Of a stretch of DNA of 49,271 nt, positions 1 through 49,271 are shown piece after piece. The DNA is from a virus: the IMG/VR virus record IMGVR_UViG_3300032163_000023, positions 1 through 49,271 of that record. One strand, written 5' to 3'. Under the pieces are notes generated by a model. It did no database searches and had not been told where the DNA came from. It worked only from the letters and a program-made list of their open reading frames with translations. Position 1 is the first letter of the stretch. The number at the start of each line of letters is the position of its first letter. The position numbers and the translations under genes were made by a program.

Positions 1-229
1 GCGCTTGCAGAGCCCGGCGGACCGTTCGTTGACTGTGACCCGTCTCTTTGGCAATCGTGCTCTGGCTCGGCCAGCACTCGCCGTCTCCGTCGACATGGTA
101 GGCCAGGCAGGCGATCACAGCCTGGCCAGGCCCCTTGAGTCTTAACCCGTAGGCCCACCTGAGGAGCTGGAGACTTCTGTTGGGTCTACCGTGGCGATGC
201 GATGAGCGAGTGACAGGCCGTTCGTCCAT
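1..229 (-). CDS. HTH replication-type protein, 5' part (cut by left edge)
   Basis: The leftward reading frame opens at ATG 229-227 and stays open to base 1, giving 76 residues of a longer protein. It contains GDGECWPSQSTIAKETG followed by SQRTVRRAL, the typical winged-helix/HTH_36 motif of phage and plasmid replication initiators (CxPSxxTIAxxxGxSxRTVxRAL). By analogy it would bind origin DNA or recruit helicase; that role is inferred. It is the last visible gene of the leftward early cluster. The 99 bases between it and the membrane peptide gene upstream hold no gene I can support. Confidence 0.7.
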   Translation of the reverse strand, partial: MDERPVTRSSHRHGRPNRSLQLLRWAYGLRLKGPGQAVIACLAYHVDGDGECWPSQSTIAKETGHSQRTVRRALQA

Positions 230-328
230 GCCAGCCCTTTCGTTTTCCCCGCTCCCAGGAAGGGGCCGCTTCCTCCTCACGGCCCACGGAAACACGTTCG
301 CCTGGCAGGCAGTGCTTGTGCCGCAGAC

Positions 329-451
329 TTAGGGAGTTGCTACCTGGAAGGCGGTCACCATCCCCCAGATCGCTATCGCGGCGACAAAGGTGACCGCCAA
401 GCCGACGGCGATGCCACGCCAAAGATGCGGCCTCTCTTCTTGCTCGGTCAC
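329..451 (-). CDS. Small single-span membrane peptide (40 aa)
   Basis: GTG 451-449 overlaps the TGA of the upstream gene as GTGA, a translational-coupling arrangement used repeatedly in this window. The 40-residue product has a charged start (TEQEERPHLWRG) and then one hydrophobic helix (IAVGLAVTFVAAIAIWGMV) ending in FQVATP and TAA. This is a one-pass inner-membrane peptide by composition. Function is unknown; small membrane peptides in phage early operons can act in exclusion or host inhibition, which is only a possibility here. Confidence 0.55.
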   Translation of the reverse strand: MTEQEERPHLWRGIAVGLAVTFVAAIAIWGMVTAFQVATP

Positions 452-1362
452 GCTGAACTGCCTTCCTCAAGGCTATCGACTACCTCCCGTGCCTCTGCCA
501 AGACACAGGCCTCCGGCGCAGGCAGCCGGTCCATCCAGCCGACGTGTTTACACTCCGGGCAGCGCGCCCAGACACGGTCGACGGGCGGGCCCAGCCGCTC
601 TTCCAACTTTTCAGATTCTGAAAAGTGAGGGCGGGCCCGCCGGCGCGTCGGCTTGAGCTGGTTGACGATGGTCGATGCCTTCTCGCTGGCATCCCGCATC
701 TCGCTGGCCATCTCCAGGGCTCGCACCGGGTCCTCGTTCTTGCCCACCTCGGCCAGCACCGACCTGCCCAGCGTGCCCAGCAACTCCATGCGCCAGCCGG
801 ACGCCTCTAGGGCCAGGGCCGTGTTGGCGCGGTCATACACGGTTCCGACTGCCATCGGCCGGCCGGTCACTTCGCGGATGATCTGGGCGGCCCTGTCGAA
901 CCACCCGTCGCCGAAACTGGAGTACCGCTCGTGGAACGCCTTGGCGGCTAGCGCCTCGAAGATGACGCCCTGCTCCTCCCAGCGCACGCCACAGTCCCAC
1001 AACCAGGCCAGGCTCTCGTCCTCCAGTTTGGGCAGGAGGCTGGCCAGGACCTCGACGTCGACGTCGGCGGGCCCGTAGTCACCCTCCAGGACGCGGGGCG
1101 AGAGGGCCCGGACTGACAGGACTTCGCCCGTCTTGGGATCGACGCAGTAGGCGATGGGGCCGTCGACCTTTACGGCGAAGCGCTTGGCATGGAGATCGTC
1201 ATGGTGCTGGCGGCAGAATGGAAGCCGCTCGTGCTCGTGGTCGAGGCTGGAGCCGCCCATGCCGATAGAGGAGCGGTCAGGCGGCTGGTGGTGTTCGCCA
1301 TGTGGTCTCGCAGGGCGGCCGCAACGAAGGCATGGAATGGTCAGATCGCTGTCACCGGACAT
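448..1362 (-). CDS. HNH-like zinc protein (304 aa)
   Basis: ATG 1362 is chosen over an upstream in-frame start because GGAGG lies just before it. The N-terminus has CLRCG, then HEHERLPFCRQHHDDLH, a Cys/His arrangement resembling HNH or zinc-knuckle nucleases. The middle is helical and Trp/Asp-rich with no motif I recognise. Near the C-terminus CPECKH gives a second possible metal site. It lies in the early cluster between the small zinc-finger gene and the membrane peptide. A nuclease or DNA-binding role in replication or recombination is an inference from the HNH-like N-terminus; the catalytic residues are not certain. Confidence 0.6.
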   Translation of the reverse strand: MSGDSDLTIPCLRCGRPARPHGEHHQPPDRSSIGMGGSSLDHEHERLPFCRQHHDDLHAKRFAVKVDGPIAYCVDPKTGEVLSVRALSPRVLEGDYGPADVDVEVLASLLPKLEDESLAWLWDCGVRWEEQGVIFEALAAKAFHERYSSFGDGWFDRAAQIIREVTGRPMAVGTVYDRANTALALEASGWRMELLGTLGRSVLAEVGKNEDPVRALEMASEMRDASEKASTIVNQLKPTRRRARPHFSESEKLEERLGPPVDRVWARCPECKHVGWMDRLPAPEACVLAEAREVVDSLEEGSSA

Positions 1363-1479
1363 AATCCTTGCCTCCACCCAAGGCCCTGCGCCTCTGCTTC
1401 TTTGCCTCGTGTCGAGCGACCTGGTTAGCGCGGTGCTTGCTCGCCGCCCTCCTCCTTCGCCCAGCATGGCTCAGACGAC

Positions 1480-1914
1480 TCAGCTCCGTGTCTCGACCTC
1501 TTTCCCCACACACTGCGAACACAGGCCAGGCTCGGCCCACGAGCATCCACCAGGGCAGGCCCGATCATCTGTGCAGCCGCAGACGCGGCAGCGCTGCACG
1601 GGCATGGCCTCGGGCAGCTCCACAGCCACCAGCGTGACGCCGCCATCGGGCAGCTCCAGCACCGATAGCGACCAGGGCCTTGTCAGGTCCGTACCAGATA
1701 GCGTCACGCTGCCGCCTGCCCGCGCCACAAGCGGCGCGATAATCTGCGTCATGCCGGCCTCGATCTCACTTCTCAGATTCGCTACCTGATTGGAGATCAG
1801 CCTGTTGAGGCGCTCAGAGAGCTCACCGGCCTTCAGAAGCTCCTCGCGAAATGCAGCTATGATCCCTCGGCTCCCTCCCAAGGTATGCCCCATGGTCTCC
1901 GGAATCTGACTCAA
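1480..1914 (-). CDS. Coiled-coil/zinc-finger early protein (144 aa)
   Basis: TTG 1914 is preferred because GGAGGAAG lies 6-7 bases upstream; ATG 1893 is the alternative. The N-terminal half is helical (LLKAGELSERLNRLISNQVANLRSEIEAG). The C-terminal half holds a Cys-rich finger: CRVCGCTDDRACPGGC, then CSQC. This CxxCGCTDxxAC pattern is common in small early proteins of actinobacterial and chloroflexal phages. The start lies two bases after the stop of the RDF-like gene, so both are one operon. DNA or protein binding is likely; the specific role is unknown. Confidence 0.6.
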   Translation of the reverse strand: MSQIPETMGHTLGGSRGIIAAFREELLKAGELSERLNRLISNQVANLRSEIEAGMTQIIAPLVARAGGSVTLSGTDLTRPWSLSVLELPDGGVTLVAVELPEAMPVQRCRVCGCTDDRACPGGCSWAEPGLCSQCVGKEVETRS

Positions 1915-1916
1915 GG

Positions 1917-3200
1917 CTATCTTCCTCCAGCCGCCACTGGCGGCTTGTTGCCCACGGCGTTTTGCCTGAGAAGCTCCCAGGCACGAGCTAGATCGACCAG
2001 GGGTGCCGTCGGCTGCAGCTGCTGGCCCAGCACCTTCCAGACCTCACCCGATAGGTAGCCGAACTCTCGGTTGGCCCTCGTCAGCAGCTCGCCCAGCGTC
2101 TTAGGCGGCTTCTTGTCGGGCATCAGCATGGCCTGCCGGGGCTCCGGGTCAGCCGCCTCAGATCTTCGGGCGCTCGAAGATTCCGCCCCGACCGACTCAG
2201 CCGGCACCTCAACGGCCTCGCCCTCGATGGGCGCGTGCTTCTCGCAATAGGGCTTGCCGTCGGCGTCATAGATGGCCACGGGGTCGCCGCAGACGATGCA
2301 GGCATCGTCAGGAGCGGAGGCCAGCCCTAGCGAGACGGACGGGTCGGCCGGGCCGGCCTCCACGCTTCCCTGCGGCTCTGGGCCGCCTCCCTGCCCATCT
2401 TCGCCTTCTCCCTCGCCGTAGGCCTCCGCAAGCTCGTCCTCGTCGATCCTCGGCGGGGCGAGGAGAGCCTTCTCTGGGAGGGACTGCGCCGCACGGAGCA
2501 GGTCCTCCAGCGTGAAGCCCGGCAGGCTGAGCTCCACGACGTAGACCGTCTTCTTCTTGACATTGGGCGGTGCCACTTCTCGAGGCACGAGACGGAGCGT
2601 GAGCGGCAGCCCGCGGATGCGCCCACCAGTCACGGAACGGATCAGCGCCACGCTATCGAGGAGCGCCCGCACCCCATGGATCGACCGAGTATCCAGTTGC
2701 CAGGCACCGATGCCTCTCACCTTCGGGAGCAGGAAGAAGAAGTTGAGCGACAACCGGCACTGCGGCCTGTCGCCCTCCTGCATGGGGCATCGCTCGGCTA
2801 GGCATGGGATAGCCCGGGGCACCCATGCCTGGGTGTGCTTATTCGCCCATGTCCCGCTGTCAACGCCCTCTGGCCGGGGCCCGTCCTGGTTCGGGTCCCA
2901 TTTGGCTTCGGCCACTTCTCCGTCGCCCCGACACACGGCCTTCCACGACTGGCTGAACATCCGGTAGTAGGGATCACACCAGTCCTCGACGTCGTCCGTC
3001 GGAAGCATGATGTCAAGCTCGCGCGGCTCGGTCTTGTAGACCTCCAGGAACGCCTCGGCCGCCGAGCGGGAGGTGCTGTTGTCCTCGCGCACGCAGAAGT
3101 GATCGAGGGCGTGCGGCACGCCCTTCTCGTCGCGATAGCCCAGGCGTATCTTGCCGATGCGCGGGAGCCTTCTTCGGTCCGTGAGACCCTTCACTGGCAT
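1917..3200 (-). CDS. Recombination-directionality-factor-like / metal-binding early protein (427 aa)
   Basis: ATG 3200 has AAAGGAG upstream. The start IGKIRLGYR, the segment PRELDIMLP, the VCRGDGEVAEAKW segment and FFLLPKVRGIGAWQLDTRSIHGV match the pattern I know from the phage family annotated as recombination directionality factor-like or 'hydrolase or metal-binding protein'. Cys/His residues sit around CLAERCP, and a separate finger CIVCGDP...CEKH lies near residue 300. The C-terminal third is acidic and Pro-rich, then helical. The family often lies beside replication or recombination genes, as here. If it is an RDF it would steer integrase towards excision, but RDFs of this family are linked to serine integrases whereas this phage has a tyrosine integrase, so a ssDNA or recombination role is equally possible. 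Confidence 0.6.
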   Translation of the reverse strand: MPVKGLTDRRRLPRIGKIRLGYRDEKGVPHALDHFCVREDNSTSRSAAEAFLEVYKTEPRELDIMLPTDDVEDWCDPYYRMFSQSWKAVCRGDGEVAEAKWDPNQDGPRPEGVDSGTWANKHTQAWVPRAIPCLAERCPMQEGDRPQCRLSLNFFFLLPKVRGIGAWQLDTRSIHGVRALLDSVALIRSVTGGRIRGLPLTLRLVPREVAPPNVKKKTVYVVELSLPGFTLEDLLRAAQSLPEKALLAPPRIDEDELAEAYGEGEGEDGQGGGPEPQGSVEAGPADPSVSLGLASAPDDACIVCGDPVAIYDADGKPYCEKHAPIEGEAVEVPAESVGAESSSARRSEAADPEPRQAMLMPDKKPPKTLGELLTRANREFGYLSGEVWKVLGQQLQPTAPLVDLARAWELLRQNAVGNKPPVAAGGR

Positions 3201-3219
3201 GGCTTCACTCCTTTGATGG

Positions 3220-3450
3220 CTAGCCGGCGACAGCCGCGGGTTCTGCCATATAAATCAGCCGGTTCTGTGTCAGGTCCGCCCCCATCTCGAGGGCGTCGGT
3301 TTCCGCACGCTTCACTGAGTCCAAGGCGAACGCCAAGCAGCCCTCACAGACGGCGAGCCGGGGCGCGACCAGCCCCAGAAGGGCGACCGGAACGTCCTCC
3401 TGGCCGCAGACATCGCAGACGTGATTGATGACCTTCACGGTAGGTTGCAT
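3220..3450 (-). CDS. Small CxxC zinc protein (76 aa)
   Basis: ATG 3450 has GGAG a few bases upstream. The protein has CDVCGQ and CEGCLAF, two CxxC pairs spaced as in a zinc ribbon, followed by a short helical tail. It is the first gene of the leftward early cluster, downstream of the predicted promoter at 3814-3842. A small nucleic-acid-binding or regulatory early protein is plausible; nothing more specific is visible. Confidence 0.6.
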   Translation of the reverse strand: MQPTVKVINHVCDVCGQEDVPVALLGLVAPRLAVCEGCLAFALDSVKRAETDALEMGADLTQNRLIYMAEPAAVAG

Positions 3451-3557
3451 GGCGTGCTCCTCTGGCTGGGAAACGCCGCTCGCGTTACCAGTCGCTCGAC
3501 TGACGAGTGAGGGTTGGCAGATGGGGCTAGTTCATCCGCGGACACAGTGACCCTCGG

Positions 3558-3603
3558 TTCCGAAGCTCGGTCGCATGGCGGTCATGCAACTCGGTCTTCG
3601 GAA
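3558..3603. repeat. Inverted TTCCGAAG / CTTCGGAA pair near tRNA
   Basis: TTCCGAAG at 3558-3565 and its complement CTTCGGAA at 3596-3603 form an inverted pair 30 bases apart. The same CTTCGGAA occurs a third time at 3679-3686 in the anticodon arm of the tRNA; the longer word GTCTTCGGAA is shared between 3594-3603 and 3677-3686. This lies in a gene-free 196-base stretch before the tRNA, close to the integrase gene. It could be part of an attachment region; that is inference. Confidence 0.4.
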
Positions 3604-3646
3604 TAGCGCGCCGGTGGAATCGGGTTAGGTGGCATGAGGAGATCGA

Positions 3647-3720
3647 GGCCCCGTGGCGCAATTGGACAGCGCGCCCGTCTTCGGAACGGGAGGTTCCCAG
3701 TTCGAGCCTGGGCGGGGCCG
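3647..3720 (+). tRNA. tRNA-Arg (anticodon UCG)
   Basis: The 74 bases fold as a full cloverleaf. The acceptor stem GGCCCCG pairs with CGGGGCC, with G as discriminator base. The D stem is GCGC/GCGC. The anticodon stem is CCCGT/ACGGG around loop CTTCGGA, giving anticodon TCG for codon CGA. The T stem CCCAG/CTGGG surrounds TTCGAGC. No CCA is encoded (CTT follows). It lies about 0.5 kb from the integrase gene. It may be a phage-borne tRNA or a tRNA gene used as the attachment site. Confidence 0.93.
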
Positions 3721-3813
3721 CTTCTCTCATCCGGTGCAGTCCTTTCGGCACTCCGGCCTCCCCCTTACTCTGCGTCCCTGCTGCCGGAGCGTCTGGCCAT
3801 CCCTGGCCAGGGC

Positions 3814-3842
3814 AATATAGCAGCCCTGTTGAAAATATGCAA
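3814..3842 (-). promoter_or_regulatory. Leftward sigma70-type promoter (early operon)
   Basis: On the minus strand TTGCAT (3842-3837) and TATATT (3819-3814) are separated by exactly 17 bases, one of the best -35/-10 pairs in the window. Transcription would start near 3807 and run left, antisense to the tRNA, into the early genes from 3450 downwards. It lies back to back with the rightward XRE and integrase genes, as expected for a lysis-lysogeny switch. The repeated word CAATGTTG (3856-3863 and 3874-3881) beside it could be part of an operator. Confidence 0.55.
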
Positions 3843-3875
3843 GCCCTTTTGGGGCCAATGTTGGAGGAATTTTCA

Positions 3876-4250
3876 ATGTTGTTGACAAACAAGCGCGGAT
3901 GTGGTAGACCTAGAGTCAAGCCAATGACTGTTACGCAACTAGGTCAAGAGGTTCGAAGAGCGCGGGCAGCGAAGAGGCTGTCCCTCGATGCTCTCTCTAG
4001 GCGCACGAAGGCTCTCGACCCGACCGAGAAGGGCGTCGGGCTCAGGACGATTCACGCCATTGAGCAGGGTGAGAGCGAGCACCCCACAAATGAGACGCTA
4101 CGCCTGTTGGGGTTGGCTCTTGAACCCGAGACGGACTACCGGCACTTGGCCCTCGCCGCCTATGATGCCAACGGCGACGCGCCACCTGTCCCATTAGAGA
4201 ATCCCACATCTGCCCCGCCGGAAGCAGTCTCCGGTGCTCCACCTTCATGA
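3876..4250 (+). CDS. XRE-family HTH regulator (124 aa)
   Basis: ATG 3876 is chosen because GGAGGAAT lies 5-6 bases upstream; ATG 3924 is a later alternative. Residues from about 19 form a Cro/CI-type HTH: LGQEVRRARAAKRLSLDALS, then LRTIHAIEQGESEHPTNETL. The C-terminal tail is Pro/Ala-rich and lacks a recognisable peptidase or oligomerisation domain, so it is shorter than a full CI repressor. It overlaps the integrase start by 17 bases, so both are probably one rightward lysogeny operon. Candidate role: repressor or regulator of the leftward early promoter next to it. Confidence 0.75.
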   Translation: MLLTNKRGCGRPRVKPMTVTQLGQEVRRARAAKRLSLDALSRRTKALDPTEKGVGLRTIHAIEQGESEHPTNETLRLLGLALEPETDYRHLALAAYDANGDAPPVPLENPTSAPPEAVSGAPPS

Positions 4251-5088
4251 CAGACGACCTCCGCTAGACGCTGACGGCTACCATCTCTACCTGGTCTCGC
4301 AGTCCTATACTCAGGACACGATTCGCGGCTACTTGGGCGTCTATGCCCTCTGGGAGCGCTGGTGCCATGACAACGCCGTCGAGCCAGGTCGCGCGTCCCA
4401 TAAGGATGTCTCCCGGTGGCTCCTCGAACGCCGGCGGCTCTCCGCGAACACGGTCCGCAACGGCCTGATCGGACTCCGCTCCTACTACCGCTACACGGCA
4501 TCGTGTGGGCTCCGGAGCGGCGATCCCACCGCGGGCTTCCGCTTGCCCAAGGTGTCCCTGCCTCCAGTGGAGCCCTATCCTCACGAGGACATCATGGCGT
4601 TCGTGGCCGCCGCCCGCACGCGACGGGACAGGGCCATCCTTCTGTTGTTCTTGGACACCGGGCTCCGCTGTTCCGAACTGCTGCGGCTGCGGGACCAGGA
4701 CATCAACCGGCGTGAGCGGATCATCAGAATCCACGGCAAGGGCGGAAAGTACCGACTGGTGGCACCAGGGCAGACGGCCTGGGCCGCGCTCACGACCTAT
4801 CTGGACAGTCGCGCGGACAACGTCTGGCAGGAGGGCATCGCCACGACCTCGGGGCTGCGGAGCTGGTTGCGGCGGCTGGCGGTGAGGGCGGGATTGGAGA
4901 GGGCGAATCTACATCGGTTCAGACATGGCTTCGCGTGCGCCTTCTTGGAGAACGGGGGAGACAGCGGCTCGCTCCAAGAGTTGCTCGGCCACGAGACGCC
5001 CCAGATGACCGAGCACTACGCCGCCGCTGTGCGGCGCAAGGTGGCCCTTGACCAGCAGCGCAGATTCAGTCTGGCCGATCGGCTCTAG
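4234..5088 (+). CDS. int: Tyrosine recombinase / integrase (284 aa)
   Basis: GTG 4234 opens the frame inside the end of the XRE gene; no better in-frame start is seen. The N-terminal SAM-like core-binding domain (residues about 15-100) is followed by a catalytic domain with R145 (DTGLRCSELLRL), K172 (GKGGK), H227-x-x-R230, H253 (LGHETPQMTEHY) and the nucleophile Y262. All key residues of the tyrosine recombinase family are present. It would carry out site-specific integration and excision. The stop codon shares the palindrome CTAG with the stop of the converging XRE gene at 5085. Confidence 0.9.
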   Translation: MLHLHDRRPPLDADGYHLYLVSQSYTQDTIRGYLGVYALWERWCHDNAVEPGRASHKDVSRWLLERRRLSANTVRNGLIGLRSYYRYTASCGLRSGDPTAGFRLPKVSLPPVEPYPHEDIMAFVAAARTRRDRAILLLFLDTGLRCSELLRLRDQDINRRERIIRIHGKGGKYRLVAPGQTAWAALTTYLDSRADNVWQEGIATTSGLRSWLRRLAVRAGLERANLHRFRHGFACAFLENGGDSGSLQELLGHETPQMTEHYAAAVRRKVALDQQRRFSLADRL

Positions 5089-5393
5089 GCTGGGGCGCCG
5101 TGCCGCTCTCTGATATCGAACATCGCCAGAACGTCCTCAAGGGAGCGCTCGTCCTCGGAAGGGGCAGCGACGATTACGGCGACGGCTGCCGTAAACCGGG
5201 CGCAGTCGATGGAGAAAAGGTTGGCCATCCGCCGGACCGTAGAGAGGGCGATGTCCGACCGCTCGCCGCGCTCGATGGCGGAGATCTCACTGTAGCTCAG
5301 GCCGGAACGCTCCTCGGCCTCGCGGAGCGTCAGGCCCATCTCCTTGCGGCGCTTGCGGCAGAAGGCCCCTAACTTGTTCACGGGTTCCAGCAT
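5085..5393 (-). CDS. XRE-family HTH regulator, leftward (102 aa)
   Basis: The frame encodes LGAFCRKRRKEMGLTLREAE followed by SGLSYSEISAIERGERSD, a clear XRE HTH, and then a small helical tail. The start is uncertain. ATG 5393 has no ribosome site and lies inside the predicted -10 element; GTG 5435 is the longer alternative. It reads against the integrase and their stop codons overlap in one CTAG. An inverted repeat lies 40 bases upstream of the ATG, so autoregulation is likely. Two opposing XRE genes flanking int suggest a bistable switch. Confidence 0.8.
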   Translation of the reverse strand: MLEPVNKLGAFCRKRRKEMGLTLREAEERSGLSYSEISAIERGERSDIALSTVRRMANLFSIDCARFTAAVAVIVAAPSEDERSLEDVLAMFDIRERHGAPA

Positions 5394-5417
5394 AGGGCGA
5401 CCGCGGGGTCTTGTCAA
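5389..5417 (-). promoter_or_regulatory. Promoter for leftward XRE gene
   Basis: On the minus strand a perfect TTGACA (5417-5412), 17 bases, then TATGCT (5394-5389). The -10 contains the ATG at 5393-5391, so a transcript from here would begin just inside the annotated gene. Either the true start codon is further downstream or another promoter is used. Confidence 0.45.
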
Positions 5418-5432
5418 TTCTGATGCAAAAGT

Positions 5433-5469
5433 CACTGCCAGTCTTCGCCAATCAAGTCTCCTGGCAGTG
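5433..5469. promoter_or_regulatory. Inverted-repeat operator candidate
   Basis: CACTGCCAG (5433-5441) and its exact complement CTGGCAGTG (5461-5469) form a perfect 9-base inverted repeat with a 19-base spacer, in the 101-base gap between the leftward XRE gene and the zinc-ribbon gene. Position and symmetry fit a binding site for a dimeric or tetrameric HTH repressor. As RNA the same arms could also form a stem. Confidence 0.5.
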
Positions 5470-5494
5470 TAGCATTTCCCTGCACGGAGTCAAG

Positions 5495-5713
5495 TCACCA
5501 CCCACTCGCCCGGGCCGAGTTGCGTAGCGCCTGCTCCACCTTCGTGGCGTCACCGCCCGTCTGGCTCGCCACCTCGACGAAGCGCTCGATGCTCGGCCAC
5601 GTCAGGTCGCACTTCGGGCAGCGCACGGCCTTGGAGGGCAGGAGCTGGAGCTTGACGAGCTGACGGCAAGCCGGACAGGTCCCCTGGACGCTGTTGTATG
5701 TCTGCGGCTCCAT
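5495..5713 (-). CDS. Zinc-ribbon protein (72 aa)
   Basis: ATG 5713 has AGGAG about 10 bases upstream, preferred over an upstream in-frame start. Sequence GTCPACRQLVKLQ...VRCPKCDLTW gives two CxxC knuckles of a rubredoxin/zinc-ribbon type, followed by a helical tail with LRNSARASGW. It is divergent from the Cys-cluster HTH gene at 5785. It could be a small transcription or DNA-binding accessory of the lysogeny region. Confidence 0.6.
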   Translation of the reverse strand: MEPQTYNSVQGTCPACRQLVKLQLLPSKAVRCPKCDLTWPSIERFVEVASQTGGDATKVEQALRNSARASGW

Positions 5714-5730
5714 AAACGGTCTACTCCTTA

Positions 5731-5758
5731 TTGCAGTGCAGCGCAAAATAGCTATGAT
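5731..5758 (+). promoter_or_regulatory. Rightward promoter for Cys-cluster HTH gene
   Basis: TTGCAG (5731-5736), a 16-base spacer and TATGAT (5753-5758) precede the gene at 5785. The -10 matches the consensus at five of six positions. GGAGGT follows just before the ATG. The site lies in a 71-base divergent intergenic region. Confidence 0.45.
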
Positions 5759-5784
5759 GGAGACGGCGGGGATGGAGGTCAGGC

Positions 5785-6069
5785 ATGGTCGTGAGCGAGA
5801 TCCCCCAGCGCGTGCGCACCGACGCCCTCCCCGAATTCACGGAGTACACCGACACCGGCTGCAGCGTCTTCACCTCATGCCTCCACTGCCCCCAGGAGCA
5901 CTGTCTCTACGACGAGCGCGGCACGCTGCGCCGCTGGTGCATCCGGCGCCGGGCCGTGATCGCGGTCCTGCTGATCAAGCTCGGGGTGCCCATGCAGCAG
6001 ACCCAGACCGTGCTCAGCGCGAGCCGGCGCAGCATATACCGCTGGCTCCACGACCTGCGGCCAGCTTAG
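5785..6069 (+). CDS. Cys-cluster + HTH regulator (94 aa)
   Basis: ATG 5785 has GGAGGT upstream. Residues DTGCSVFTSCLHCPQEHCLYD form a four-Cys cluster (C-x5-C-x2-C-x4-C), followed by a C-terminal HTH (AVLLIKLGVPMQQTQTVL then SRRSIYRWLHDL). The same architecture appears in 42289-42582. Such proteins occur widely in phage genomes and are presumed DNA-binding regulators, with the Cys cluster holding zinc or possibly Fe-S. Its 3' end overlaps the converging CsrA-like gene by 56 bases. Confidence 0.65.
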   Translation: MVVSEIPQRVRTDALPEFTEYTDTGCSVFTSCLHCPQEHCLYDERGTLRRWCIRRRAVIAVLLIKLGVPMQQTQTVLSASRRSIYRWLHDLRPA

Positions 6070-6334
6070 GCTCCACCAGCTCCGAGCGGAACACCCGAAC
6101 CTCTACCGGGGCGTCGATAGCCATGCTGACGCGGCGAGCGCCGCGCCGCTGAAGTCTTATCTGGATACCAGCTTCGAGCATAAGCAAGCGGTTCATAGGG
6201 CTGCTTACCACAGTGGCCGCGCCGGGCCAGGTGAGCCGCAGGCGCACTCGGTCGCCTCTCAGCGCCAGCACTCTTAGCCGCAGGCCGGTGCTGAATACGA
6301 GTTCCTCGCCGATCCTGCGCTCCAGAACCAGCAT
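6014..6334 (-). CDS. CsrA/RsmA-like RNA-binding protein, tandem-fused (106 aa)
   Basis: ATG 6334 follows AGGA, five bases after the holin stop. The start MLVLERRIGEELVF is the classic first strand of CsrA (MLxLxRxxGE), and DAPVEVRVFRSEL (74-86) is the classic last strand (APxxVxVxRxEL). A normal CsrA joins these within about 45 residues; here about 40 extra residues intervene and look like the missing halves of two CsrA copies. Copy one is residues 1-50 with a degraded end (TWPGAATVVSSPM). Copy two is about 51-88 with a degraded first strand. In the CsrA dimer each RNA site combines strand 1 of one chain with strand 5 of the other, so this chain would keep one complete site. Family role: binds GGA in hairpin loops and blocks or stabilises mRNAs. 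Confidence 0.72.
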   Translation of the reverse strand: MLVLERRIGEELVFSTGLRLRVLALRGDRVRLRLTWPGAATVVSSPMNRLLMLEAGIQIRLQRRGARRVSMAIDAPVEVRVFRSELVEPKLAAGRGASGICCAGSR

Positions 6335-6339
6335 CGTTC

Positions 6340-6573
6340 CTAGCCGGGCGAATCCGCGGGCGGCGAAGCCGGTGCCGTCAGCTTCTTGAGCTGGTTCAGG
6401 CCGACGGCTCCGATGACGCGGAGGGCACCGACTGTCAGAGCGAGCGCCCATGTCTTCCAGTCGTCGACCTTCGAGAGGTTGGCCAGCGTCTCGAACAGGA
6501 GGGCCGACAGCGCCAGCAGGCAGAACCAGGCCGTCTCCTCCAGCCACTTGATCACGTAGGCGGGGTCAGGCAT
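6340..6573 (-). CDS. Holin-like two-span membrane protein (77 aa)
   Basis: AGGAGG precedes a double ATG; the second (6573) has the better spacing. There are two predicted membrane helices: WFCLLALSALLFETLANL and TWALALTVGALRVIGAVGLN, separated by the short polar loop SKVDDWK, with a Pro-rich tail. Size, topology and location directly downstream of two glycosidase genes fit a class II holin. The assignment rests on topology and context. Confidence 0.65.
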   Translation of the reverse strand: MPDPAYVIKWLEETAWFCLLALSALLFETLANLSKVDDWKTWALALTVGALRVIGAVGLNQLKKLTAPASPPADSPG

Positions 6574-6664
6574 CATGAACCTCCTCATCAACTTGTCCCA
6601 CTCCCTGGGATCGAACTTGCTCCGCGGCGGCCTCCGCCGAACGAACGCCAGCAGATCCAGCGGG

Positions 6665-7861
6665 TTAGGGCCACCAGCGCAAGGAGACAACGCTCTTGAC
6701 GAGGACCGGGTACGAGTAGCGGACCCGGCATGTCCCCCGCGCGTCGAGCTGGACCGTGACCGTGCCATGCCCACCCTCCGCCAGCGTCACCTTGCCGGCG
6801 TACCCTTCGTTGCTTCCATCCGGCGTGCCCCCGTCGAAGAAGGCGACGAACGCCTGCGTATTGCGGCCGGCGAGGCCGAGGCAGATCTCGAGCTCAACGG
6901 AGCGCGCCTCCCCCGGCAGGTCAAAATCGCTCCGTAGTTGCCAGGTAGCGTCCTTGTCGGGACCGTAGGGGCCCGGCTCGAGGACTCGGTTCGTGAACCA
7001 GGCTGCCACGCGGTTGTGTCTCGTCCACATCTCGTCAGCCTCCAGGAAGCGGGCCGCCTGTACGGCCTGCCACATCTCCTCCGTCATGTACTCCCAGACC
7101 CACCACAGGGCACCCCGCGCCCCGAGTTCCTTCCAGGTCCGCGACCACACCAGGATCTCCTCGGCCGTGACGGCATGGGCGGCGTTCATGCTGGCGGGTA
7201 TCGCGTCGCCGGAGGGAACGAGCGGCACCTGCGGGAAAGTCGACCGGCGGAAGTCTTCGGCGCAGACGCGGGCGGCGTGCTCCGCTCGGTCCGGCCGGTA
7301 GTACGGCGTCCCGACGGGATACATCGAGCCGTGGTAGTCCTGGGGGAACGCGGCAATAACGTGGCGGTGGAAGGCCTGGTACACATCGGCGCGGTGGTAC
7401 GAGGGCTGGGCCAGCGGGCACCAGTAGTGCGGCCTGTCCGGTGCCCCCTCCCGAATACGCCGGCAGTAGGCATCGGCCACACCTGCCGCCTGGTCTCCCA
7501 GCGACTCGAACTCGCCCTCGACATCACTCATGTAGCCAGTGGCGCCGAACACGTTCAGGGCCCTGATCCCCTGGTCGGCCTCGGCCTCCCAGCCCAGCTT
7601 CTGGTCGCCGTAGAAGACGCGCACCTGGCCGTAGACGAACTGCCAGAGCCAGACGTCGATGCCGCGCCCCAGCAGATCGGCAACGATCCGCTTGCCGCGA
7701 TCCTCATCCCAGAAGGGCCCGAACGGGTGGCCGCCATCGGCGGATTTGATGACCACGCCGCGCACGCCATGCTCGCGGCACTTCGCAGCGATGCGCAGCG
7801 CATCACCGCCCTCAGAGAGAGGCCAGTTCCAGATGAAGACGCGCTTGCCCTCGTAGGTCAT
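6665..7861 (-). CDS. TIM-barrel glycosidase-like protein, endolysin candidate (398 aa)
   Basis: The protein begins with RVFIWNWPLSEGGDALRIAA, then GVRGVVIKSADGG and GIDVWLWQFVYGQ, the alternating strand-helix pattern of a TIM-barrel glycoside hydrolase, with a likely acidic centre around MSDVEGEFE. A C-terminal beta-sandwich of about 110 residues (from about 290) may bind carbohydrate. No signal peptide is seen, so export would need the holin. Its place between the signal-peptide glycosidase and the holin makes it the best endolysin candidate. It could instead be a virion-associated polysaccharide hydrolase. Confidence 0.6.
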   Translation of the reverse strand: MTYEGKRVFIWNWPLSEGGDALRIAAKCREHGVRGVVIKSADGGHPFGPFWDEDRGKRIVADLLGRGIDVWLWQFVYGQVRVFYGDQKLGWEAEADQGIRALNVFGATGYMSDVEGEFESLGDQAAGVADAYCRRIREGAPDRPHYWCPLAQPSYHRADVYQAFHRHVIAAFPQDYHGSMYPVGTPYYRPDRAEHAARVCAEDFRRSTFPQVPLVPSGDAIPASMNAAHAVTAEEILVWSRTWKELGARGALWWVWEYMTEEMWQAVQAARFLEADEMWTRHNRVAAWFTNRVLEPGPYGPDKDATWQLRSDFDLPGEARSVELEICLGLAGRNTQAFVAFFDGGTPDGSNEGYAGKVTLAEGGHGTVTVQLDARGTCRVRYSYPVLVKSVVSLRWWP

Positions 7862-7868
7862 CGCTGCA

Positions 7869-8993
7869 CTATGGCCCGAGCAGCTTCTTGAAATCGCTGC
7901 AGAGCATCCACTGCTGCTTCCCTCTTATCTGCACGTATACCCGACAAGACGGGGTCGCCGTCGGCTTGACGGTCGGCGTCGCCGTCGGTGGCTTGGAAGT
8001 CGCACTCGGCTTCGGCGTCGCCGTCGGAAGAGCGGTTGGAATAGCAGTTGGGACGGGAGTGGCAGTTGCTGAGGGCGGTGCGGTAGCCGTAGCCGCCGCC
8101 GTGCCCCCGACGTGCGCGTTGAAGTAGCCGCAGTCGTACACATCATCGGTGGGCAGGTTCCAAGACTGCGCCTGCGAGCCTGTCTCTATCCCGGGACCCC
8201 AGAGCATCAGGTCGACGCCAGCGAGCTGCTTGCCCAGCCAGGACTCAGCGAAGTTCGAGCGGTGGCCGTTGTGACAGGTCGAGTTGCCCATCGGTATCTG
8301 CCAGACGGTGACGGGGCGGCCCAGGGCGGAACTCAGGGCGGCGAACCAGTCTTCCATCTCCCGGAGGTGGGCCGCCGTCCAGGGATAGGTGCCGTAGAAC
8401 TCCTGGTCACGGTCGCTCACGTCCACGTAGACGTCGGGCACGCGGCCTGCGCCCATTGCCTGCCAGCATGAGAGCCACTCAGCAGCGTCATCCTGGGGTC
8501 CGATGTAGGGCACGTTCCAGGGGTTGATGTGTATCCCCAGGCGTGCGTTGGCTGGCGCCGTCGAGAGGAAGCGGTCGAGGAAGGTCTTAGCTGCGGTCCC
8601 GCACTTGCCCTCGATCTTCAGGTAGGCCCACAGGTCGGGCTCGATGTCGATACGGGTCTCGCGGCCGTCCGCCTTGACGACGGCCATGATCTGATCCCAG
8701 GCCGTCATGTCGGCTGAGGTCGAGTCGAAGTTCGTATAGAAGATGAGCACCGGGGCGAGGCCGTGATTCCAGGCTTCGTTGAGGTAGCCCTGGACGTAGG
8801 GACCCCAGTCCTGACCCACGACGTACTTGTAGACGTAGCCCAGGTTGGCGGGCTGGTCCTTGATCATCTCCGTGTAGGCATCCACACCTACCGGAGGCCG
8901 GGCGGCAGCGCCGTTGGGTCCTCTTGTCCCCCCTAGGGTAACCAAGATCAGAGCGGTGGCTAAAAGGGCAAAGCAGGTCGACACGCGCCTCAT
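7869..8993 (-). CDS. Secreted TIM-barrel glycosidase-like protein with Thr/Pro linker (374 aa)
   Basis: ATG 8993 has AGGAGG upstream. The start has an Arg pair, a hydrophobic stretch (CFALLATALILVTLGG) and an Ala-rich region, so it has a signal peptide or anchor. The body (about 35-295) reads as a barrel, with acidic motif RIDIEPDLW and HINPWNVPYIGP. A linker of about 50 residues rich in Thr, Pro and Ala (units like PTATPKPSATS) leads to a short C-terminal domain with two Cys and KQQWMLC. Such linkers are frequent in secreted Chloroflexota proteins. It is probably a cell-wall or envelope-polysaccharide hydrolase exported on its own. It is the upstream partner of 6665-7861. Confidence 0.6.
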   Translation of the reverse strand: MRRVSTCFALLATALILVTLGGTRGPNGAAARPPVGVDAYTEMIKDQPANLGYVYKYVVGQDWGPYVQGYLNEAWNHGLAPVLIFYTNFDSTSADMTAWDQIMAVVKADGRETRIDIEPDLWAYLKIEGKCGTAAKTFLDRFLSTAPANARLGIHINPWNVPYIGPQDDAAEWLSCWQAMGAGRVPDVYVDVSDRDQEFYGTYPWTAAHLREMEDWFAALSSALGRPVTVWQIPMGNSTCHNGHRSNFAESWLGKQLAGVDLMLWGPGIETGSQAQSWNLPTDDVYDCGYFNAHVGGTAAATATAPPSATATPVPTAIPTALPTATPKPSATSKPPTATPTVKPTATPSCRVYVQIRGKQQWMLCSDFKKLLGP

Positions 8994-9045
8994 CAGGAGC
9001 CTCCTTTCGCAGCGACTGGATCGTAGGCCCGCCGACTGCTATCTC

Positions 9046-9405
9046 CTACCCTCTTATGGCCGACGGCTGGATCACCATGTAGCCGACCGTGGGCGTAAAG
9101 GGCTTGCCGGCACTGTCCCTGCCCTCGAGCTCGTGGTAGTACGTCCGGCTTCGCAGGGCAGCCGTGTCGGCCTCTTCGAGCGTGACCCTCACCTTGCCTT
9201 CGATCGGCGGGGTCAGCACTTCTGCCCCGTGACCGGTCGACTTCGACACCAGCGCCGGCAGGTTTGCGTCCGGTCTGGTCTTGGCCACCCAGCTGACGCT
9301 GGCGCCGGTAAGGTCCTCCGCCGTCCCATCCGGCTTCAGGATCGTCAGCGTAATCTCCTTGTACTCGCCGGCCCACATCTCAAAGTCCTGGCTCTGCTCG
9401 GTCAT
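9046..9405 (-). CDS. Ig-like baseplate/fibre protein (119 aa)
   Basis: It overlaps the stop of the repeat fibre by ATGA. The pattern is WAGEYKEITLTILKPDG, then DLTGASVSWVAK, a middle beta region, and TYYHELEGRDSAG. This matches the BppU-N-like beta domain common in siphovirus baseplates and fibres. It probably joins a fibre to the tail tip or decorates it. It is the last gene of the tail-fibre block before the glycosidases. Confidence 0.6.
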   Translation of the reverse strand: MTEQSQDFEMWAGEYKEITLTILKPDGTAEDLTGASVSWVAKTRPDANLPALVSKSTGHGAEVLTPPIEGKVRVTLEEADTAALRSRTYYHELEGRDSAGKPFTPTVGYMVIQPSAIRG

Positions 9406-12400
9406 GTCCTTCCTCCAAGCACGACGTCGGGTTCCCTCTCCCCCAGCAGCTGGATGTCGGTCTGCCTCTCGCCAGAGAGCTCCACTCTGGAAATGATCAG
9501 GTTGCTCACTATCCTGACGGCTCCGAGCTGCTCGGCGCTGATGATGCCCATGGGCACGACGGAGATGCCCCCAACGATGATCGCCGGGGCCCCGAGAGCC
9601 TCCGCAGACTCGATGCCAGGGGGCTGGAGGACGACCAGCAGCGTCGGCTGGCCAAGGGCCTCGGCCGACGGTATGCCCGTCAGCGCCACCGTCATTTCGC
9701 CGGGTATAGCGGCCGGCACTCCAAGCGCCTCCCCGCTCGCCACGCCCGGCGGGAGCAGCGTGAGGCCGCCTAGCACGATGGCAGGTACACCCAGGGCCTC
9801 CGCGGAGGCGATGCCAGGGGGCAGCAGCGCCTGGTCGACGAAGACTGTCGGCGTGCCCACGGCCTCGGCGGACGCGATGCCGGGCGGTTGCACCGTGACG
9901 CCGCCGAGGGCCATGCCCGGCGTCCCGAGGGATTCCGCAGACGCCACGCCCGCCGGCTGCATGGTCTGTGGCCCGCCACCAAGGCTGACCGTAGGCTGTC
10001 CGAGACTTTCACCCGTGGCTATACCCGAGGGCTGGACAGCGACGCCTCCGGGGACCGCGGCAGGCGCACCGAGCTCTTCCGCGCTGGCGATCCCAGGCGG
10101 CTGCAGTGCTTGAGGAGCGCCACCGAGGCTGACTGACGGCTCGCCAAGCGCCTCGGCGGAGGCTATGCCAGATGGCGAGACGGTGATGTCGCCCGGAACC
10201 GCAGTCGGTACGCCAACAGCTTCCTCCGAGTCAATACCTGACGGAAGCAGGGTCAAGCCAACATACAGCGCTGGCTGGCCGAGGGCCTCCTGGCTGGTCA
10301 CTCCAGCGGGGGAGACTATCACGCCGCCAGGAACCACGGTCGCGGCGCCAACCGCCTCACCAGAGGCGATCCCAGGTGGCTGCACGGCCTGAGGAGCCCC
10401 GCCGACGCTGACAGCTGGTTGCCCCAAAGCTTCCAGGGAACCTAAGCCAGGCGGCTGAATGGACACGCCACCGGGGGCGACAAGAGGTGTTCCGACTGCC
10501 TCCTCGCTGGAAATGCCCACCGGCTGTACGGTCTGCGGCGCACCGCCGGCATTCACTGTCGGCTGGCCCAGGGCCTCTTCGGTAGCAATCCCGGCTGGCG
10601 AGACGGCTACCCCGCCGGGTGCTGTCGTCACGGCTCCAAGCTGCTCCGCAGAGGCGATACCAGGCGCCTGGACAGCGACGCCTCCGGGGGCCATCGACGG
10701 CGTGCCCAGAGCTTCACCAGACGCGATGCCAGCAGGGAGCAGCGCCACGCCGCCGAGCGCGATGCTCGGCGCCCCGAGAGCTTCTACGGAAGCTATGCCA
10801 AGCGGCTGCAGAGAGACACCACCGAGGCCGAGGGCGGGTGTGCCCAGCCCCTCCTCGGACGGGATGCCGGGCGGCCCCACGGAGATCCCGCCAAAGGCGA
10901 TGCTCGGCTCGCCCAGCGCTTCCGCGGACGCGATGCCCGCTGGCTCAACGGCTATCCCACCGAGCGCGATCGTCGGCTGGCCCAGGGCCTCCTCAGAGGG
11001 GATACCGGGCGGCAGGGCAACGCTCTGCACCACGAGGACCGGCTGCCCGAGCGCTTCCCCGGAGGGCACCCCGGCGGGCGCCAGGGCGACCTCGCCCGGC
11101 AGGATGGCAGGCGACCCCACCGCCTCAGCGGACGAGATGCCCGGCGCGTCGAGCGTCTGGGGAGCGCCACCGAGACTAACGGTTGGGCCGCCAAGTGCTT
11201 CGCCGGAGACTATGCCGGTCAGGGCCACCGTGAGGTCGCCGAGCGCTAGGCTCGGCGTACCAAGCGCCTGCTGGCTGGGGATACCCGTAGGACTAAGCGT
11301 GACCCCGCCGACTCCGATAGAAGGCGTGCCGAGCGCCTGGGCAGACCCGATGCCGCCAGGCTGAATCGCGATGGCGCCGGGGGCCGCAGTCGGGGTGCCA
11401 AGCGCCTCGGCAGAGGCTATGCCGGGCGGCAGGCTGGTCTGGTGCGCGCTGGGACTTCCGAGCGCCTGCGCAGTGGCGATGCCCGGCGGCTGAAGGGTGA
11501 CCACGCCGAGCAGAACGGCCGGAGTGCCGACGGCCTGGGCACTCGGAATCCCCGGAGGCGACACGCCCTGCCAGGGAAACACTCCCGGAGAGCCCAGAGC
11601 TTCTGCGCTGGCGATCCCAGGAGCCGATATTGCTATGGCACCCGGAACCGCGGTCGGCGACCCAAGCGCCTGAGAGCTTCCGATCCCCGGCGGGCTGAGG
11701 CTCACACCGCCGAGGACGATCGAAGGCGTGCCGAGCGCCTCTCCGCTCGCGATCCCCCTGGCTATCACACCGCCGTAGCTGTACTCCACCACCAGCTGGA
11801 AGGCGTTTGACGGGTCGCCTTCATGCGAGTACCCAGCGCGGCACCCGAGATATGCAATCGAGTCACCGAGCCAGAAGAGAGCGAGCGCATGGCCCGACGC
11901 CCATCCCGCTCTGTCGACTATCTCCTGGATGACGGCGGCGAAGTCGGGCGTATCCTTGACCTGGTCGCCATACCACTCCTCGCTAATGGCCCAATCAACG
12001 TACGCGCTACCCTTGGCCCGGGCATCAAAGTCGTCGCGAGTGGTGAACGTCCCAGGATTGTCGTGCGCCTGGCCTCTAATCCTGATGGTCGTGGCGTCGC
12101 TGCAATAGAAGTAGGTCTTGAACGTCACCTTGGCGCTGAGGACCTTGGCACCTTGCGGGATTGTGACGTTCTGGAACCGCGTCCCCGCCTCGACGTATGT
12201 GAAGCTCCCAGCCTGGTCGTCGAGTGCGACGAAGGGATTATCCGTCAGCCACTCGTGGATGTCTCCGTACTCTTCGCTCCACCAATTCCAGGCTTGAACA
12301 TCGTCGGAGTCTGCCGCCACTCGGACAGACACCTGGCCGCCCCAGACCGTGGGGCTGCCAAGCGCCTGCGCGGAAGCGATACCGGGCGCCGCCAGCGTCA

Positions 12401-12554
12401 CGCCGCCGGGGACGGCGGCGGGCGTGCCAAGAGCCTCGGCAGAGGCTATGCCAGGGGGATAAAGAGTCTGGGCACCAGTGGCCGGAGCGCGCAGGTGGTC
12501 CTGCGCCTGGAGGGCGGAGCCGCCGGTCGGCTTGCGGAGAGCGAAGACAGCCAT
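9402..12554 (-). CDS. Giant repeat tail-fibre protein (1050 aa, about 35 repeats)
   Basis: The protein begins with a short head, two copies of a repeat (residues about 32-73), a globular beta domain (about 74-262, with tryptophans, IPQGAKVLSAKVTF and PDFAAVIQEIVDRAGW), and then about 33 copies of the same repeat to about residue 1018. The unit is about 23 residues with core PxGIASxEALGxPxhxxGG; several copies carry a PQTxQ insertion. The last 32 residues are different and charged. Repeat proteins of this kind usually form long fibres, here presumably a side or tip fibre for host contact. It lies between the spike gene and the Ig-like baseplate gene. Function is inferred from repeats and context. 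Confidence 0.7.
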   Translation of the reverse strand: MAVFALRKPTGGSALQAQDHLRAPATGAQTLYPPGIASAEALGTPAAVPGGVTLAAPGIASAQALGSPTVWGGQVSVRVAADSDDVQAWNWWSEEYGDIHEWLTDNPFVALDDQAGSFTYVEAGTRFQNVTIPQGAKVLSAKVTFKTYFYCSDATTIRIRGQAHDNPGTFTTRDDFDARAKGSAYVDWAISEEWYGDQVKDTPDFAAVIQEIVDRAGWASGHALALFWLGDSIAYLGCRAGYSHEGDPSNAFQLVVEYSYGGVIARGIASGEALGTPSIVLGGVSLSPPGIGSSQALGSPTAVPGAIAISAPGIASAEALGSPGVFPWQGVSPPGIPSAQAVGTPAVLLGVVTLQPPGIATAQALGSPSAHQTSLPPGIASAEALGTPTAAPGAIAIQPGGIGSAQALGTPSIGVGGVTLSPTGIPSQQALGTPSLALGDLTVALTGIVSGEALGGPTVSLGGAPQTLDAPGISSAEAVGSPAILPGEVALAPAGVPSGEALGQPVLVVQSVALPPGIPSEEALGQPTIALGGIAVEPAGIASAEALGEPSIAFGGISVGPPGIPSEEGLGTPALGLGGVSLQPLGIASVEALGAPSIALGGVALLPAGIASGEALGTPSMAPGGVAVQAPGIASAEQLGAVTTAPGGVAVSPAGIATEEALGQPTVNAGGAPQTVQPVGISSEEAVGTPLVAPGGVSIQPPGLGSLEALGQPAVSVGGAPQAVQPPGIASGEAVGAATVVPGGVIVSPAGVTSQEALGQPALYVGLTLLPSGIDSEEAVGVPTAVPGDITVSPSGIASAEALGEPSVSLGGAPQALQPPGIASAEELGAPAAVPGGVAVQPSGIATGESLGQPTVSLGGGPQTMQPAGVASAESLGTPGMALGGVTVQPPGIASAEAVGTPTVFVDQALLPPGIASAEALGVPAIVLGGLTLLPPGVASGEALGVPAAIPGEMTVALTGIPSAEALGQPTLLVVLQPPGIESAEALGAPAIIVGGISVVPMGIISAEQLGAVRIVSNLIISRVELSGERQTDIQLLGEREPDVVLGGRT
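9501..11762 (-). repeat. Array of about 33 tandem 63-75-base coding repeats
   Basis: The DNA encodes about 33 consecutive units averaging 23 codons, each with a GI(A/P)S-x-EALG-x-P core. The protein core is strongly kept while codons differ between units, suggesting old duplications under selection for the protein rather than a recent DNA expansion. Two further copies lie at 12336-12461, separated by the globular domain. Confidence 0.85.
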
Positions 12555-12566
12555 ATCATGGTGCCG

Positions 12567-13001
12567 CTAGGCCAACACAGCAGGCCTACCCAGCCGCTCC
12601 CTCAACAACTTAGCGTATGCCACCAGCATCGTCGGCATGTCGGTGTCGAAGTCGCTGAAGGACGGGGCCGGTAGCGGCGTTTCAGCAGTGAGGATCTGTG
12701 CGACCTCAGCCAATAGCTCCTCCCGCTCTGGCCAGTCGACCATGCACGCCCGCCACGGGTCGAGCACCTTCTTGGGCGTGGCGGCTCCCATGTACTGCTC
12801 GAGAGCGGCGCCCAGGCCTGCGAAGCACAGACTAAACCCGATTCCAGCGTCAAAGAGCACCTTGGCAGCGCGCCGCAGGCACGTCCCGCGCCCATGCGGA
12901 TCGAACTCGCCACCCTTGTGCGAGAGAATCTTGCGGACCGCCTGCTCGCTGCGAGTGCCGTACTCAGCATCGAGAGCGGAGAGGGACTCCACGTGCCTCA
13001 A
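12567..13001 (-). CDS. Unknown tail-region protein (144 aa)
   Basis: TTG 13001 overlaps the spike stop codon; GTG 12992 with GGAGGA upstream is an equally good start. The protein is mostly helical (LSALDAEYGTRSEQAVRKIL, LRRAAKVLFDAG) with three Cys, and ends MLVAYAKLLRERLGRPAVLA. I do not recognise it. Lying between a spike and a fibre gene, it could be a fibre assembly chaperone, but nothing in the sequence shows that. Confidence 0.6.
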   Translation of the reverse strand: MRHVESLSALDAEYGTRSEQAVRKILSHKGGEFDPHGRGTCLRRAAKVLFDAGIGFSLCFAGLGAALEQYMGAATPKKVLDPWRACMVDWPEREELLAEVAQILTAETPLPAPSFSDFDTDMPTMLVAYAKLLRERLGRPAVLA

Positions 13002-15133
13002 TCCTCCAGCTCCTCCCAGGTGAATTCGACCATCAAGAGATGCGCTATCCCCGCGTACGTGTCATTGGCGTGTGCCCCATAGCGTGCGATCGCAAACTTG
13101 ACAAGCTGACCCGCAGTGACAGTCAAAGCCGTCGCGAGGGTTGTACGGGTGCGAGCGCTCGCGACAGCTGGAGCGGCGACGTCCAGAGGCACTTCCGTGC
13201 TCGTCGCACCTACGTCGCCACCGATGGCGATTGACTTGTAGTCCAACGCCCAGCGGACGTTGCCGGTGCCAGCGTCTACCGGAGCCCACTCGATGTAGCA
13301 GTTCAGGTTCTGAACGTAGGTGCTCGGCAGCAGAAACTCGAGGTTGGCTTCCTCGAGTGCGCTGGCACCGTAGGCGCGTGTCGCGATGGCAGAGACACCA
13401 GACCCGATGGCGCTCGAAGCCGCCCCGGCCATCGCCTTCAGATCCTCAGCCCTCACCTGGATGCGGCGGGTGACAAGCTCACTGCCGCGGTTCCGGTGCT
13501 TCGTAGAGTTGGCGCCTAGCAGCGTGACCGCCGAGTACCCAGCCTGCAGACCATAGATATCGTTGTGCTCGATGCGATTGTAGTCAGCACCCGTGGTCTC
13601 TTTTACCCCATCGCTGTAACCTTGAACTCCGCCGCGGATGGTGTTGTTATGAACGAGGGTCCTGAGTGCGCCGGATCCTTGAAGACGAATGAGCCCCAGC
13701 CTGTAGCTCTCATTATCGATCCCGCAGCCATCGATGCGGTTCCCGCCAATGTTCCAGTCGGCAGACTGGTTGCGAATCAGCCCCGGCCAGCAACTGACGG
13801 CCGTATTCCCCTCCACAAGGCCACCGGGGGAAACGGCATCAGCCACGTCAATGGGCCAACCGGCAGTAGCGATGAACTCATTCCCCACAATGACAGGTCG
13901 TGACGCATACTCGACCAAGATTCCACTCTCGCCACCTTGGAAGATGCAGGCTTCGACGAGAGCATCGGTCACGCCGCTACCACCGGAACCTTTGAGGTGC
14001 ACATGGCGACCAACAAGAGCGGGTAAGAAACTTCTACAGGCGACGGCTCCGCAGCGGGCCGCTTGGTAGGCAATCTCAAAGATGGAGAAGTTCGCGCCAG
14101 CCGATGGCTCGCCCCAGCCAATGCAGTCTACGTAGTAGGAAAGGCCCTCATTGCTCAGGATAAAGGAAAACTCCCGGTTGTCGTAGGAGCAGCACCCCCG
14201 CATTGAGTTGTAGGAACCGGCCTCGAACACTAGCCCACGCACCCATGTGTCGTGAGCGTGTACGTTGATGTACTTGCACTGCTTCGTCTTCCGCAAGGCG
14301 ACCGCTGCGCCGTACTCATCGGAGTGCGTGACGCCAGCCTTGTTGCCATCAACCGACAGGTCCTGGACGATGATGTCCCTGTCGACATCGCTGTCGTTGT
14401 TCCAGTTCATGATCATCTCGAAGCCGGAGGCCAAGCCGCCCTTCAGCTTGATGATCGTATTCCCAGGACCTGCGCCTAGAACCTTCGTCTTGGTGCCGAT
14501 AGAGACACCTGGCCGGGGGATCGAGACGTACTGCTGGTTGCCCTGCTGCGAGCCTATGAGGTAGGTCCCTGGAGGGTAGTACACCGTGCCGCCGCCAGCC
14601 AGGCGGCAGGCGGTGAGGCAGGCCTGCATCGCAGTCGCGTCGTCGGTCGTGCCATCGCCGGTCGCCCCATAGTCCCTCACGTTGTACCAACCGGAGGTGA
14701 ACGGGTTCAGGAGGACGCGCTTGTCGATGATCTGGTTGGAGTTGATCGCCGTGTCGCCAGCCGGCAAGTAGACTGCGGCCAGGACAACTCTGGCTGCGGG
14801 GATCGCGGGGAACACGGGGTTCGAGGCCGCACTACCAGCGACGGCCGCCTTGCTACCGTTGACGTCGACGGTTATCAGGTCGAAGCGGGCGTTCGTGGGG
14901 TCGGCAGTCGTGATCGTGACGTTGCCGGCCGTCACCGCGATCGGGCGGCCGCCGACATAGACCGTCCCGACGGCGACCGCCACCGTCATGTCGGGTGTGC
15001 CCTGTGCGGAGACAGCGCAGCCGGTCTTGACGCCGTAAACGGCGAAGCCGGCTGTCAGCGCATCGAAATCTACGCTGTCCGGTTCCGCCTGGTCGGGGAA
15101 GGCGGCGTCGGAGTAGTTGGGGATCTTGAACAC
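12998..15133 (-). CDS. Beta-helix tail spike, pectate-lyase-like (711 aa)
   Basis: GTG 15133 has AGGAG six bases upstream. The N-terminal 145 residues form a beta-rich virion-attachment region (VDFDALTAGFAVYGVKTG). From residue 149 WYNVRDYGATGDGTTDDATA is the hallmark of right-handed beta-helix spikes of the pectate lyase 3 / GH28-like group, followed by TVYYPPGTYLI and many Asn/Gly-rich turns. The C-terminal 140 residues look like a separate beta domain. Such proteins bind and often cleave surface polysaccharide; catalytic residues cannot be assigned by eye. Confidence 0.8.
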   Translation of the reverse strand: MFKIPNYSDAAFPDQAEPDSVDFDALTAGFAVYGVKTGCAVSAQGTPDMTVAVAVGTVYVGGRPIAVTAGNVTITTADPTNARFDLITVDVNGSKAAVAGSAASNPVFPAIPAARVVLAAVYLPAGDTAINSNQIIDKRVLLNPFTSGWYNVRDYGATGDGTTDDATAMQACLTACRLAGGGTVYYPPGTYLIGSQQGNQQYVSIPRPGVSIGTKTKVLGAGPGNTIIKLKGGLASGFEMIMNWNNDSDVDRDIIVQDLSVDGNKAGVTHSDEYGAAVALRKTKQCKYINVHAHDTWVRGLVFEAGSYNSMRGCCSYDNREFSFILSNEGLSYYVDCIGWGEPSAGANFSIFEIAYQAARCGAVACRSFLPALVGRHVHLKGSGGSGVTDALVEACIFQGGESGILVEYASRPVIVGNEFIATAGWPIDVADAVSPGGLVEGNTAVSCWPGLIRNQSADWNIGGNRIDGCGIDNESYRLGLIRLQGSGALRTLVHNNTIRGGVQGYSDGVKETTGADYNRIEHNDIYGLQAGYSAVTLLGANSTKHRNRGSELVTRRIQVRAEDLKAMAGAASSAIGSGVSAIATRAYGASALEEANLEFLLPSTYVQNLNCYIEWAPVDAGTGNVRWALDYKSIAIGGDVGATSTEVPLDVAAPAVASARTRTTLATALTVTAGQLVKFAIARYGAHANDTYAGIAHLLMVEFTWEELED

Positions 15134-15142
15134 ATCGCGCTC

Positions 15143-15514
15143 CTACGCCGGGGCGTCGCCTCCGATTGCGCCTACCTTCTCCTCCGACTCGATCCCAGGA
15201 GCTCCGACGACGATCCCGGGCTCGCCGGGTTCAGCCATCGCGGCCACTTCAAGCGCCTGCTGCCGTGCGCCGGCAACCCGCAGAGCAGACCGGACGTCCT
15301 CGATCTCGGCCACGATAGGGACCCGGGCCTCGGCGATCTCGGCATCGGCCAGGGCCAGGTTTGCCGTCGCCTTGGCCAGGATGCTCGTCGCCTTCTCGAC
15401 GGTCTCAGCGAAGGGGCCGCGCCGACTGTTCACCTCGGCCAGCGAGTCCCTCAGAACCTCACGACGGCCGATCAGTTCGGAGATCTCCGCCGTCACCTCT
15501 TCCATTTCAGACAT
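15143..15514 (-). CDS. Coiled-coil tail protein with terminal fibre-repeat motif (123 aa)
   Basis: ATG 15514 is chosen because GGAGGT lies seven bases upstream; ATG 15520 and GTG 15523 are too close to it. Residues 1-90 are a predicted coiled coil (VTAEISELIGRREVLRDSLA and onward). The C-terminal segment GEPGIVVGAPGIESEEKVGA is one unit of the repeat found in the giant fibre. This suggests a trimeric or helical partner that docks to, or shares a binding surface with, the fibre. Confidence 0.6.
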   Translation of the reverse strand: MSEMEEVTAEISELIGRREVLRDSLAEVNSRRGPFAETVEKATSILAKATANLALADAEIAEARVPIVAEIEDVRSALRVAGARQQALEVAAMAEPGEPGIVVGAPGIESEEKVGAIGGDAPA

Positions 15515-15884
15515 GCCCATCACCTCCAGCCGGCTCGGTACGCACCGTGGGTACGCCGAGCTGCTCCTGCGACCTGATACCCCCCGGCATGGAGCGCCGG
15601 AGGACCGGGTTGGAGGCCGCCTCGATGGCCGCCTCCTTCTGGATGTCGGGGTTATCCGTCAGGCCGAACGGCGCTCCTGAGCGCAGCAGAATCGCCTGGT
15701 CGAAAGCGATCTCGTGCGCCTTCTCGAACTCCTCGGCCTTGCCAGCCATGATCCGCAGGGCCCGTGACAGTTGCTTGGCCGCCTGCCAGGGAAGCTCTGT
15801 CACGTGGCCATCTATCTCCAGGAGGACGTGGTGGGCCTCCTGGCGGACCCGTGCCTCGGACCTGCGCACGAGCACCTCGGGCAT
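15507..15884 (-). CDS. Small tail protein with terminal fibre-repeat motif (125 aa)
   Basis: ATG 15884 has GGAGG upstream. The start has mixed beta and helical segments (RQEAHHVLLEIDGHVTELPW), then a long helix (AKQLSRALRIMAGKAEEFEK). Near the C-terminus PGGIRSQEQLGVPTV is again one unit of the giant fibre repeat. Together with the next gene this makes two small neighbours that each end in a single repeat. Function is unknown; tail-associated by position. Confidence 0.6.
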   Translation of the reverse strand: MPEVLVRRSEARVRQEAHHVLLEIDGHVTELPWQAAKQLSRALRIMAGKAEEFEKAHEIAFDQAILLRSGAPFGLTDNPDIQKEAAIEAASNPVLRRSMPGGIRSQEQLGVPTVRTEPAGGDGHV

Positions 15885-15893
15885 GACCGCCTC

Positions 15894-16316
15894 CTAGAGC
15901 TTGAAGATCTTGACGCTGGCGGTGTTGTCCCACTGTATGGTGATATTTCCTCCGTTCGGCGTCACCGGGTTGCCGGTGAACGTGTCCCAGAGGGCGATCA
16001 GGATCGACGTGCCCTCGGTGCCGGTGTGCATGTAGAGCACGATGAGCTCGCACGGGTCGCCCGTGACGGCGGTCAGCAGCGAGTCGTCGGCATCGGCCAC
16101 GCCGAGCACGTTGGTCTTCGTCGTGAGCGTCGCCCAGTTGGCGAGCGCAGCCGGCACGCGCGCCGCCGCCGGCACGTCGGAGATGAACTCATTCACGTCG
16201 ATAGACGGCGAGTAGTCAGCGGCGTCAGCCAGCCCGCCCTTGATCGTGTTGGCGTCCCAGTCCAGGTCACCGGCCAGGAAGTGGCCCCGGCCCTTTCCGT
16301 AAAGTGCGTTGGCCAT
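15894..16316 (-). CDS. Conserved phage structural protein (140 aa)
   Basis: The start MANALYGKGRGHFLAGDLDW, then GLADAADYSPSIDVNEFISD and PAAARV, is a pattern I know from many siphovirus and myovirus genomes, where it lies among tail or decoration genes. It is predicted to be mainly beta (the C-terminus GGNITIQWDNTASVKIFKL). A strong hairpin with a GGA loop and a GGAGG ribosome site lie directly upstream, suggesting high or regulated expression. Exact virion role unknown. Confidence 0.7.
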   Translation of the reverse strand: MANALYGKGRGHFLAGDLDWDANTIKGGLADAADYSPSIDVNEFISDVPAAARVPAALANWATLTTKTNVLGVADADDSLLTAVTGDPCELIVLYMHTGTEGTSILIALWDTFTGNPVTPNGGNITIQWDNTASVKIFKL

Positions 16317-16335
16317 GTCTAACCTCCGAACGAAA

Positions 16336-16359
16336 TGAGCGCCCTTCCTTGGGCGCTCA
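16336..16359 (-). terminator. 9-bp hairpin with GGA loop upstream of 16316
   Basis: On the minus strand TGAGCGCCC and GGGCGCTCA pair perfectly over nine bases around loop AAGGAA, followed by TTTCGTT, GGAGG and the ATG at 16316. It resembles a weak intrinsic terminator, but the GGA in the loop next to a ribosome site also fits a CsrA-type leader element. Confidence 0.6.
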
Positions 16360-16457
16360 CGGTCGCTCGGGGCAGCCTCGTCACTGCCGTGGTTATGCTA
16401 GACGACCCTGCAGCAGATACCCACCTGCCAGTTGGCACCGCCTGCCCATCGTTGCAC

Positions 16458-16655
16458 CTAATCGCCGGATTCTTCGCCAGCCTGTTCGAGCTGATGGCGC
16501 TTCCCAAGGACCTCGGTCGCCGCCGCCAGCGCCTTCACCACCTGGTGGACGTCGCAATCGAGCCAGTTGATCGCCAGGCCACCAGCGTACAGGCGGATAA
16601 CGATCATGGCAGACGGCCTCTCGGGCAGGACGGGCTTCTCACCGTTTCCCGTCAT
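16458..16655 (-). CDS. Small unknown protein (65 aa)
   Basis: ATG 16655 is preceded by AGGAG. The 65-residue product is MTGNGEKPVLPERPSAMIVI, then RLYAGGLAINWLDCDVHQ and a helix VVKALAAATEVLGKR. It lies between the tail paralogue block and the conserved structural gene at 15894, in the same orientation. No family recognised. The 141 bases to the next gene hold the hairpin and no further gene. Confidence 0.5.
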   Translation of the reverse strand: MTGNGEKPVLPERPSAMIVIRLYAGGLAINWLDCDVHQVVKALAAATEVLGKRHQLEQAGEESGD

Positions 16656-16724
16656 GTCCCCTACTCCTGAAGCAGCGTGGGCGTCGCTAGACGATCTTCC
16701 CTAGGATGATGCCGCCTTGCACCA

Positions 16725-17444
16725 TCAGTACAGCCCTCCGGTGAGCACGCCGAGCAGGCCGGGAGCCTTCACGCCCGCCGTCAGCATCCCGGTTGGGATG
16801 GCGATCGGGTCCGGCAGGCCGAAGGTGGTGTCAACGTACTTCACCACCTGGGGATAGGCGGGCAGGGCTGCGATCGTGCCCGCCGCAGCGTTCGCCTGGA
16901 AGGCCATGTAGTATTGATCGGCGGCGCTGCCGGAGTAGGCGGCCACAAAGTCAGTATTCCGCCAGCCCGTCGAGTCGATGGCTATAGAGGCAGAGACGGC
17001 CAGGAGATTGCCCGCCGTGTCATAGAGACCCACGTAGTAGTTGGCGGCGCCCGTGCCAGCCACATATAGCCGGAGCCCGGTGATCTCTTCATCGGAATGA
17101 ATCCATGCGGGGGCCAGATAGATACGGTTAGCGACCGGCGTGAAGGTTGAGGATAGATCAGGCAGCACAGGACAGGGCAGGTATGGCGGTGTCGGTACGG
17201 CTCCTGGCCCACCCGCCACATCGCTTAACTTGCGTGTCAACGAAATGGGGTCGTGGAGGATAAGTTCGTTACCCGCATCCCGGCTCACCCATGCATCCGC
17301 ATCCTCCAAGTATGCGGTATCTGTCTGGTCGAAAGCCTGAGCCGAGTCCACGCGGGCAAGGGCGGCGGCGAGGGCACGCACGAACTGATTGAACTTGTCG
17401 GCGTCCGAGAGGATGAACTTGGGAATCGCGTATAGTTCGGCCAT
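16725..17444 (-). CDS. Tail/receptor-binding-type protein, paralogue 3 of 3 (239 aa)
   Basis: ATG 17444 (GGAG eight bases upstream) or GTG 17447 starts a protein whose N-terminal helix KFNQFVRALAAALARVD precedes a beta-sandwich: NRIYLAPAWIHSDEEITGLR, then VGLYDTAGNLL, and DTTFGLPDPIAIPTGM. The same scaffold occurs in the two genes upstream. The C-terminus ends GVLTGGLY. These features suggest a tail-tip adhesin or exchangeable receptor-binding domain. Its stop overlaps a 12-codon open frame that I do not count as a gene. Confidence 0.6.
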   Translation of the reverse strand: MAELYAIPKFILSDADKFNQFVRALAAALARVDSAQAFDQTDTAYLEDADAWVSRDAGNELILHDPISLTRKLSDVAGGPGAVPTPPYLPCPVLPDLSSTFTPVANRIYLAPAWIHSDEEITGLRLYVAGTGAANYYVGLYDTAGNLLAVSASIAIDSTGWRNTDFVAAYSGSAADQYYMAFQANAAAGTIAALPAYPQVVKYVDTTFGLPDPIAIPTGMLTAGVKAPGLLGVLTGGLY

Positions 17445-18193
17445 CACTCGAACTCCATACCGCCGTCAATGATGAGTTGAAAGGCGGGCGCACAGAAGTT
17501 GTAGTAGGCCCCGACCACATAGAGCCAATTGGGGTGGGTGTCGGCCCAGTCAATCGTCTGAGGCAGACCAGTGAAGTAACTCAGCCCATAAGGGGTATAG
17601 GCCCGCGAGAAGAACGCACCCTCGCAGAGGACCGAGAACATCTGCCAGGCATCAACGCCGATTGGGCAGTAACCTACCCAGTAGAGACGGTCGGGGAGCA
17701 ATGCGTAGGGGGTCGGGAGTAGTACCGACATCTCTGTCGCTACCACTGGCGTTGTGACAGGCGTTGGGGCCAGAAGGGCCAAAGGTCTATCATCGCTATA
17801 CAATGCCATCTGAAAGGTTCCGTGCCCACCACCAAGATGCGCGCAGTAAACGCGGAAGCCTTCCACAACGCAGGTTCGCATGACACGGAGCGGTGTCAAC
17901 GCGAAATGGTGCGCACCGTACTGAATCCCAGATGAGCCGTAGGTTAGCGGCGTCGCGTAGCCACCGGCCAGTTCACTCAGTGTCTTGGTTCCGGTGACAG
18001 CATCAGTCAGCTGTAGATCGGCACCACTGCGTTCAAAGAATGTGTTGGCATCCTTCAGGCGCAACTCCTCGAAGATAGCGTGGGTCTGCGCATCATCGGT
18101 GATTCCGATGGCTGCCAGGGCAGCCACGAGAAGGTTGTACTGGGCCGTCGCGTCAGCCGTGTCGCCGTTGGCGATGGTCGGAAGGACAGTCAT
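17444..18193 (-). CDS. Tail/receptor-binding-type protein, paralogue 2 of 3 (249 aa)
   Basis: The N-terminus TADATAQYNLLVAALAAIGI parallels the FNQFVRALAAA helix of its neighbour; then LKDANTFFERSGADLQLTDA, and a beta-sandwich with MALYSDDRPLALLAPTP and LYWVGYCPIGVD. The C-terminus ends FQLIIDGGMEFE. It shares overall layout with the genes on either side but little exact sequence, so the duplication is old or under diversifying selection. Probably a tail-tip or host-recognition protein. Confidence 0.6.
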   Translation of the reverse strand: MTVLPTIANGDTADATAQYNLLVAALAAIGITDDAQTHAIFEELRLKDANTFFERSGADLQLTDAVTGTKTLSELAGGYATPLTYGSSGIQYGAHHFALTPLRVMRTCVVEGFRVYCAHLGGGHGTFQMALYSDDRPLALLAPTPVTTPVVATEMSVLLPTPYALLPDRLYWVGYCPIGVDAWQMFSVLCEGAFFSRAYTPYGLSYFTGLPQTIDWADTHPNWLYVVGAYYNFCAPAFQLIIDGGMEFE

Positions 18194-18199
18194 AGTTGC

Positions 18200-18958
18200 T
18201 CACATACTTTCGTCAATCGGAACGCCACCAGCTATCCGGCCCAAGATGGCTGGCACCCAAATGGTGGCAAAGGTCCCCGGGATTGCTATCGGGTCGGGTA
18301 TGCTGAAGCTCCCCACATCCACGTACTTCGCATTGTGACCGCCTACGGCATGACCAGAGACCGGCGTTGTCATAGCGGCATTGAAGATAACCCCCATCCA
18401 GACACCGATTCCTGCGTCTATGTCTATGGGGACATCAAGGGGAAAGACTGTGTTTCCGATATAGTTCGGAGTCACGGCTTGGCTGTTAGTGAGTACGTTC
18501 CCTGACGTGTCATAGAGGACGGCATAGGCACTGCCCACCAGACTTCCACTCTGGGAGCGGGCCCCTATCGCTATCTGGCTCACCTGTTCGGCCTTGGGAG
18601 AGGCGGCATACCGGAGGTACATCCGATTGGCGACTGGTGCCTGTGAGCTAACGGCATTCACCACATCGCCCAGGACGGGCATCGAGACATAGTTGAGTGC
18701 TCCCAGGTTCGTCAGTCTTACTTCGCCTGCCACCGAATCGAAGATCACGAGTTGACCCGTGTCGGGATCGCGCTTCAGCCCCGCCGTCGTGTCGCCGATG
18801 TAGATCGTGTCCGGCCGGATGCTGGCCTGAGTGTCGGTCAGAATACGCAGCACGTATTTCATCGCCATGAAGATGCGGTTCAGATCCTCAGCCGAGAAGA
18901 CATCGCCTTCCGGCTTCATGGGATCGCCAACGTCCTTCAGGGGCAAGATTGCTGTCAT
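18200..18958 (-). CDS. Tail/receptor-binding-type protein, paralogue 1 of 3 (252 aa)
   Basis: ATG 18958 overlaps the hub stop as ATGA. N-terminal helix AEDLNRIFMAMKYVLRILTD, linker IYIGDTTAGLKRDPDTGQL, then a beta-sandwich with NRMYLRYAASPKAEQVSQIA, AVLYDTSGNVL and VDVGSFSIPDPIAIPGTFA. The NR(M/I)YL and PDPIAIP motifs are shared with the 16725 gene. Being next to the hub, it could be the protein anchored directly at the tail tip. Confidence 0.6.
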   Translation of the reverse strand: MTAILPLKDVGDPMKPEGDVFSAEDLNRIFMAMKYVLRILTDTQASIRPDTIYIGDTTAGLKRDPDTGQLVIFDSVAGEVRLTNLGALNYVSMPVLGDVVNAVSSQAPVANRMYLRYAASPKAEQVSQIAIGARSQSGSLVGSAYAVLYDTSGNVLTNSQAVTPNYIGNTVFPLDVPIDIDAGIGVWMGVIFNAAMTTPVSGHAVGGHNAKYVDVGSFSIPDPIAIPGTFATIWVPAILGRIAGGVPIDESM

Positions 18959-20169
18959 GCTACCACCATGTGCTGCTTCAGCTTGTCGCTAAGGTCCTGG
19001 ACGGTCTGCACCTGGCTCGGCTGCCGGTTCGAGAGCTCGAGCACGGCAATGTCGAACTGGTAGTTCACCTTGGCGATGCGTAGTACCTGGCTCGCCATCT
19101 CGGACGGGCTGCCGTCGTAGTAGTCCTCGCCCCAAGCGGCAGAACCCCACTTCGGTATCTGGCCCACGGCGTCGGGGTTCACCACCACCACCGCGTCGCC
19201 TGGCTTCAGGTCCTCGATGTCGTACCCCTTGTTGTCGGTGCCAGGGCCGTTGTTGTCGATGACGGTCACGGTGCCCCGGAAGTCAATGGTGTTCAGGCTG
19301 TCCAGAAGGCTCTCGGCGATGCGATCGGCTACTTCCTGGTCGGTGATCCTGTCGTCAACCTCCACCTTGACGAGCGGGTTGGTGGGGTCGTACTCGGCCG
19401 CCGTTGCCGTGGCCGTGACGCCGGCGCCGTAGAGGACAACCTGCGTGCGCCGCTGCGTCGCTGTCTTGGTGAACTCCACCTGGCTGACATGGCGGCCGAT
19501 GGTAAGGGTGTGATCCGCCACCGTCGGCGTCGCCCTGAATAGCACCTGGCCGTCTGGCCCGACGTAGTAGCCCCAGGCGGCGCCGGCCAGCGTGGTGATG
19601 AAGTCAAAGACCTCCTTGAGGGTCTGCTTCTCAAAAGTGTGGGTGAAGGTGTCACCTACCAGCGCTGAGGTGGGGTGCCAGGCCAGACCGGGCACGTAGC
19701 CCTTGTCCAGGAACCAGCGCATCATCTCCGACGGGTCGGCGTCGGTGAAGGTCTGGGGCCCGACGAAGTAGGAGTCGGCGAGCTTGGCGGATAGGGGCAC
19801 CAGGCCGACCTTGACGACTTCGCCCTGGGGCTGGACCGTCACGGCGTACTCATCGATCCAGCCGCGCCAGATAACCAACTCGTCGGCCCCGGTGTCCACG
19901 TCCACGATGCTCACCGTGACCATCTGGCCGATCCCGATGTCCTGGGTAAGCGTCGGCTCGCCGAGTTCGCCGATCTCGCCCAGGCGCCGCGGCAGCGAGA
20001 GGTCGATCATCTCTGGCCCGCCGTTCAGAGACATGCCGAACTCGGGCGCAGGGGCATCCTCCCACTCGGCCGCCAGCTCGTAGGCGTCGTAGCGGTCACG
20101 GCCCCAGATGGCGCCGCCCCAATGCGGCAGGGGTCGTGTCTTGTAGGAGCGCCATATCGCCGTCTTCAA
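18955..20169 (-). CDS. Tail hub / Tal-like protein (404 aa)
   Basis: TTG 20169 overlaps the Dit stop as TTGA and has GAGGT seven bases upstream. The protein opens with WRSYKTRPLPHWGGAIWGRD, and contains the beta-rich WRGWIDEYAVTVQPQG, a VFDFITTLAGAAWGYYV helix-strand and GYDIEDLKPGDAVVV, patterns of the phage tail-hub (gp27/Tal N-terminal) fold. With 404 residues it lacks the long C-terminal extension of some Tal proteins. It follows tape measure and Dit in the usual siphovirus order. It closes the tail tube. Confidence 0.65.
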   Translation of the reverse strand: MKTAIWRSYKTRPLPHWGGAIWGRDRYDAYELAAEWEDAPAPEFGMSLNGGPEMIDLSLPRRLGEIGELGEPTLTQDIGIGQMVTVSIVDVDTGADELVIWRGWIDEYAVTVQPQGEVVKVGLVPLSAKLADSYFVGPQTFTDADPSEMMRWFLDKGYVPGLAWHPTSALVGDTFTHTFEKQTLKEVFDFITTLAGAAWGYYVGPDGQVLFRATPTVADHTLTIGRHVSQVEFTKTATQRRTQVVLYGAGVTATATAAEYDPTNPLVKVEVDDRITDQEVADRIAESLLDSLNTIDFRGTVTVIDNNGPGTDNKGYDIEDLKPGDAVVVVNPDAVGQIPKWGSAAWGEDYYDGSPSEMASQVLRIAKVNYQFDIAVLELSNRQPSQVQTVQDLSDKLKQHMVVA

Positions 20170-21476
20170 CTCAGATACCTCGCGGTGAAGGCGGTCGTGA
20201 CAGAGAGCGTCGGCGGGCTGGTCGCCAGGACGTGAAGTTCAAGGGCGTTGTTCGTCGTCCGCGGGTCAAGGCTGGGGTAAGCACCCTCCGTGTTGGCGGC
20301 TGCCACGGCATTGATGGTGGCCTCGAAGAGGGAGGAGTCGATCACGATCACGTCGGCCGCCGCGAACGTCTTGATGACGGCCAGCTTGAGGGCCGGCGAC
20401 AGGCTGGTGTTGATGACCCAGAGCTTGGTCATGGCATAGGGGGGCTCATTGTAGACCTCAAAGGCGAAGTCATAGGTGGCGTGGGCAACCCAGACCCCAG
20501 TGATGTAGCTTGAGGCCGTTCCATCAGCGTAGCTGGCCGACGTCATATCGAGGCCCCAGGCGTAGTAGTTGGTATCGTCGAGCGCGCCGCTCCGCTTCAA
20601 GACAATGTGGTACTGCGTCGCGCCGGTGAGCTGTGGCGCCGTCGGGAAGTCGAAGGCGATCCAACCGTAGGACGTGGCGATGGCTGAGGCCGCTACCGTT
20701 GCGCTGGTGCCATTGGTAACGACGGTCGCGCTCGGCTTGCCGGTTCCGTCATCGGTCCTGATCTCCGCGTAGAGACCATCGGTAGGAGCCAGCAGCTTCT
20801 TGACCCAGAGGCGAACGCGCCCAACAAGGCCAGTGGTGGTGATCTTGAAGCCCTGCCCACGGTAGGGGTAGGCGGTCTCACCGAAGTTGCCGTCTATGGT
20901 GACATTCGTTTCTGCGTAGGAGGTCAGCAGGGTTCGGTTCGGGATGGTGATCGTGAACTTGGGCTGGCTCGGCGCCGTCCCTCCGGGCGCTATCGTCCAG
21001 GCGTACTTGTACTCGTTGCCCGCCACGAGGGTCAGCAGCTTGTTGGCCTGCGGGTCCGTCGACGGCACATCGGCGACAGCGAAAGGCTGCGCCAAGAAGA
21101 AGTCCGCCTCGTACTCCGCCAGCACGGGCCGGGCGCCAGCGTTGAGAGGCCCCCTGAGAGTGGCCGGGCCGGCAACATAGTGCCTCGCCGCGCCGGACAG
21201 GAATGTCTTGAGCTGCTGGTTCTCGCGGGAGAAGGCGAGGGCGAGCGCCTGCCACTTCGTCTCGAAGTCGCTCGGCGTGTCACCGACGACCGCGCCTCGC
21301 ACCGTCACGAGGCGCGAGGTGTACCGGCTGGCGAGCGCCTTCGCGCCGGGCGCCCTGGCGAACTCGGCAGAGAGGTGCTCAACCGGCATGCTACGGTCGT
21401 CGTCCACTCCCATGACGAGGTAGTTCACGCCATCATCGAAACAGAAGTCGCCGAACGTCCGGTACACGTGGGTCAT
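20166..21476 (-). CDS. Distal tail protein (Dit-like) with inserted beta-sandwich (436 aa)
   Basis: The ATG overlaps the tape-measure stop by one base (TGATG). The N-terminal region (DGVNYLVMGVDDDRSMPVEH, SRLVTVRGAVVGDT, EYEADFFLAQPFA) fits Dit/siphovirus tail component. Between about residues 200 and 350 sits a carbohydrate-binding-like sandwich (GQGFKITTTGLVGRVRLWVK, GLYAEIRTDDGTGKP, ATQYHIVLKRSG), followed by the Dit C-terminal part (LKLAVIKTFAAADVIVIDS). 'Evolved Dit' proteins with such inserts help adsorption to cell-surface sugars. Order and size support this. Confidence 0.72.
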   Translation of the reverse strand: MTHVYRTFGDFCFDDGVNYLVMGVDDDRSMPVEHLSAEFARAPGAKALASRYTSRLVTVRGAVVGDTPSDFETKWQALALAFSRENQQLKTFLSGAARHYVAGPATLRGPLNAGARPVLAEYEADFFLAQPFAVADVPSTDPQANKLLTLVAGNEYKYAWTIAPGGTAPSQPKFTITIPNRTLLTSYAETNVTIDGNFGETAYPYRGQGFKITTTGLVGRVRLWVKKLLAPTDGLYAEIRTDDGTGKPSATVVTNGTSATVAASAIATSYGWIAFDFPTAPQLTGATQYHIVLKRSGALDDTNYYAWGLDMTSASYADGTASSYITGVWVAHATYDFAFEVYNEPPYAMTKLWVINTSLSPALKLAVIKTFAAADVIVIDSSLFEATINAVAAANTEGAYPSLDPRTTNNALELHVLATSPPTLSVTTAFTARYLS

Positions 21477-24400
21477 CAGACGCCTCTCGATGCCCTCTCT
21501 TGCAGCTTCCCGGCCTGCCGCACTATCTCCCGAACGAACGTGGCCGGATCCTGGACGTTCGGGAGGTGCAGATGCTCGATGTGGAGTTGGACCGCTGGCG
21601 CGGCCAGGGGCCCGGTGGGCGTGCCTAGACCTGCCATCAGCCGCTCAGTCTCATCATGGGCGAACACCCGGGTCCGGGGCGGTGCCCAGATGAGCTCCCG
21701 GCCCCGCTCGCCCACCATCGTCAGCCCGCTCGCGAGTCCGCCGGACTGCATCCCAGCCGGGGGCGTGATGCTGTTCAGCACTCCGGCAGCGTAGGCCGCA
21801 GCATCCCCGAGCCCCCACGTCTTGGGCCCGGCATATCCGCCCGCATCGCCAAGGCCCCACATAAGCCCCTTCGCGTAGTCGGCGGCCCCGGCCAGCGCGT
21901 AGTTGCTATCCGTTACAGTGCCGGCAGAGTCCCCGAGGCTCCGCGTGAAAAAGGACAGGTAGTCAGTCGCTCCCGCGGTCGTCAAACCCAGCCGGTCCGT
22001 CTGCGCAACAGCGTTGGCCGTCGCCAGCGTCTGAATGTCTGTCGCCCAGCTAAGGTCATCGACCTTCCCGGAGTAGATCCCGATGTTCTCTGTGATCGTC
22101 GCCACCATGTCCTTCAGCTCGCGCTCCGTGGGCAGAGTCTGGTCGGCGAGGACAGCGCGGTCCTGCATGACACGGTGGTCGGCGGTATACACGCCGAGCT
22201 GCGCTTCAAGCGCGGCGATCTGGTCGCGGATGGCCTGGGTCTGCTCCTCAGTCGCGCCGGCGGCCTCCTGCACCGCTAGCTGATACCGGAGCGTGTCGAT
22301 GTCGAGCTGGAGCTGCGCCGTCTCCTGAGTCGGACCGCCGAGCAGCTGGCCGAGGGCGCTCTGAAGCTGGCCCACCAGCTCAACGCCGATGCCGTAGGCG
22401 AAGTCGGCGGCCGCCGAGCGCGCGTCGCCAAAGCTGGTGTTCACCGCCTGCAGCGCCAGCTCGAAGTCGAGAACCTGCTGCCCCAGCCCCTCTACGCCCA
22501 GGCGCCGGCCCAGGTTGTCCAGCTCGCGGACGGAGTCGGCTATGGGCGTCGGCAGGCCCAGGAGCTGGGCGCTGAAGGTGCCCATCTCGATCATCAGGTT
22601 GAAGATCGCGGCCTGCAGCTCCTCGTGTTTCTTCACGACGTCAGCCAGCGACTGGATCGTTGCCGCCTGCGCTGGCGTCATCCCGAGATTCAGAGCGTCC
22701 GTCAGCGTGAGCGTACCCTCATTGGCGATCTTCGCGGCCGCCCAGAACGCCATCATCTGGAGCGTCGAGGGCCCGAGCGCCTGCTCGGTGCCGGCGGCGA
22801 TCACCTCCGTACCGCTGGCGAGGCCCTGGGCAACGGCGTTCACGATCGACATGCCCATGTCGTAGCTGGCCTGGTCTATCTCCCCCGTCTCCCAGGCCTC
22901 CACCAGGCCGGCCGTCAGGGCAGCGACCCGCTCCCTCAGCGCACCGCCGCCTTCCGCGAGGGCGTCCGACAGCGAGGTCGTGATCGTGACGCCGAAGTCG
23001 TAGACCTTCTGGCTGATCGTGCCGGTGTCCCAGAGCCCCATCAGCGAGCGGCTCAGGAAGCGCACGAGCTCGCCGAGATCGACGGCTACGCCTTGAGTCG
23101 CCATGCGTACCGCCGTGGCGCCATCGCCCAGCACCAGGGCAAGCCCCTGCAACGCCTTCTGGTCGTCGTAGGCCTTTGCGGCGGCTTCTTGCTCGGCTAC
23201 CGCGCGTGCCCGGGTCAGCTCCAAGGCCGCCGCCTGGGCCGGGTTCAGCTTGCCCTCAATGGCCTCGGCGTACGAGATGACGTCGTCCTGCATGAACTTC
23301 TCGAGAGCCAGGCCCGTGTCCGTGAGCTCGCCGCGGGCGATACCGACGGCGACGGCGAAGCCGAAAGCAGCCCCCGTTACCCCACCTTCGCCTAGTGCAA
23401 TAGTCAGCTTCGCCAGCTCCACCTGGGCTCGCCAGACCTCGTCCGCCTCCTTCTGGCGGGCGACGGTCAGCTCCTCGGTAGCAGCCTGGGACGCCGAGAG
23501 GCCAAGCTTCTCTGCCTCGGTGCGGTCGGCAACGCCATCCGAGACAGCGTCAGCCAGCGTCAGCTCCTTCTCCGCCGCGCTTCCGGCGGCTCCGCCAGCG
23601 GCGGCAACAGCACCCCTGAAGAAGTCGATGCTCTTGGCAGCGGGCACGGTCGACATGGCCAGCCTGCCAAGCTGCTCCATCATCGCGCTCACGCCGGGGA
23701 GTGCGCCGAACGCCGCAGGCACCCCAAACTTGCCGACCAAGAAGGCGACTGGCACTGTCACACCAGCCTCTAGGGCCTGCATGAAGCGAACGACCTGCGA
23801 CGCGGAAAGAGCATCGAGCAGCGGCAGGATCTGCATCACGATGTCCCTGGGCAGGTCGATGATGGCCTGAGCGAAGTTGTTGATCAGCGACGGATCGAAG
23901 GTCTCACCCGCTTGCTCAGCCGCTATCCTCAGGCGCTCACCCAGAATCTTGATGCCCAGGGTTACTTCCTCGTTGTAGCGGTTCATCGCCTGCAACTGGG
24001 TGTTCACCGCCTCCAACTCACCCTCCGGAGCCGCGTCGCCGAAGGCCTCCAGTTCGTTCGCGCGCTTCTCCAGCTCCAGGTGCTCCAGGCTGTTGCCTAG
24101 CTTGGTCAGCACGACGGTGGCCAGGTTGTCGACCGCCTCGCCGGTCACTTCCAGGGACTTGAGGTAGGAATCCAAGCCAGCAGCGGCCGCGTCGCCAGTG
24201 TCGGTGGTGGCTCCCATCAGCCCGCTGAGGGCAACGATCACATCGGCCACCTGCTGCTTCGCCCGGTCCCACTGCACCGCTTCCCACTGGACCCTCAGTT
24301 CTTCTAGATCGCCGCCCAGTTCCTTCAGCAGGCCGGGGTACTTCTCAAGCAGCGCCTTTAGATCTTCGTAGGTCGGAACCAGGGCCAGAACCTGCTCCTT

Positions 24401-26281
24401 GTGCCCCTTGATCGCCTCGCTCACCTTTATCCACTGGTCGAAATCGTCCACGCCCTCCTGGCGCATCCTCTCTGCCTGGCGAATAGCCCCCTGCAGAAGG
24501 CCGGCGTAGTGCTCCAGCGCGGCCGCGTTGGCCTCGACCGAGGTTGCGCCCCCCTCCATGGCTACCTTCACGTACTCCGCGGCCGACCCGAAATCGCGCA
24601 CATACCTCTCCGCGGCCTTGGCGGCAGTGCCGGCGCCGGTGAACATGTCGATGAGGCCCTTCCCAAGGGCTACCTTCGCGATGGCGTCAAGCGCGATGAA
24701 GCCGATGGCGATCGCGGCGAGCGCCCCAGGCAGCGTGAACAGCACTGCTCTCAACGCCGTGAAGGCGGTCGAAAGTGCGAACGTCGCAGAGGCGGCGACA
24801 CCCTCAGTGGCCGCCAGACTGATGAACACCCCGATCGTGGCCGTCACGCCGCTAATGAGACCGGTAAACACGCTGACCACGGCGGCGGAGCGGAACAGCA
24901 GGAAGGCGGCCGTCGCCAGCCCAACCACCACTGCCAGCTCCTTCATGTCGGTCCCCAGGATCATGGCCAGCGCCATCACGGCGGCAGCCGGGGCGGCTAT
25001 GGACAGCAGGCCGGTGCTGAAGCCCACCATCGCGGCAGCGGCCCCAGGTGCCGCCATCTGCAGCATGCCGAAGGCGGTCACGGCCAGCCCTACGGTCACC
25101 AGGAGCGGCCCTATACCTACGGCGAGCGCGGCCGCCACGACGATCACTTTCTGGATGGGCTCCGGCAGCTTGTCGAAGGCGGCTACCAGCCCTCCGACCG
25201 CCTCAGAGGCTTTGCCCAAACCGGGCACGATGATGTCGGCCACCAGGGGCAGAAGGATGTCACCGAGCTGCACCAGTTCCACGCGCAGCTCGTTCATGCT
25301 CTGCTTCATCTTGAAGCCGGGCCCTTCGGCGATGGCGCCGAAGGCGGCCCCCAGGTCAGCCTCAGTCGTGTTCGCCAGGGAAGCGAAAACCTGCTCGGCC
25401 ATGCCCGCGTTCTCGCCCAGGATAGCCATGATCCCCGACAGGCCGTCGACACGGGGGAATATCCTGGCCATGGCCTCCGTGTTGCCGCCCAGCCGCTCGT
25501 CGAGCATCTGGAGAGTGGCCAGTAGCCCCTTCTCGCGCAGCGTGGCTGTAAGCTCACCGAAGCTCAGGCCCATCTTGGCCAGCTCCTCCGATTCCATCCG
25601 AGTCGGCCTCACCATGGACTGCAGGATCTGGCGGAGAGCCGTAGCCGCCTCAGCGGCAGGGAGCCCAAAGCGGGTGAAGTAGGCCATGGCCCCGCCTACC
25701 TGCTCGAAGGTGACGCCGAGCTGAGCGGCGATGGGGATCACGTGGCCGAGGACGGGCGCGAACTCGGCGGCCTCGCCCTTGCCTTCGCGCACCATGGCGA
25801 CTAGGACCGACGTCGCCTGAGCCGCAGAGAGGTTCTCGGCACCGTAGGCGTTCATGGCCGAGGTCACGGCATCGGCCACGCTTGCGGTGTCACCGAGGCC
25901 GGCAGCGGAGGCCTGGGCGGCCGCTCTCAGGACGTCCATGGCCTGGGATGCCTCGACGCCGGAGCTGGTCACGAAATAGAGGGCCTCGGCTAGTTCCTGG
26001 GGCGACTTGGCTGTCTCCTTGCCCAGCTCGTAGAGGTCGTCCTTCCAGGCGTTGACCTGCTCGCGGGAGATGCCCACCAAGCCCACGATGAGGTCTAGGC
26101 TGTGGTTGAAGTCGGCCCCCATCTTCAGAGCAGCCGTGCCGATCCCGGCGATGGGCGCCGTGAGGCCCGTGATGGCGGCGCCCGTCCCCGTCAGACGCGA
26201 GCCGATATTCTTCAGCTCGGAGTCGAGCTTGGAGGAGTCCGTGGCGAGTTCCAGAACCGCCTGGCCCAGTACCTCAGTCAT
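21476..26281 (-). CDS. Tail tape measure protein (1601 aa)
   Basis: ATG 26281 has AAGGG upstream; a GTG three bases earlier is possible. N-terminal SSKLDSELKNIGSRLTGTGA, the TP901-type region (ADFNHSLDLIVGLVG, AEALYFVTSSGVEAS, NAYGAENLSAAQATSVLVAM) and hydrophobic segments (IVVAAALAVGIGPLLVTVGL and others to about residue 560) are typical of tape measure proteins, which set tail length and pass into the host membrane. The rest is Ala-rich helix. The family rule of roughly 0.15 nm per residue suggests a tail of about 240 nm. It is the largest gene in the window, downstream of the assembly chaperones as usual. Confidence 0.92.
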   Translation of the reverse strand: MTEVLGQAVLELATDSSKLDSELKNIGSRLTGTGAAITGLTAPIAGIGTAALKMGADFNHSLDLIVGLVGISREQVNAWKDDLYELGKETAKSPQELAEALYFVTSSGVEASQAMDVLRAAAQASAAGLGDTASVADAVTSAMNAYGAENLSAAQATSVLVAMVREGKGEAAEFAPVLGHVIPIAAQLGVTFEQVGGAMAYFTRFGLPAAEAATALRQILQSMVRPTRMESEELAKMGLSFGELTATLREKGLLATLQMLDERLGGNTEAMARIFPRVDGLSGIMAILGENAGMAEQVFASLANTTEADLGAAFGAIAEGPGFKMKQSMNELRVELVQLGDILLPLVADIIVPGLGKASEAVGGLVAAFDKLPEPIQKVIVVAAALAVGIGPLLVTVGLAVTAFGMLQMAAPGAAAAMVGFSTGLLSIAAPAAAVMALAMILGTDMKELAVVVGLATAAFLLFRSAAVVSVFTGLISGVTATIGVFISLAATEGVAASATFALSTAFTALRAVLFTLPGALAAIAIGFIALDAIAKVALGKGLIDMFTGAGTAAKAAERYVRDFGSAAEYVKVAMEGGATSVEANAAALEHYAGLLQGAIRQAERMRQEGVDDFDQWIKVSEAIKGHKEQVLALVPTYEDLKALLEKYPGLLKELGGDLEELRVQWEAVQWDRAKQQVADVIVALSGLMGATTDTGDAAAAGLDSYLKSLEVTGEAVDNLATVVLTKLGNSLEHLELEKRANELEAFGDAAPEGELEAVNTQLQAMNRYNEEVTLGIKILGERLRIAAEQAGETFDPSLINNFAQAIIDLPRDIVMQILPLLDALSASQVVRFMQALEAGVTVPVAFLVGKFGVPAAFGALPGVSAMMEQLGRLAMSTVPAAKSIDFFRGAVAAAGGAAGSAAEKELTLADAVSDGVADRTEAEKLGLSASQAATEELTVARQKEADEVWRAQVELAKLTIALGEGGVTGAAFGFAVAVGIARGELTDTGLALEKFMQDDVISYAEAIEGKLNPAQAAALELTRARAVAEQEAAAKAYDDQKALQGLALVLGDGATAVRMATQGVAVDLGELVRFLSRSLMGLWDTGTISQKVYDFGVTITTSLSDALAEGGGALRERVAALTAGLVEAWETGEIDQASYDMGMSIVNAVAQGLASGTEVIAAGTEQALGPSTLQMMAFWAAAKIANEGTLTLTDALNLGMTPAQAATIQSLADVVKKHEELQAAIFNLMIEMGTFSAQLLGLPTPIADSVRELDNLGRRLGVEGLGQQVLDFELALQAVNTSFGDARSAAADFAYGIGVELVGQLQSALGQLLGGPTQETAQLQLDIDTLRYQLAVQEAAGATEEQTQAIRDQIAALEAQLGVYTADHRVMQDRAVLADQTLPTERELKDMVATITENIGIYSGKVDDLSWATDIQTLATANAVAQTDRLGLTTAGATDYLSFFTRSLGDSAGTVTDSNYALAGAADYAKGLMWGLGDAGGYAGPKTWGLGDAAAYAAGVLNSITPPAGMQSGGLASGLTMVGERGRELIWAPPRTRVFAHDETERLMAGLGTPTGPLAAPAVQLHIEHLHLPNVQDPATFVREIVRQAGKLQERASRGV

Positions 26282-26291
26282 CACTCAACCC

Positions 26292-26321
26292 TTGACAGCG
26301 CAGCGTTAGGCGTGTTATGTT
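26292..26321 (+). promoter_or_regulatory. Rightward consensus promoter of lipoprotein moron
   Basis: Perfect TTGACA at 26292-26297, then TATGTT at 26316-26321 with an 18-base spacer (or TTATGT with 17). Transcription would start near 26328 and read only the lipoprotein gene. It sits 11 bases from the tape-measure start on the other strand. Confidence 0.65.
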
Positions 26322-26358
26322 GCGCTGGCCCCGCACGAGAGTGATCAGGAGTTGTCCC

Positions 26359-26700
26359 ATGCGCGTACTTCTAACCTTCGCGGCCCTCATGCTCGTCCTC
26401 TCCGCGTGTAGCACTCCCTCGCCCTCGGGAGGGGCCGGCGGCAAGGCGACTGCACCCGGTAAGACGGAACTCACGAGCTTCACGTCCGGCACCATGAAGT
26501 GCGAGGCCTGGAAAGAGGATGGCAAGTACCAGGCCCTCTGTGTCTCCACGAAGCCGGAGATGTTCCTCCGAGCCGCCGAACGGAGCACAGCCGCTGGCGG
26601 GGTTGGTGCCTTCTGTGACCAGGGGGAGGTCAAGGACCAGCCTGGTTTCTACTTCGTCCGCTGTTCCGCCGATGAATCGCTGGCGGACTTCATCAAATAG
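26359..26700 (+). CDS. Lipoprotein moron (113 aa)
   Basis: ATG 26359 has AGGAG upstream; an earlier in-frame start lies inside the promoter. The signal MRVLLTFAALMLVLSAC has a proper lipobox (LSAC, Cys17). The mature part starts with a flexible Ser/Gly/Pro linker and has four Cys (48, 61, 86, 102), probably two disulfides, so it is folded outside the cytoplasm. It runs against the leftward late operon with its own promoter, between tape measure and chaperone genes: a textbook moron. Prophage lipoproteins of this size often block superinfection by acting on the envelope; that role is inferred. Its stop overlaps the chaperone extension's stop by eight bases. Confidence 0.8.
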   Translation: MRVLLTFAALMLVLSACSTPSPSGGAGGKATAPGKTELTSFTSGTMKCEAWKEDGKYQALCVSTKPEMFLRAAERSTAAGGVGAFCDQGEVKDQPGFYFVRCSADESLADFIK

Positions 26701-27501
26701 CCTCACCGGGCCGCTCCCTCCTGAAGGCGATCCCCTTGCTTGCCAGGAACTCCGGCGATGGCGGCTCGCGGCGTCCGCGCTGTCCGCCCTGGGTCGCCTC
26801 GCGCCAGCGCTCCTGAATGCGCCTGGCATCGCTCTTCTCAAGCGTCCCGGACCCCATAGCCACCGCCTCGGAGATCCCCGCCTCCTCCATGGCCCGCAGC
26901 GCCGGCATCGCCTTCGCATAGGCACCCAGCAGCGGGAGCGGCACGTGCAGCCAGTCCAGTGGGCTGCCGCCGTAGAACCGCTGGAGGCCAGCTAGAACCC
27001 GAGCCCACCCCTCATCAGCATCATCAGCGCACTCGCCCTGCCCCCCCTCAGACGGGAGGCTAAAAAAGCGTTCCAGATGTCCAAGAGGTAGCCGAGCTGG
27101 AGTTTGCCAAGCACGTCGTCGGGCAAGGTGGGAAGGGCGACCTGGACCAGTTCGCGCATGCGAGCGAAATAGTCGGCCTCTTCCACCGCGTTGGGTGCCT
27201 GCAACTGCTCTAACTTAGCAACGTGCTCCATGAGTCTCTTGACTCTGAGCCGTTCCGCCAGGCCCCACGCGTCACGGTTAGCCAGGTCGTAGGCCACGCC
27301 GTCGATCCGCACGAAGTCACTCTTCAGCGGATCGAGCTGTTCGAGCGTCAGGAGGGCTTCGGTCGCAGCCTTTCCCTCCGTGACGCCCAGTACGGGCATG
27401 CGTTCCGTGGGAGCCTCTTCCTCAGTGGGGTCGACTACGGGCGTGGGGACCTTATCAGGTGATTCGGGGGGAGTGGCCTTGTCCCTTTTGGGCTTCGCCA
27501 T
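26693..27501 (-). CDS. Tail assembly chaperone, -1 frameshift long form (about 269 aa)
   Basis: A frame in -1 relative to the short chaperone is open from the slippery site to TGA 26693. Slipping at T TTT TTA (27067-27061) gives 147 residues of the short form, then 122 new residues beginning SLPSEGGQGE, including WARVLAGLQRFYGGSPLDWL and LLGAYAKAMPALRAMEEAG. This is the gpG/gpGT arrangement of siphophages, in which the long form bridges tape measure and tube protein during assembly. No ATG-plus-ribosome-site start suits an independent gene in this frame. Confidence 0.8.
26992..27501 (-). CDS. Tail assembly chaperone, short form (169 aa)
   Basis: ATG 27501 is chosen because AGGAGGT lies just upstream; an earlier ATG would bury that site inside the coding frame. 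The N-terminus is charged and Pro-rich (KPKRDKATPPESPDKVPTP), followed by a helical body with FVRIDGVAYDLANRDAWGLA and QLGYLLDIWNAFLASRLRGG. Position just upstream of tape measure and the frameshift near its end identify it as the gpG-type chaperone. Release factor action at TAG 26994-26992 yields this form. Confidence 0.8.
   Translation of the reverse strand: MAKPKRDKATPPESPDKVPTPVVDPTEEEAPTERMPVLGVTEGKAATEALLTLEQLDPLKSDFVRIDGVAYDLANRDAWGLAERLRVKRLMEHVAKLEQLQAPNAVEEADYFARMRELVQVALPTLPDDVLGKLQLGYLLDIWNAFLASRLRGGRASALMMLMRGGLGF
27061..27067 (-). other. Programmed -1 frameshift site TTTTTTA
   Basis: The minus strand reads GC T TTT TTA GCC with TTT and TTA as zero-frame codons, the X XXY YYZ form of a slippery heptamer. 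A second possible heptamer, GGGGGGC, lies about 20 bases downstream in the same frame phase. The overlap of the two frames extends to the zero-frame stop at 26992. Confidence 0.8.
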
Positions 27502-27649
27502 CGATGACCTCCTCAAAGGCTATGCCGTGAGCACGGCAGAATCGCTCTAGCTCCTCCATGCGCCGGCGGGCCTCCCGCCGGTGGAACTGCTGGGCCTTCT
27601 TGTGCCGCCGCGCCTCGTCCAGGAGCCGCACGGCCTGAACGGGGATCAT
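27455..27649 (-). CDS. Small basic helical protein (64 aa)
   Basis: ATG 27649 overlaps the preceding gene's stop as ATGA. The 64 residues are helical and Arg/Glu-rich (LLDEARRHKKAQQFHRREAR, RRMEELERFCRAHG). It lies between the tail-completion gene and the tail chaperone. Function unknown; the coupling and coding quality support a real gene. Confidence 0.6.
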   Translation of the reverse strand: MIPVQAVRLLDEARRHKKAQQFHRREARRRMEELERFCRAHGIAFEEVIDGEAQKGQGHSPRIT

Positions 27650-28005
27650 GCCCCGACCGCCAGGCGCTGGAAGTTGCTCAGGACGCGTCGGCCGAGCGTC
27701 GGGTAGACCACGTCCGCCGCGCCGCCCAGCGTCCCGTAGCGCCGTTCGAGATAGATGAAGTACGGACAATCGAACGATCCCCAGCTCCCGCCAGCCTTGC
27801 TGCCGAAGGGACTGGCGCGGCGGAGCACCTTGATGCTTCCCTCCGCCCGGCCCGTGCGGTTGCGCCAGCCGCGGTGGTTCATCTTCGCCTCGGAAACGCA
27901 GGCATCCATCGTCTCGTTGAGGCCCGCGATCGAGGCCGTCTGGGCCCGCTGCGTCAGGCGCGGCCCGTTGTAGCTCACGAGCCGCAGCCTGAGGATGCTG
28001 GCCAC
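27646..28005 (-). CDS. HK97 gp10-like tail completion protein (119 aa)
   Basis: GTG 28005-28003 shares a base with the TAG of the tail tube gene (TAGTG). The sequence has LNETMDACVSEAKMNHRGW, the central GSIKVLRRASPF and YFIYLERRYGTL..ADVVYPTL. The Y(F/A)xYxExxYGT plus hydrophobic-P-xL pattern is that of HK97 gp10-like head-tail joining or tail completion proteins. In most phages it precedes the tube gene; here it follows it. Confidence 0.6.
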   Translation of the reverse strand: MASILRLRLVSYNGPRLTQRAQTASIAGLNETMDACVSEAKMNHRGWRNRTGRAEGSIKVLRRASPFGSKAGGSWGSFDCPYFIYLERRYGTLGGAADVVYPTLGRRVLSNFQRLAVGA

Positions 28006-28610
28006 TAGCCCGTGGGAGCGGCGTCCATAGCCACGAGGTGGCCGAAGCGCTCGGCGGGCGTAGCGGCGTTCGGGTCGCTGATGACCTTCCACTCCGTGTC
28101 CAGCACCGCCATGTCGTCCGCCAGGAACTTCACCGCTGGGTTGCCGCTCTGCGAGACGCGGGTCAGCTTGTAGTCCAGCCCAAGGCTCTCGCCGCCGATC
28201 TGCACGTCCAGGTAGGGCGACGGCGCCCGGATCAGCATGGCGATCTGGGCCACCGACGTGCCCTGGTACATCGTGATGGTGCGGTAGCCAGCCGTAGTGG
28301 CGCCGGGCGGCGTGTCAGTGACCGCCACGTTGTTCAGGACCTTGGCGAAGTTCTCCAGGGTCAGGTCGGCCAGCGCGAAGCTGATGACCATCGACTCCTC
28401 TGTCCTGGAGATCTTGGCCGGTGCCGTGTCCTGGTCGGCGCGTAGTTCCTTCTGTGTCTGGTTGTGCTGGGCGTTGACGCCGCCCTTGGTCCGCCCCAGG
28501 CGCACCCAGTTGCCTGCCGGCACGGCGTTGATGAGGGGGAAGGTCTCGCCGACCGGGGCGACGTAGACCACCGCGGGGCCAGCCAGTATTTCAAACGGGG
28601 ACTCAGCCAT
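28005..28610 (-). CDS. Major tail tube protein (201 aa)
   Basis: ATG 28610 has GAGGTG upstream. Residues 1-45 (FEILAGPAVVYVAPVGETFP, WVRLGRTKGGVNAQHN) followed by VISFALADLTLENFAKVLNN and a C-terminal beta region match the phage tail-tube fold of about 200 residues. It is preceded by a 9-bp hairpin, like several abundant structural genes here. It forms the tube through which DNA passes. Confidence 0.75.
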   Translation of the reverse strand: MAESPFEILAGPAVVYVAPVGETFPLINAVPAGNWVRLGRTKGGVNAQHNQTQKELRADQDTAPAKISRTEESMVISFALADLTLENFAKVLNNVAVTDTPPGATTAGYRTITMYQGTSVAQIAMLIRAPSPYLDVQIGGESLGLDYKLTRVSQSGNPAVKFLADDMAVLDTEWKVISDPNAATPAERFGHLVAMDAAPTG

Positions 28611-28633
28611 GGCTTCACCTCACGAAATAAACG

Positions 28634-28660
28634 AGCCGCGACCTCCGGGCAGTCGCGGCT
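28634..28660 (-). terminator. 9-bp hairpin with GGA loop upstream of tail tube gene
   Basis: On the minus strand AGCCGCGAC pairs with GTCGCGGCT around loop TGCCCGGAG, then CGTTTATTTCG and the GAGGTG ribosome site of the tail tube gene. The 16-base word GCAGCCGCGACTGCCC recurs in the hairpin at 35194-35222. The T-rich tail is interrupted, so it may be a partial terminator or a leader regulatory hairpin. Confidence 0.6.
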
Positions 28661-28691
28661 GCTACTTTTGGACTCTAAGACGGGCGACTAG

Positions 28692-29048
28692 CTAGGTCTC
28701 ACCGTCGTCTGGCACGGCCTCAGGCACCATGCTCTCCACGGCGCTCTCAACGGCGGTTCCTTCGCTCGCCAAGTCCCCCGAGGCGTCCGTCCCGGGTGCT
28801 GGCATTGACGCCGGCGCATCGGTCCCCGGCACCGGCATCTGAACGTAGGGCCAGCCTCTCGGCGGCTCAGGCACCGGCTCGGGCAGCGGCGCATCCGTCT
28901 CCCACTCGGCGCTGGGGTCCAGGAGCAGGCGCTGCGCCACGTCCATGTCCACCTCAATCGTCTCGCCCCTGGCCCACCGGAGGCCGGACACGGGATCGTC
29001 GAGGATGTCACACGGCCCCACGTAGGTCATGTGAGCTTTCTTCCTCAT
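28692..29048 (-). CDS. Pro/Ala-rich structural-region protein (118 aa)
   Basis: ATG 29048 overlaps the previous stop as ATGA. The first 50 residues look folded (MTYVGPCDILDDPVSGLRWA, IEVDMDVAQRLLLDP) and the rest is acidic and Pro-rich with a repeated PGTDA word (MPVPGTDAPASMPAPGTDAS). Probably a small accessory protein at the head-tail joint or tail; the low-complexity tail may be flexible on the virion. No family recognised. Confidence 0.55.
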   Translation of the reverse strand: MRKKAHMTYVGPCDILDDPVSGLRWARGETIEVDMDVAQRLLLDPSAEWETDAPLPEPVPEPPRGWPYVQMPVPGTDAPASMPAPGTDASGDLASEGTAVESAVESMVPEAVPDDGET

Positions 29049-29500
29049 GCTGGTACCACCTCCTGCGTGCCCACTAGGGCCTCGACCACGAGCTTGTTCT
29101 CCTTGATGCCCGGCACGAGGCCCTCCGCATCCTCGGCCAGCCCCGTCGGCCCGCCCCGGACCTCGCTCCAATGCACCAGGTAGGACTTGTGCGTCGTGGG
29201 CTGCTCCACGACGCGGCGCCCTTTCTGGTGAAGACAGGCGAAGACGGCCCTTCCGATGGCCGCTGCCGCGAAGTCGCTCGTTGCCAGACAGCGACAGGCC
29301 ATGCGGTGGCGGATCAGGGGGGCGCCGGGCTCTACCCGCTCGCCCAGGCCCTCCTCGTTGAGCGATATGCACCCTGCCTGCTGCTCCTCAAGAGAGGCGG
29401 CGCCCACGACGACCCCGCCGGGGGCCGTCTCCTGAACTGCGGGGTAGGCAAGCAACAGGGCTCTGACGAGCTCGGGAACACTCGGGATCTCGTCGCTCAT
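29045..29500 (-). CDS. Tail terminator / minor capsid-type protein (151 aa)
   Basis: ATG 29500 is used; TTG 29509 is an alternative. Sequence SVPELVRALLLAYPAVQE, PLIRHRMACRCLATSDFAAA, VFACLHQKGRR and VHWSEVRGGPTGLAEDAEGL follows the helix-strand pattern of siphovirus tail terminator or minor capsid proteins. It sits between the head-closure gene and the tail tube gene, the usual place. Confidence rests on position and pattern. Confidence 0.6.
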   Translation of the reverse strand: MSDEIPSVPELVRALLLAYPAVQETAPGGVVVGAASLEEQQAGCISLNEEGLGERVEPGAPLIRHRMACRCLATSDFAAAAIGRAVFACLHQKGRRVVEQPTTHKSYLVHWSEVRGGPTGLAEDAEGLVPGIKENKLVVEALVGTQEVVPA

Positions 29501-29528
29501 CGCGGCCAACTTTCAAGCGCTCGATCTC

Positions 29529-29894
29529 TCACCGGACCTCCTGGCAGTCCACCTCCAGGTGATGGACGCTGCCGTCGCCGCCGCACACCTTCCGTACCAG
29601 GAGCACATTCAGCCCCGTCGCAATGACCTGGCCCGATGCCGTCTTCACGTCAACTGTGTCCGCCTCGCTCACCTCGGCGTCAGAGCCAAAGTACAGCCGG
29701 TGTGATGCCAAGACCGCCTCCCGCGTGAGCCCCGTCATTACCTCGCCCTGCCGACGCAGGTTCAGGGCCGTCAGTCGGCAGGGCTCCGCCGTGAGCTTGG
29801 GCGAAAGCGCCCCCGTAGGCTGGCCGTAGCCGTCCCGGGCTTCACCCTTGGCGAACGTGTCGGCGCGGTGCCTGAGCAGCGACGCGAGGGACAC
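29529..29894 (-). CDS. Head closure / head-tail joining protein (121 aa)
   Basis: GTG 29894 has GAGGT seven bases upstream. LLRHRADTFAKGEARDGYGQ, the CRLTALNLRRQGE segment, HRLYFGSDAEVSEADTVDVK and VLLVRKVCGGDGSVHHLEVD resemble the SPP1 gp16 / HK97 gp10-type small beta-barrel connectors, with the usual order 'seal then terminator'. It would close the head after packaging. Confidence 0.6.
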   Translation of the reverse strand: MSLASLLRHRADTFAKGEARDGYGQPTGALSPKLTAEPCRLTALNLRRQGEVMTGLTREAVLASHRLYFGSDAEVSEADTVDVKTASGQVIATGLNVLLVRKVCGGDGSVHHLEVDCQEVR

Positions 29895-29903
29895 GGGCTA
29901 ACC

Positions 29904-30266
29904 TCACAGCCTGTGGGCCTGGAACTTTACCTCGACCCCGCCACCGACGACGTCGACATAGACGTAGCCGAGGTCGGTGCCACTCTGCTGATTGAAGGTC
30001 GCCGGCGGGAACGGGCCCACCAGCACGCAGGCGGCGGCAGCGAGAGATCCGACTGACAGCTCGGCGACGGCCAGACCTTCCACGGTCTGCGGGGTCTGGA
30101 CAGTGACTGTGTGTGCGCCCGCTCCAGTGTTGCGGATCAGCAGGAACACCGCCCCGTCATTCGAGAACTTGGCACCGTCCGTCGTGTGCGGCACGGTGTC
30201 TGCGGCCGTAAGGATCGAAACGCCCACGCGGTCGATCGCCACCACGGGGATGTTAGTGCGGGCCAT
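29904..30266 (-). CDS. Head decoration-type protein (120 aa)
   Basis: ATG 30266 has GAGGAGG upstream. The start MARTNIPVVAIDRVGVSILTA, GAKFSNDGAVFLLIRNTGAG and VTVQTP is a beta protein pattern common in phages directly after or near the capsid gene and often annotated as decoration or stabilising protein. A small hairpin (30283-30309) lies upstream. Confidence 0.6.
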   Translation of the reverse strand: MARTNIPVVAIDRVGVSILTAADTVPHTTDGAKFSNDGAVFLLIRNTGAGAHTVTVQTPQTVEGLAVAELSVGSLAAAACVLVGPFPPATFNQQSGTDLGYVYVDVVGGGVEVKFQAHRL

Positions 30267-30282
30267 CTGCTATACCTCCTCG

Positions 30283-30309
30283 GGCCGGTTCACTGGCGTC
30301 GTGCCGGCC
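30283..30309 (-). other. Hairpin upstream of decoration gene 30266
   Basis: On the minus strand GGCCGG and CCGGCC can pair around a 15-base loop, just before the GAGGAGG ribosome site at the decoration gene. The stem is shorter (six pairs) than the other leader hairpins. Confidence 0.4.
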
Positions 30310-30314
30310 TCGGT

Positions 30315-30776
30315 CTATTCGGGCTCCGCCTCGTCAGAGGTCGCCACGTCGCCAACCTCGGCGGCGGGCTCGATACTGCCTTCGGCGGAAGTAGGCTCGC
30401 CTCCCGGCTCCGCTTCCGCTTCGGTGGCGGGCGAGGCAGCCGACTCAGCCACAACTTCCCCAGCGCCCTCGTCGGGTAAGTCGCCCTGGCTTTCTCCGGT
30501 GGTCTCGGAGGCTTCCTCCACCAGAGTCTCCACTTGGGCCTTGACCTCTTCGGCAACAGCCTCAACCGCAGCCACGGCGAGGTCAACATCGACCTCGACC
30601 TCTGCCTGGCCCGGCTCCGGGTGAACCTGTGGAGCACAGGAGCCGCACACGCCCTGACCGGCGAGCGCCGCCTCCTCGTCTGCGGCGTACACGTCGGCCG
30701 CCTTCTCCCCGCAGTTCGCGCACTGGACCAGCACGCCGGGGCGCAAGAAGGGCAGACTCAGGATGCTCTCGTCCAT
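30315..30776 (-). CDS. Acidic zinc-finger protein (153 aa)
   Basis: ATG 30776 has GGAGGT upstream. Near the N-terminus CANCGE and CGSCAPQVH form two CxxC pairs of a zinc ribbon. The remaining 100 residues are very acidic (Glu/Ala/Thr-rich, many GE and EA words), with a coiled-coil-like VAAVEAVAEEVKAQVETLVE. It lies among head-tail connector genes. Role unknown; possibly a head-associated accessory. Confidence 0.6.
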   Translation of the reverse strand: MDESILSLPFLRPGVLVQCANCGEKAADVYAADEEAALAGQGVCGSCAPQVHPEPGQAEVEVDVDLAVAAVEAVAEEVKAQVETLVEEASETTGESQGDLPDEGAGEVVAESAASPATEAEAEPGGEPTSAEGSIEPAAEVGDVATSDEAEPE

Positions 30777-30788
30777 GATGACCTCCGT

Positions 30789-31463
30789 TCAGAAGATGAC
30801 CTGGCCCCGGCCCACCTTGCCGGCGCCCATGTAGCGCTCGAGCCGGGCCATAGCCTCGGGCGGTATCGAGCTGGCGGCTTTCCCGTCGCTCTCGCTCCGC
30901 GTGTAGGAATAGTCGCCTATCTTCTCGCTCTTGATGCCTGCCACGGCCTGGCCACGTTGCTTGTACATGGCCGCCGCCGTCAGGGCCACGGCCTCCCGAA
31001 CCGGCGCCGGCACCTCGTTCGAGGCCGTGTATGTCACGACCACGCGGTCGTAACTCACGGGCTTGACGTCCACCGACAGGAGGGCGTCTCCCAGCCCTCC
31101 CCGCCGGCGGGGGAAGGCCGGAGCCCGCTCGGCGAAGGCCTCCACATCGCGCCGCAGCTTCAGGCGACCCAGGGGATGCAGCGAGTACTCGGCGGCCTGC
31201 AACTCGCGGCCGCTGTCTGCCGGCGTCAGGTAAGCCCTGACCGTCAGCCCGGTTGGCGCCTCGTCCTTCAGAGTCAACAGGTCGCCTTGCTGCACGCTGG
31301 GGAACGTCTCGGTGATGGGTCCACTGGCGTCCCAGTCCCGACCAGTGACGCGTTTGACTTCCTCGGAGGCGTCGTCCAGGAAGGGCTGGAGGACGGTGCC
31401 GGGGGCGCTGTCCTCGTCCTCGTCCAGCCAGCGCCGCACGTCAGCGGTGATAGCGAGAGTCAT
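30789..31463 (-). CDS. Head-tail connector / adaptor protein (224 aa)
   Basis: ATG 31463 overlaps the next gene's stop. Helical LAITADVRRWLDEDED, FLDDASEEVKRVTGRDW, the beta region LLTLKDEAPTGLTVRAYLTP, and late helices APVREAVALTAAAMYKQRGQ fit the gp6-like head-tail adaptor family of HK97-type phages. Position after capsid genes fits. It forms the ring beneath the portal. Confidence 0.65.
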   Translation of the reverse strand: MTLAITADVRRWLDEDEDSAPGTVLQPFLDDASEEVKRVTGRDWDASGPITETFPSVQQGDLLTLKDEAPTGLTVRAYLTPADSGRELQAAEYSLHPLGRLKLRRDVEAFAERAPAFPRRRGGLGDALLSVDVKPVSYDRVVVTYTASNEVPAPVREAVALTAAAMYKQRGQAVAGIKSEKIGDYSYTRSESDGKAASSIPPEAMARLERYMGAGKVGRGQVIF

Positions 31464-31813
31464 CCGGCAGCCCCATGTAGGTAGGCACCCAGCACCACGA
31501 GTCCAATGGACCAGGCAGCGCCGAGGAGTGCCCAGAAGACACGCCCTGTAAGACCGACGGCGGTTGCGGCGGCCTTGGCAGTCGCCAGCACCTCAATCCG
31601 CCAAGCCTTCAGGACGCCCATATCGCCGTTGACTCGTTTGACTTCCGTCTCCAGGCTCGACACCAAGCCTTTGATTTCCTCGTGAGCGCCGTCGTTGCGG
31701 TCGAATGCCTTGTCAACTGCTTTCATCGCCTCTGGGAACTCATGGTCCCGGAAGTGCTCTACGGTGCCTCGCAACCCGTTGAACGCCTCTTCCAGGCTCT
31801 CCAGTGTCGCCAT
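31460..31813 (-). CDS. Coiled-coil plus C-terminal membrane-span protein (117 aa)
   Basis: ATG 31813 has AGGAG upstream. A coiled coil (EEIKGLVSSLETEVKRVNGD) leads into one strongly hydrophobic C-terminal helix (VFWALLGAAWSIGLVVLGAY). This layout resembles XhlA-type lysis-associated membrane proteins of Bacillus phages, but the location among connector genes is unusual for lysis. Could also be a virion component. Function open. Confidence 0.6.
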   Translation of the reverse strand: MATLESLEEAFNGLRGTVEHFRDHEFPEAMKAVDKAFDRNDGAHEEIKGLVSSLETEVKRVNGDMGVLKAWRIEVLATAKAAATAVGLTGRVFWALLGAAWSIGLVVLGAYLHGAAG

Positions 31814-31823
31814 TTGATCGCTC

Positions 31824-32135
31824 CTAATCCGAAGGCACGAACGTCACGTCACAAGCCCCGCTGAAGATGGCGCGGATGCCCGCCGAGAACGCCACCCCGA
31901 TCTCAATGACCGGCGGCGGCGTAGTCGATATGAGCACTGTCATCTTGATTGGGTCGGTATCGAGCAGGCCATCGCGCAGGGTGATCGTCCGGTTCGCCCC
32001 AGGGGGAGTGCCGACGATGATGCGGTGCAGCACGGCCTCCTTGGAGCGCACCTGCACCGTGGCGCCGCCAGCACCGCCAGCCACCGGGTTGCTCGCAGCC
32101 AGCGAGCTGTACAAGACATCGTTCAGGGGCGGCAT
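31824..32135 (-). CDS. Small beta structural protein (103 aa)
   Basis: MPPLNDVLYSSLAASNPVAG, the segment GATVQVRSKEAVLHRIIVGT and ITLRDGLLDTDPIKMTVLIS suggest an all-beta fold of a virion protein. It lies between the larger decoration-type gene (32149) and the coiled-coil membrane gene. Likely a capsid-surface or stabilising protein; not assigned to a family. Confidence 0.6.
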   Translation of the reverse strand: MPPLNDVLYSSLAASNPVAGGAGGATVQVRSKEAVLHRIIVGTPPGANRTITLRDGLLDTDPIKMTVLISTTPPPVIEIGVAFSAGIRAIFSGACDVTFVPSD

Positions 32136-32148
32136 CGCGGCCCTCCCT

Positions 32149-32748
32149 CTACGTCGTCGGCAGCGCGATCACCACCGTCGCGAACTTGCCGGCGGCCCCG
32201 CCGCCAGTCCCGTCGGCGATAGTGCAGATCAGCGGCGCTGTCGCGGGCAGCACACCGGCGCCGATGAAGACCTGGCCGATCGTCGCCGTGGCCACGACCA
32301 ACTTGTCGAGCAGCCCATCGTCGTCGGCGGCCCAGCCCCAGTCGAACGTCGGCTTCAACGTCACGGCGGCCAGCGTCTCGGTGCAGATCGCCACGACGAT
32401 ACAGGCCCGGTCCTTCGTCGCGTGGGCGGCCATCAGCGTCACAGGCGACGCGTCGGCGTGGTCGACGTTACCGCTGGCCCCAAGGCCAGCGGCGATCGCA
32501 GCCGCCAGAGCAGCACCCTGGGCAAACTTGGCCGCCGTGAGCGTACCGTCAGTCACCTTGACGGCTGTCACAGCGCCATCGGCCAACTCGGCAGTCCCGA
32601 CCGACAGCGGTGCCAGCTCGCCGGCCTGGATCGAGATGACGATCAGGTCGACCAGCTCACCGATCCACGGGATCAATGGCGTCCCGCCGCCGCCGTACCC
32701 GAATGTGGCAACAAGCTGCGCCCTTACTTGCTCAAGCGCGGTAGTCAT
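32149..32748 (-). CDS. Head fibre / decoration-type protein (199 aa)
   Basis: ATG 32748 is chosen because AGGAGG lies five bases upstream; GTG 32754 is too close. The N-terminal helix is followed by the repeat-like LSVGTAELADGAVTAVKVTD and GTLTAAKFAQG, the 'ADGAVTAxKxxDGTxTAAK' pattern of fibre stems. The C-terminal half is beta-rich (CIVVAICTETLAAVTLKPTF, WGWAADDDG). Immediately downstream of the capsid, behind a 9-bp hairpin, it is probably a head-surface fibre or decoration protein. Confidence 0.6.
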   Translation of the reverse strand: MTTALEQVRAQLVATFGYGGGGTPLIPWIGELVDLIVISIQAGELAPLSVGTAELADGAVTAVKVTDGTLTAAKFAQGAALAAAIAAGLGASGNVDHADASPVTLMAAHATKDRACIVVAICTETLAAVTLKPTFDWGWAADDDGLLDKLVVATATIGQVFIGAGVLPATAPLICTIADGTGGGAAGKFATVVIALPTT

Positions 32749-32767
32749 GGACACCTCCTTGGCGAGA

Positions 32768-32802
32768 GCGGGCCTGCACCGCCAGCAGCAGCACAGGCCC
32801 GC
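32768..32802 (-). other. 9-bp hairpin between capsid and head-fibre genes
   Basis: On the minus strand GCGGGCCTG pairs perfectly with CAGGCCCGC around a 17-base loop. It is followed within 30 bases by AGGAGG of the head-fibre gene. No T-run follows, so a processing or mRNA-stability hairpin is more likely than a terminator. Confidence 0.55.
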
Positions 32803-32822
32803 GCATCAGCTAGTCGCCCCGG

Positions 32823-34133
32823 CTAGGCGATCTTCACTCTCCGGGCGTGGGCGTGCAGCCTCTCCCACGGCACCTGGACGGCCATCAGGCTCTCCAGGAG
32901 GAAGTCGTAGGAGGCGCGCGTCCGGCCCAGCTCGATGAAGGTCACCAGGTTGTCCACGGCCTGCCCGATCGGGTCGATCAGGCTCACCACGGAGGCGCCC
33001 CGGTCCTCAGGGTTCAGGTTGACGAAGAAGATGTTCTCCTCTCCGGTTGCCTGGTACCTCTTGCTGGCAGCGCCACCAGGCCGGGTCAGGTTGGCCGTGT
33101 CCGACCAGGCGGCCACGTTCCCCGTGATCTTGCCGTCGCCGTCGCGGGTCTTGCCCGCGATGGTCGTGTACAGGTAGGCCGTGCCGGCCCCACCGTCCAC
33201 GTCCGAGCGGTAGATCTTGTAGAGCAGCGCGAGCGGGTCCGCCACCCAGGTCAGGTTGGCGATGTGCTCCGTCGCCCCCGAGGTGCAGTTGCACTCGGCT
33301 GCGGCCCGCTGCTCGCCGTTCTCGTAGACGGCGGCCACCTGGTAGCGGTACACGCCGTTGGGCAGGGCACCGCCAGTGGCGATGGCCGCAGCCAGGGTCC
33401 CCGGAGCCTGGGCGGACGGCTTGACGTAGTCCGTCTCCAGGATCGGGTAGCCCCGGTACAGCGTCATGCGGAAGCCGCCCTCGTACTCGACCGTCTGCAC
33501 CTCGCGCCGTGCCAGGGTCTGGAGGCCGGAGATCTTCGACACCATGCCCTTGCTGGCGACGAAGAGGGCCGGGTCCTTGTCCGCGCCCCGGAAGCCCGTG
33601 GCCCCGTCGATCAGGTCATCGAGCAGCTTCAGGGTAACGACGGCGTTGTGGTCGACGATGTTGGTCACGATGATCTGATCCAGCCCGTCGGGGATGTACG
33701 GATCAGCCGTGGCACCCCAGAGGATGGCGAACTCGGCCTGGTTAGACATGGCCTCCACGCCAGCCTTCTGTTCCGCCACCAGCGAATCGATGAACCGCTG
33801 GGAGGCGGCTCGCTGGAAGCCGGTCACGGCGCCCCAGTAGTGCAGGGGCTTCAGCGTGACCGTGGGCCGGTCGTAGGTCGACTGGACGGCACCCGCCCTG
33901 TTGTCGACGAGCTCGCCCTCGAAGGCGGCCGCGCCGTGAGCCGTCCGGCGGACGATCTCGTGCACCCGCCCCTTGGCCTGCTTGATGGGCATCACCTGGA
34001 GCAGCGGCTGCAGCCGCAACAGCTCCTCGACGAGGGCCGGCTCCAGGTCCTCCGGCTGGAGCGCCGTCCCCGACGCCCCGGCGGCCGTGAGGGCCTTGGC
34101 CAGCTCGCTCGTAGCCTTGATTAGCCGTTCCAT
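32823..34133 (-). CDS. Major capsid protein with Ig-like insert (436 aa)
   Basis: The protein has an N-terminal helix, then LLRLQPLLQVMPIKQAKGRV (E-loop-side segment), RPTVTLKPLHYWGAVTGFQR and FRMTLYRGYPILETDYVKPS, a pattern of HK97-fold capsid proteins. Between about residues 243 and 350 an extra beta domain is inserted: NGVYRYQVAAVYENGEQRAA and WVADPLALLYKIYRSDVDGG, typical of fibronectin/Ig-like modules. The C-terminal RGASVVSLIDPIGQAVDNLV then resumes the capsid fold. The insert probably protrudes from the capsid surface. Just upstream lie a duplicated hairpin and the scaffold-like gene. Confidence 0.82.
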   Translation of the reverse strand: MERLIKATSELAKALTAAGASGTALQPEDLEPALVEELLRLQPLLQVMPIKQAKGRVHEIVRRTAHGAAAFEGELVDNRAGAVQSTYDRPTVTLKPLHYWGAVTGFQRAASQRFIDSLVAEQKAGVEAMSNQAEFAILWGATADPYIPDGLDQIIVTNIVDHNAVVTLKLLDDLIDGATGFRGADKDPALFVASKGMVSKISGLQTLARREVQTVEYEGGFRMTLYRGYPILETDYVKPSAQAPGTLAAAIATGGALPNGVYRYQVAAVYENGEQRAAAECNCTSGATEHIANLTWVADPLALLYKIYRSDVDGGAGTAYLYTTIAGKTRDGDGKITGNVAAWSDTANLTRPGGAASKRYQATGEENIFFVNLNPEDRGASVVSLIDPIGQAVDNLVTFIELGRTRASYDFLLESLMAVQVPWERLHAHARRVKIA

Positions 34134-34149
34134 GGGAATCTACCTCCGC

Positions 34150-34224
34150 TGCATCCCGGCGAGGCCGGGGGATATTCGCTCGTTCGAAGCGCTACCTGCG
34201 ATGCATCCCGGCGAGGCCGGGGGA
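34150..34224 (-). repeat. Tandem duplication with hairpin before capsid gene
   Basis: The 23-base word TGCATCCCGGCGAGGCCGGGGGA (first 20 bases: TGCATCCCGGCGAGGCCGGG) occurs at 34150-34172 and 34202-34224, 52 bases apart. Each copy contains CCCGGC-GAG-GCCGGG, a perfect 6-bp hairpin. On the minus strand each copy continues through an AGGTAG; in the first this is the end of the scaffold-like gene, in the second it is the GGAGGTAG ribosome site of the capsid gene. Confidence 0.8.
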
Positions 34225-35187
34225 ATACGTGTCGCCGGGCCGGTCGGAGCGGGACTTCCTCTTGGGCTTCTCCCGCGTGTCCTCCTCGTCCACGGCGATG
34301 CTCTTGTAGATGGGCCTGCGCGCTTGGGCGATGGCGTCGCTGATCATCTTGGCCACCTCGACGGCAGTGACCGGAGCGCCCTGCGGCTGGACGGCCTCTT
34401 CCTCGTCGTCCCTCTTCTCCGTGGGCTGCTCCTGTCCCTCCTTCAGGGCGGCCAGTTGCTCCGCGAGCGCTCCCATGCCCCTGAGCACCTCGGCCTGGAA
34501 CTCGTCGGCGACCTCGACCTCGATCTCGCCGAGCTTCACCTTCACGGGCTCCGTCGACTTCACGCCGACGCCGCCCAGGATTTCGGACAGCTTGCTCCCG
34601 AAGGCCTTCACGGCCGCGTCGATGAGCGCCAGCTTGTTCTCCTCTTCGCTGTCCAGGACGACCCAGACCACGTCCATGAGAGCGTCGAAGCAGGCCCACA
34701 CGTCGCCCGAGGCGGCCATGCCGCGGTAGGCGGTGTCGAAGTCGGTCGTCGCCTCGATCTGCTTCTGGCGCTCCAAGATGCCCAGGGCGGCCTGGCCTGG
34801 ACGCGACAGCTCCGACTTGTGCTCCGCCAGGAAGCTGACGGCCCCCGCGACTGTCAACGGCTCCACGGGTGTGGGCGGTTCAACTGCGGCGGGAGCTGCC
34901 TCAGGAGCTGCAGCGGCAGGCTCGGCCTCCGGCTCCTCGGCCTTGCTCACTGGCTTCGTGCCCTCCGGTTCCGTGGCCTCGGGCTCCTCGGGATGCTCCT
35001 CAGCCGTGGCTTCCGGCTCCGGGACCTCGGGGTCGTGCTTGTCTTTGACCACTGTGTCCTCCTCTTGGCGCTTCATGAGCAGGAACTCGCGCCCAATAGC
35101 AGGCGAATCCACCATGCTGACGATGGTCACCGTCAGCTCTTCCAGGCGGTAAGCCGCGGGGTCTTCGGTATTCGCTCTGCCCTTCAT
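34192..35187 (-). CDS. Scaffold-like / XkdF-like head protein (331 aa)
   Basis: The start MKGRANTEDPAAYRLEELTV and TIVSMVDSPAIGREFLLMKR matches the N-terminus of XkdF-type head proteins. A long acidic Pro/Glu/Ala stretch (about 45-110) follows, then a helical core with FLAEHKSELSRPGQAALGIL and KLSEILGGVGVKS, and a basic tail (KPKRKSRSDRPG). Acidic, helical proteins directly upstream of the capsid gene are usually scaffolds. The start has no clear ribosome site and begins six bases after an intrinsic terminator, which is odd. Confidence 0.6.
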   Translation of the reverse strand: MKGRANTEDPAAYRLEELTVTIVSMVDSPAIGREFLLMKRQEEDTVVKDKHDPEVPEPEATAEEHPEEPEATEPEGTKPVSKAEEPEAEPAAAAPEAAPAAVEPPTPVEPLTVAGAVSFLAEHKSELSRPGQAALGILERQKQIEATTDFDTAYRGMAASGDVWACFDALMDVVWVVLDSEEENKLALIDAAVKAFGSKLSEILGGVGVKSTEPVKVKLGEIEVEVADEFQAEVLRGMGALAEQLAALKEGQEQPTEKRDDEEEAVQPQGAPVTAVEVAKMISDAIAQARRPIYKSIAVDEEDTREKPKRKSRSDRPGDTYSPGLAGMHRR

Positions 35188-35193
35188 GGCACC

Positions 35194-35222
35194 AAAAAAA
35201 CGACTGCCCGTTGGGGCAGTCG
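35194..35222 (-). terminator. Intrinsic terminator between protease-like and scaffold-like genes
   Basis: On the minus strand CGACTGCCC pairs with GGGCAGTCG (nine perfect pairs) around loop CAAC, followed at once by seven T. This is the strongest rho-independent terminator seen in the window. It lies inside the leftward late operon, six bases before the scaffold-like ATG. It shares GCAGCCGCGACTGCCC with the hairpin upstream of the tail tube gene. Confidence 0.8.
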
Positions 35223-35268
35223 CGGCTGCTGCTCTAAGGTGACGCTAGACGCTACGCGGCGTCACGTC

Positions 35269-36429
35269 CTACGGCGGCGTGGCACTGGCCAGTACCTCAA
35301 CTCCGGCGGGCAACTCCTTGACGGGGATGCGCAGCCCGCGCCCCATGATCGAGAAGCCGCGCAGCTCGCCGCTCTCCACCTGCCGCCAGACCTCCTCATC
35401 CATCACCTTGACCGACATGATCCAGTCGCCGGCGCCCACGGGCTGCTCGCCCAGCTCGAAGTCCACCGGCGCCTGGTAGCACTCCACAACACGCAGGAGG
35501 GGATTGATCACCTCGTTGTGCATCACGTCGAGCTGCTGGAAGGCGATCATGTACTTCTCCATGGCCTTCCAGATCTCGTCCGGCTCCACGTAGTCATCCT
35601 GATAATCGACGGTGTTGGCGGCCAGGACGTGGCCCGTCACGACGCGCCTCTCGCTGTTGACCTTGAGGATGGGGGCGAAGACCGACCAGGCCCCGTCCTC
35701 CTCGACCTTCAGGACGGGACGCATCTCGGGGTTGCGCTTCTGCTGGCTGGCCTCGCCGAGCTGGTCGAGCACGGAGCGGATCCGAGCGATGGCTTCCTCG
35801 GCCGCGTCGACAGCGCTGCGGAGCGCCTGCTCGTTCTTCGCTGAGAGGACCCGACCGACCTTGCCCAGTTCCACCAGCACGCCGAGGTTAGCCAGGGCCT
35901 CCTCGATGGGGATATCCCCACCCCGGAGTTGCCGGATGTATTCCACGGCCTCTGGGCTGGCGCTCTTCTCCTGCTCCCAGGGAGGCACCTTGTCGAACTG
36001 ACCATAGTGCCCCGCCAGGTGGGCCTTGACGCCGTCCATGTCATCATCGGGGACATCTACGCCGCCCCTCGAACCCTGGCAGGCGGCGCCGGCCGCCGAG
36101 ACGCCGTTCCACACGACCACGAATGAGCCGTCCACGATGTCGTGGTGAGGCAGCTTGTAGCTACTCGTCAGTTCCGGCTCATCCTCATCGTACCAGGCGA
36201 AGCCGGTTCGGTACTTGGCCCAGTCGATCTTGTCGTTGTCACCGGAGCCGTCAGAGGATGCCCACTCCGCGAGCCTCTTCCGGGCTCCATCGCCGTCCCA
36301 GGCCATGTCTTCAGGGGCCTTGGCCGGTGTGTGGCTGGCCACGGCGCCCTTCTCCTGGACGCTCCCCAGCAGGTCAAGGAGCGGCTGGCAGGCGTCGCGG
36401 AAGGCCTGCAACAAGGCTGGGTTAGTCAT
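35269..36429 (-). CDS. XkdF-like prohead protease-type protein (386 aa)
   Basis: The N-terminal half holds WASSDGSGDNDKIDWAKYRT and VKAHLAGHYGQFDKVPPWEQ, a short region often seen fused in phage head proteins. The C-terminal half has RRVVTGHVLAANTVDYQDDY, DVMHNE, GDWIMSVKVMDEEVWRQVES and GELRGFSIMGRG, the signature of the XkdF / putative phage serine protease domain. Position before the scaffold-like and capsid genes fits head maturation. The catalytic Ser/His are probably in FSIMG and DVMHNE, which is inference. Confidence 0.7.
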   Translation of the reverse strand: MTNPALLQAFRDACQPLLDLLGSVQEKGAVASHTPAKAPEDMAWDGDGARKRLAEWASSDGSGDNDKIDWAKYRTGFAWYDEDEPELTSSYKLPHHDIVDGSFVVVWNGVSAAGAACQGSRGGVDVPDDDMDGVKAHLAGHYGQFDKVPPWEQEKSASPEAVEYIRQLRGGDIPIEEALANLGVLVELGKVGRVLSAKNEQALRSAVDAAEEAIARIRSVLDQLGEASQQKRNPEMRPVLKVEEDGAWSVFAPILKVNSERRVVTGHVLAANTVDYQDDYVEPDEIWKAMEKYMIAFQQLDVMHNEVINPLLRVVECYQAPVDFELGEQPVGAGDWIMSVKVMDEEVWRQVESGELRGFSIMGRGLRIPVKELPAGVEVLASATPP

Positions 36430-36646
36430 GGCTCAACATCTCCCGCAACTGGCCGCGCAGCGACGGCGACAGGCCCGACCGTAGGGCGCTCTCCACGATC
36501 TCGGCGATGCAGATCCGGTTCTCGTGGTGCTCGCCGTGGTGCCTCGCCTTCACGACCAGACTGTCTCCGTCCACCATCAGCACCGGCGTCCGGCAGCGCG
36601 GCTGGCTACACAGGAGCGTCGTGCGCCGGCCGGCCATCAGGACCAA
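36422..36646 (-). CDS. Small Cys/His protein (74 aa)
   Basis: ATG 36646; the gene overlaps both neighbours by a few to about 40 bases. LCSQPRCRTPVLMVDGDSLV and KARHHGEHHENRICIAEIVE show a Cys pair and a His-rich segment that could bind metal, followed by a short helix. It lies between the HhH-like and protease-like genes. Unknown function. Confidence 0.55.
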   Translation of the reverse strand: MVLMAGRRTTLLCSQPRCRTPVLMVDGDSLVVKARHHGEHHENRICIAEIVESALRSGLSPSLRGQLREMLSHD

Positions 36647-37004
36647 AGGTCTGCTCCACCTGTTCTGGGAAGGCGCCGCGCGACGCCTCGCGCGCCTCCT
36701 CCCGGCTGATATCCGGATAGAGGCCGCTCATGACACCGGGGTCGCGCCGGATAGCGGCCCGCAACACCTTCAGGCGGTTGCGGGTCATGCCCGGTATGGC
36801 CAGCAGCTCAGCGTCAGTCCGCTCGTCCAGCATCTGGGCGCTGACTGTGCGGATGCCCCCGCCTAGCTCGATCTGGTACCATGGCCATCCCTTGCGGATG
36901 ACCTCCCGCACGCTCTCCGACACGTCGAGCTCTTCGAGGTACATACTCGGATCGAAACCAGGCTTCTGAACCGTGCGGCGCACGACGGTCAGGGGAAGGT
37001 TCAT
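36606..37004 (-). CDS. HhH-like head-region protein (132 aa)
   Basis: ATG 37004 (GGAGGG upstream) overlaps the homing-endonuclease stop as ATGA. The middle LLAIPGMTRNRLKVLRAAIR resembles a helix-hairpin-helix DNA-binding motif (hxxIPGhxxxxhxxL). The N-terminal part SMYLEELDVSESVREVIRKG and IRTVSAQMLDERTD is mixed. It could be a DNA-binding or connector protein; conserved role not known. Confidence 0.55.
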   Translation of the reverse strand: MNLPLTVVRRTVQKPGFDPSMYLEELDVSESVREVIRKGWPWYQIELGGGIRTVSAQMLDERTDAELLAIPGMTRNRLKVLRAAIRRDPGVMSGLYPDISREEAREASRGAFPEQVEQTFGPDGRPAHDAPV

Positions 37005-37444
37005 CGGTTCCCTCCATGCAAGCCTTTGAGCGCCAGCCGGAATCCTTCGCGGAGGGCTCTCTCCTCATCTGAGATTGACGGCGAGCCACGGCCCTCTCGG
37101 CGATTTCCCCGAATAACCTGTCGCTGGGCGAGGAATTCAAGAGCCAGCCAAGCTTGATCGGCCTTACCGACCATGTAACGACGGCAGCGCTCCAGCATGT
37201 TAGCTGCCGCTGCTTGCCCTGCCGACCAGGCCCACAGCTTGCCCTGTCGGCAGACAGAGCCACCGAACAGCGCGAGAAGCCGTTCCACCATGTTGCGGCT
37301 TGAGTTGACAACGACCACAGCGACTTGGTGCGTCCCGTAGACCTTCCCGCCACGGAATTGAATCCCGATATAACCTTCGCCATCGAGAATGCCTGCGGCC
37401 CACGCCAAATCAGTGGCCCTGAGTCTCATGGCCGGAAACGGCAT
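37001..37444 (-). CDS. Free-standing LAGLIDADG homing endonuclease (147 aa)
   Basis: The motif LAWAAGILDGEGYIGIQ (residues about 13-29) is a single LAGLIDADG core, as found in dimeric homing endonucleases. VAVVVVNSSRNMVERLLALF and GKLWAWSAGQ are the usual following strands. It lies between the small Cys gene at 37506 and the HhH-like gene and is coupled to the latter by ATGA. Such genes spread by cutting DNA at sites that lack them. Confidence 0.8.
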   Translation of the reverse strand: MPFPAMRLRATDLAWAAGILDGEGYIGIQFRGGKVYGTHQVAVVVVNSSRNMVERLLALFGGSVCRQGKLWAWSAGQAAAANMLERCRRYMVGKADQAWLALEFLAQRQVIRGNRREGRGSPSISDEERALREGFRLALKGLHGGNR

Positions 37445-37505
37445 GGCTCACCTCCAAGGCTAGCCTAGAAAGGCGGGGCGCTCAGCACAAAGCCTCGCGT
37501 GGCAA

Positions 37506-37676
37506 CTACTTCTCGGCTGGCCAGCACCAGCGGCACTTGTGCCAGCGCGGGTCCAGTCCGTCGGCCTCGCCCCGGCGCTTGATGTCGTCCGTGTTGCAGC
37601 GTTCACTCAAGCCCGCCCGCCGGTGCACGACCACGCGCAGCCCGAACCAGGTCTTGTTCAGGATGTACGGCTTCAT
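37506..37676 (-). CDS. Small Cys/Trp protein (56 aa)
   Basis: ATG 37676 is preceded by CCAGGAGGCCAAG, a strong ribosome site. The product starts MKPYILNKTWFGLRVVVHRR and ends WHKCRWCWPAEK. Three Cys and a His could bind one zinc. Strong ribosome site and open frame in the direction of the operon support it; function unknown. Confidence 0.65.
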   Translation of the reverse strand: MKPYILNKTWFGLRVVVHRRAGLSERCNTDDIKRRGEADGLDPRWHKCRWCWPAEK

Positions 37677-37732
37677 CTTGGCCTCCTGGGAGCGCCCTCA
37701 TGCGCTTCTCGACCGATCCGCCGCCAGAATCG

Positions 37733-38101
37733 CTACACGACGCCACGGCCGACCGGGACGGAGGATCTCCCAGACCTCGGCGCCATAGCAGGCCGCGACC
37801 TTACGAAGTATCTGGCGGTCCAGTCGCCGCCAAAGATGTCCTGGGCAGCGGCCACAACCCTCGCCCAGGGGAACGGCTGACAGGAGAAGCAGTCGACGAA
37901 CGCCCTCGCGCCCTGAATGTGGGCCGATATATGGCTCTCGGCGATGACGACGAAGCCGATCCCGTGCGCCTCGTCGACCACCGGGCCGGCGATCACGGTC
38001 AGACCCGTAACCTCTACGGCCCTGTTCAGCCAGCGCAGGATGTCGCCTGGGTGAGACAAAACGCCTGAGCCGTCGGCCAACAGGTGATAGCCCTGGATCA
38101 T
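37733..38101 (-). CDS. speD: AdoMet decarboxylase-like (SpeD family) proenzyme (122 aa)
   Basis: ATG 38101 has GGAG eight bases upstream. MIQGYHLLAD, VIAGPVVDE, GIGFVVIAESHISAHI and FVDCFSC follow the pyruvoyl-dependent SpeD family. Self-cleavage would fall between E55 and S56 of ESHISAH, with S56 becoming the pyruvoyl group; H61 and C74 match the family's catalytic His and Cys. Length fits bacterial class 1B enzymes (115-130). Family members decarboxylate S-adenosylmethionine for spermidine synthesis, though some phage homologues act on ornithine or arginine. It lies among head genes with no other polyamine gene in view. Confidence 0.78.
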   Translation of the reverse strand: MIQGYHLLADGSGVLSHPGDILRWLNRAVEVTGLTVIAGPVVDEAHGIGFVVIAESHISAHIQGARAFVDCFSCQPFPWARVVAAAQDIFGGDWTARYFVRSRPAMAPRSGRSSVPVGRGVV

Positions 38102-38149
38102 CGGGTTCTCCAGACATCGCTCTCACCCCTCTCGCGGGACGCCGACCGG

Positions 38150-38965
38150 TCATTCGGCTGTCGCCTCCAGGTCACCGCCGAGCCACGGCGACTCAGGCCG
38201 CTCGCCCTCGTACTCGACCTCGAGGCTGTGGCAGCAGTTGACGTGCAGCGGGACGGCCCAGGTATAGCCCTCTTCCAGGGAGACCCACCCCTCGGCGACC
38301 AGGTCCTCGCAGGCCGGGCAGACCGCGCTCTGTGGGTCAACCCGCGCCCTCCCCGTGAGGTGGTTCCGGTAGATGAAGTCCACCTGGGCGTAGTTGCGTG
38401 CCGTGCTGAGTTCGGTGGCGCTGATGCCGGGCAGGTGCTTCTGCCAGCGTGCGGCGTCCCAATCCGCTAGCCTTTTTAGGTAGGTCGCCCGGTTCGCTGT
38501 AGGAACCTCCTCGGCTATGCGGGCGATCTGCCGGTGCATCTCGGCGTTGTAGGTGTCGCTGATGCTGCGGGCTGCGAACTGGGCCCGGCCCCGTAGGTCC
38601 GAGAGGACGGTCGGGTCGGTGAGCTTCAGGCTGCCAGCGAGGTCATAGCCCGCGGCCCGTGCCTCTTGGAGGATGGCTGCTCCGAAGTCGGTGCTCGCCT
38701 GCTCGAACAGCTCCTGCGCCAGGAGGTCCTCGTAGCCCGGGCCGACACTGAAGGCGTTGTAGACCAGCTCTTGGACGGCGGTGAGTGCCTGCTTGGACAA
38801 GGGTGCCGGGTAGGCGAGAGAGAGGATGCGGCTCTTTGTCTTGCAGTGCTCCTCGGTTGCGGCCATTAGCGCCGCGCAGTAGGCCGACGGGTCGTCCACC
38901 TTTCCCTGGTAGAACGCCTCACAATCCGCGAAACTAGCGAACTGGCACCGATCACCGAAGGGCAC
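38150..38965 (-). CDS. Minor head / head morphogenesis protein (271 aa)
   Basis: GTG 38965 has AGGAG upstream. The N-terminus FASFADCEAFYQGK and DDPSAYCAALM is a motif seen in minor head proteins. The core is helical (FEQASTDFGAAILQEARAAG, AARSISDTYNAEMHRQIARI), and the C-terminus AVCPACEDLVAEGW and PLHVNCCHSLEVEY is the Cys/His motif of the Mu gpF / SPP1 gp7 family. It acts inside the prohead, near the portal. It overlaps the free-standing homing endonuclease gene by 14 bases. Confidence 0.82.
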   Translation of the reverse strand: MPFGDRCQFASFADCEAFYQGKVDDPSAYCAALMAATEEHCKTKSRILSLAYPAPLSKQALTAVQELVYNAFSVGPGYEDLLAQELFEQASTDFGAAILQEARAAGYDLAGSLKLTDPTVLSDLRGRAQFAARSISDTYNAEMHRQIARIAEEVPTANRATYLKRLADWDAARWQKHLPGISATELSTARNYAQVDFIYRNHLTGRARVDPQSAVCPACEDLVAEGWVSLEEGYTWAVPLHVNCCHSLEVEYEGERPESPWLGGDLEATAE

Positions 38966-39443
38966 GAAGCACCTGCTCCTGTCGCCGTGGCGACAGCATT
39001 CCGTACAGTGACATCATCAGCCCGCGAGCGCGGGCCCCGGTAACTCGCCAATCGTAATAACTCGTGTTCCGATGCCGCTTGACTGACCCGCCGAAAGCCG
39101 CCCTCAGCCGATCCAGTGGCCACCGCTGCTTCTGCCCAGCGGCCACAACCTCAGTCGTCGAGCGGCCGAACGTTCCCTCACCCTCCAGAAACCCGGCTGC
39201 CCACACGAAGTCGTCATGCGTGGCTGGTCGGAGCGGTGCAAGCTTCGGCCAGAGCCGCCCACTCGCCTTCTGAGCACAGCGTCGGCACCGCCGTCCCTCT
39301 CCGCGGGCTATCTCAGAGGGGTACTTCAGCAGCTCCTTGCCGCACTCGCTGCAGTGCGTCAGGACCTGATATATGTAGCGGGCGTACGTTCCGTCCGCTC
39401 GGCGAGGCCCCGTACCCCTCTTGGTACGTTGCTCGAAGGGCAA
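38952..39443 (-). CDS. LAGLIDADG homing endonuclease with zinc finger (163 aa)
   Basis: TTG 39443 starts one base after the upstream stop. CSECGKELL and CRRCAQKA form an N-terminal zinc finger, and FVWAAGFLEGEGTF is a single LAGLIDADG core, followed by the typical LRAAFGGSVKRHRNTSYYDW and LMMSLYGMLSPRRQEQV. The finger probably helps target recognition. It is wedged between the small gene 39445 and the minor head gene. Confidence 0.8.
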   Translation of the reverse strand: MPFEQRTKRGTGPRRADGTYARYIYQVLTHCSECGKELLKYPSEIARGEGRRCRRCAQKASGRLWPKLAPLRPATHDDFVWAAGFLEGEGTFGRSTTEVVAAGQKQRWPLDRLRAAFGGSVKRHRNTSYYDWRVTGARARGLMMSLYGMLSPRRQEQVLRALR

Positions 39444-39444
39444 G

Positions 39445-39651
39445 CTACTCCCCCTCGCCCAGCGGCGGCGTCAGGAGCAGGCTCTCGCGGACCTGCACCA
39501 TCTCCCAGGCAGCCCAGACAGAGAACACGAGCAGCGACCGCTCTCTCTCCAGCATCTCAGAGGCAACGACCAGTGCCGTCTCCGCCGCAAGCAACGACGC
39601 CAGCGCCTGCTTCAGCTTCACTCGCACTTCGCAGTTGCTTCCAAAGGGCAC
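39445..39651 (-). CDS. Small helical head-region protein (68 aa)
   Basis: GTG 39651 without a clear ribosome site. The protein is almost wholly helical (VRVKLKQALASLLAAETALV, ASEMLERERSLLVFSVWAAW), perhaps with a weak membrane tendency. Its first residues MPFG match those of the minor head gene at 38965. Unknown function. Confidence 0.5.
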   Translation of the reverse strand: MPFGSNCEVRVKLKQALASLLAAETALVVASEMLERERSLLVFSVWAAWEMVQVRESLLLTPPLGEGE

Positions 39652-39680
39652 GTCGCACGCTCGCTACAGGCCCTGGGCCT

Positions 39681-39944
39681 TCACGACCAACGCTCGAACA
39701 CCACCTTGCCCGCAGGGTCGGTCACCCGGACATCCAGCGTCTCGAAGTGCCCGCCCTCGTCCATGCGTGGCGGCTCCGGCGCCGGCGTCACGCCAGCGGC
39801 GGCCCAGGCCCAAGCCCAGCCGTCGCCGAAGCCGACGACGTGCGGCACCCGCACCTGCTGGAACTTCAGGGCCAGCACCTGCTGCACGGCTTGGTACGCC
39901 ATGTGGATGCGCTTCTTCATGTCGGCGTCGTACTGCACGACCAT
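39681..39944 (-). CDS. Small head-region protein (87 aa)
   Basis: ATG 39944 has AGGAGGT upstream. MKKRIHMAYQAVQQVLALKF is a helix; a Trp/Ala segment (GDGWAWAWAAAGVTPAPEPP) and a beta ending (FETLDVRVTDPAGKVVFERW) follow. Real by coding quality and strong ribosome site; no family recognised. Confidence 0.55.
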   Translation of the reverse strand: MVVQYDADMKKRIHMAYQAVQQVLALKFQQVRVPHVVGFGDGWAWAWAAAGVTPAPEPPRMDEGGHFETLDVRVTDPAGKVVFERWS

Positions 39945-39956
39945 CGTCAGACCTCC

Positions 39957-40157
39957 TTACAACTGCCTGCCGCAGTACCGGCAGCTCGTCGGGCCGTTCT
40001 GATAGAGCATCTGCCAGCGCCCGCAGTGGCTGCACTTCACCGAGCGGCTGTAGCTACCGCCCAGCGGCGACGGCGCTCCGGGCCCATAAGGTGCCACCGG
40101 CGGCCTGACTCGCAGCGCCATGCGGGCGGCTCTTCCCTTGACCCAGCGCTTGCCCAA
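39957..40157 (-). CDS. Zinc-ribbon protein (66 aa)
   Basis: TTG 40157 has GGAGG about ten bases upstream and follows the stop of the gene before it by two bases. Basic N-terminus (GKRWVKGRAARMALRVR), then CSHCGRWQ and CRYCGRQ form two CxxC knuckles. Small zinc-ribbon proteins around portal genes are common in phages; role unknown. Confidence 0.55.
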   Translation of the reverse strand: MGKRWVKGRAARMALRVRPPVAPYGPGAPSPLGGSYSRSVKCSHCGRWQMLYQNGPTSCRYCGRQL

Positions 40158-40159
40158 CG

Positions 40160-40558
40160 TTACTTCGCCTCCGCTGCTGACAGTGCCCGCAGCTTCGGCT
40201 TGGGGCCGGGCTTTCGCGATCCCTCTCGTCTCTCGCCAAGGAGCCGCTCTCCCTTGAGCACCTTCAGGGCTCTGGCGATGCGCCGCACCTGCTGCCTTCT
40301 CAACTTCGCCTCCCTGCGGTAGGCGGCCACATGGCTGTCGGCGCGGCTGGCGATGTTCTGCACAAGCTCCAGGGCCTTGGAGACCAGGTCAATCAACTGC
40401 TCATAGGGGTCGCGGGCCGGTTCACTGGGCGAGGGCTGCAGGGCGGGTGACGGGCGGTGCCGCTGCCGGTAGCCACACTGGAGGCAATAGTCCTCATTCT
40501 CCATGGTATCTAGCGCCAACTGGCCGTTGTGGCAGTGGGGGCACGGTACGTTCATCAT
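40160..40558 (-). CDS. Zinc-ribbon plus basic coiled-coil protein (132 aa)
   Basis: It begins a few bases after the portal stop with MMNVPCPHCHNGQLALDTME and ENEDYCLQCGYRQ, a zinc ribbon, followed by a helix (YEQLIDLVSKALELVQNIAS) and a very basic tail (LRRQQVRRIARALKVLKGER). It probably binds nucleic acid or an acidic partner. Position after portal suggests an accessory to head assembly or packaging. Confidence 0.6.
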   Translation of the reverse strand: MMNVPCPHCHNGQLALDTMENEDYCLQCGYRQRHRPSPALQPSPSEPARDPYEQLIDLVSKALELVQNIASRADSHVAAYRREAKLRRQQVRRIARALKVLKGERLLGERREGSRKPGPKPKLRALSAAEAK

Positions 40559-40561
40559 CGG

Positions 40562-42208
40562 CTACAGGCCCGGTATTTCGGCCTCCTCCAGGCTCTGCAG
40601 GCGCTCCTTGCGCGACTGGTCGTTGAGGGCCGTCAGCCGCTTCAGCCTGTCCTTGTAGCGCTCCGCAGCCCAGGCGGGCAGCTTCGCGGCGAAATCCGCC
40701 TTCTCGACGTTCAGCAGGTCGTCGAAGAAGGAGCGCACCGCCTCTGAGTCGGGGCCCAACTCCGCGAGCCTAACCGCTATTGTCTCCATGACATCGGCGG
40801 GCAGGACCTCGGAGCGGAACGAGCGGGGTGGTGCCTCGCCCTTTGCCACGCGCGTCGCGAAGCGTTTCCAGCGACGCAGCTCGTCGACTTCGGCCTGCGA
40901 ATTTTCGGGCGCCCGAAAATCGCGCTTCTCAGCCTCCTCACCGACGACCTGAGCGTTCGCTGGCATGTAGAAGCGCTCGCCGCCAGGATAGCCAGGTTTG
41001 CCCCGCTTGGCCCGCTCCTCGTTCGGATTGCTCAAGCCCCACTGGACACGGCGGACACCATTCGTCGTCTCCGTCGTGTCATCCCCAAACGTGGGCCGGC
41101 GGAAGCGGAACAGCCAGTTGCGGACGCCAATGCCCTTGAACCAGAGGTTCAGCGTCTCTTCGACCGGCTCCTGGAGAGGGCGGGACTCCTGGCGATATAC
41201 GATCTCGATGAGCTGTTCGAGGGTACTCCTGTTGATATCTTCCACGGCGCCAAGGACCCCGGCGGGCGTCCCCACCACGCTGAGCATCTCATCGCGGTTG
41301 AACTTGCGACCCCTGAGGTACTCCTGGTCGCGCCCAAAGGCCTGCCCGAACGCCTTGTACTCCGCCAGGCCCTGGATCGCTGCGAACGCCTTGTTGGCGT
41401 TCTCGACGCCGCCGTAGAGGTTGTCCAGGACTTCGCGGTTCTCGCGCATGATGTCCTCGCTGAGATCGGGGGCGAAGACAAAGGCGCCAGGGGGAGTTCG
41501 GTTGTTCTTAAAAGTATTGCGATTCCAGACCTGCGAGTACAAATCAGTCGTAGCAGCCATTTCCAGCGACTCCAGGTCAGAGACGCCCAGGCGCCCGTCC
41601 ACGTCGGGGATCTCAAAGCGGATCACTTCGTCCTGGGCAAACGTCTGGCGCCCGCCCGGCATGACCTGGACGTAGGCCTCGTCGCGGCTCAGGAACTGGC
41701 CGAAGCGGTCCACCTTCGGGAGCACCATCCCGAACATGACCTGGAAGTCGATGACATCGCCGAAGCCGTTGGGCACGATCTCCCAGTAGACCTCCGACAA
41801 GAGCTTGAGGCGGGCAAAGGTGACATAGAACTTCTGCCTGGGTAGGCTCCACTGCCTGATGTTGACGACGTCGCCGATCTCCGGCTCGAAGAGGCGGGTG
41901 AGGAAGGCGAGTTCATCCTCCGCGGTGGCATCCTGCTCCTGGTCCGAGGGCACGAACTCCCAGCCTTCCGAGACGGCGATGTGGGCGATGCGGCGGATGC
42001 CAGCCCGGACCCAGGACTCACGGCGCCAGAGGCCCAGCAACTCCTGGCGGCTCACGTAGGGGCTGCCAATGCCGGCCATGCCGACCAGGCCGCTCAGTCC
42101 TCCGACACCCGGCAGCATGCCGGAACGGATGCGCGGCTGATCCTTCTCGCTCTTTTCGACGGTTTGCTGGCGGTAGGAGTCGGGGACCCAGATCGAGACC
42201 TCGGCCAT
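40562..42208 (-). CDS. Portal protein (548 aa)
   Basis: Pattern MAEVSIWVPDSYRQ, SPYVSRQELLGLWRRESWVR, RRIAHIAVSEGWEFVP, VYWEIVPNGFGDVIDFQVM, FAQDEVIRFEIPDVDGRLGV, LDNLYGGVENANKAFAAIQG and FNRDEMLSVVGTPAGVLGA follows dodecameric portal proteins (wing, clip, stem, crown). 548 residues is usual. It is the DNA entry channel, bound by the terminase whose gene lies upstream. The C-terminal 80 residues are helical. Confidence 0.88.
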   Translation of the reverse strand: MAEVSIWVPDSYRQQTVEKSEKDQPRIRSGMLPGVGGLSGLVGMAGIGSPYVSRQELLGLWRRESWVRAGIRRIAHIAVSEGWEFVPSDQEQDATAEDELAFLTRLFEPEIGDVVNIRQWSLPRQKFYVTFARLKLLSEVYWEIVPNGFGDVIDFQVMFGMVLPKVDRFGQFLSRDEAYVQVMPGGRQTFAQDEVIRFEIPDVDGRLGVSDLESLEMAATTDLYSQVWNRNTFKNNRTPPGAFVFAPDLSEDIMRENREVLDNLYGGVENANKAFAAIQGLAEYKAFGQAFGRDQEYLRGRKFNRDEMLSVVGTPAGVLGAVEDINRSTLEQLIEIVYRQESRPLQEPVEETLNLWFKGIGVRNWLFRFRRPTFGDDTTETTNGVRRVQWGLSNPNEERAKRGKPGYPGGERFYMPANAQVVGEEAEKRDFRAPENSQAEVDELRRWKRFATRVAKGEAPPRSFRSEVLPADVMETIAVRLAELGPDSEAVRSFFDDLLNVEKADFAAKLPAWAAERYKDRLKRLTALNDQSRKERLQSLEEAEIPGL

Positions 42209-42288
42209 GCCTAGACCTCTGGCTGCTTGGAGCGGGGATAGGCGACGCAGTAAGCGACGGACACGAGCCGGAACCTCTAGCCGACAGC

Positions 42289-42582
42289 CTAGCGCGTGGT
42301 TTCGCCTGCCCCTACTCTCTGTTGGCGCAGTCGCCTGATGATCTTGCTGACGGTGTCGGGCCTGAGACCGAGACGGCGGGCGATCTCCCTCCGGGCTAAG
42401 CCGGAATCATGGAGGCGCAGAACCTCAGCCCCACGTTCGGCCACACGCAAGCCGTAGGTGCCCTGGGGCAGGTCGTAGCGACAAGCCGCCAAGGGACAGG
42501 TCAGGCAGGAGCCGTGCTCCTCACAGCCGTCATCCCGGCGGTCCAGCTTCTCAGGGCGCGCTGTATACTGCCGCTTGCCCAT
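42289..42582 (-). CDS. Cys-cluster + HTH regulator (97 aa)
   Basis: ATG 42582 has AGGTGGGGCGAG upstream. DGCEEHGSCLTCPLAACRYD is a four-Cys cluster like that in 5785-6069, followed by an HTH (AEVLRLHDSGLARREIARRL, GLRPDTVSKIIRRLR). It overlaps the YkgJ-like gene by 32 bases. It may be a regulator; two members in one phage suggest related but separate control roles. Confidence 0.65.
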   Translation of the reverse strand: MGKRQYTARPEKLDRRDDGCEEHGSCLTCPLAACRYDLPQGTYGLRVAERGAEVLRLHDSGLARREIARRLGLRPDTVSKIIRRLRQQRVGAGETTR

Positions 42583-42979
42583 CTCGCCCCACCTCAGCAA
42601 GCCCAATCCGCTCATCGCTCCATACGCAGTTCGGAAAGCCATGCACTGGCCCGCCATACGGAAAGTTGCGACAGGTTGCCGGCCGCTTGGAGTAGATCGT
42701 GCACGTCGCAGGCTGGCCCGGCTCCCGAGACAGCCAAGGGCAGGCGAAAAGGCTCGGCTGGCGCCCCACTTCGTCCGGCTCACCATAGGGGCCAAGCTCG
42801 ACCAGCTCGGCCACCCACCACCTCTCAGGGCCGGCCCAGTCCTTATCGAGCCACGCGAGCATTTGCTCCTTCGTGCCTGGCAAATGGAACCGCTCACAGC
42901 ACTCACCACAACGGTTGCACTGAATGGCCTCGAACTCCTGCCGGTTAACCGTCCGTAGCGACGCAAGATGCTTGCCCAT
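42551..42979 (-). CDS. YkgJ-type CxxCxxCC metal-cluster protein (142 aa)
   Basis: ATG 42979 directly abuts the terminase stop. It has CNRCGECCERFHLPGTKEQM, then CPWLSREPGQ, CTIYSKRPATCRNFPYGGP and a final CVWSDE. The CxxCxxCC...C...C pattern is the UPF0153/YkgJ family, thought to bind zinc or Fe-S. A function in phage is not known. It is coupled to the terminase. Confidence 0.75.
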   Translation of the reverse strand: MGKHLASLRTVNRQEFEAIQCNRCGECCERFHLPGTKEQMLAWLDKDWAGPERWWVAELVELGPYGEPDEVGRQPSLFACPWLSREPGQPATCTIYSKRPATCRNFPYGGPVHGFPNCVWSDERIGLAEVGRDGQAAVYSAP

Positions 42980-45640
42980 CTACACCGCCTTTATCCGCTG
43001 CCCGCGGCTCTCCAGCCGACAGGCGGCAAATACCCGGAGGCAGTCGGCGCCATCATCTGGGTTACTCCGGCCCGTATTATCCGCTGGCTCCTCGGCATAG
43101 ATGCCCGAGCTGATCTGCTTGCGGTGATACTGGCCCATATCTCGCCGGAGCCAGCGGCAGCGCGGATGCACCAGGAGGCCCCGGTGGCCCTGTGCGTCCC
43201 GAATCATGCGCCGGACCTCCTTCACCCCGTCCACCACGCCGGTCTTCGTGGGAACCTTGACGGGCACGCCGAGCTGGCGGATGTAGGACTGAAGCTGCTT
43301 ATCGGTCGAGCCGCAAAATGCGCTCGAAGGCTTGCGGTAGGCGCGGGCCTGGCCCGTGAGCTCGGCCTTGCGCCCCTCCTCCCAGGTGGTCTCCTGCCAG
43401 TACCAGATGCCCGTCTCGCGGCCAGCCGCGTCCAGCTCGCGCTTCTCCGAGAGCCACTTCACGACCTCCTCGTAGAGGGTCATGTTCGTGTACATCTCGT
43501 CGAAGACGTGGACCTGGCCGTTTGGCATCTCCTGGGCCGCCAGTAGGACCATCGGGTCGGGCGAGAAACCGTCGTCGCCAAGCCAGACTACAGGCACGCC
43601 GTCGGTATACTCTGCCTCCTCCGTCACGTTGGAGTCGGGGTCGCCGGGGGCGTCCACCCAGTTCTCGTAGACCAGGCCCTTGCGGGAAACGGTCCGACAT
43701 AGGGACTGGCAATTCCACGTGTCGTCATCTGACTGCAGCCGCCGGTTGATCGCATCCGCCTTCTTGATGTGGCCCGTTGCCTCGCGGACCCGCCCCTGGC
43801 AGTCCTCCCAGAGCAGGCAGTCGTGGGGCTTCATCTCGACGCCGCGCTTCACCCGCTCGGCGTCCTCGCAGGTGGCGCAGGGCTCCATGCAGTCCAATAA
43901 GCAGCTCGCGTAGACCGCGATCCCGCGGGCCGGTGCCTCGGTCAGCAGCCGGTTCATCGGGCCGAACGATGTCACCATGGCGGAGGCATAGAGCGTCTGG
44001 GCCGGGTAGCGGTCGCTGGACATGGGCATCCCGACGAACTGCTGGTAGACGTCCCAGGCCATGAGGTCGAACTCATCGGCGACGCAGAAATTGGGGTGGG
44101 GGCCAGAGGTTGCGCCGATGGTGTTCCCCACAAGCAGACCCGAGCACAGAGCGTAGTTGTGCGTCCCCTCGACCGTGATGTCGTAGCGCCAGTAGCGCCT
44201 CGCTGTCCTCTCCAGGCGGCCTATCCTTACGGGCACGGCACCGAAGCCGCTGTGCTGAGTGATCGGGCCGCCGCGCCACCGTTTGTACCCCTGTCCCTTG
44301 GGTCCCTTCGTTGACACATCGATCCACGGCGCGACCAGTTCCGTTAGCCTTGCACTCCCAGGACTGCTACAGCAATACTCGTACCTCTCACCCGTCTTGC
44401 TCGCAGCCGGCCGCCATCGGCCTGTGACGCCCAATCGCCGGAGATAATCGCCTGCGGCCTCACGCTCGCCTCGGTCAAATGACATGGCGCAGATTTTCCA
44501 AAAGCCAGTCGGGCGGCCACGACCGTGCCATGGGCCACTCACCGAATAGCCGCCATCATCCATGACCCAGACAGCCAGACCGAGCCGACTGAGTCGGGCG
44601 AAGGTCCCCAGCGGTATTCTCTTGACGCCCGTTCCATACCAGTCGCGGCGGGCTAGGCTAAACGGCAGCGCCGCCCCGCTCTCCCACGCAAAGGTTGCTT
44701 TGGCCGGGCGATCAGCCACCGTACCGCCAAACTCACTGAAAACCTCAACTATCCAGTCGAGGTAACTTCGCTGCCAGTAGGCATGGCTAACCCGAAGAAC
44801 GCCCGCATTATCCTTAACCGAGCCGTCTCCAAGCATCAGCCCAAGCAGAACCTGCGCTTGCTCGTCCGAGAGTATTTGCCCATGCACGAGCACCTCGTCA
44901 CCCTCTGAGAGACAGCCGAGTGGAACCTTGCGGCCACCAGGTACGACGACCTCGTGGCCGGGGGTCAGCTTGAAGTCGCTCGGCCCGCGTTTTCCTGGGT
45001 CGAGGCGTCCTCGGATCCACTCAGTCGTGGGGCCGTTGCTGAACCAGTCAACAATCCGCCGCCATTGCCATTCACCGAGGCCAAAGTCATATGAGAGAAC
45101 TGGCCCTGGCAGTCTCTTTGCTACGATCTCTTCGATGCGAACCGGCCCATCAGGGGTGATGACTCTCTGGTAGCCCGGCAGGCACCCAGGGAGCACTTCC
45201 AGCCGGCTCCCGTTCTTCCAGCGCGTCTCCGACATCAGCGGGTCCTGGGCCAGGGCCCGGCGGAAGTGTGGGTCGCGGAAGTACTCCTTCAGGTAGCTGT
45301 AGTTGAGGTTAGCCTGGCGCTGGATGGCACCAACGTGGGAGGTCTGGAAGCCGTCACGGTAGTGGTGGTCAAGGAGATGCAGGATGGACAAGTCGCGGGT
45401 CTTTCCAGAGCCTCGGGCCCCGTGGACAGCGGCCGAGGATACGCGACCGAAGTACATGTCGGCGAGAAACCGGAACGGCGCTACGTGTTCCGGGCAGACG
45501 GCCCGCCAGGCGATGTGGAAGCCCAGGATGTACCAGATCCAGTACCAGAGCTGCTCGTCGGTCTGGGGCCCGATCTCCTTGAGCCGCCGGAGGGATGCGA
45601 CCGCCCGTTCGCGCTGGTACTGCTCAAGAGCAGTGCTCAC
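42980..45640 (-). CDS. terL: Terminase large subunit with intein (886 aa precursor)
   Basis: GTG 45640 overlaps the previous stop as GTGA. Residues 74-81 GARGSGKT are the Walker A motif; FCVADEFD (518-525) is the Walker B motif; the C-terminal nuclease has VVWLGDDGFSPDP and the acidic RSNPDDGADCLRVF. An intein of 354 residues (C153 to N506) sits between Walker A and B. After splicing, 152 + 380 = 532 residues remain, normal for TerL. Role: ATP-driven DNA packaging and cutting, docked on the portal. Confidence 0.92.
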   Translation of the reverse strand: MSTALEQYQRERAVASLRRLKEIGPQTDEQLWYWIWYILGFHIAWRAVCPEHVAPFRFLADMYFGRVSSAAVHGARGSGKTRDLSILHLLDHHYRDGFQTSHVGAIQRQANLNYSYLKEYFRDPHFRRALAQDPLMSETRWKNGSRLEVLPGCLPGYQRVITPDGPVRIEEIVAKRLPGPVLSYDFGLGEWQWRRIVDWFSNGPTTEWIRGRLDPGKRGPSDFKLTPGHEVVVPGGRKVPLGCLSEGDEVLVHGQILSDEQAQVLLGLMLGDGSVKDNAGVLRVSHAYWQRSYLDWIVEVFSEFGGTVADRPAKATFAWESGAALPFSLARRDWYGTGVKRIPLGTFARLSRLGLAVWVMDDGGYSVSGPWHGRGRPTGFWKICAMSFDRGEREAAGDYLRRLGVTGRWRPAASKTGERYEYCCSSPGSARLTELVAPWIDVSTKGPKGQGYKRWRGGPITQHSGFGAVPVRIGRLERTARRYWRYDITVEGTHNYALCSGLLVGNTIGATSGPHPNFCVADEFDLMAWDVYQQFVGMPMSSDRYPAQTLYASAMVTSFGPMNRLLTEAPARGIAVYASCLLDCMEPCATCEDAERVKRGVEMKPHDCLLWEDCQGRVREATGHIKKADAINRRLQSDDDTWNCQSLCRTVSRKGLVYENWVDAPGDPDSNVTEEAEYTDGVPVVWLGDDGFSPDPMVLLAAQEMPNGQVHVFDEMYTNMTLYEEVVKWLSEKRELDAAGRETGIWYWQETTWEEGRKAELTGQARAYRKPSSAFCGSTDKQLQSYIRQLGVPVKVPTKTGVVDGVKEVRRMIRDAQGHRGLLVHPRCRWLRRDMGQYHRKQISSGIYAEEPADNTGRSNPDDGADCLRVFAACRLESRGQRIKAV
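44123..45184 (-). mobile_element. Intein with LAGLIDADG endonuclease (354 aa) in terL
   Basis: In the 886-residue precursor the intein runs from C153 (CLPGYQRVITPDG, block A) to N506 (CSGLLVGN, block G), with T507 as the +1 residue. Block B has TPGH (226-229), block F has YDITVEGTHNYAL (D487). Two LAGLIDADG motifs are present: LLGLMLGDG (265-273) and LGLAVWVMDDGG (353-364), both with their acidic residue. The residue before the final Asn is Gly rather than the common His. It splits the extein at LPG/TIGATSGP, just before Walker B. Confidence 0.93.
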
Positions 45641-45918
45641 TCGTCGACCTCGGATGCCTCCAGCCCCGACAGAAACGCCAAGCCCTCCTCGGGACTCAGG
45701 ATTCTGAGCAGCCGGCCGTCCTGCAGCTCTATGTCGCCTTCGGCCCGGCCATGCCCGCAGCAGGAGCCGCGCATGTCCACGCCACCTCTCTGCAGAGCGT
45801 CTACCAGAGGAGCGATGCAGCGGTCTATCTGAGCCAGCTTCCAGTGCGCCTGGCCATTGCAGGCGAGGTCCGCCGAGATTGTCACCAGGACGGGGACGGT
45901 GTCACCCCACTTGCACAT
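45637..45918 (-). CDS. Conserved phage protein with SCCGHG motif (93 aa)
   Basis: ATG 45918 has AGGAGG upstream. MCKWGDTVPVLVTISAD, then QIDRCIAPLVDALQRGGVDM, RGSCCGHGRAEGDIELQDGR. This short family with the CC-GHG and LQDGRxLxI pattern recurs in many phage genomes near terminase or regulatory genes. It has four Cys and may bind metal. Function unknown. Stop overlaps terL start. Confidence 0.65.
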   Translation of the reverse strand: MCKWGDTVPVLVTISADLACNGQAHWKLAQIDRCIAPLVDALQRGGVDMRGSCCGHGRAEGDIELQDGRLLRILSPEEGLAFLSGLEASEVDE

Positions 45919-45971
45919 CGGGTGCCTCCTGGGACCATCGCTTTCACGTTTTACGGAAAGTGTGCAATCGC

Positions 45972-46247
45972 CTACTCCCGGCGTACCGGGGCGCGCCTGG
46001 GCATCGGCCGTCGCCTGGGGCCTCGACCTAAGGGCGCCTTCTGGATCGGGACCGAACCCGCCGAGGCCAGCGGCACCGCCGCCCAGCCGTTGTCAAGGAG
46101 CTGCAGGCGGCCGCCGCGCTCCATCAACCGGAGCAAGAGCGGCACCTCGGCCTTCTCCGTCCTAGCCGCGACCGCCAGCGCCTCGCTTTCGGTCTTCGCT
46201 TCCACCAGTTGGTCGATCACCACGCGATGGCGTACTCGCCACTTCAT
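45972..46247 (-). CDS. Small protein of unknown function (91 aa)
   Basis: ATG 46247 has GGAGGT upstream. MKWRVRHRVVIDQLVEAKTE and SEALAVAARTEKAEVPLLLR form an alpha/beta N-terminal part, and the tail is Arg/Pro-rich (APLGRGPRRRPMPRRAP). It may bind nucleic acid by its basic tail. The about 170 bases upstream, to the rightward promoter, hold no gene I can support. Confidence 0.55.
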   Translation of the reverse strand: MKWRVRHRVVIDQLVEAKTESEALAVAARTEKAEVPLLLRLMERGGRLQLLDNGWAAVPLASAGSVPIQKAPLGRGPRRRPMPRRAPVRRE

Positions 46248-46418
46248 CCTTGACCTCCCTCACGCCCACTCTCGGGCGCACTCCATGAGCCAGCGCCTCA
46301 TGCGCCGTCTCCAGCGCCGGTGTCGCAACCGCCTCCAGAACCGGGCCATCCGCGGGTGCCGGTTGTGCGGACCTCCCCAGCCCAGGACCATCCACTGCCG
46401 GGCGTTCATTCAAGAACC

Positions 46419-46448
46419 TTGACCTCATCTGGCATTCTTTGTTACGCT
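46419..46448 (+). promoter_or_regulatory. Rightward promoter of zinc-protein moron
   Basis: TTGACC (46419-46424) and TACGCT (46443-46448) with an 18-base spacer. The expected start site coincides with the ATG at 46456, so the message would have almost no leader, and indeed no ribosome site is seen. The -10 lies inside the 15-base inverted repeat. Confidence 0.45.
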
Positions 46449-46596
46449 CCGTTACATGAAGCCTGTCTGCCCTGACTGCGGCTGTGGGAATGGGAAGCAC
46501 AACCGATTCTGCCCACGGGGATACACGGGCAGCCCGCCCAAGGCCGTCGGAGCCCCGCCGAAACGCAGCGTTACTCCGCCTGTAACGGAGCGTAAC
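46441..46596. repeat. 15-base inverted repeat around start of the zinc-protein gene
   Basis: GTTACGCTCCGTTAC at 46441-46455 is repeated as its exact complement GTAACGGAGCGTAAC at 46582-46596, 126 bases further on and inside the gene. Each arm itself holds two GTTAC-type half-words, and CGTTAC (46569-46574) / GTAACG (46582-46587) form an extra inner inverted repeat. The left arm covers the -10 element. This looks like a pair of operator sites able to loop. Confidence 0.65.
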
Positions 46597-46716
46597 GATG
46601 TTCCCTGCGCTTGTGGCTGCGGGCAGACGGTGAAGGCGCGGCCCGTGTACTTCAACGCAGCCTGTCGGGTGCGGGCTGCGAGGAAGCGGAAGGCGTCAAC
46701 AGCCCTCCCCGGTTGA
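46456..46716 (+). CDS. Rightward zinc-finger protein (86 aa), moron-like
   Basis: ATG 46456 sits at the expected transcription start with no ribosome site, as in a leaderless message. It has CPDCGCGNGKHNRFCP and CACGCGQTVKARPVYFNAAC, the latter matching a common phage/bacterial Cys motif followed by a basic RVRAARKRK tail. It is probably a DNA-binding protein. It reads against the late operon, and its stop lies four bases from the stop of the converging gene. Insertion between small and large terminase with its own promoter and repeats suggests an autoregulated moron. Confidence 0.6.
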   Translation: MKPVCPDCGCGNGKHNRFCPRGYTGSPPKAVGAPPKRSVTPPVTERNDVPCACGCGQTVKARPVYFNAACRVRAARKRKASTALPG

Positions 46717-46720
46717 ACCT

Positions 46721-47395
46721 TCACTCCACCACCTTCGCCTCGCCCTCGAACACCGGGCCCAGTTGCGGCGGCTCGCGACCCGTGCGCTTCTGGAAGACAG
46801 CCGCCACCACGGCGGTGATCTCGTCGTCCGTGGGCTCACCGAGCGGCGGCGTGCCGAGAGGCAGGAAGACGCCGAACTGGGCCGAGCCGCCGGGCCGGGG
46901 GTTCAGGCCGATGTCCTGGCCGATGCGCCACAACATGTCGCCCACGCGCAGCAGAGTCTCGACGGCCTTGTCCACGCCGGGCATTGGGGCAGGCAGTCCT
47001 TCCTCCGTCTCAGTCGCCCGCGCCAGCCGTTCCTCCGCCAGCCGGTAGACCTGTTGTAGCGAGCGGAACAGGTCGACCTTGACATCGAGATCCTTGAGCT
47101 TCCGTTCGACCAAGCCGGCGGGCAGTATGTCCCCCGGTGGCATGTGCCGGTCCCGCCAGCGGGTGATGGTCCGGGCAGAGGGGAGCGGTGCCTTCTCCAA
47201 GAGGTCTCCGTACTGCCAGCGGAGCATACCCACGATGGTCTCGGAGCTGAAGCGGTGACACAGGAAGTCGCGGATTTCGTCGAAGAGGGGATGGGCCTCG
47301 ACCGACTCGCCGAACCGATCCTCGGCTCCAGCCGGGAGTCCTATCTTCTCAGCGTCGGGGGTCTTCTTCCGGCGGGGCAAGCAGCACCCTTTCAT
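46721..47395 (-). CDS. HTH-like packaging-region protein (224 aa)
   Basis: ATG 47395. After a basic start (CLPRRKKTPDAEKIG) comes DFLCHRFSSETIVGMLRWQY and the segment LPSARTITRWRDRHMPPGD, which looks like a helix-turn-helix with recognition helix around ARTITRWRD. A long helix (VDLFRSLQQVYRLAEERLAR) and a late PPLGEPTDDEITAVVAAVFQ follow. Position next to the small terminase suggests a second small-terminase-like or packaging regulator, but the family is not recognised. Confidence 0.55.
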   Translation of the reverse strand: MKGCCLPRRKKTPDAEKIGLPAGAEDRFGESVEAHPLFDEIRDFLCHRFSSETIVGMLRWQYGDLLEKAPLPSARTITRWRDRHMPPGDILPAGLVERKLKDLDVKVDLFRSLQQVYRLAEERLARATETEEGLPAPMPGVDKAVETLLRVGDMLWRIGQDIGLNPRPGGSAQFGVFLPLGTPPLGEPTDDEITAVVAAVFQKRTGREPPQLGPVFEGEAKVVE

Positions 47396-47441
47396 GTCCT
47401 CAGGTGGACACGTCCATCTTGCCCGACGGGGTAGAGAGCCT

Positions 47442-47948
47442 CTAAGACTGTGGTGGCAACGTGCCTACATAGGCGAGGAGGGAGTCAACGATCTTGGGCG
47501 GCAGGCCGAGAGCAAGAAGCTGCTGCTTCAGAACGACGTTGACGTTCACGTTGAAAGCCGGCTGCTCCACCCGGAGCCCGAAGCCGGAGGCCAGTCTCAT
47601 CATCTGGTCCATCGCCTTGTTGGCGATCTGGAGGTAGGGGGATTCAACGAGGTTCTGGGACTTCGTTTTGATGACCGGGCCGTACTCGGCCACCTTCTGT
47701 AGCGCGTGGCGCCAGGTCGACCAGGCTTCGCAATAGAGGATGAGAGCGTTGGTGTCGATCTCGGTTACGCCCGCGTCATGGAGTCGCTTGCCGGTCCGTT
47801 CCCATTCACTCTTCGCCTCTGGTGTCAGCCAGTCGGGGACGGGCGGAAGCGTCAGATCGCCCTCAGCGGCAGCGGGTGGGACTATCTCTTCGACACCAGC
47901 GGCCTTCTTGGGGACGGGAAGCGTCGGTTTGGGCTTGCGGCCTTTCAA
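47442..47948 (-). CDS. terS: Terminase small subunit, P27 family (168 aa)
   Basis: The start is TTG 47948, supported by AAAGGGGA eight bases upstream and by the family's habit of starting with KGRKPKPT. The core is DWLTPEAKSEWERTGKRLHD, then DTNALILYCEAWSTWRHALQ and SPYLQIANKAMDQMMRLASG (typical P27/Terminase_4 helix bundle). It recognises phage DNA ends and recruits TerL. Here terS and terL are separated by four other genes including a moron. Confidence 0.85.
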   Translation of the reverse strand: MKGRKPKPTLPVPKKAAGVEEIVPPAAAEGDLTLPPVPDWLTPEAKSEWERTGKRLHDAGVTEIDTNALILYCEAWSTWRHALQKVAEYGPVIKTKSQNLVESPYLQIANKAMDQMMRLASGFGLRVEQPAFNVNVNVVLKQQLLALGLPPKIVDSLLAYVGTLPPQS

Positions 47949-48075
47949 GGGATAGTCCCCTTTGTTTGGAGCGCCGGGGTCGGAGTTGCACCGCCCTCTT
48001 CCGCCTGGATAGCGGACGTGTCGCTGGTTTCACTTCCGACGCTCATGGACTCCTCGACCATGTCCAACAAGAGCA

Positions 48076-48756
48076 TCATCGCCGTTGCGCCGTGGGGACG
48101 TCGCGCTCTGCCATCTTCTCGGCTAGGGCGTTCAGGAGCCGGTCATGCTCGGCCCACCGCGCCAGGATAGTCGGAGTCTTGATGTCGGCCTGGACCTTGT
48201 CGAGCATGGAGAGCAGCCGCTCCACCTCCTCCGGCAGAAACGCAAACGAGATCACATGGTAGTCCAGGGGAATGTCAGTTAGGGCCTGGGGCTCGATAGA
48301 AGCCAGTTGCAAAAGGATCCCGTCGTCGAGACCCGAGTATTCCTTGAGGACCACATCGTCGATCTCGTTGAACAGCTCCCGCAGGATAACCGAGTCGTCT
48401 TCTCCCACGATGGCGTTGTGCGACAACTGCTTCGCCACCTCTTCGCCCCTGGTCATGTCATCGGTGATGACCAGCACGGCGAGGCGCTGGATGCCAGCCT
48501 GCTTAGCTGCCATGACGCGGTGATTCCCTGAGATCACCCGGAGCTTGCCATCGGGGAGTAGCCGGCAGAGTGGGACGCTTTCGACCCGGCCATCGTGCTT
48601 GAGGTTGTCCACCAGGGCACCGAAGGTGGCGGCGGACATCATGCGGGCGTTCTTCTCAAGAAGTTGCAGCTCGTCTATGCTGGCGTATCTGAGGGTCAGG
48701 CCATCAGGGAGACGCAGACTCAGTTCGTCGATGTCCCGTGGTTTTGCAGCCACCAC
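48076..48756 (-). CDS. ParB-like nuclease-domain protein (226 aa)
   Basis: GTG 48756 has AGGAGG seven bases upstream. Residues LRYASIDELQLLEKNARMMS, FGALVDNLKHDGRVESVPLC and LRVISGNHRVMAAKQAGIQR form the ParB/Sulfiredoxin N-terminal domain, with the conserved GNHR box. The rest is mixed (LVITDDMTRGEEVAKQLSHN, VEVERLLSMLDKVQADIKTP-like). Phages often carry such genes just before terS; members have nuclease, CTPase or DNA-modification-linked roles. It overlaps the GNAT-like gene by 37 bases. Confidence 0.75.
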   Translation of the reverse strand: MVAAKPRDIDELSLRLPDGLTLRYASIDELQLLEKNARMMSAATFGALVDNLKHDGRVESVPLCRLLPDGKLRVISGNHRVMAAKQAGIQRLAVLVITDDMTRGEEVAKQLSHNAIVGEDDSVILRELFNEIDDVVLKEYSGLDDGILLQLASIEPQALTDIPLDYHVISFAFLPEEVERLLSMLDKVQADIKTPTILARWAEHDRLLNALAEKMAERDVPTAQRR

Positions 48757-49271
48757 TCTAGTCCCTCCTGGAGCGTCCAGCGCCCAAGCTCGCCGACATA
48801 GTTTAGATGCCCCTCCTTGCGAGAGTGGAGTTTGTAGATACCCCGATACTTCATACTAACAGGCTTGTCCGTGAAAGCCGTAGTCCCGATGGTCTTCGCC
48901 CTGGCAACCATCCCACCATCCGATAGCGAGAGCCTAAGCTCCCGGGACAGACTCGCGGCCAGCACGAGCTTGCCCAGGCGTCGATAGCGATGGTGGGGCA
49001 CGGACACGTCGCACATCATGTAGAGATCCCCAAGCTTCATTATTGAACGGGAAAAGGACAGGAGCCCGACGAGGTAGTCGTCCAGCATGACGGCGAACAT
49101 GAATTGTGGCTGGCCGGGTATGATGTTCTTGCCGAGAAGGCAGTCGCGAAGCCAGCGGAAGGCGGGCGCGTCCAGCTTCATCAGGCGGAGTTTGCAGGAG
49201 GGAGAGATCTCGGCCTGCGGGGGCAGCCTCTTCAGGTGGGGGTCGCGGGTGATCTCCCTTCTTTTGGCCAG
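48720..49271 (-). CDS. GNAT-fold / possible Mom-like protein (cut by right edge)
   Basis: The frame is open from base 49271, beyond an internal ATG at 49181, so the N-terminus lies outside the window; 183 residues are visible. FMFAVMLDDYLVGLLSFSRS, DVSVPHHRYRRLGKLVLAAS and TAFTDKPVSMKYRGIYKL look like an acyl-CoA N-acyltransferase-type core; the closing KYRGxYK segment is a pattern I link, weakly, with the Mom family of phage DNA-modifying proteins. Coupling to a ParB-like gene is compatible with a DNA-modification pair. Function remains open. Confidence 0.5.
   Translation of the reverse strand: MAKRREITRDPHLKRLPPQAEISPSCKLRLMKLDAPAFRWLRDCLLGKNIIPGQPQFMFAVMLDDYLVGLLSFSRSIMKLGDLYMMCDVSVPHHRYRRLGKLVLAASLSRELRLSLSDGGMVARAKTIGTTAFTDKPVSMKYRGIYKLHSRKEGHLNYVGELGRWTLQEGLEWWLQNHGTSTN

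Follow-up and report, generated by a model that had tools for sequence, protein, structure and literature searches.

CsrA is a model for post-transcriptional control. Its natural RNA site is composed of strand 1 of one subunit and strand 5 of the other, and residues L4 and R44 are critical for RNA binding (PMC7652899); the region of strand 5 makes contacts with bases (PMC7652899, PMC3791407). Two sites are needed for bridging; the dimer required both of its sites to repress glgC fully in vitro, and hfq is a known single-site target (PMC7652899). In RsmA, the strands of the sheet follow the order b5B-b2A-b3A-b4A-b1B, and R6 and E46 (R8 and E64 in RsmN numbering) form an inter-subunit salt bridge (PMC3791407). 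Genes for CsrA on phages and plasmids are already known (PMC7366521), and a text search of that paper showed that neither the word “tandem” nor the word “fusion” is used in it. The locus presented here carries a csrA-like gene in which two copies are joined within one chain.

The tandem csrA gene and its neighbours

The window, i.e. the whole stretch of DNA that was analysed, is a linear IMG/VR virus record of 49,271 bases. Its csrA-like gene had been given the right coordinates and length in a first-pass annotation; the strand is corrected here, the gene lying on the minus strand. The features of the locus are:

6014-6334, minus strand: tandem CsrA-like gene (putative fused pseudo-dimer), 106 aa; ATG at 6334, stop codon at 6016-6014
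6221-6334, minus strand: copy 1, CsrA strands 1-4, residues 1-38; strand 1 keeps L4 and R6, true strand 5 and the helix are absent
6314-6331, minus strand: strand 1 of copy 1, residues 2-7, LVLERR; first half of the putative composite RNA site
6197-6220, minus strand: shared strand, residues 39-46, in place of strand 1 of copy 2 and without the L4 and R6 residues
6071-6193, minus strand: copy 2, CsrA strands 2-5, residues 48-88
6077-6112, minus strand: loop between strands 4 and 5 and strand 5 of copy 2, residues 75-86, APVEVRVFRSEL; second half of the putative composite RNA site
6017-6070, minus strand: C-terminal tail, residues 89-106; predicted to be disordered, without coding G+C pattern, overlapping the convergent gene on the plus strand
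6335-6342, minus strand: TAGGAACG, directly 5′ of the csrA ATG, with a ribosome-binding-like AGGA that overlaps the stop codon of the upstream gene
6340-6576, minus strand: holin-like gene upstream of the tandem csrA, 78 aa, two hydrophobic segments
5785-6069, plus strand: small helix-turn-helix gene, convergent, overlapping the 3′ end of csrA by 56 bp

Pfam family PF02599 matches the 106-aa protein twice, at residues 1-42 and about 57-93, both matches being significant, and a six-frame search of the whole record returned the same two CsrA matches. As a whole, the protein scores 49.5 bits against this family (E 4.3e-13; cut-off 27). When the halves were matched separately against the CsrA profile, a check proposed in the first-pass annotation, residues 1-51 aligned with profile positions 1-42 (E 9.8e-7), and the C-terminal half alone aligned with positions 13-49 (E 4.9e-5). 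Five long tailed CsrAs (99-123 aa) and one canonical CsrA, taken as controls, gave one CsrA stretch each. Compared to the canonical homodimer, with its one domain per chain, two domains are thus present within 106 aa. Residues A75-P76 correspond to A36-P37 of E. coli CsrA, and copy 2 is therefore offset by 39 residues, the copies being joined without a linker; R83 likewise corresponds to R44 of E. coli CsrA. The observation of a fused tandem CsrA is confirmed by these data.

The earlier annotation had also read a full CsrA strand 1 at the start of the protein and a full strand 5 at its end, with a decayed end of copy 1 and a decayed start of copy 2 in between. Residues 1-14 (MLVLERRIGEELVF) are indeed as quoted there. 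So are residues 74-86 (DAPVEVRVFRSEL), but strand 5 does not end the protein, since 20 more residues (87-106) come after it. Similarly, the tandem arrangement holds, but two separate decayed strands are not present, residues 39-46 serving as both. Copy 1 has a G+C content of 0.82 at third codon positions, and copy 2 one of 0.71. This coding pattern is absent from the last 18 residues or so, as expected because of the overlap with the convergent gene, and residues 89-106 look like read-through into that gene.

The stop codon of the holin-like gene, for which a Pfam search gave no match, is followed after 5 nt by the start of csrA, and this place behind a holin-like gene suggests that csrA may be expressed late and in association with lysis. 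Elsewhere in the window, a tRNA-Arg (tcg) gene (3647-3721, plus strand) is located near a tyrosine integrase gene (4234-5088). The gene for the terminase large subunit (42980-45640, minus strand) contains an intein-like insert that is about 350 residues long and includes a LAGLIDADG endonuclease domain; this insert (residues 155-506, unmatched) is absent from the relatives L003 and L006. A 1,050-aa protein (9402-12554, minus strand) consists mostly of short repeats (GIASAEALGTP...), and a repeat protein akin to it is found at the end of the related contig L193. The protein at the capsid position (32823-34133, minus strand) matches, among phage records, only the Leptospira phages LE3 and LE4 (26.5% identity).

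Relatives on phages and plasmids

The same tandem layout, sought elsewhere as the first-pass annotation had advised, was found in three branches besides that of the window protein, namely a viral contig, a group of plasmids and an isolated phage. Pfam detects two CsrA stretches in each of these four branches, with copy-to-copy offsets of 38-41. On the viral contig (IMGVR_UViG_3300029259_000679), the tandem has 114 aa and is 28% identical to the window protein over 88 residues; its copy 1 ends at residue 38, and copy 2 follows at once as LLLVTKKVTQSITIG. Tandems of about 113-128 aa, annotated as “carbon storage regulator”, are encoded on 14 Xanthomonas/Stenotrophomonas plasmid records, including NC_007507.1 of X. 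euvesicatoria 85-10. The isolated Pseudomonas phage vsMR (OR687460.1) encodes a 92-aa tandem that is unannotated. On plasmid plB of X. citri, a canonical csrA lies directly downstream of the tandem csrA; the two genes adjoin in the same orientation (locus L071, 3001-3634), and the pair is present twice on the plasmid.

Direct viral and genome searches with the window protein yielded no match at E<=1e-3, so that alignments were needed to find relatives, and at this threshold the window protein is without close relative. About 1,100 bacterial genomes were searched with a tandem profile at strict E cut-offs, one of these searches being run without a positive control; among the matches listed, none spans the whole tandem, and mainly the second copy is covered. 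The widest-looking of these listed matches (L120) was read out and proved to be a single CsrA, as did the sequences at other loci with weak partial matches. The 123-aa CsrAs of phi297 type, also considered as candidate tandems, contain one Pfam stretch only. No CsrA match was found in related phages with an 86% identical portal or a 69% identical gene at the lysin position, the records of which may be fragments. In the related contig L195, LysM/M23-peptidase-like and metal-hydrolase-like genes (5392-7350) are found past the phage genes; these may be host flank, and the related element may therefore be a prophage.

In three plasmid homologues, dN/dS was 0.116, 0.155 and 0.161 over the whole gene, and below 0.3 for both copies, i.e. 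the plasmid branch is under purifying selection. A tree of copy-2 sequences, built on 39 columns only, is compatible with a single fusion event as well as with several (AU p value of 0.55 for one clade). Copy 2 of the window protein shares no more than 36% identity with any of the single CsrAs that were examined. Such divergence, together with a tail that overlaps another gene, might be taken to indicate a CsrA pseudogene in decay, or two csrA genes that were joined in frame by chance and are devoid of function. However, the frame is open and preceded by a ribosome-binding-like site, the coding G+C pattern extends across both copies, three other branches display the same layout with the same residues retained, and the plasmid branch is under the selection just described, all of which leaves a functionless gene with very little probability. 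Rather, since the same design is encountered in another virus, in a Pseudomonas phage and on plasmids, the tandem protein appears to be a genuine variant of the CsrA family, so far undescribed.

Predicted fold and putative RNA site

The structure of the window protein was predicted with AlphaFold2 from an alignment of only two sequences. Mean pLDDT of the model is 78.1; values between residues 1 and 80 are about 88-92, and confidence is low in the tail, from residue 85 on. Strands are predicted at residues 2-7, 11-14, 19-26, 29-36, 39-46, 50-52, 58-64, 68-74 and 79-82. In agreement with the pseudo-dimer first suggested for this protein, the model is thus a confident single chain of nine strands, compared to ten in the CsrA dimer, the difference arising because residues 39-46 stand for both strand 5 of copy 1 and strand 1 of copy 2. 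A model of the tandem protein P0004 has a similar strand pattern at lower confidence. The helix between strands 2 and 3 typical of RsmN/RsmF is not seen in the window model, DSSP assigning H only at residues 54-56, in copy 2.

A fold search of the PDB with the single-chain window model gave no significant match, perhaps because CsrA is a strand-swapped dimer and the search was a single-chain one. In a Foldseek search against BFVD (E<=0.001), the window model matched 12 proteins and the P0004 model 11, the two sets being largely identical. The top match, A0A6J5RUQ1 (114 aa, “Carbon storage regulator”, uncultured phage), is 40% identical to P0004 over 102 columns. A0A6G5YEX0, A0A6G5YD98, A0A2H4PHU8, A0A345BNA3 and A0A2I7QK84 are among the other BFVD matches. 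The matched proteins are predicted phage proteins, mostly of 81-114 aa and aligned over most of their length, with canonical phage CsrAs (60-75 aa) placed lower in the list; the set may be mixed, because it includes some longer targets (160-201 aa) and a few with large rmsd values.

The strand pairing and overall geometry that we infer are based on the published topology of RsmA and on the sequence register. Strand 4 of subunit A lies beside strand 1 of subunit B in RsmA, so that a short turn can join the chains at this point. Two CsrA copies fused head to tail without a linker would then fold as one pseudo-dimer, in which the fusion turns these neighbouring strands into a hairpin (residues 29-36 and 39-46), presumably formed by strand 4 of copy 1 and the shared strand. 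With a join of this kind, copy 1 loses its strand 5 and its helix, which would destroy one RNA site, the surviving site combining strand 1 from copy 1 with strand 5 from copy 2. Alternatively, fused chains could dimerise by swapping strands between molecules, resulting in a larger assembly with at least two composite sites and unchanged CsrA logic. CsrA is itself a strand-swapped dimer (PMC3791407), and the absent strand 5 leaves an open edge in the sheet; nevertheless, the single-chain model is confident without a partner, and the hairpin of strand 4 and the shared strand makes swapping unnecessary. We consider an assembly of this type unlikely.

The distribution of RNA-binding residues over the two copies is consistent with the single-chain pseudo-dimer. 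L4 and R6 of strand 1 are present in copy 1 only, with V and S in copy 2, while A36, P37, V40, R44 and E46 of the strand 5 region are present as a set in copy 2 only, with W, P, A, S and P in copy 1. In copy 2, strand 1 is still present as a strand but lacks the residues that serve RNA binding. In an alignment of six tandem proteins covering all four branches (P0001, P0004, P0006, P0007, the L069 protein and P0009), the invariant columns are M1, L2, L4, R6, A75, P76, V79, R83 and E85, plus one proline in the loosely aligned tails; in CsrA numbering, the set comprises L4 and R6 in strand 1 of copy 1, and A36, P37, V40, R44 and E46 in copy 2. Across the first three branches, copy 1 has S, K or T at position 44, and copy 2 has S, K or L at position 6; in copy 2 of vsMR, position 6 in the same register is L. 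In a set of 54 non-redundant single CsrAs, L4, R6 and R44 occur without exception. These 54 proteins, together with shuffles, served as reference for scoring the strands of five proteins from the first three branches. The kept strands, 1 in copy 1 and 5 in copy 2, scored inside the range of real CsrAs, and no shuffle reached their scores; the other two, strand 5 in copy 1 and strand 1 in copy 2, scored below every single CsrA in 5/5 proteins and were mostly shuffle-like. The exception is strand 1 of copy 2 in P0004, the least decayed, which is still recognisable, with L4V and R6K.

Compared to the two complete sites of the canonical homodimer, one full set of site residues per chain is thus found by sequence comparison, present once and not twice in every branch, as the first-pass annotation had anticipated for the window protein. 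This supports a single composite putative RNA site, to which copy 1 contributes strand 1 and copy 2 strand 5. The retained residues could instead be structural, RNA binding having been lost and the protein serving as a decoy or adaptor, e.g. by binding a partner protein of CsrA. Part of the invariant set might be accounted for in this way by the R6-E46 salt bridge of RsmA (PMC3791407). However, L4, A36, P37, V40 and R44 are invariant too; RNA binding depends critically on two of these, L4 and R44, and bases are contacted by the strand 5 region (PMC7652899, PMC3791407), which makes a purely structural role most improbable. Sequence and model together make it likely that the window protein is a single-chain, nine-stranded pseudo-dimer with one RNA site, most likely binding one GGA-type element per chain.

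Possible function and place among known CsrA systems

If it is monomeric, binds RNA and is unable to bridge, as we infer, the window protein may regulate the translation of single-site messages, or may compete with host CsrA without bridging. Since full repression of glgC needs both sites and hfq has one, a one-site protein could repress single-site messages and compete without bridging at two-site ones. As a single chain, it would not mix subunits with host CsrA, and avoiding mixed dimers with the host protein may matter on phages and plasmids. More tentatively, these proteins may represent a distinct and widespread class of one-site, single-chain CsrAs on phages and plasmids, which would occupy GGA sites without bridging or exchanging subunits with the host, such that the mobile element could regulate its own messages, or free host messages from CsrA, independently of the host dimer. 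Two-site bridging by CsrA has so far been probed with engineered one-site dimers; natural one-site single chains would allow direct tests of both bridging and subunit exchange, and would show a way for mobile elements to insulate an RNA regulator from its host homologue. The occurrence of members on an isolated phage (vsMR) and on sequenced plasmids makes such testing practical.

In the open-access literature searched, nothing was found on tandem, fused, monomeric or one-site natural CsrA, in line with the first-pass annotation, which knew of no described example, and the tandem relatives stand unremarked in databases as “carbon storage regulator”. Judged by its sequence, the window protein is a member of the CsrA superfamily, and not a canonical two-site homodimer. 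It resembles the CsrA/RsmA family (PF02599; E. coli CsrA, Pseudomonas RsmA/RsmE) in that the profile matches both halves, the strand pattern is alike, and the set L4, R6, A36, P37, V40, R44 and E46 is retained once. Typical members of the family are homodimers of 65-75 aa with two sites, whereas the window protein has two copies, nine predicted strands and one set of site residues in one chain. It also falls below the cut-offs of the NCBIfam csrA equivalogs (42.1 of 70.1 bits for TIGR00202, 39.7 of 73 bits for PRK01712), as do P0006 and P0007, while P0004 passes.

RsmN/RsmF of Pseudomonas aeruginosa is likewise a CsrA relative with rearranged chain topology and a preserved RNA surface (PMC3791407). 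It features a helix between strands 2 and 3 and is still a two-site dimer, whereas the window protein combines a fusion of the two copies with the loss of one strand 5. CsrA dimers reduced to one site by engineering (R44A in a single subunit) share with it a single site on a dimer body, the site being a working one in the former and putative in the latter; they consist of two chains with a point mutation, whereas the window protein is a natural single chain. As reviewed in PMC7652899, full glgC repression required both sites in the experiments of Mercante 2009 with such one-site dimers. Finally, the long phage CsrAs, exemplified by the phi297-type “bacteriophage control infection” protein (123 aa), are also phage-borne, longer than 100 aa and similar in strand 1, but they consist of one complete CsrA with an unrelated C-terminal extension, whereas the window protein is made of two CsrA copies.
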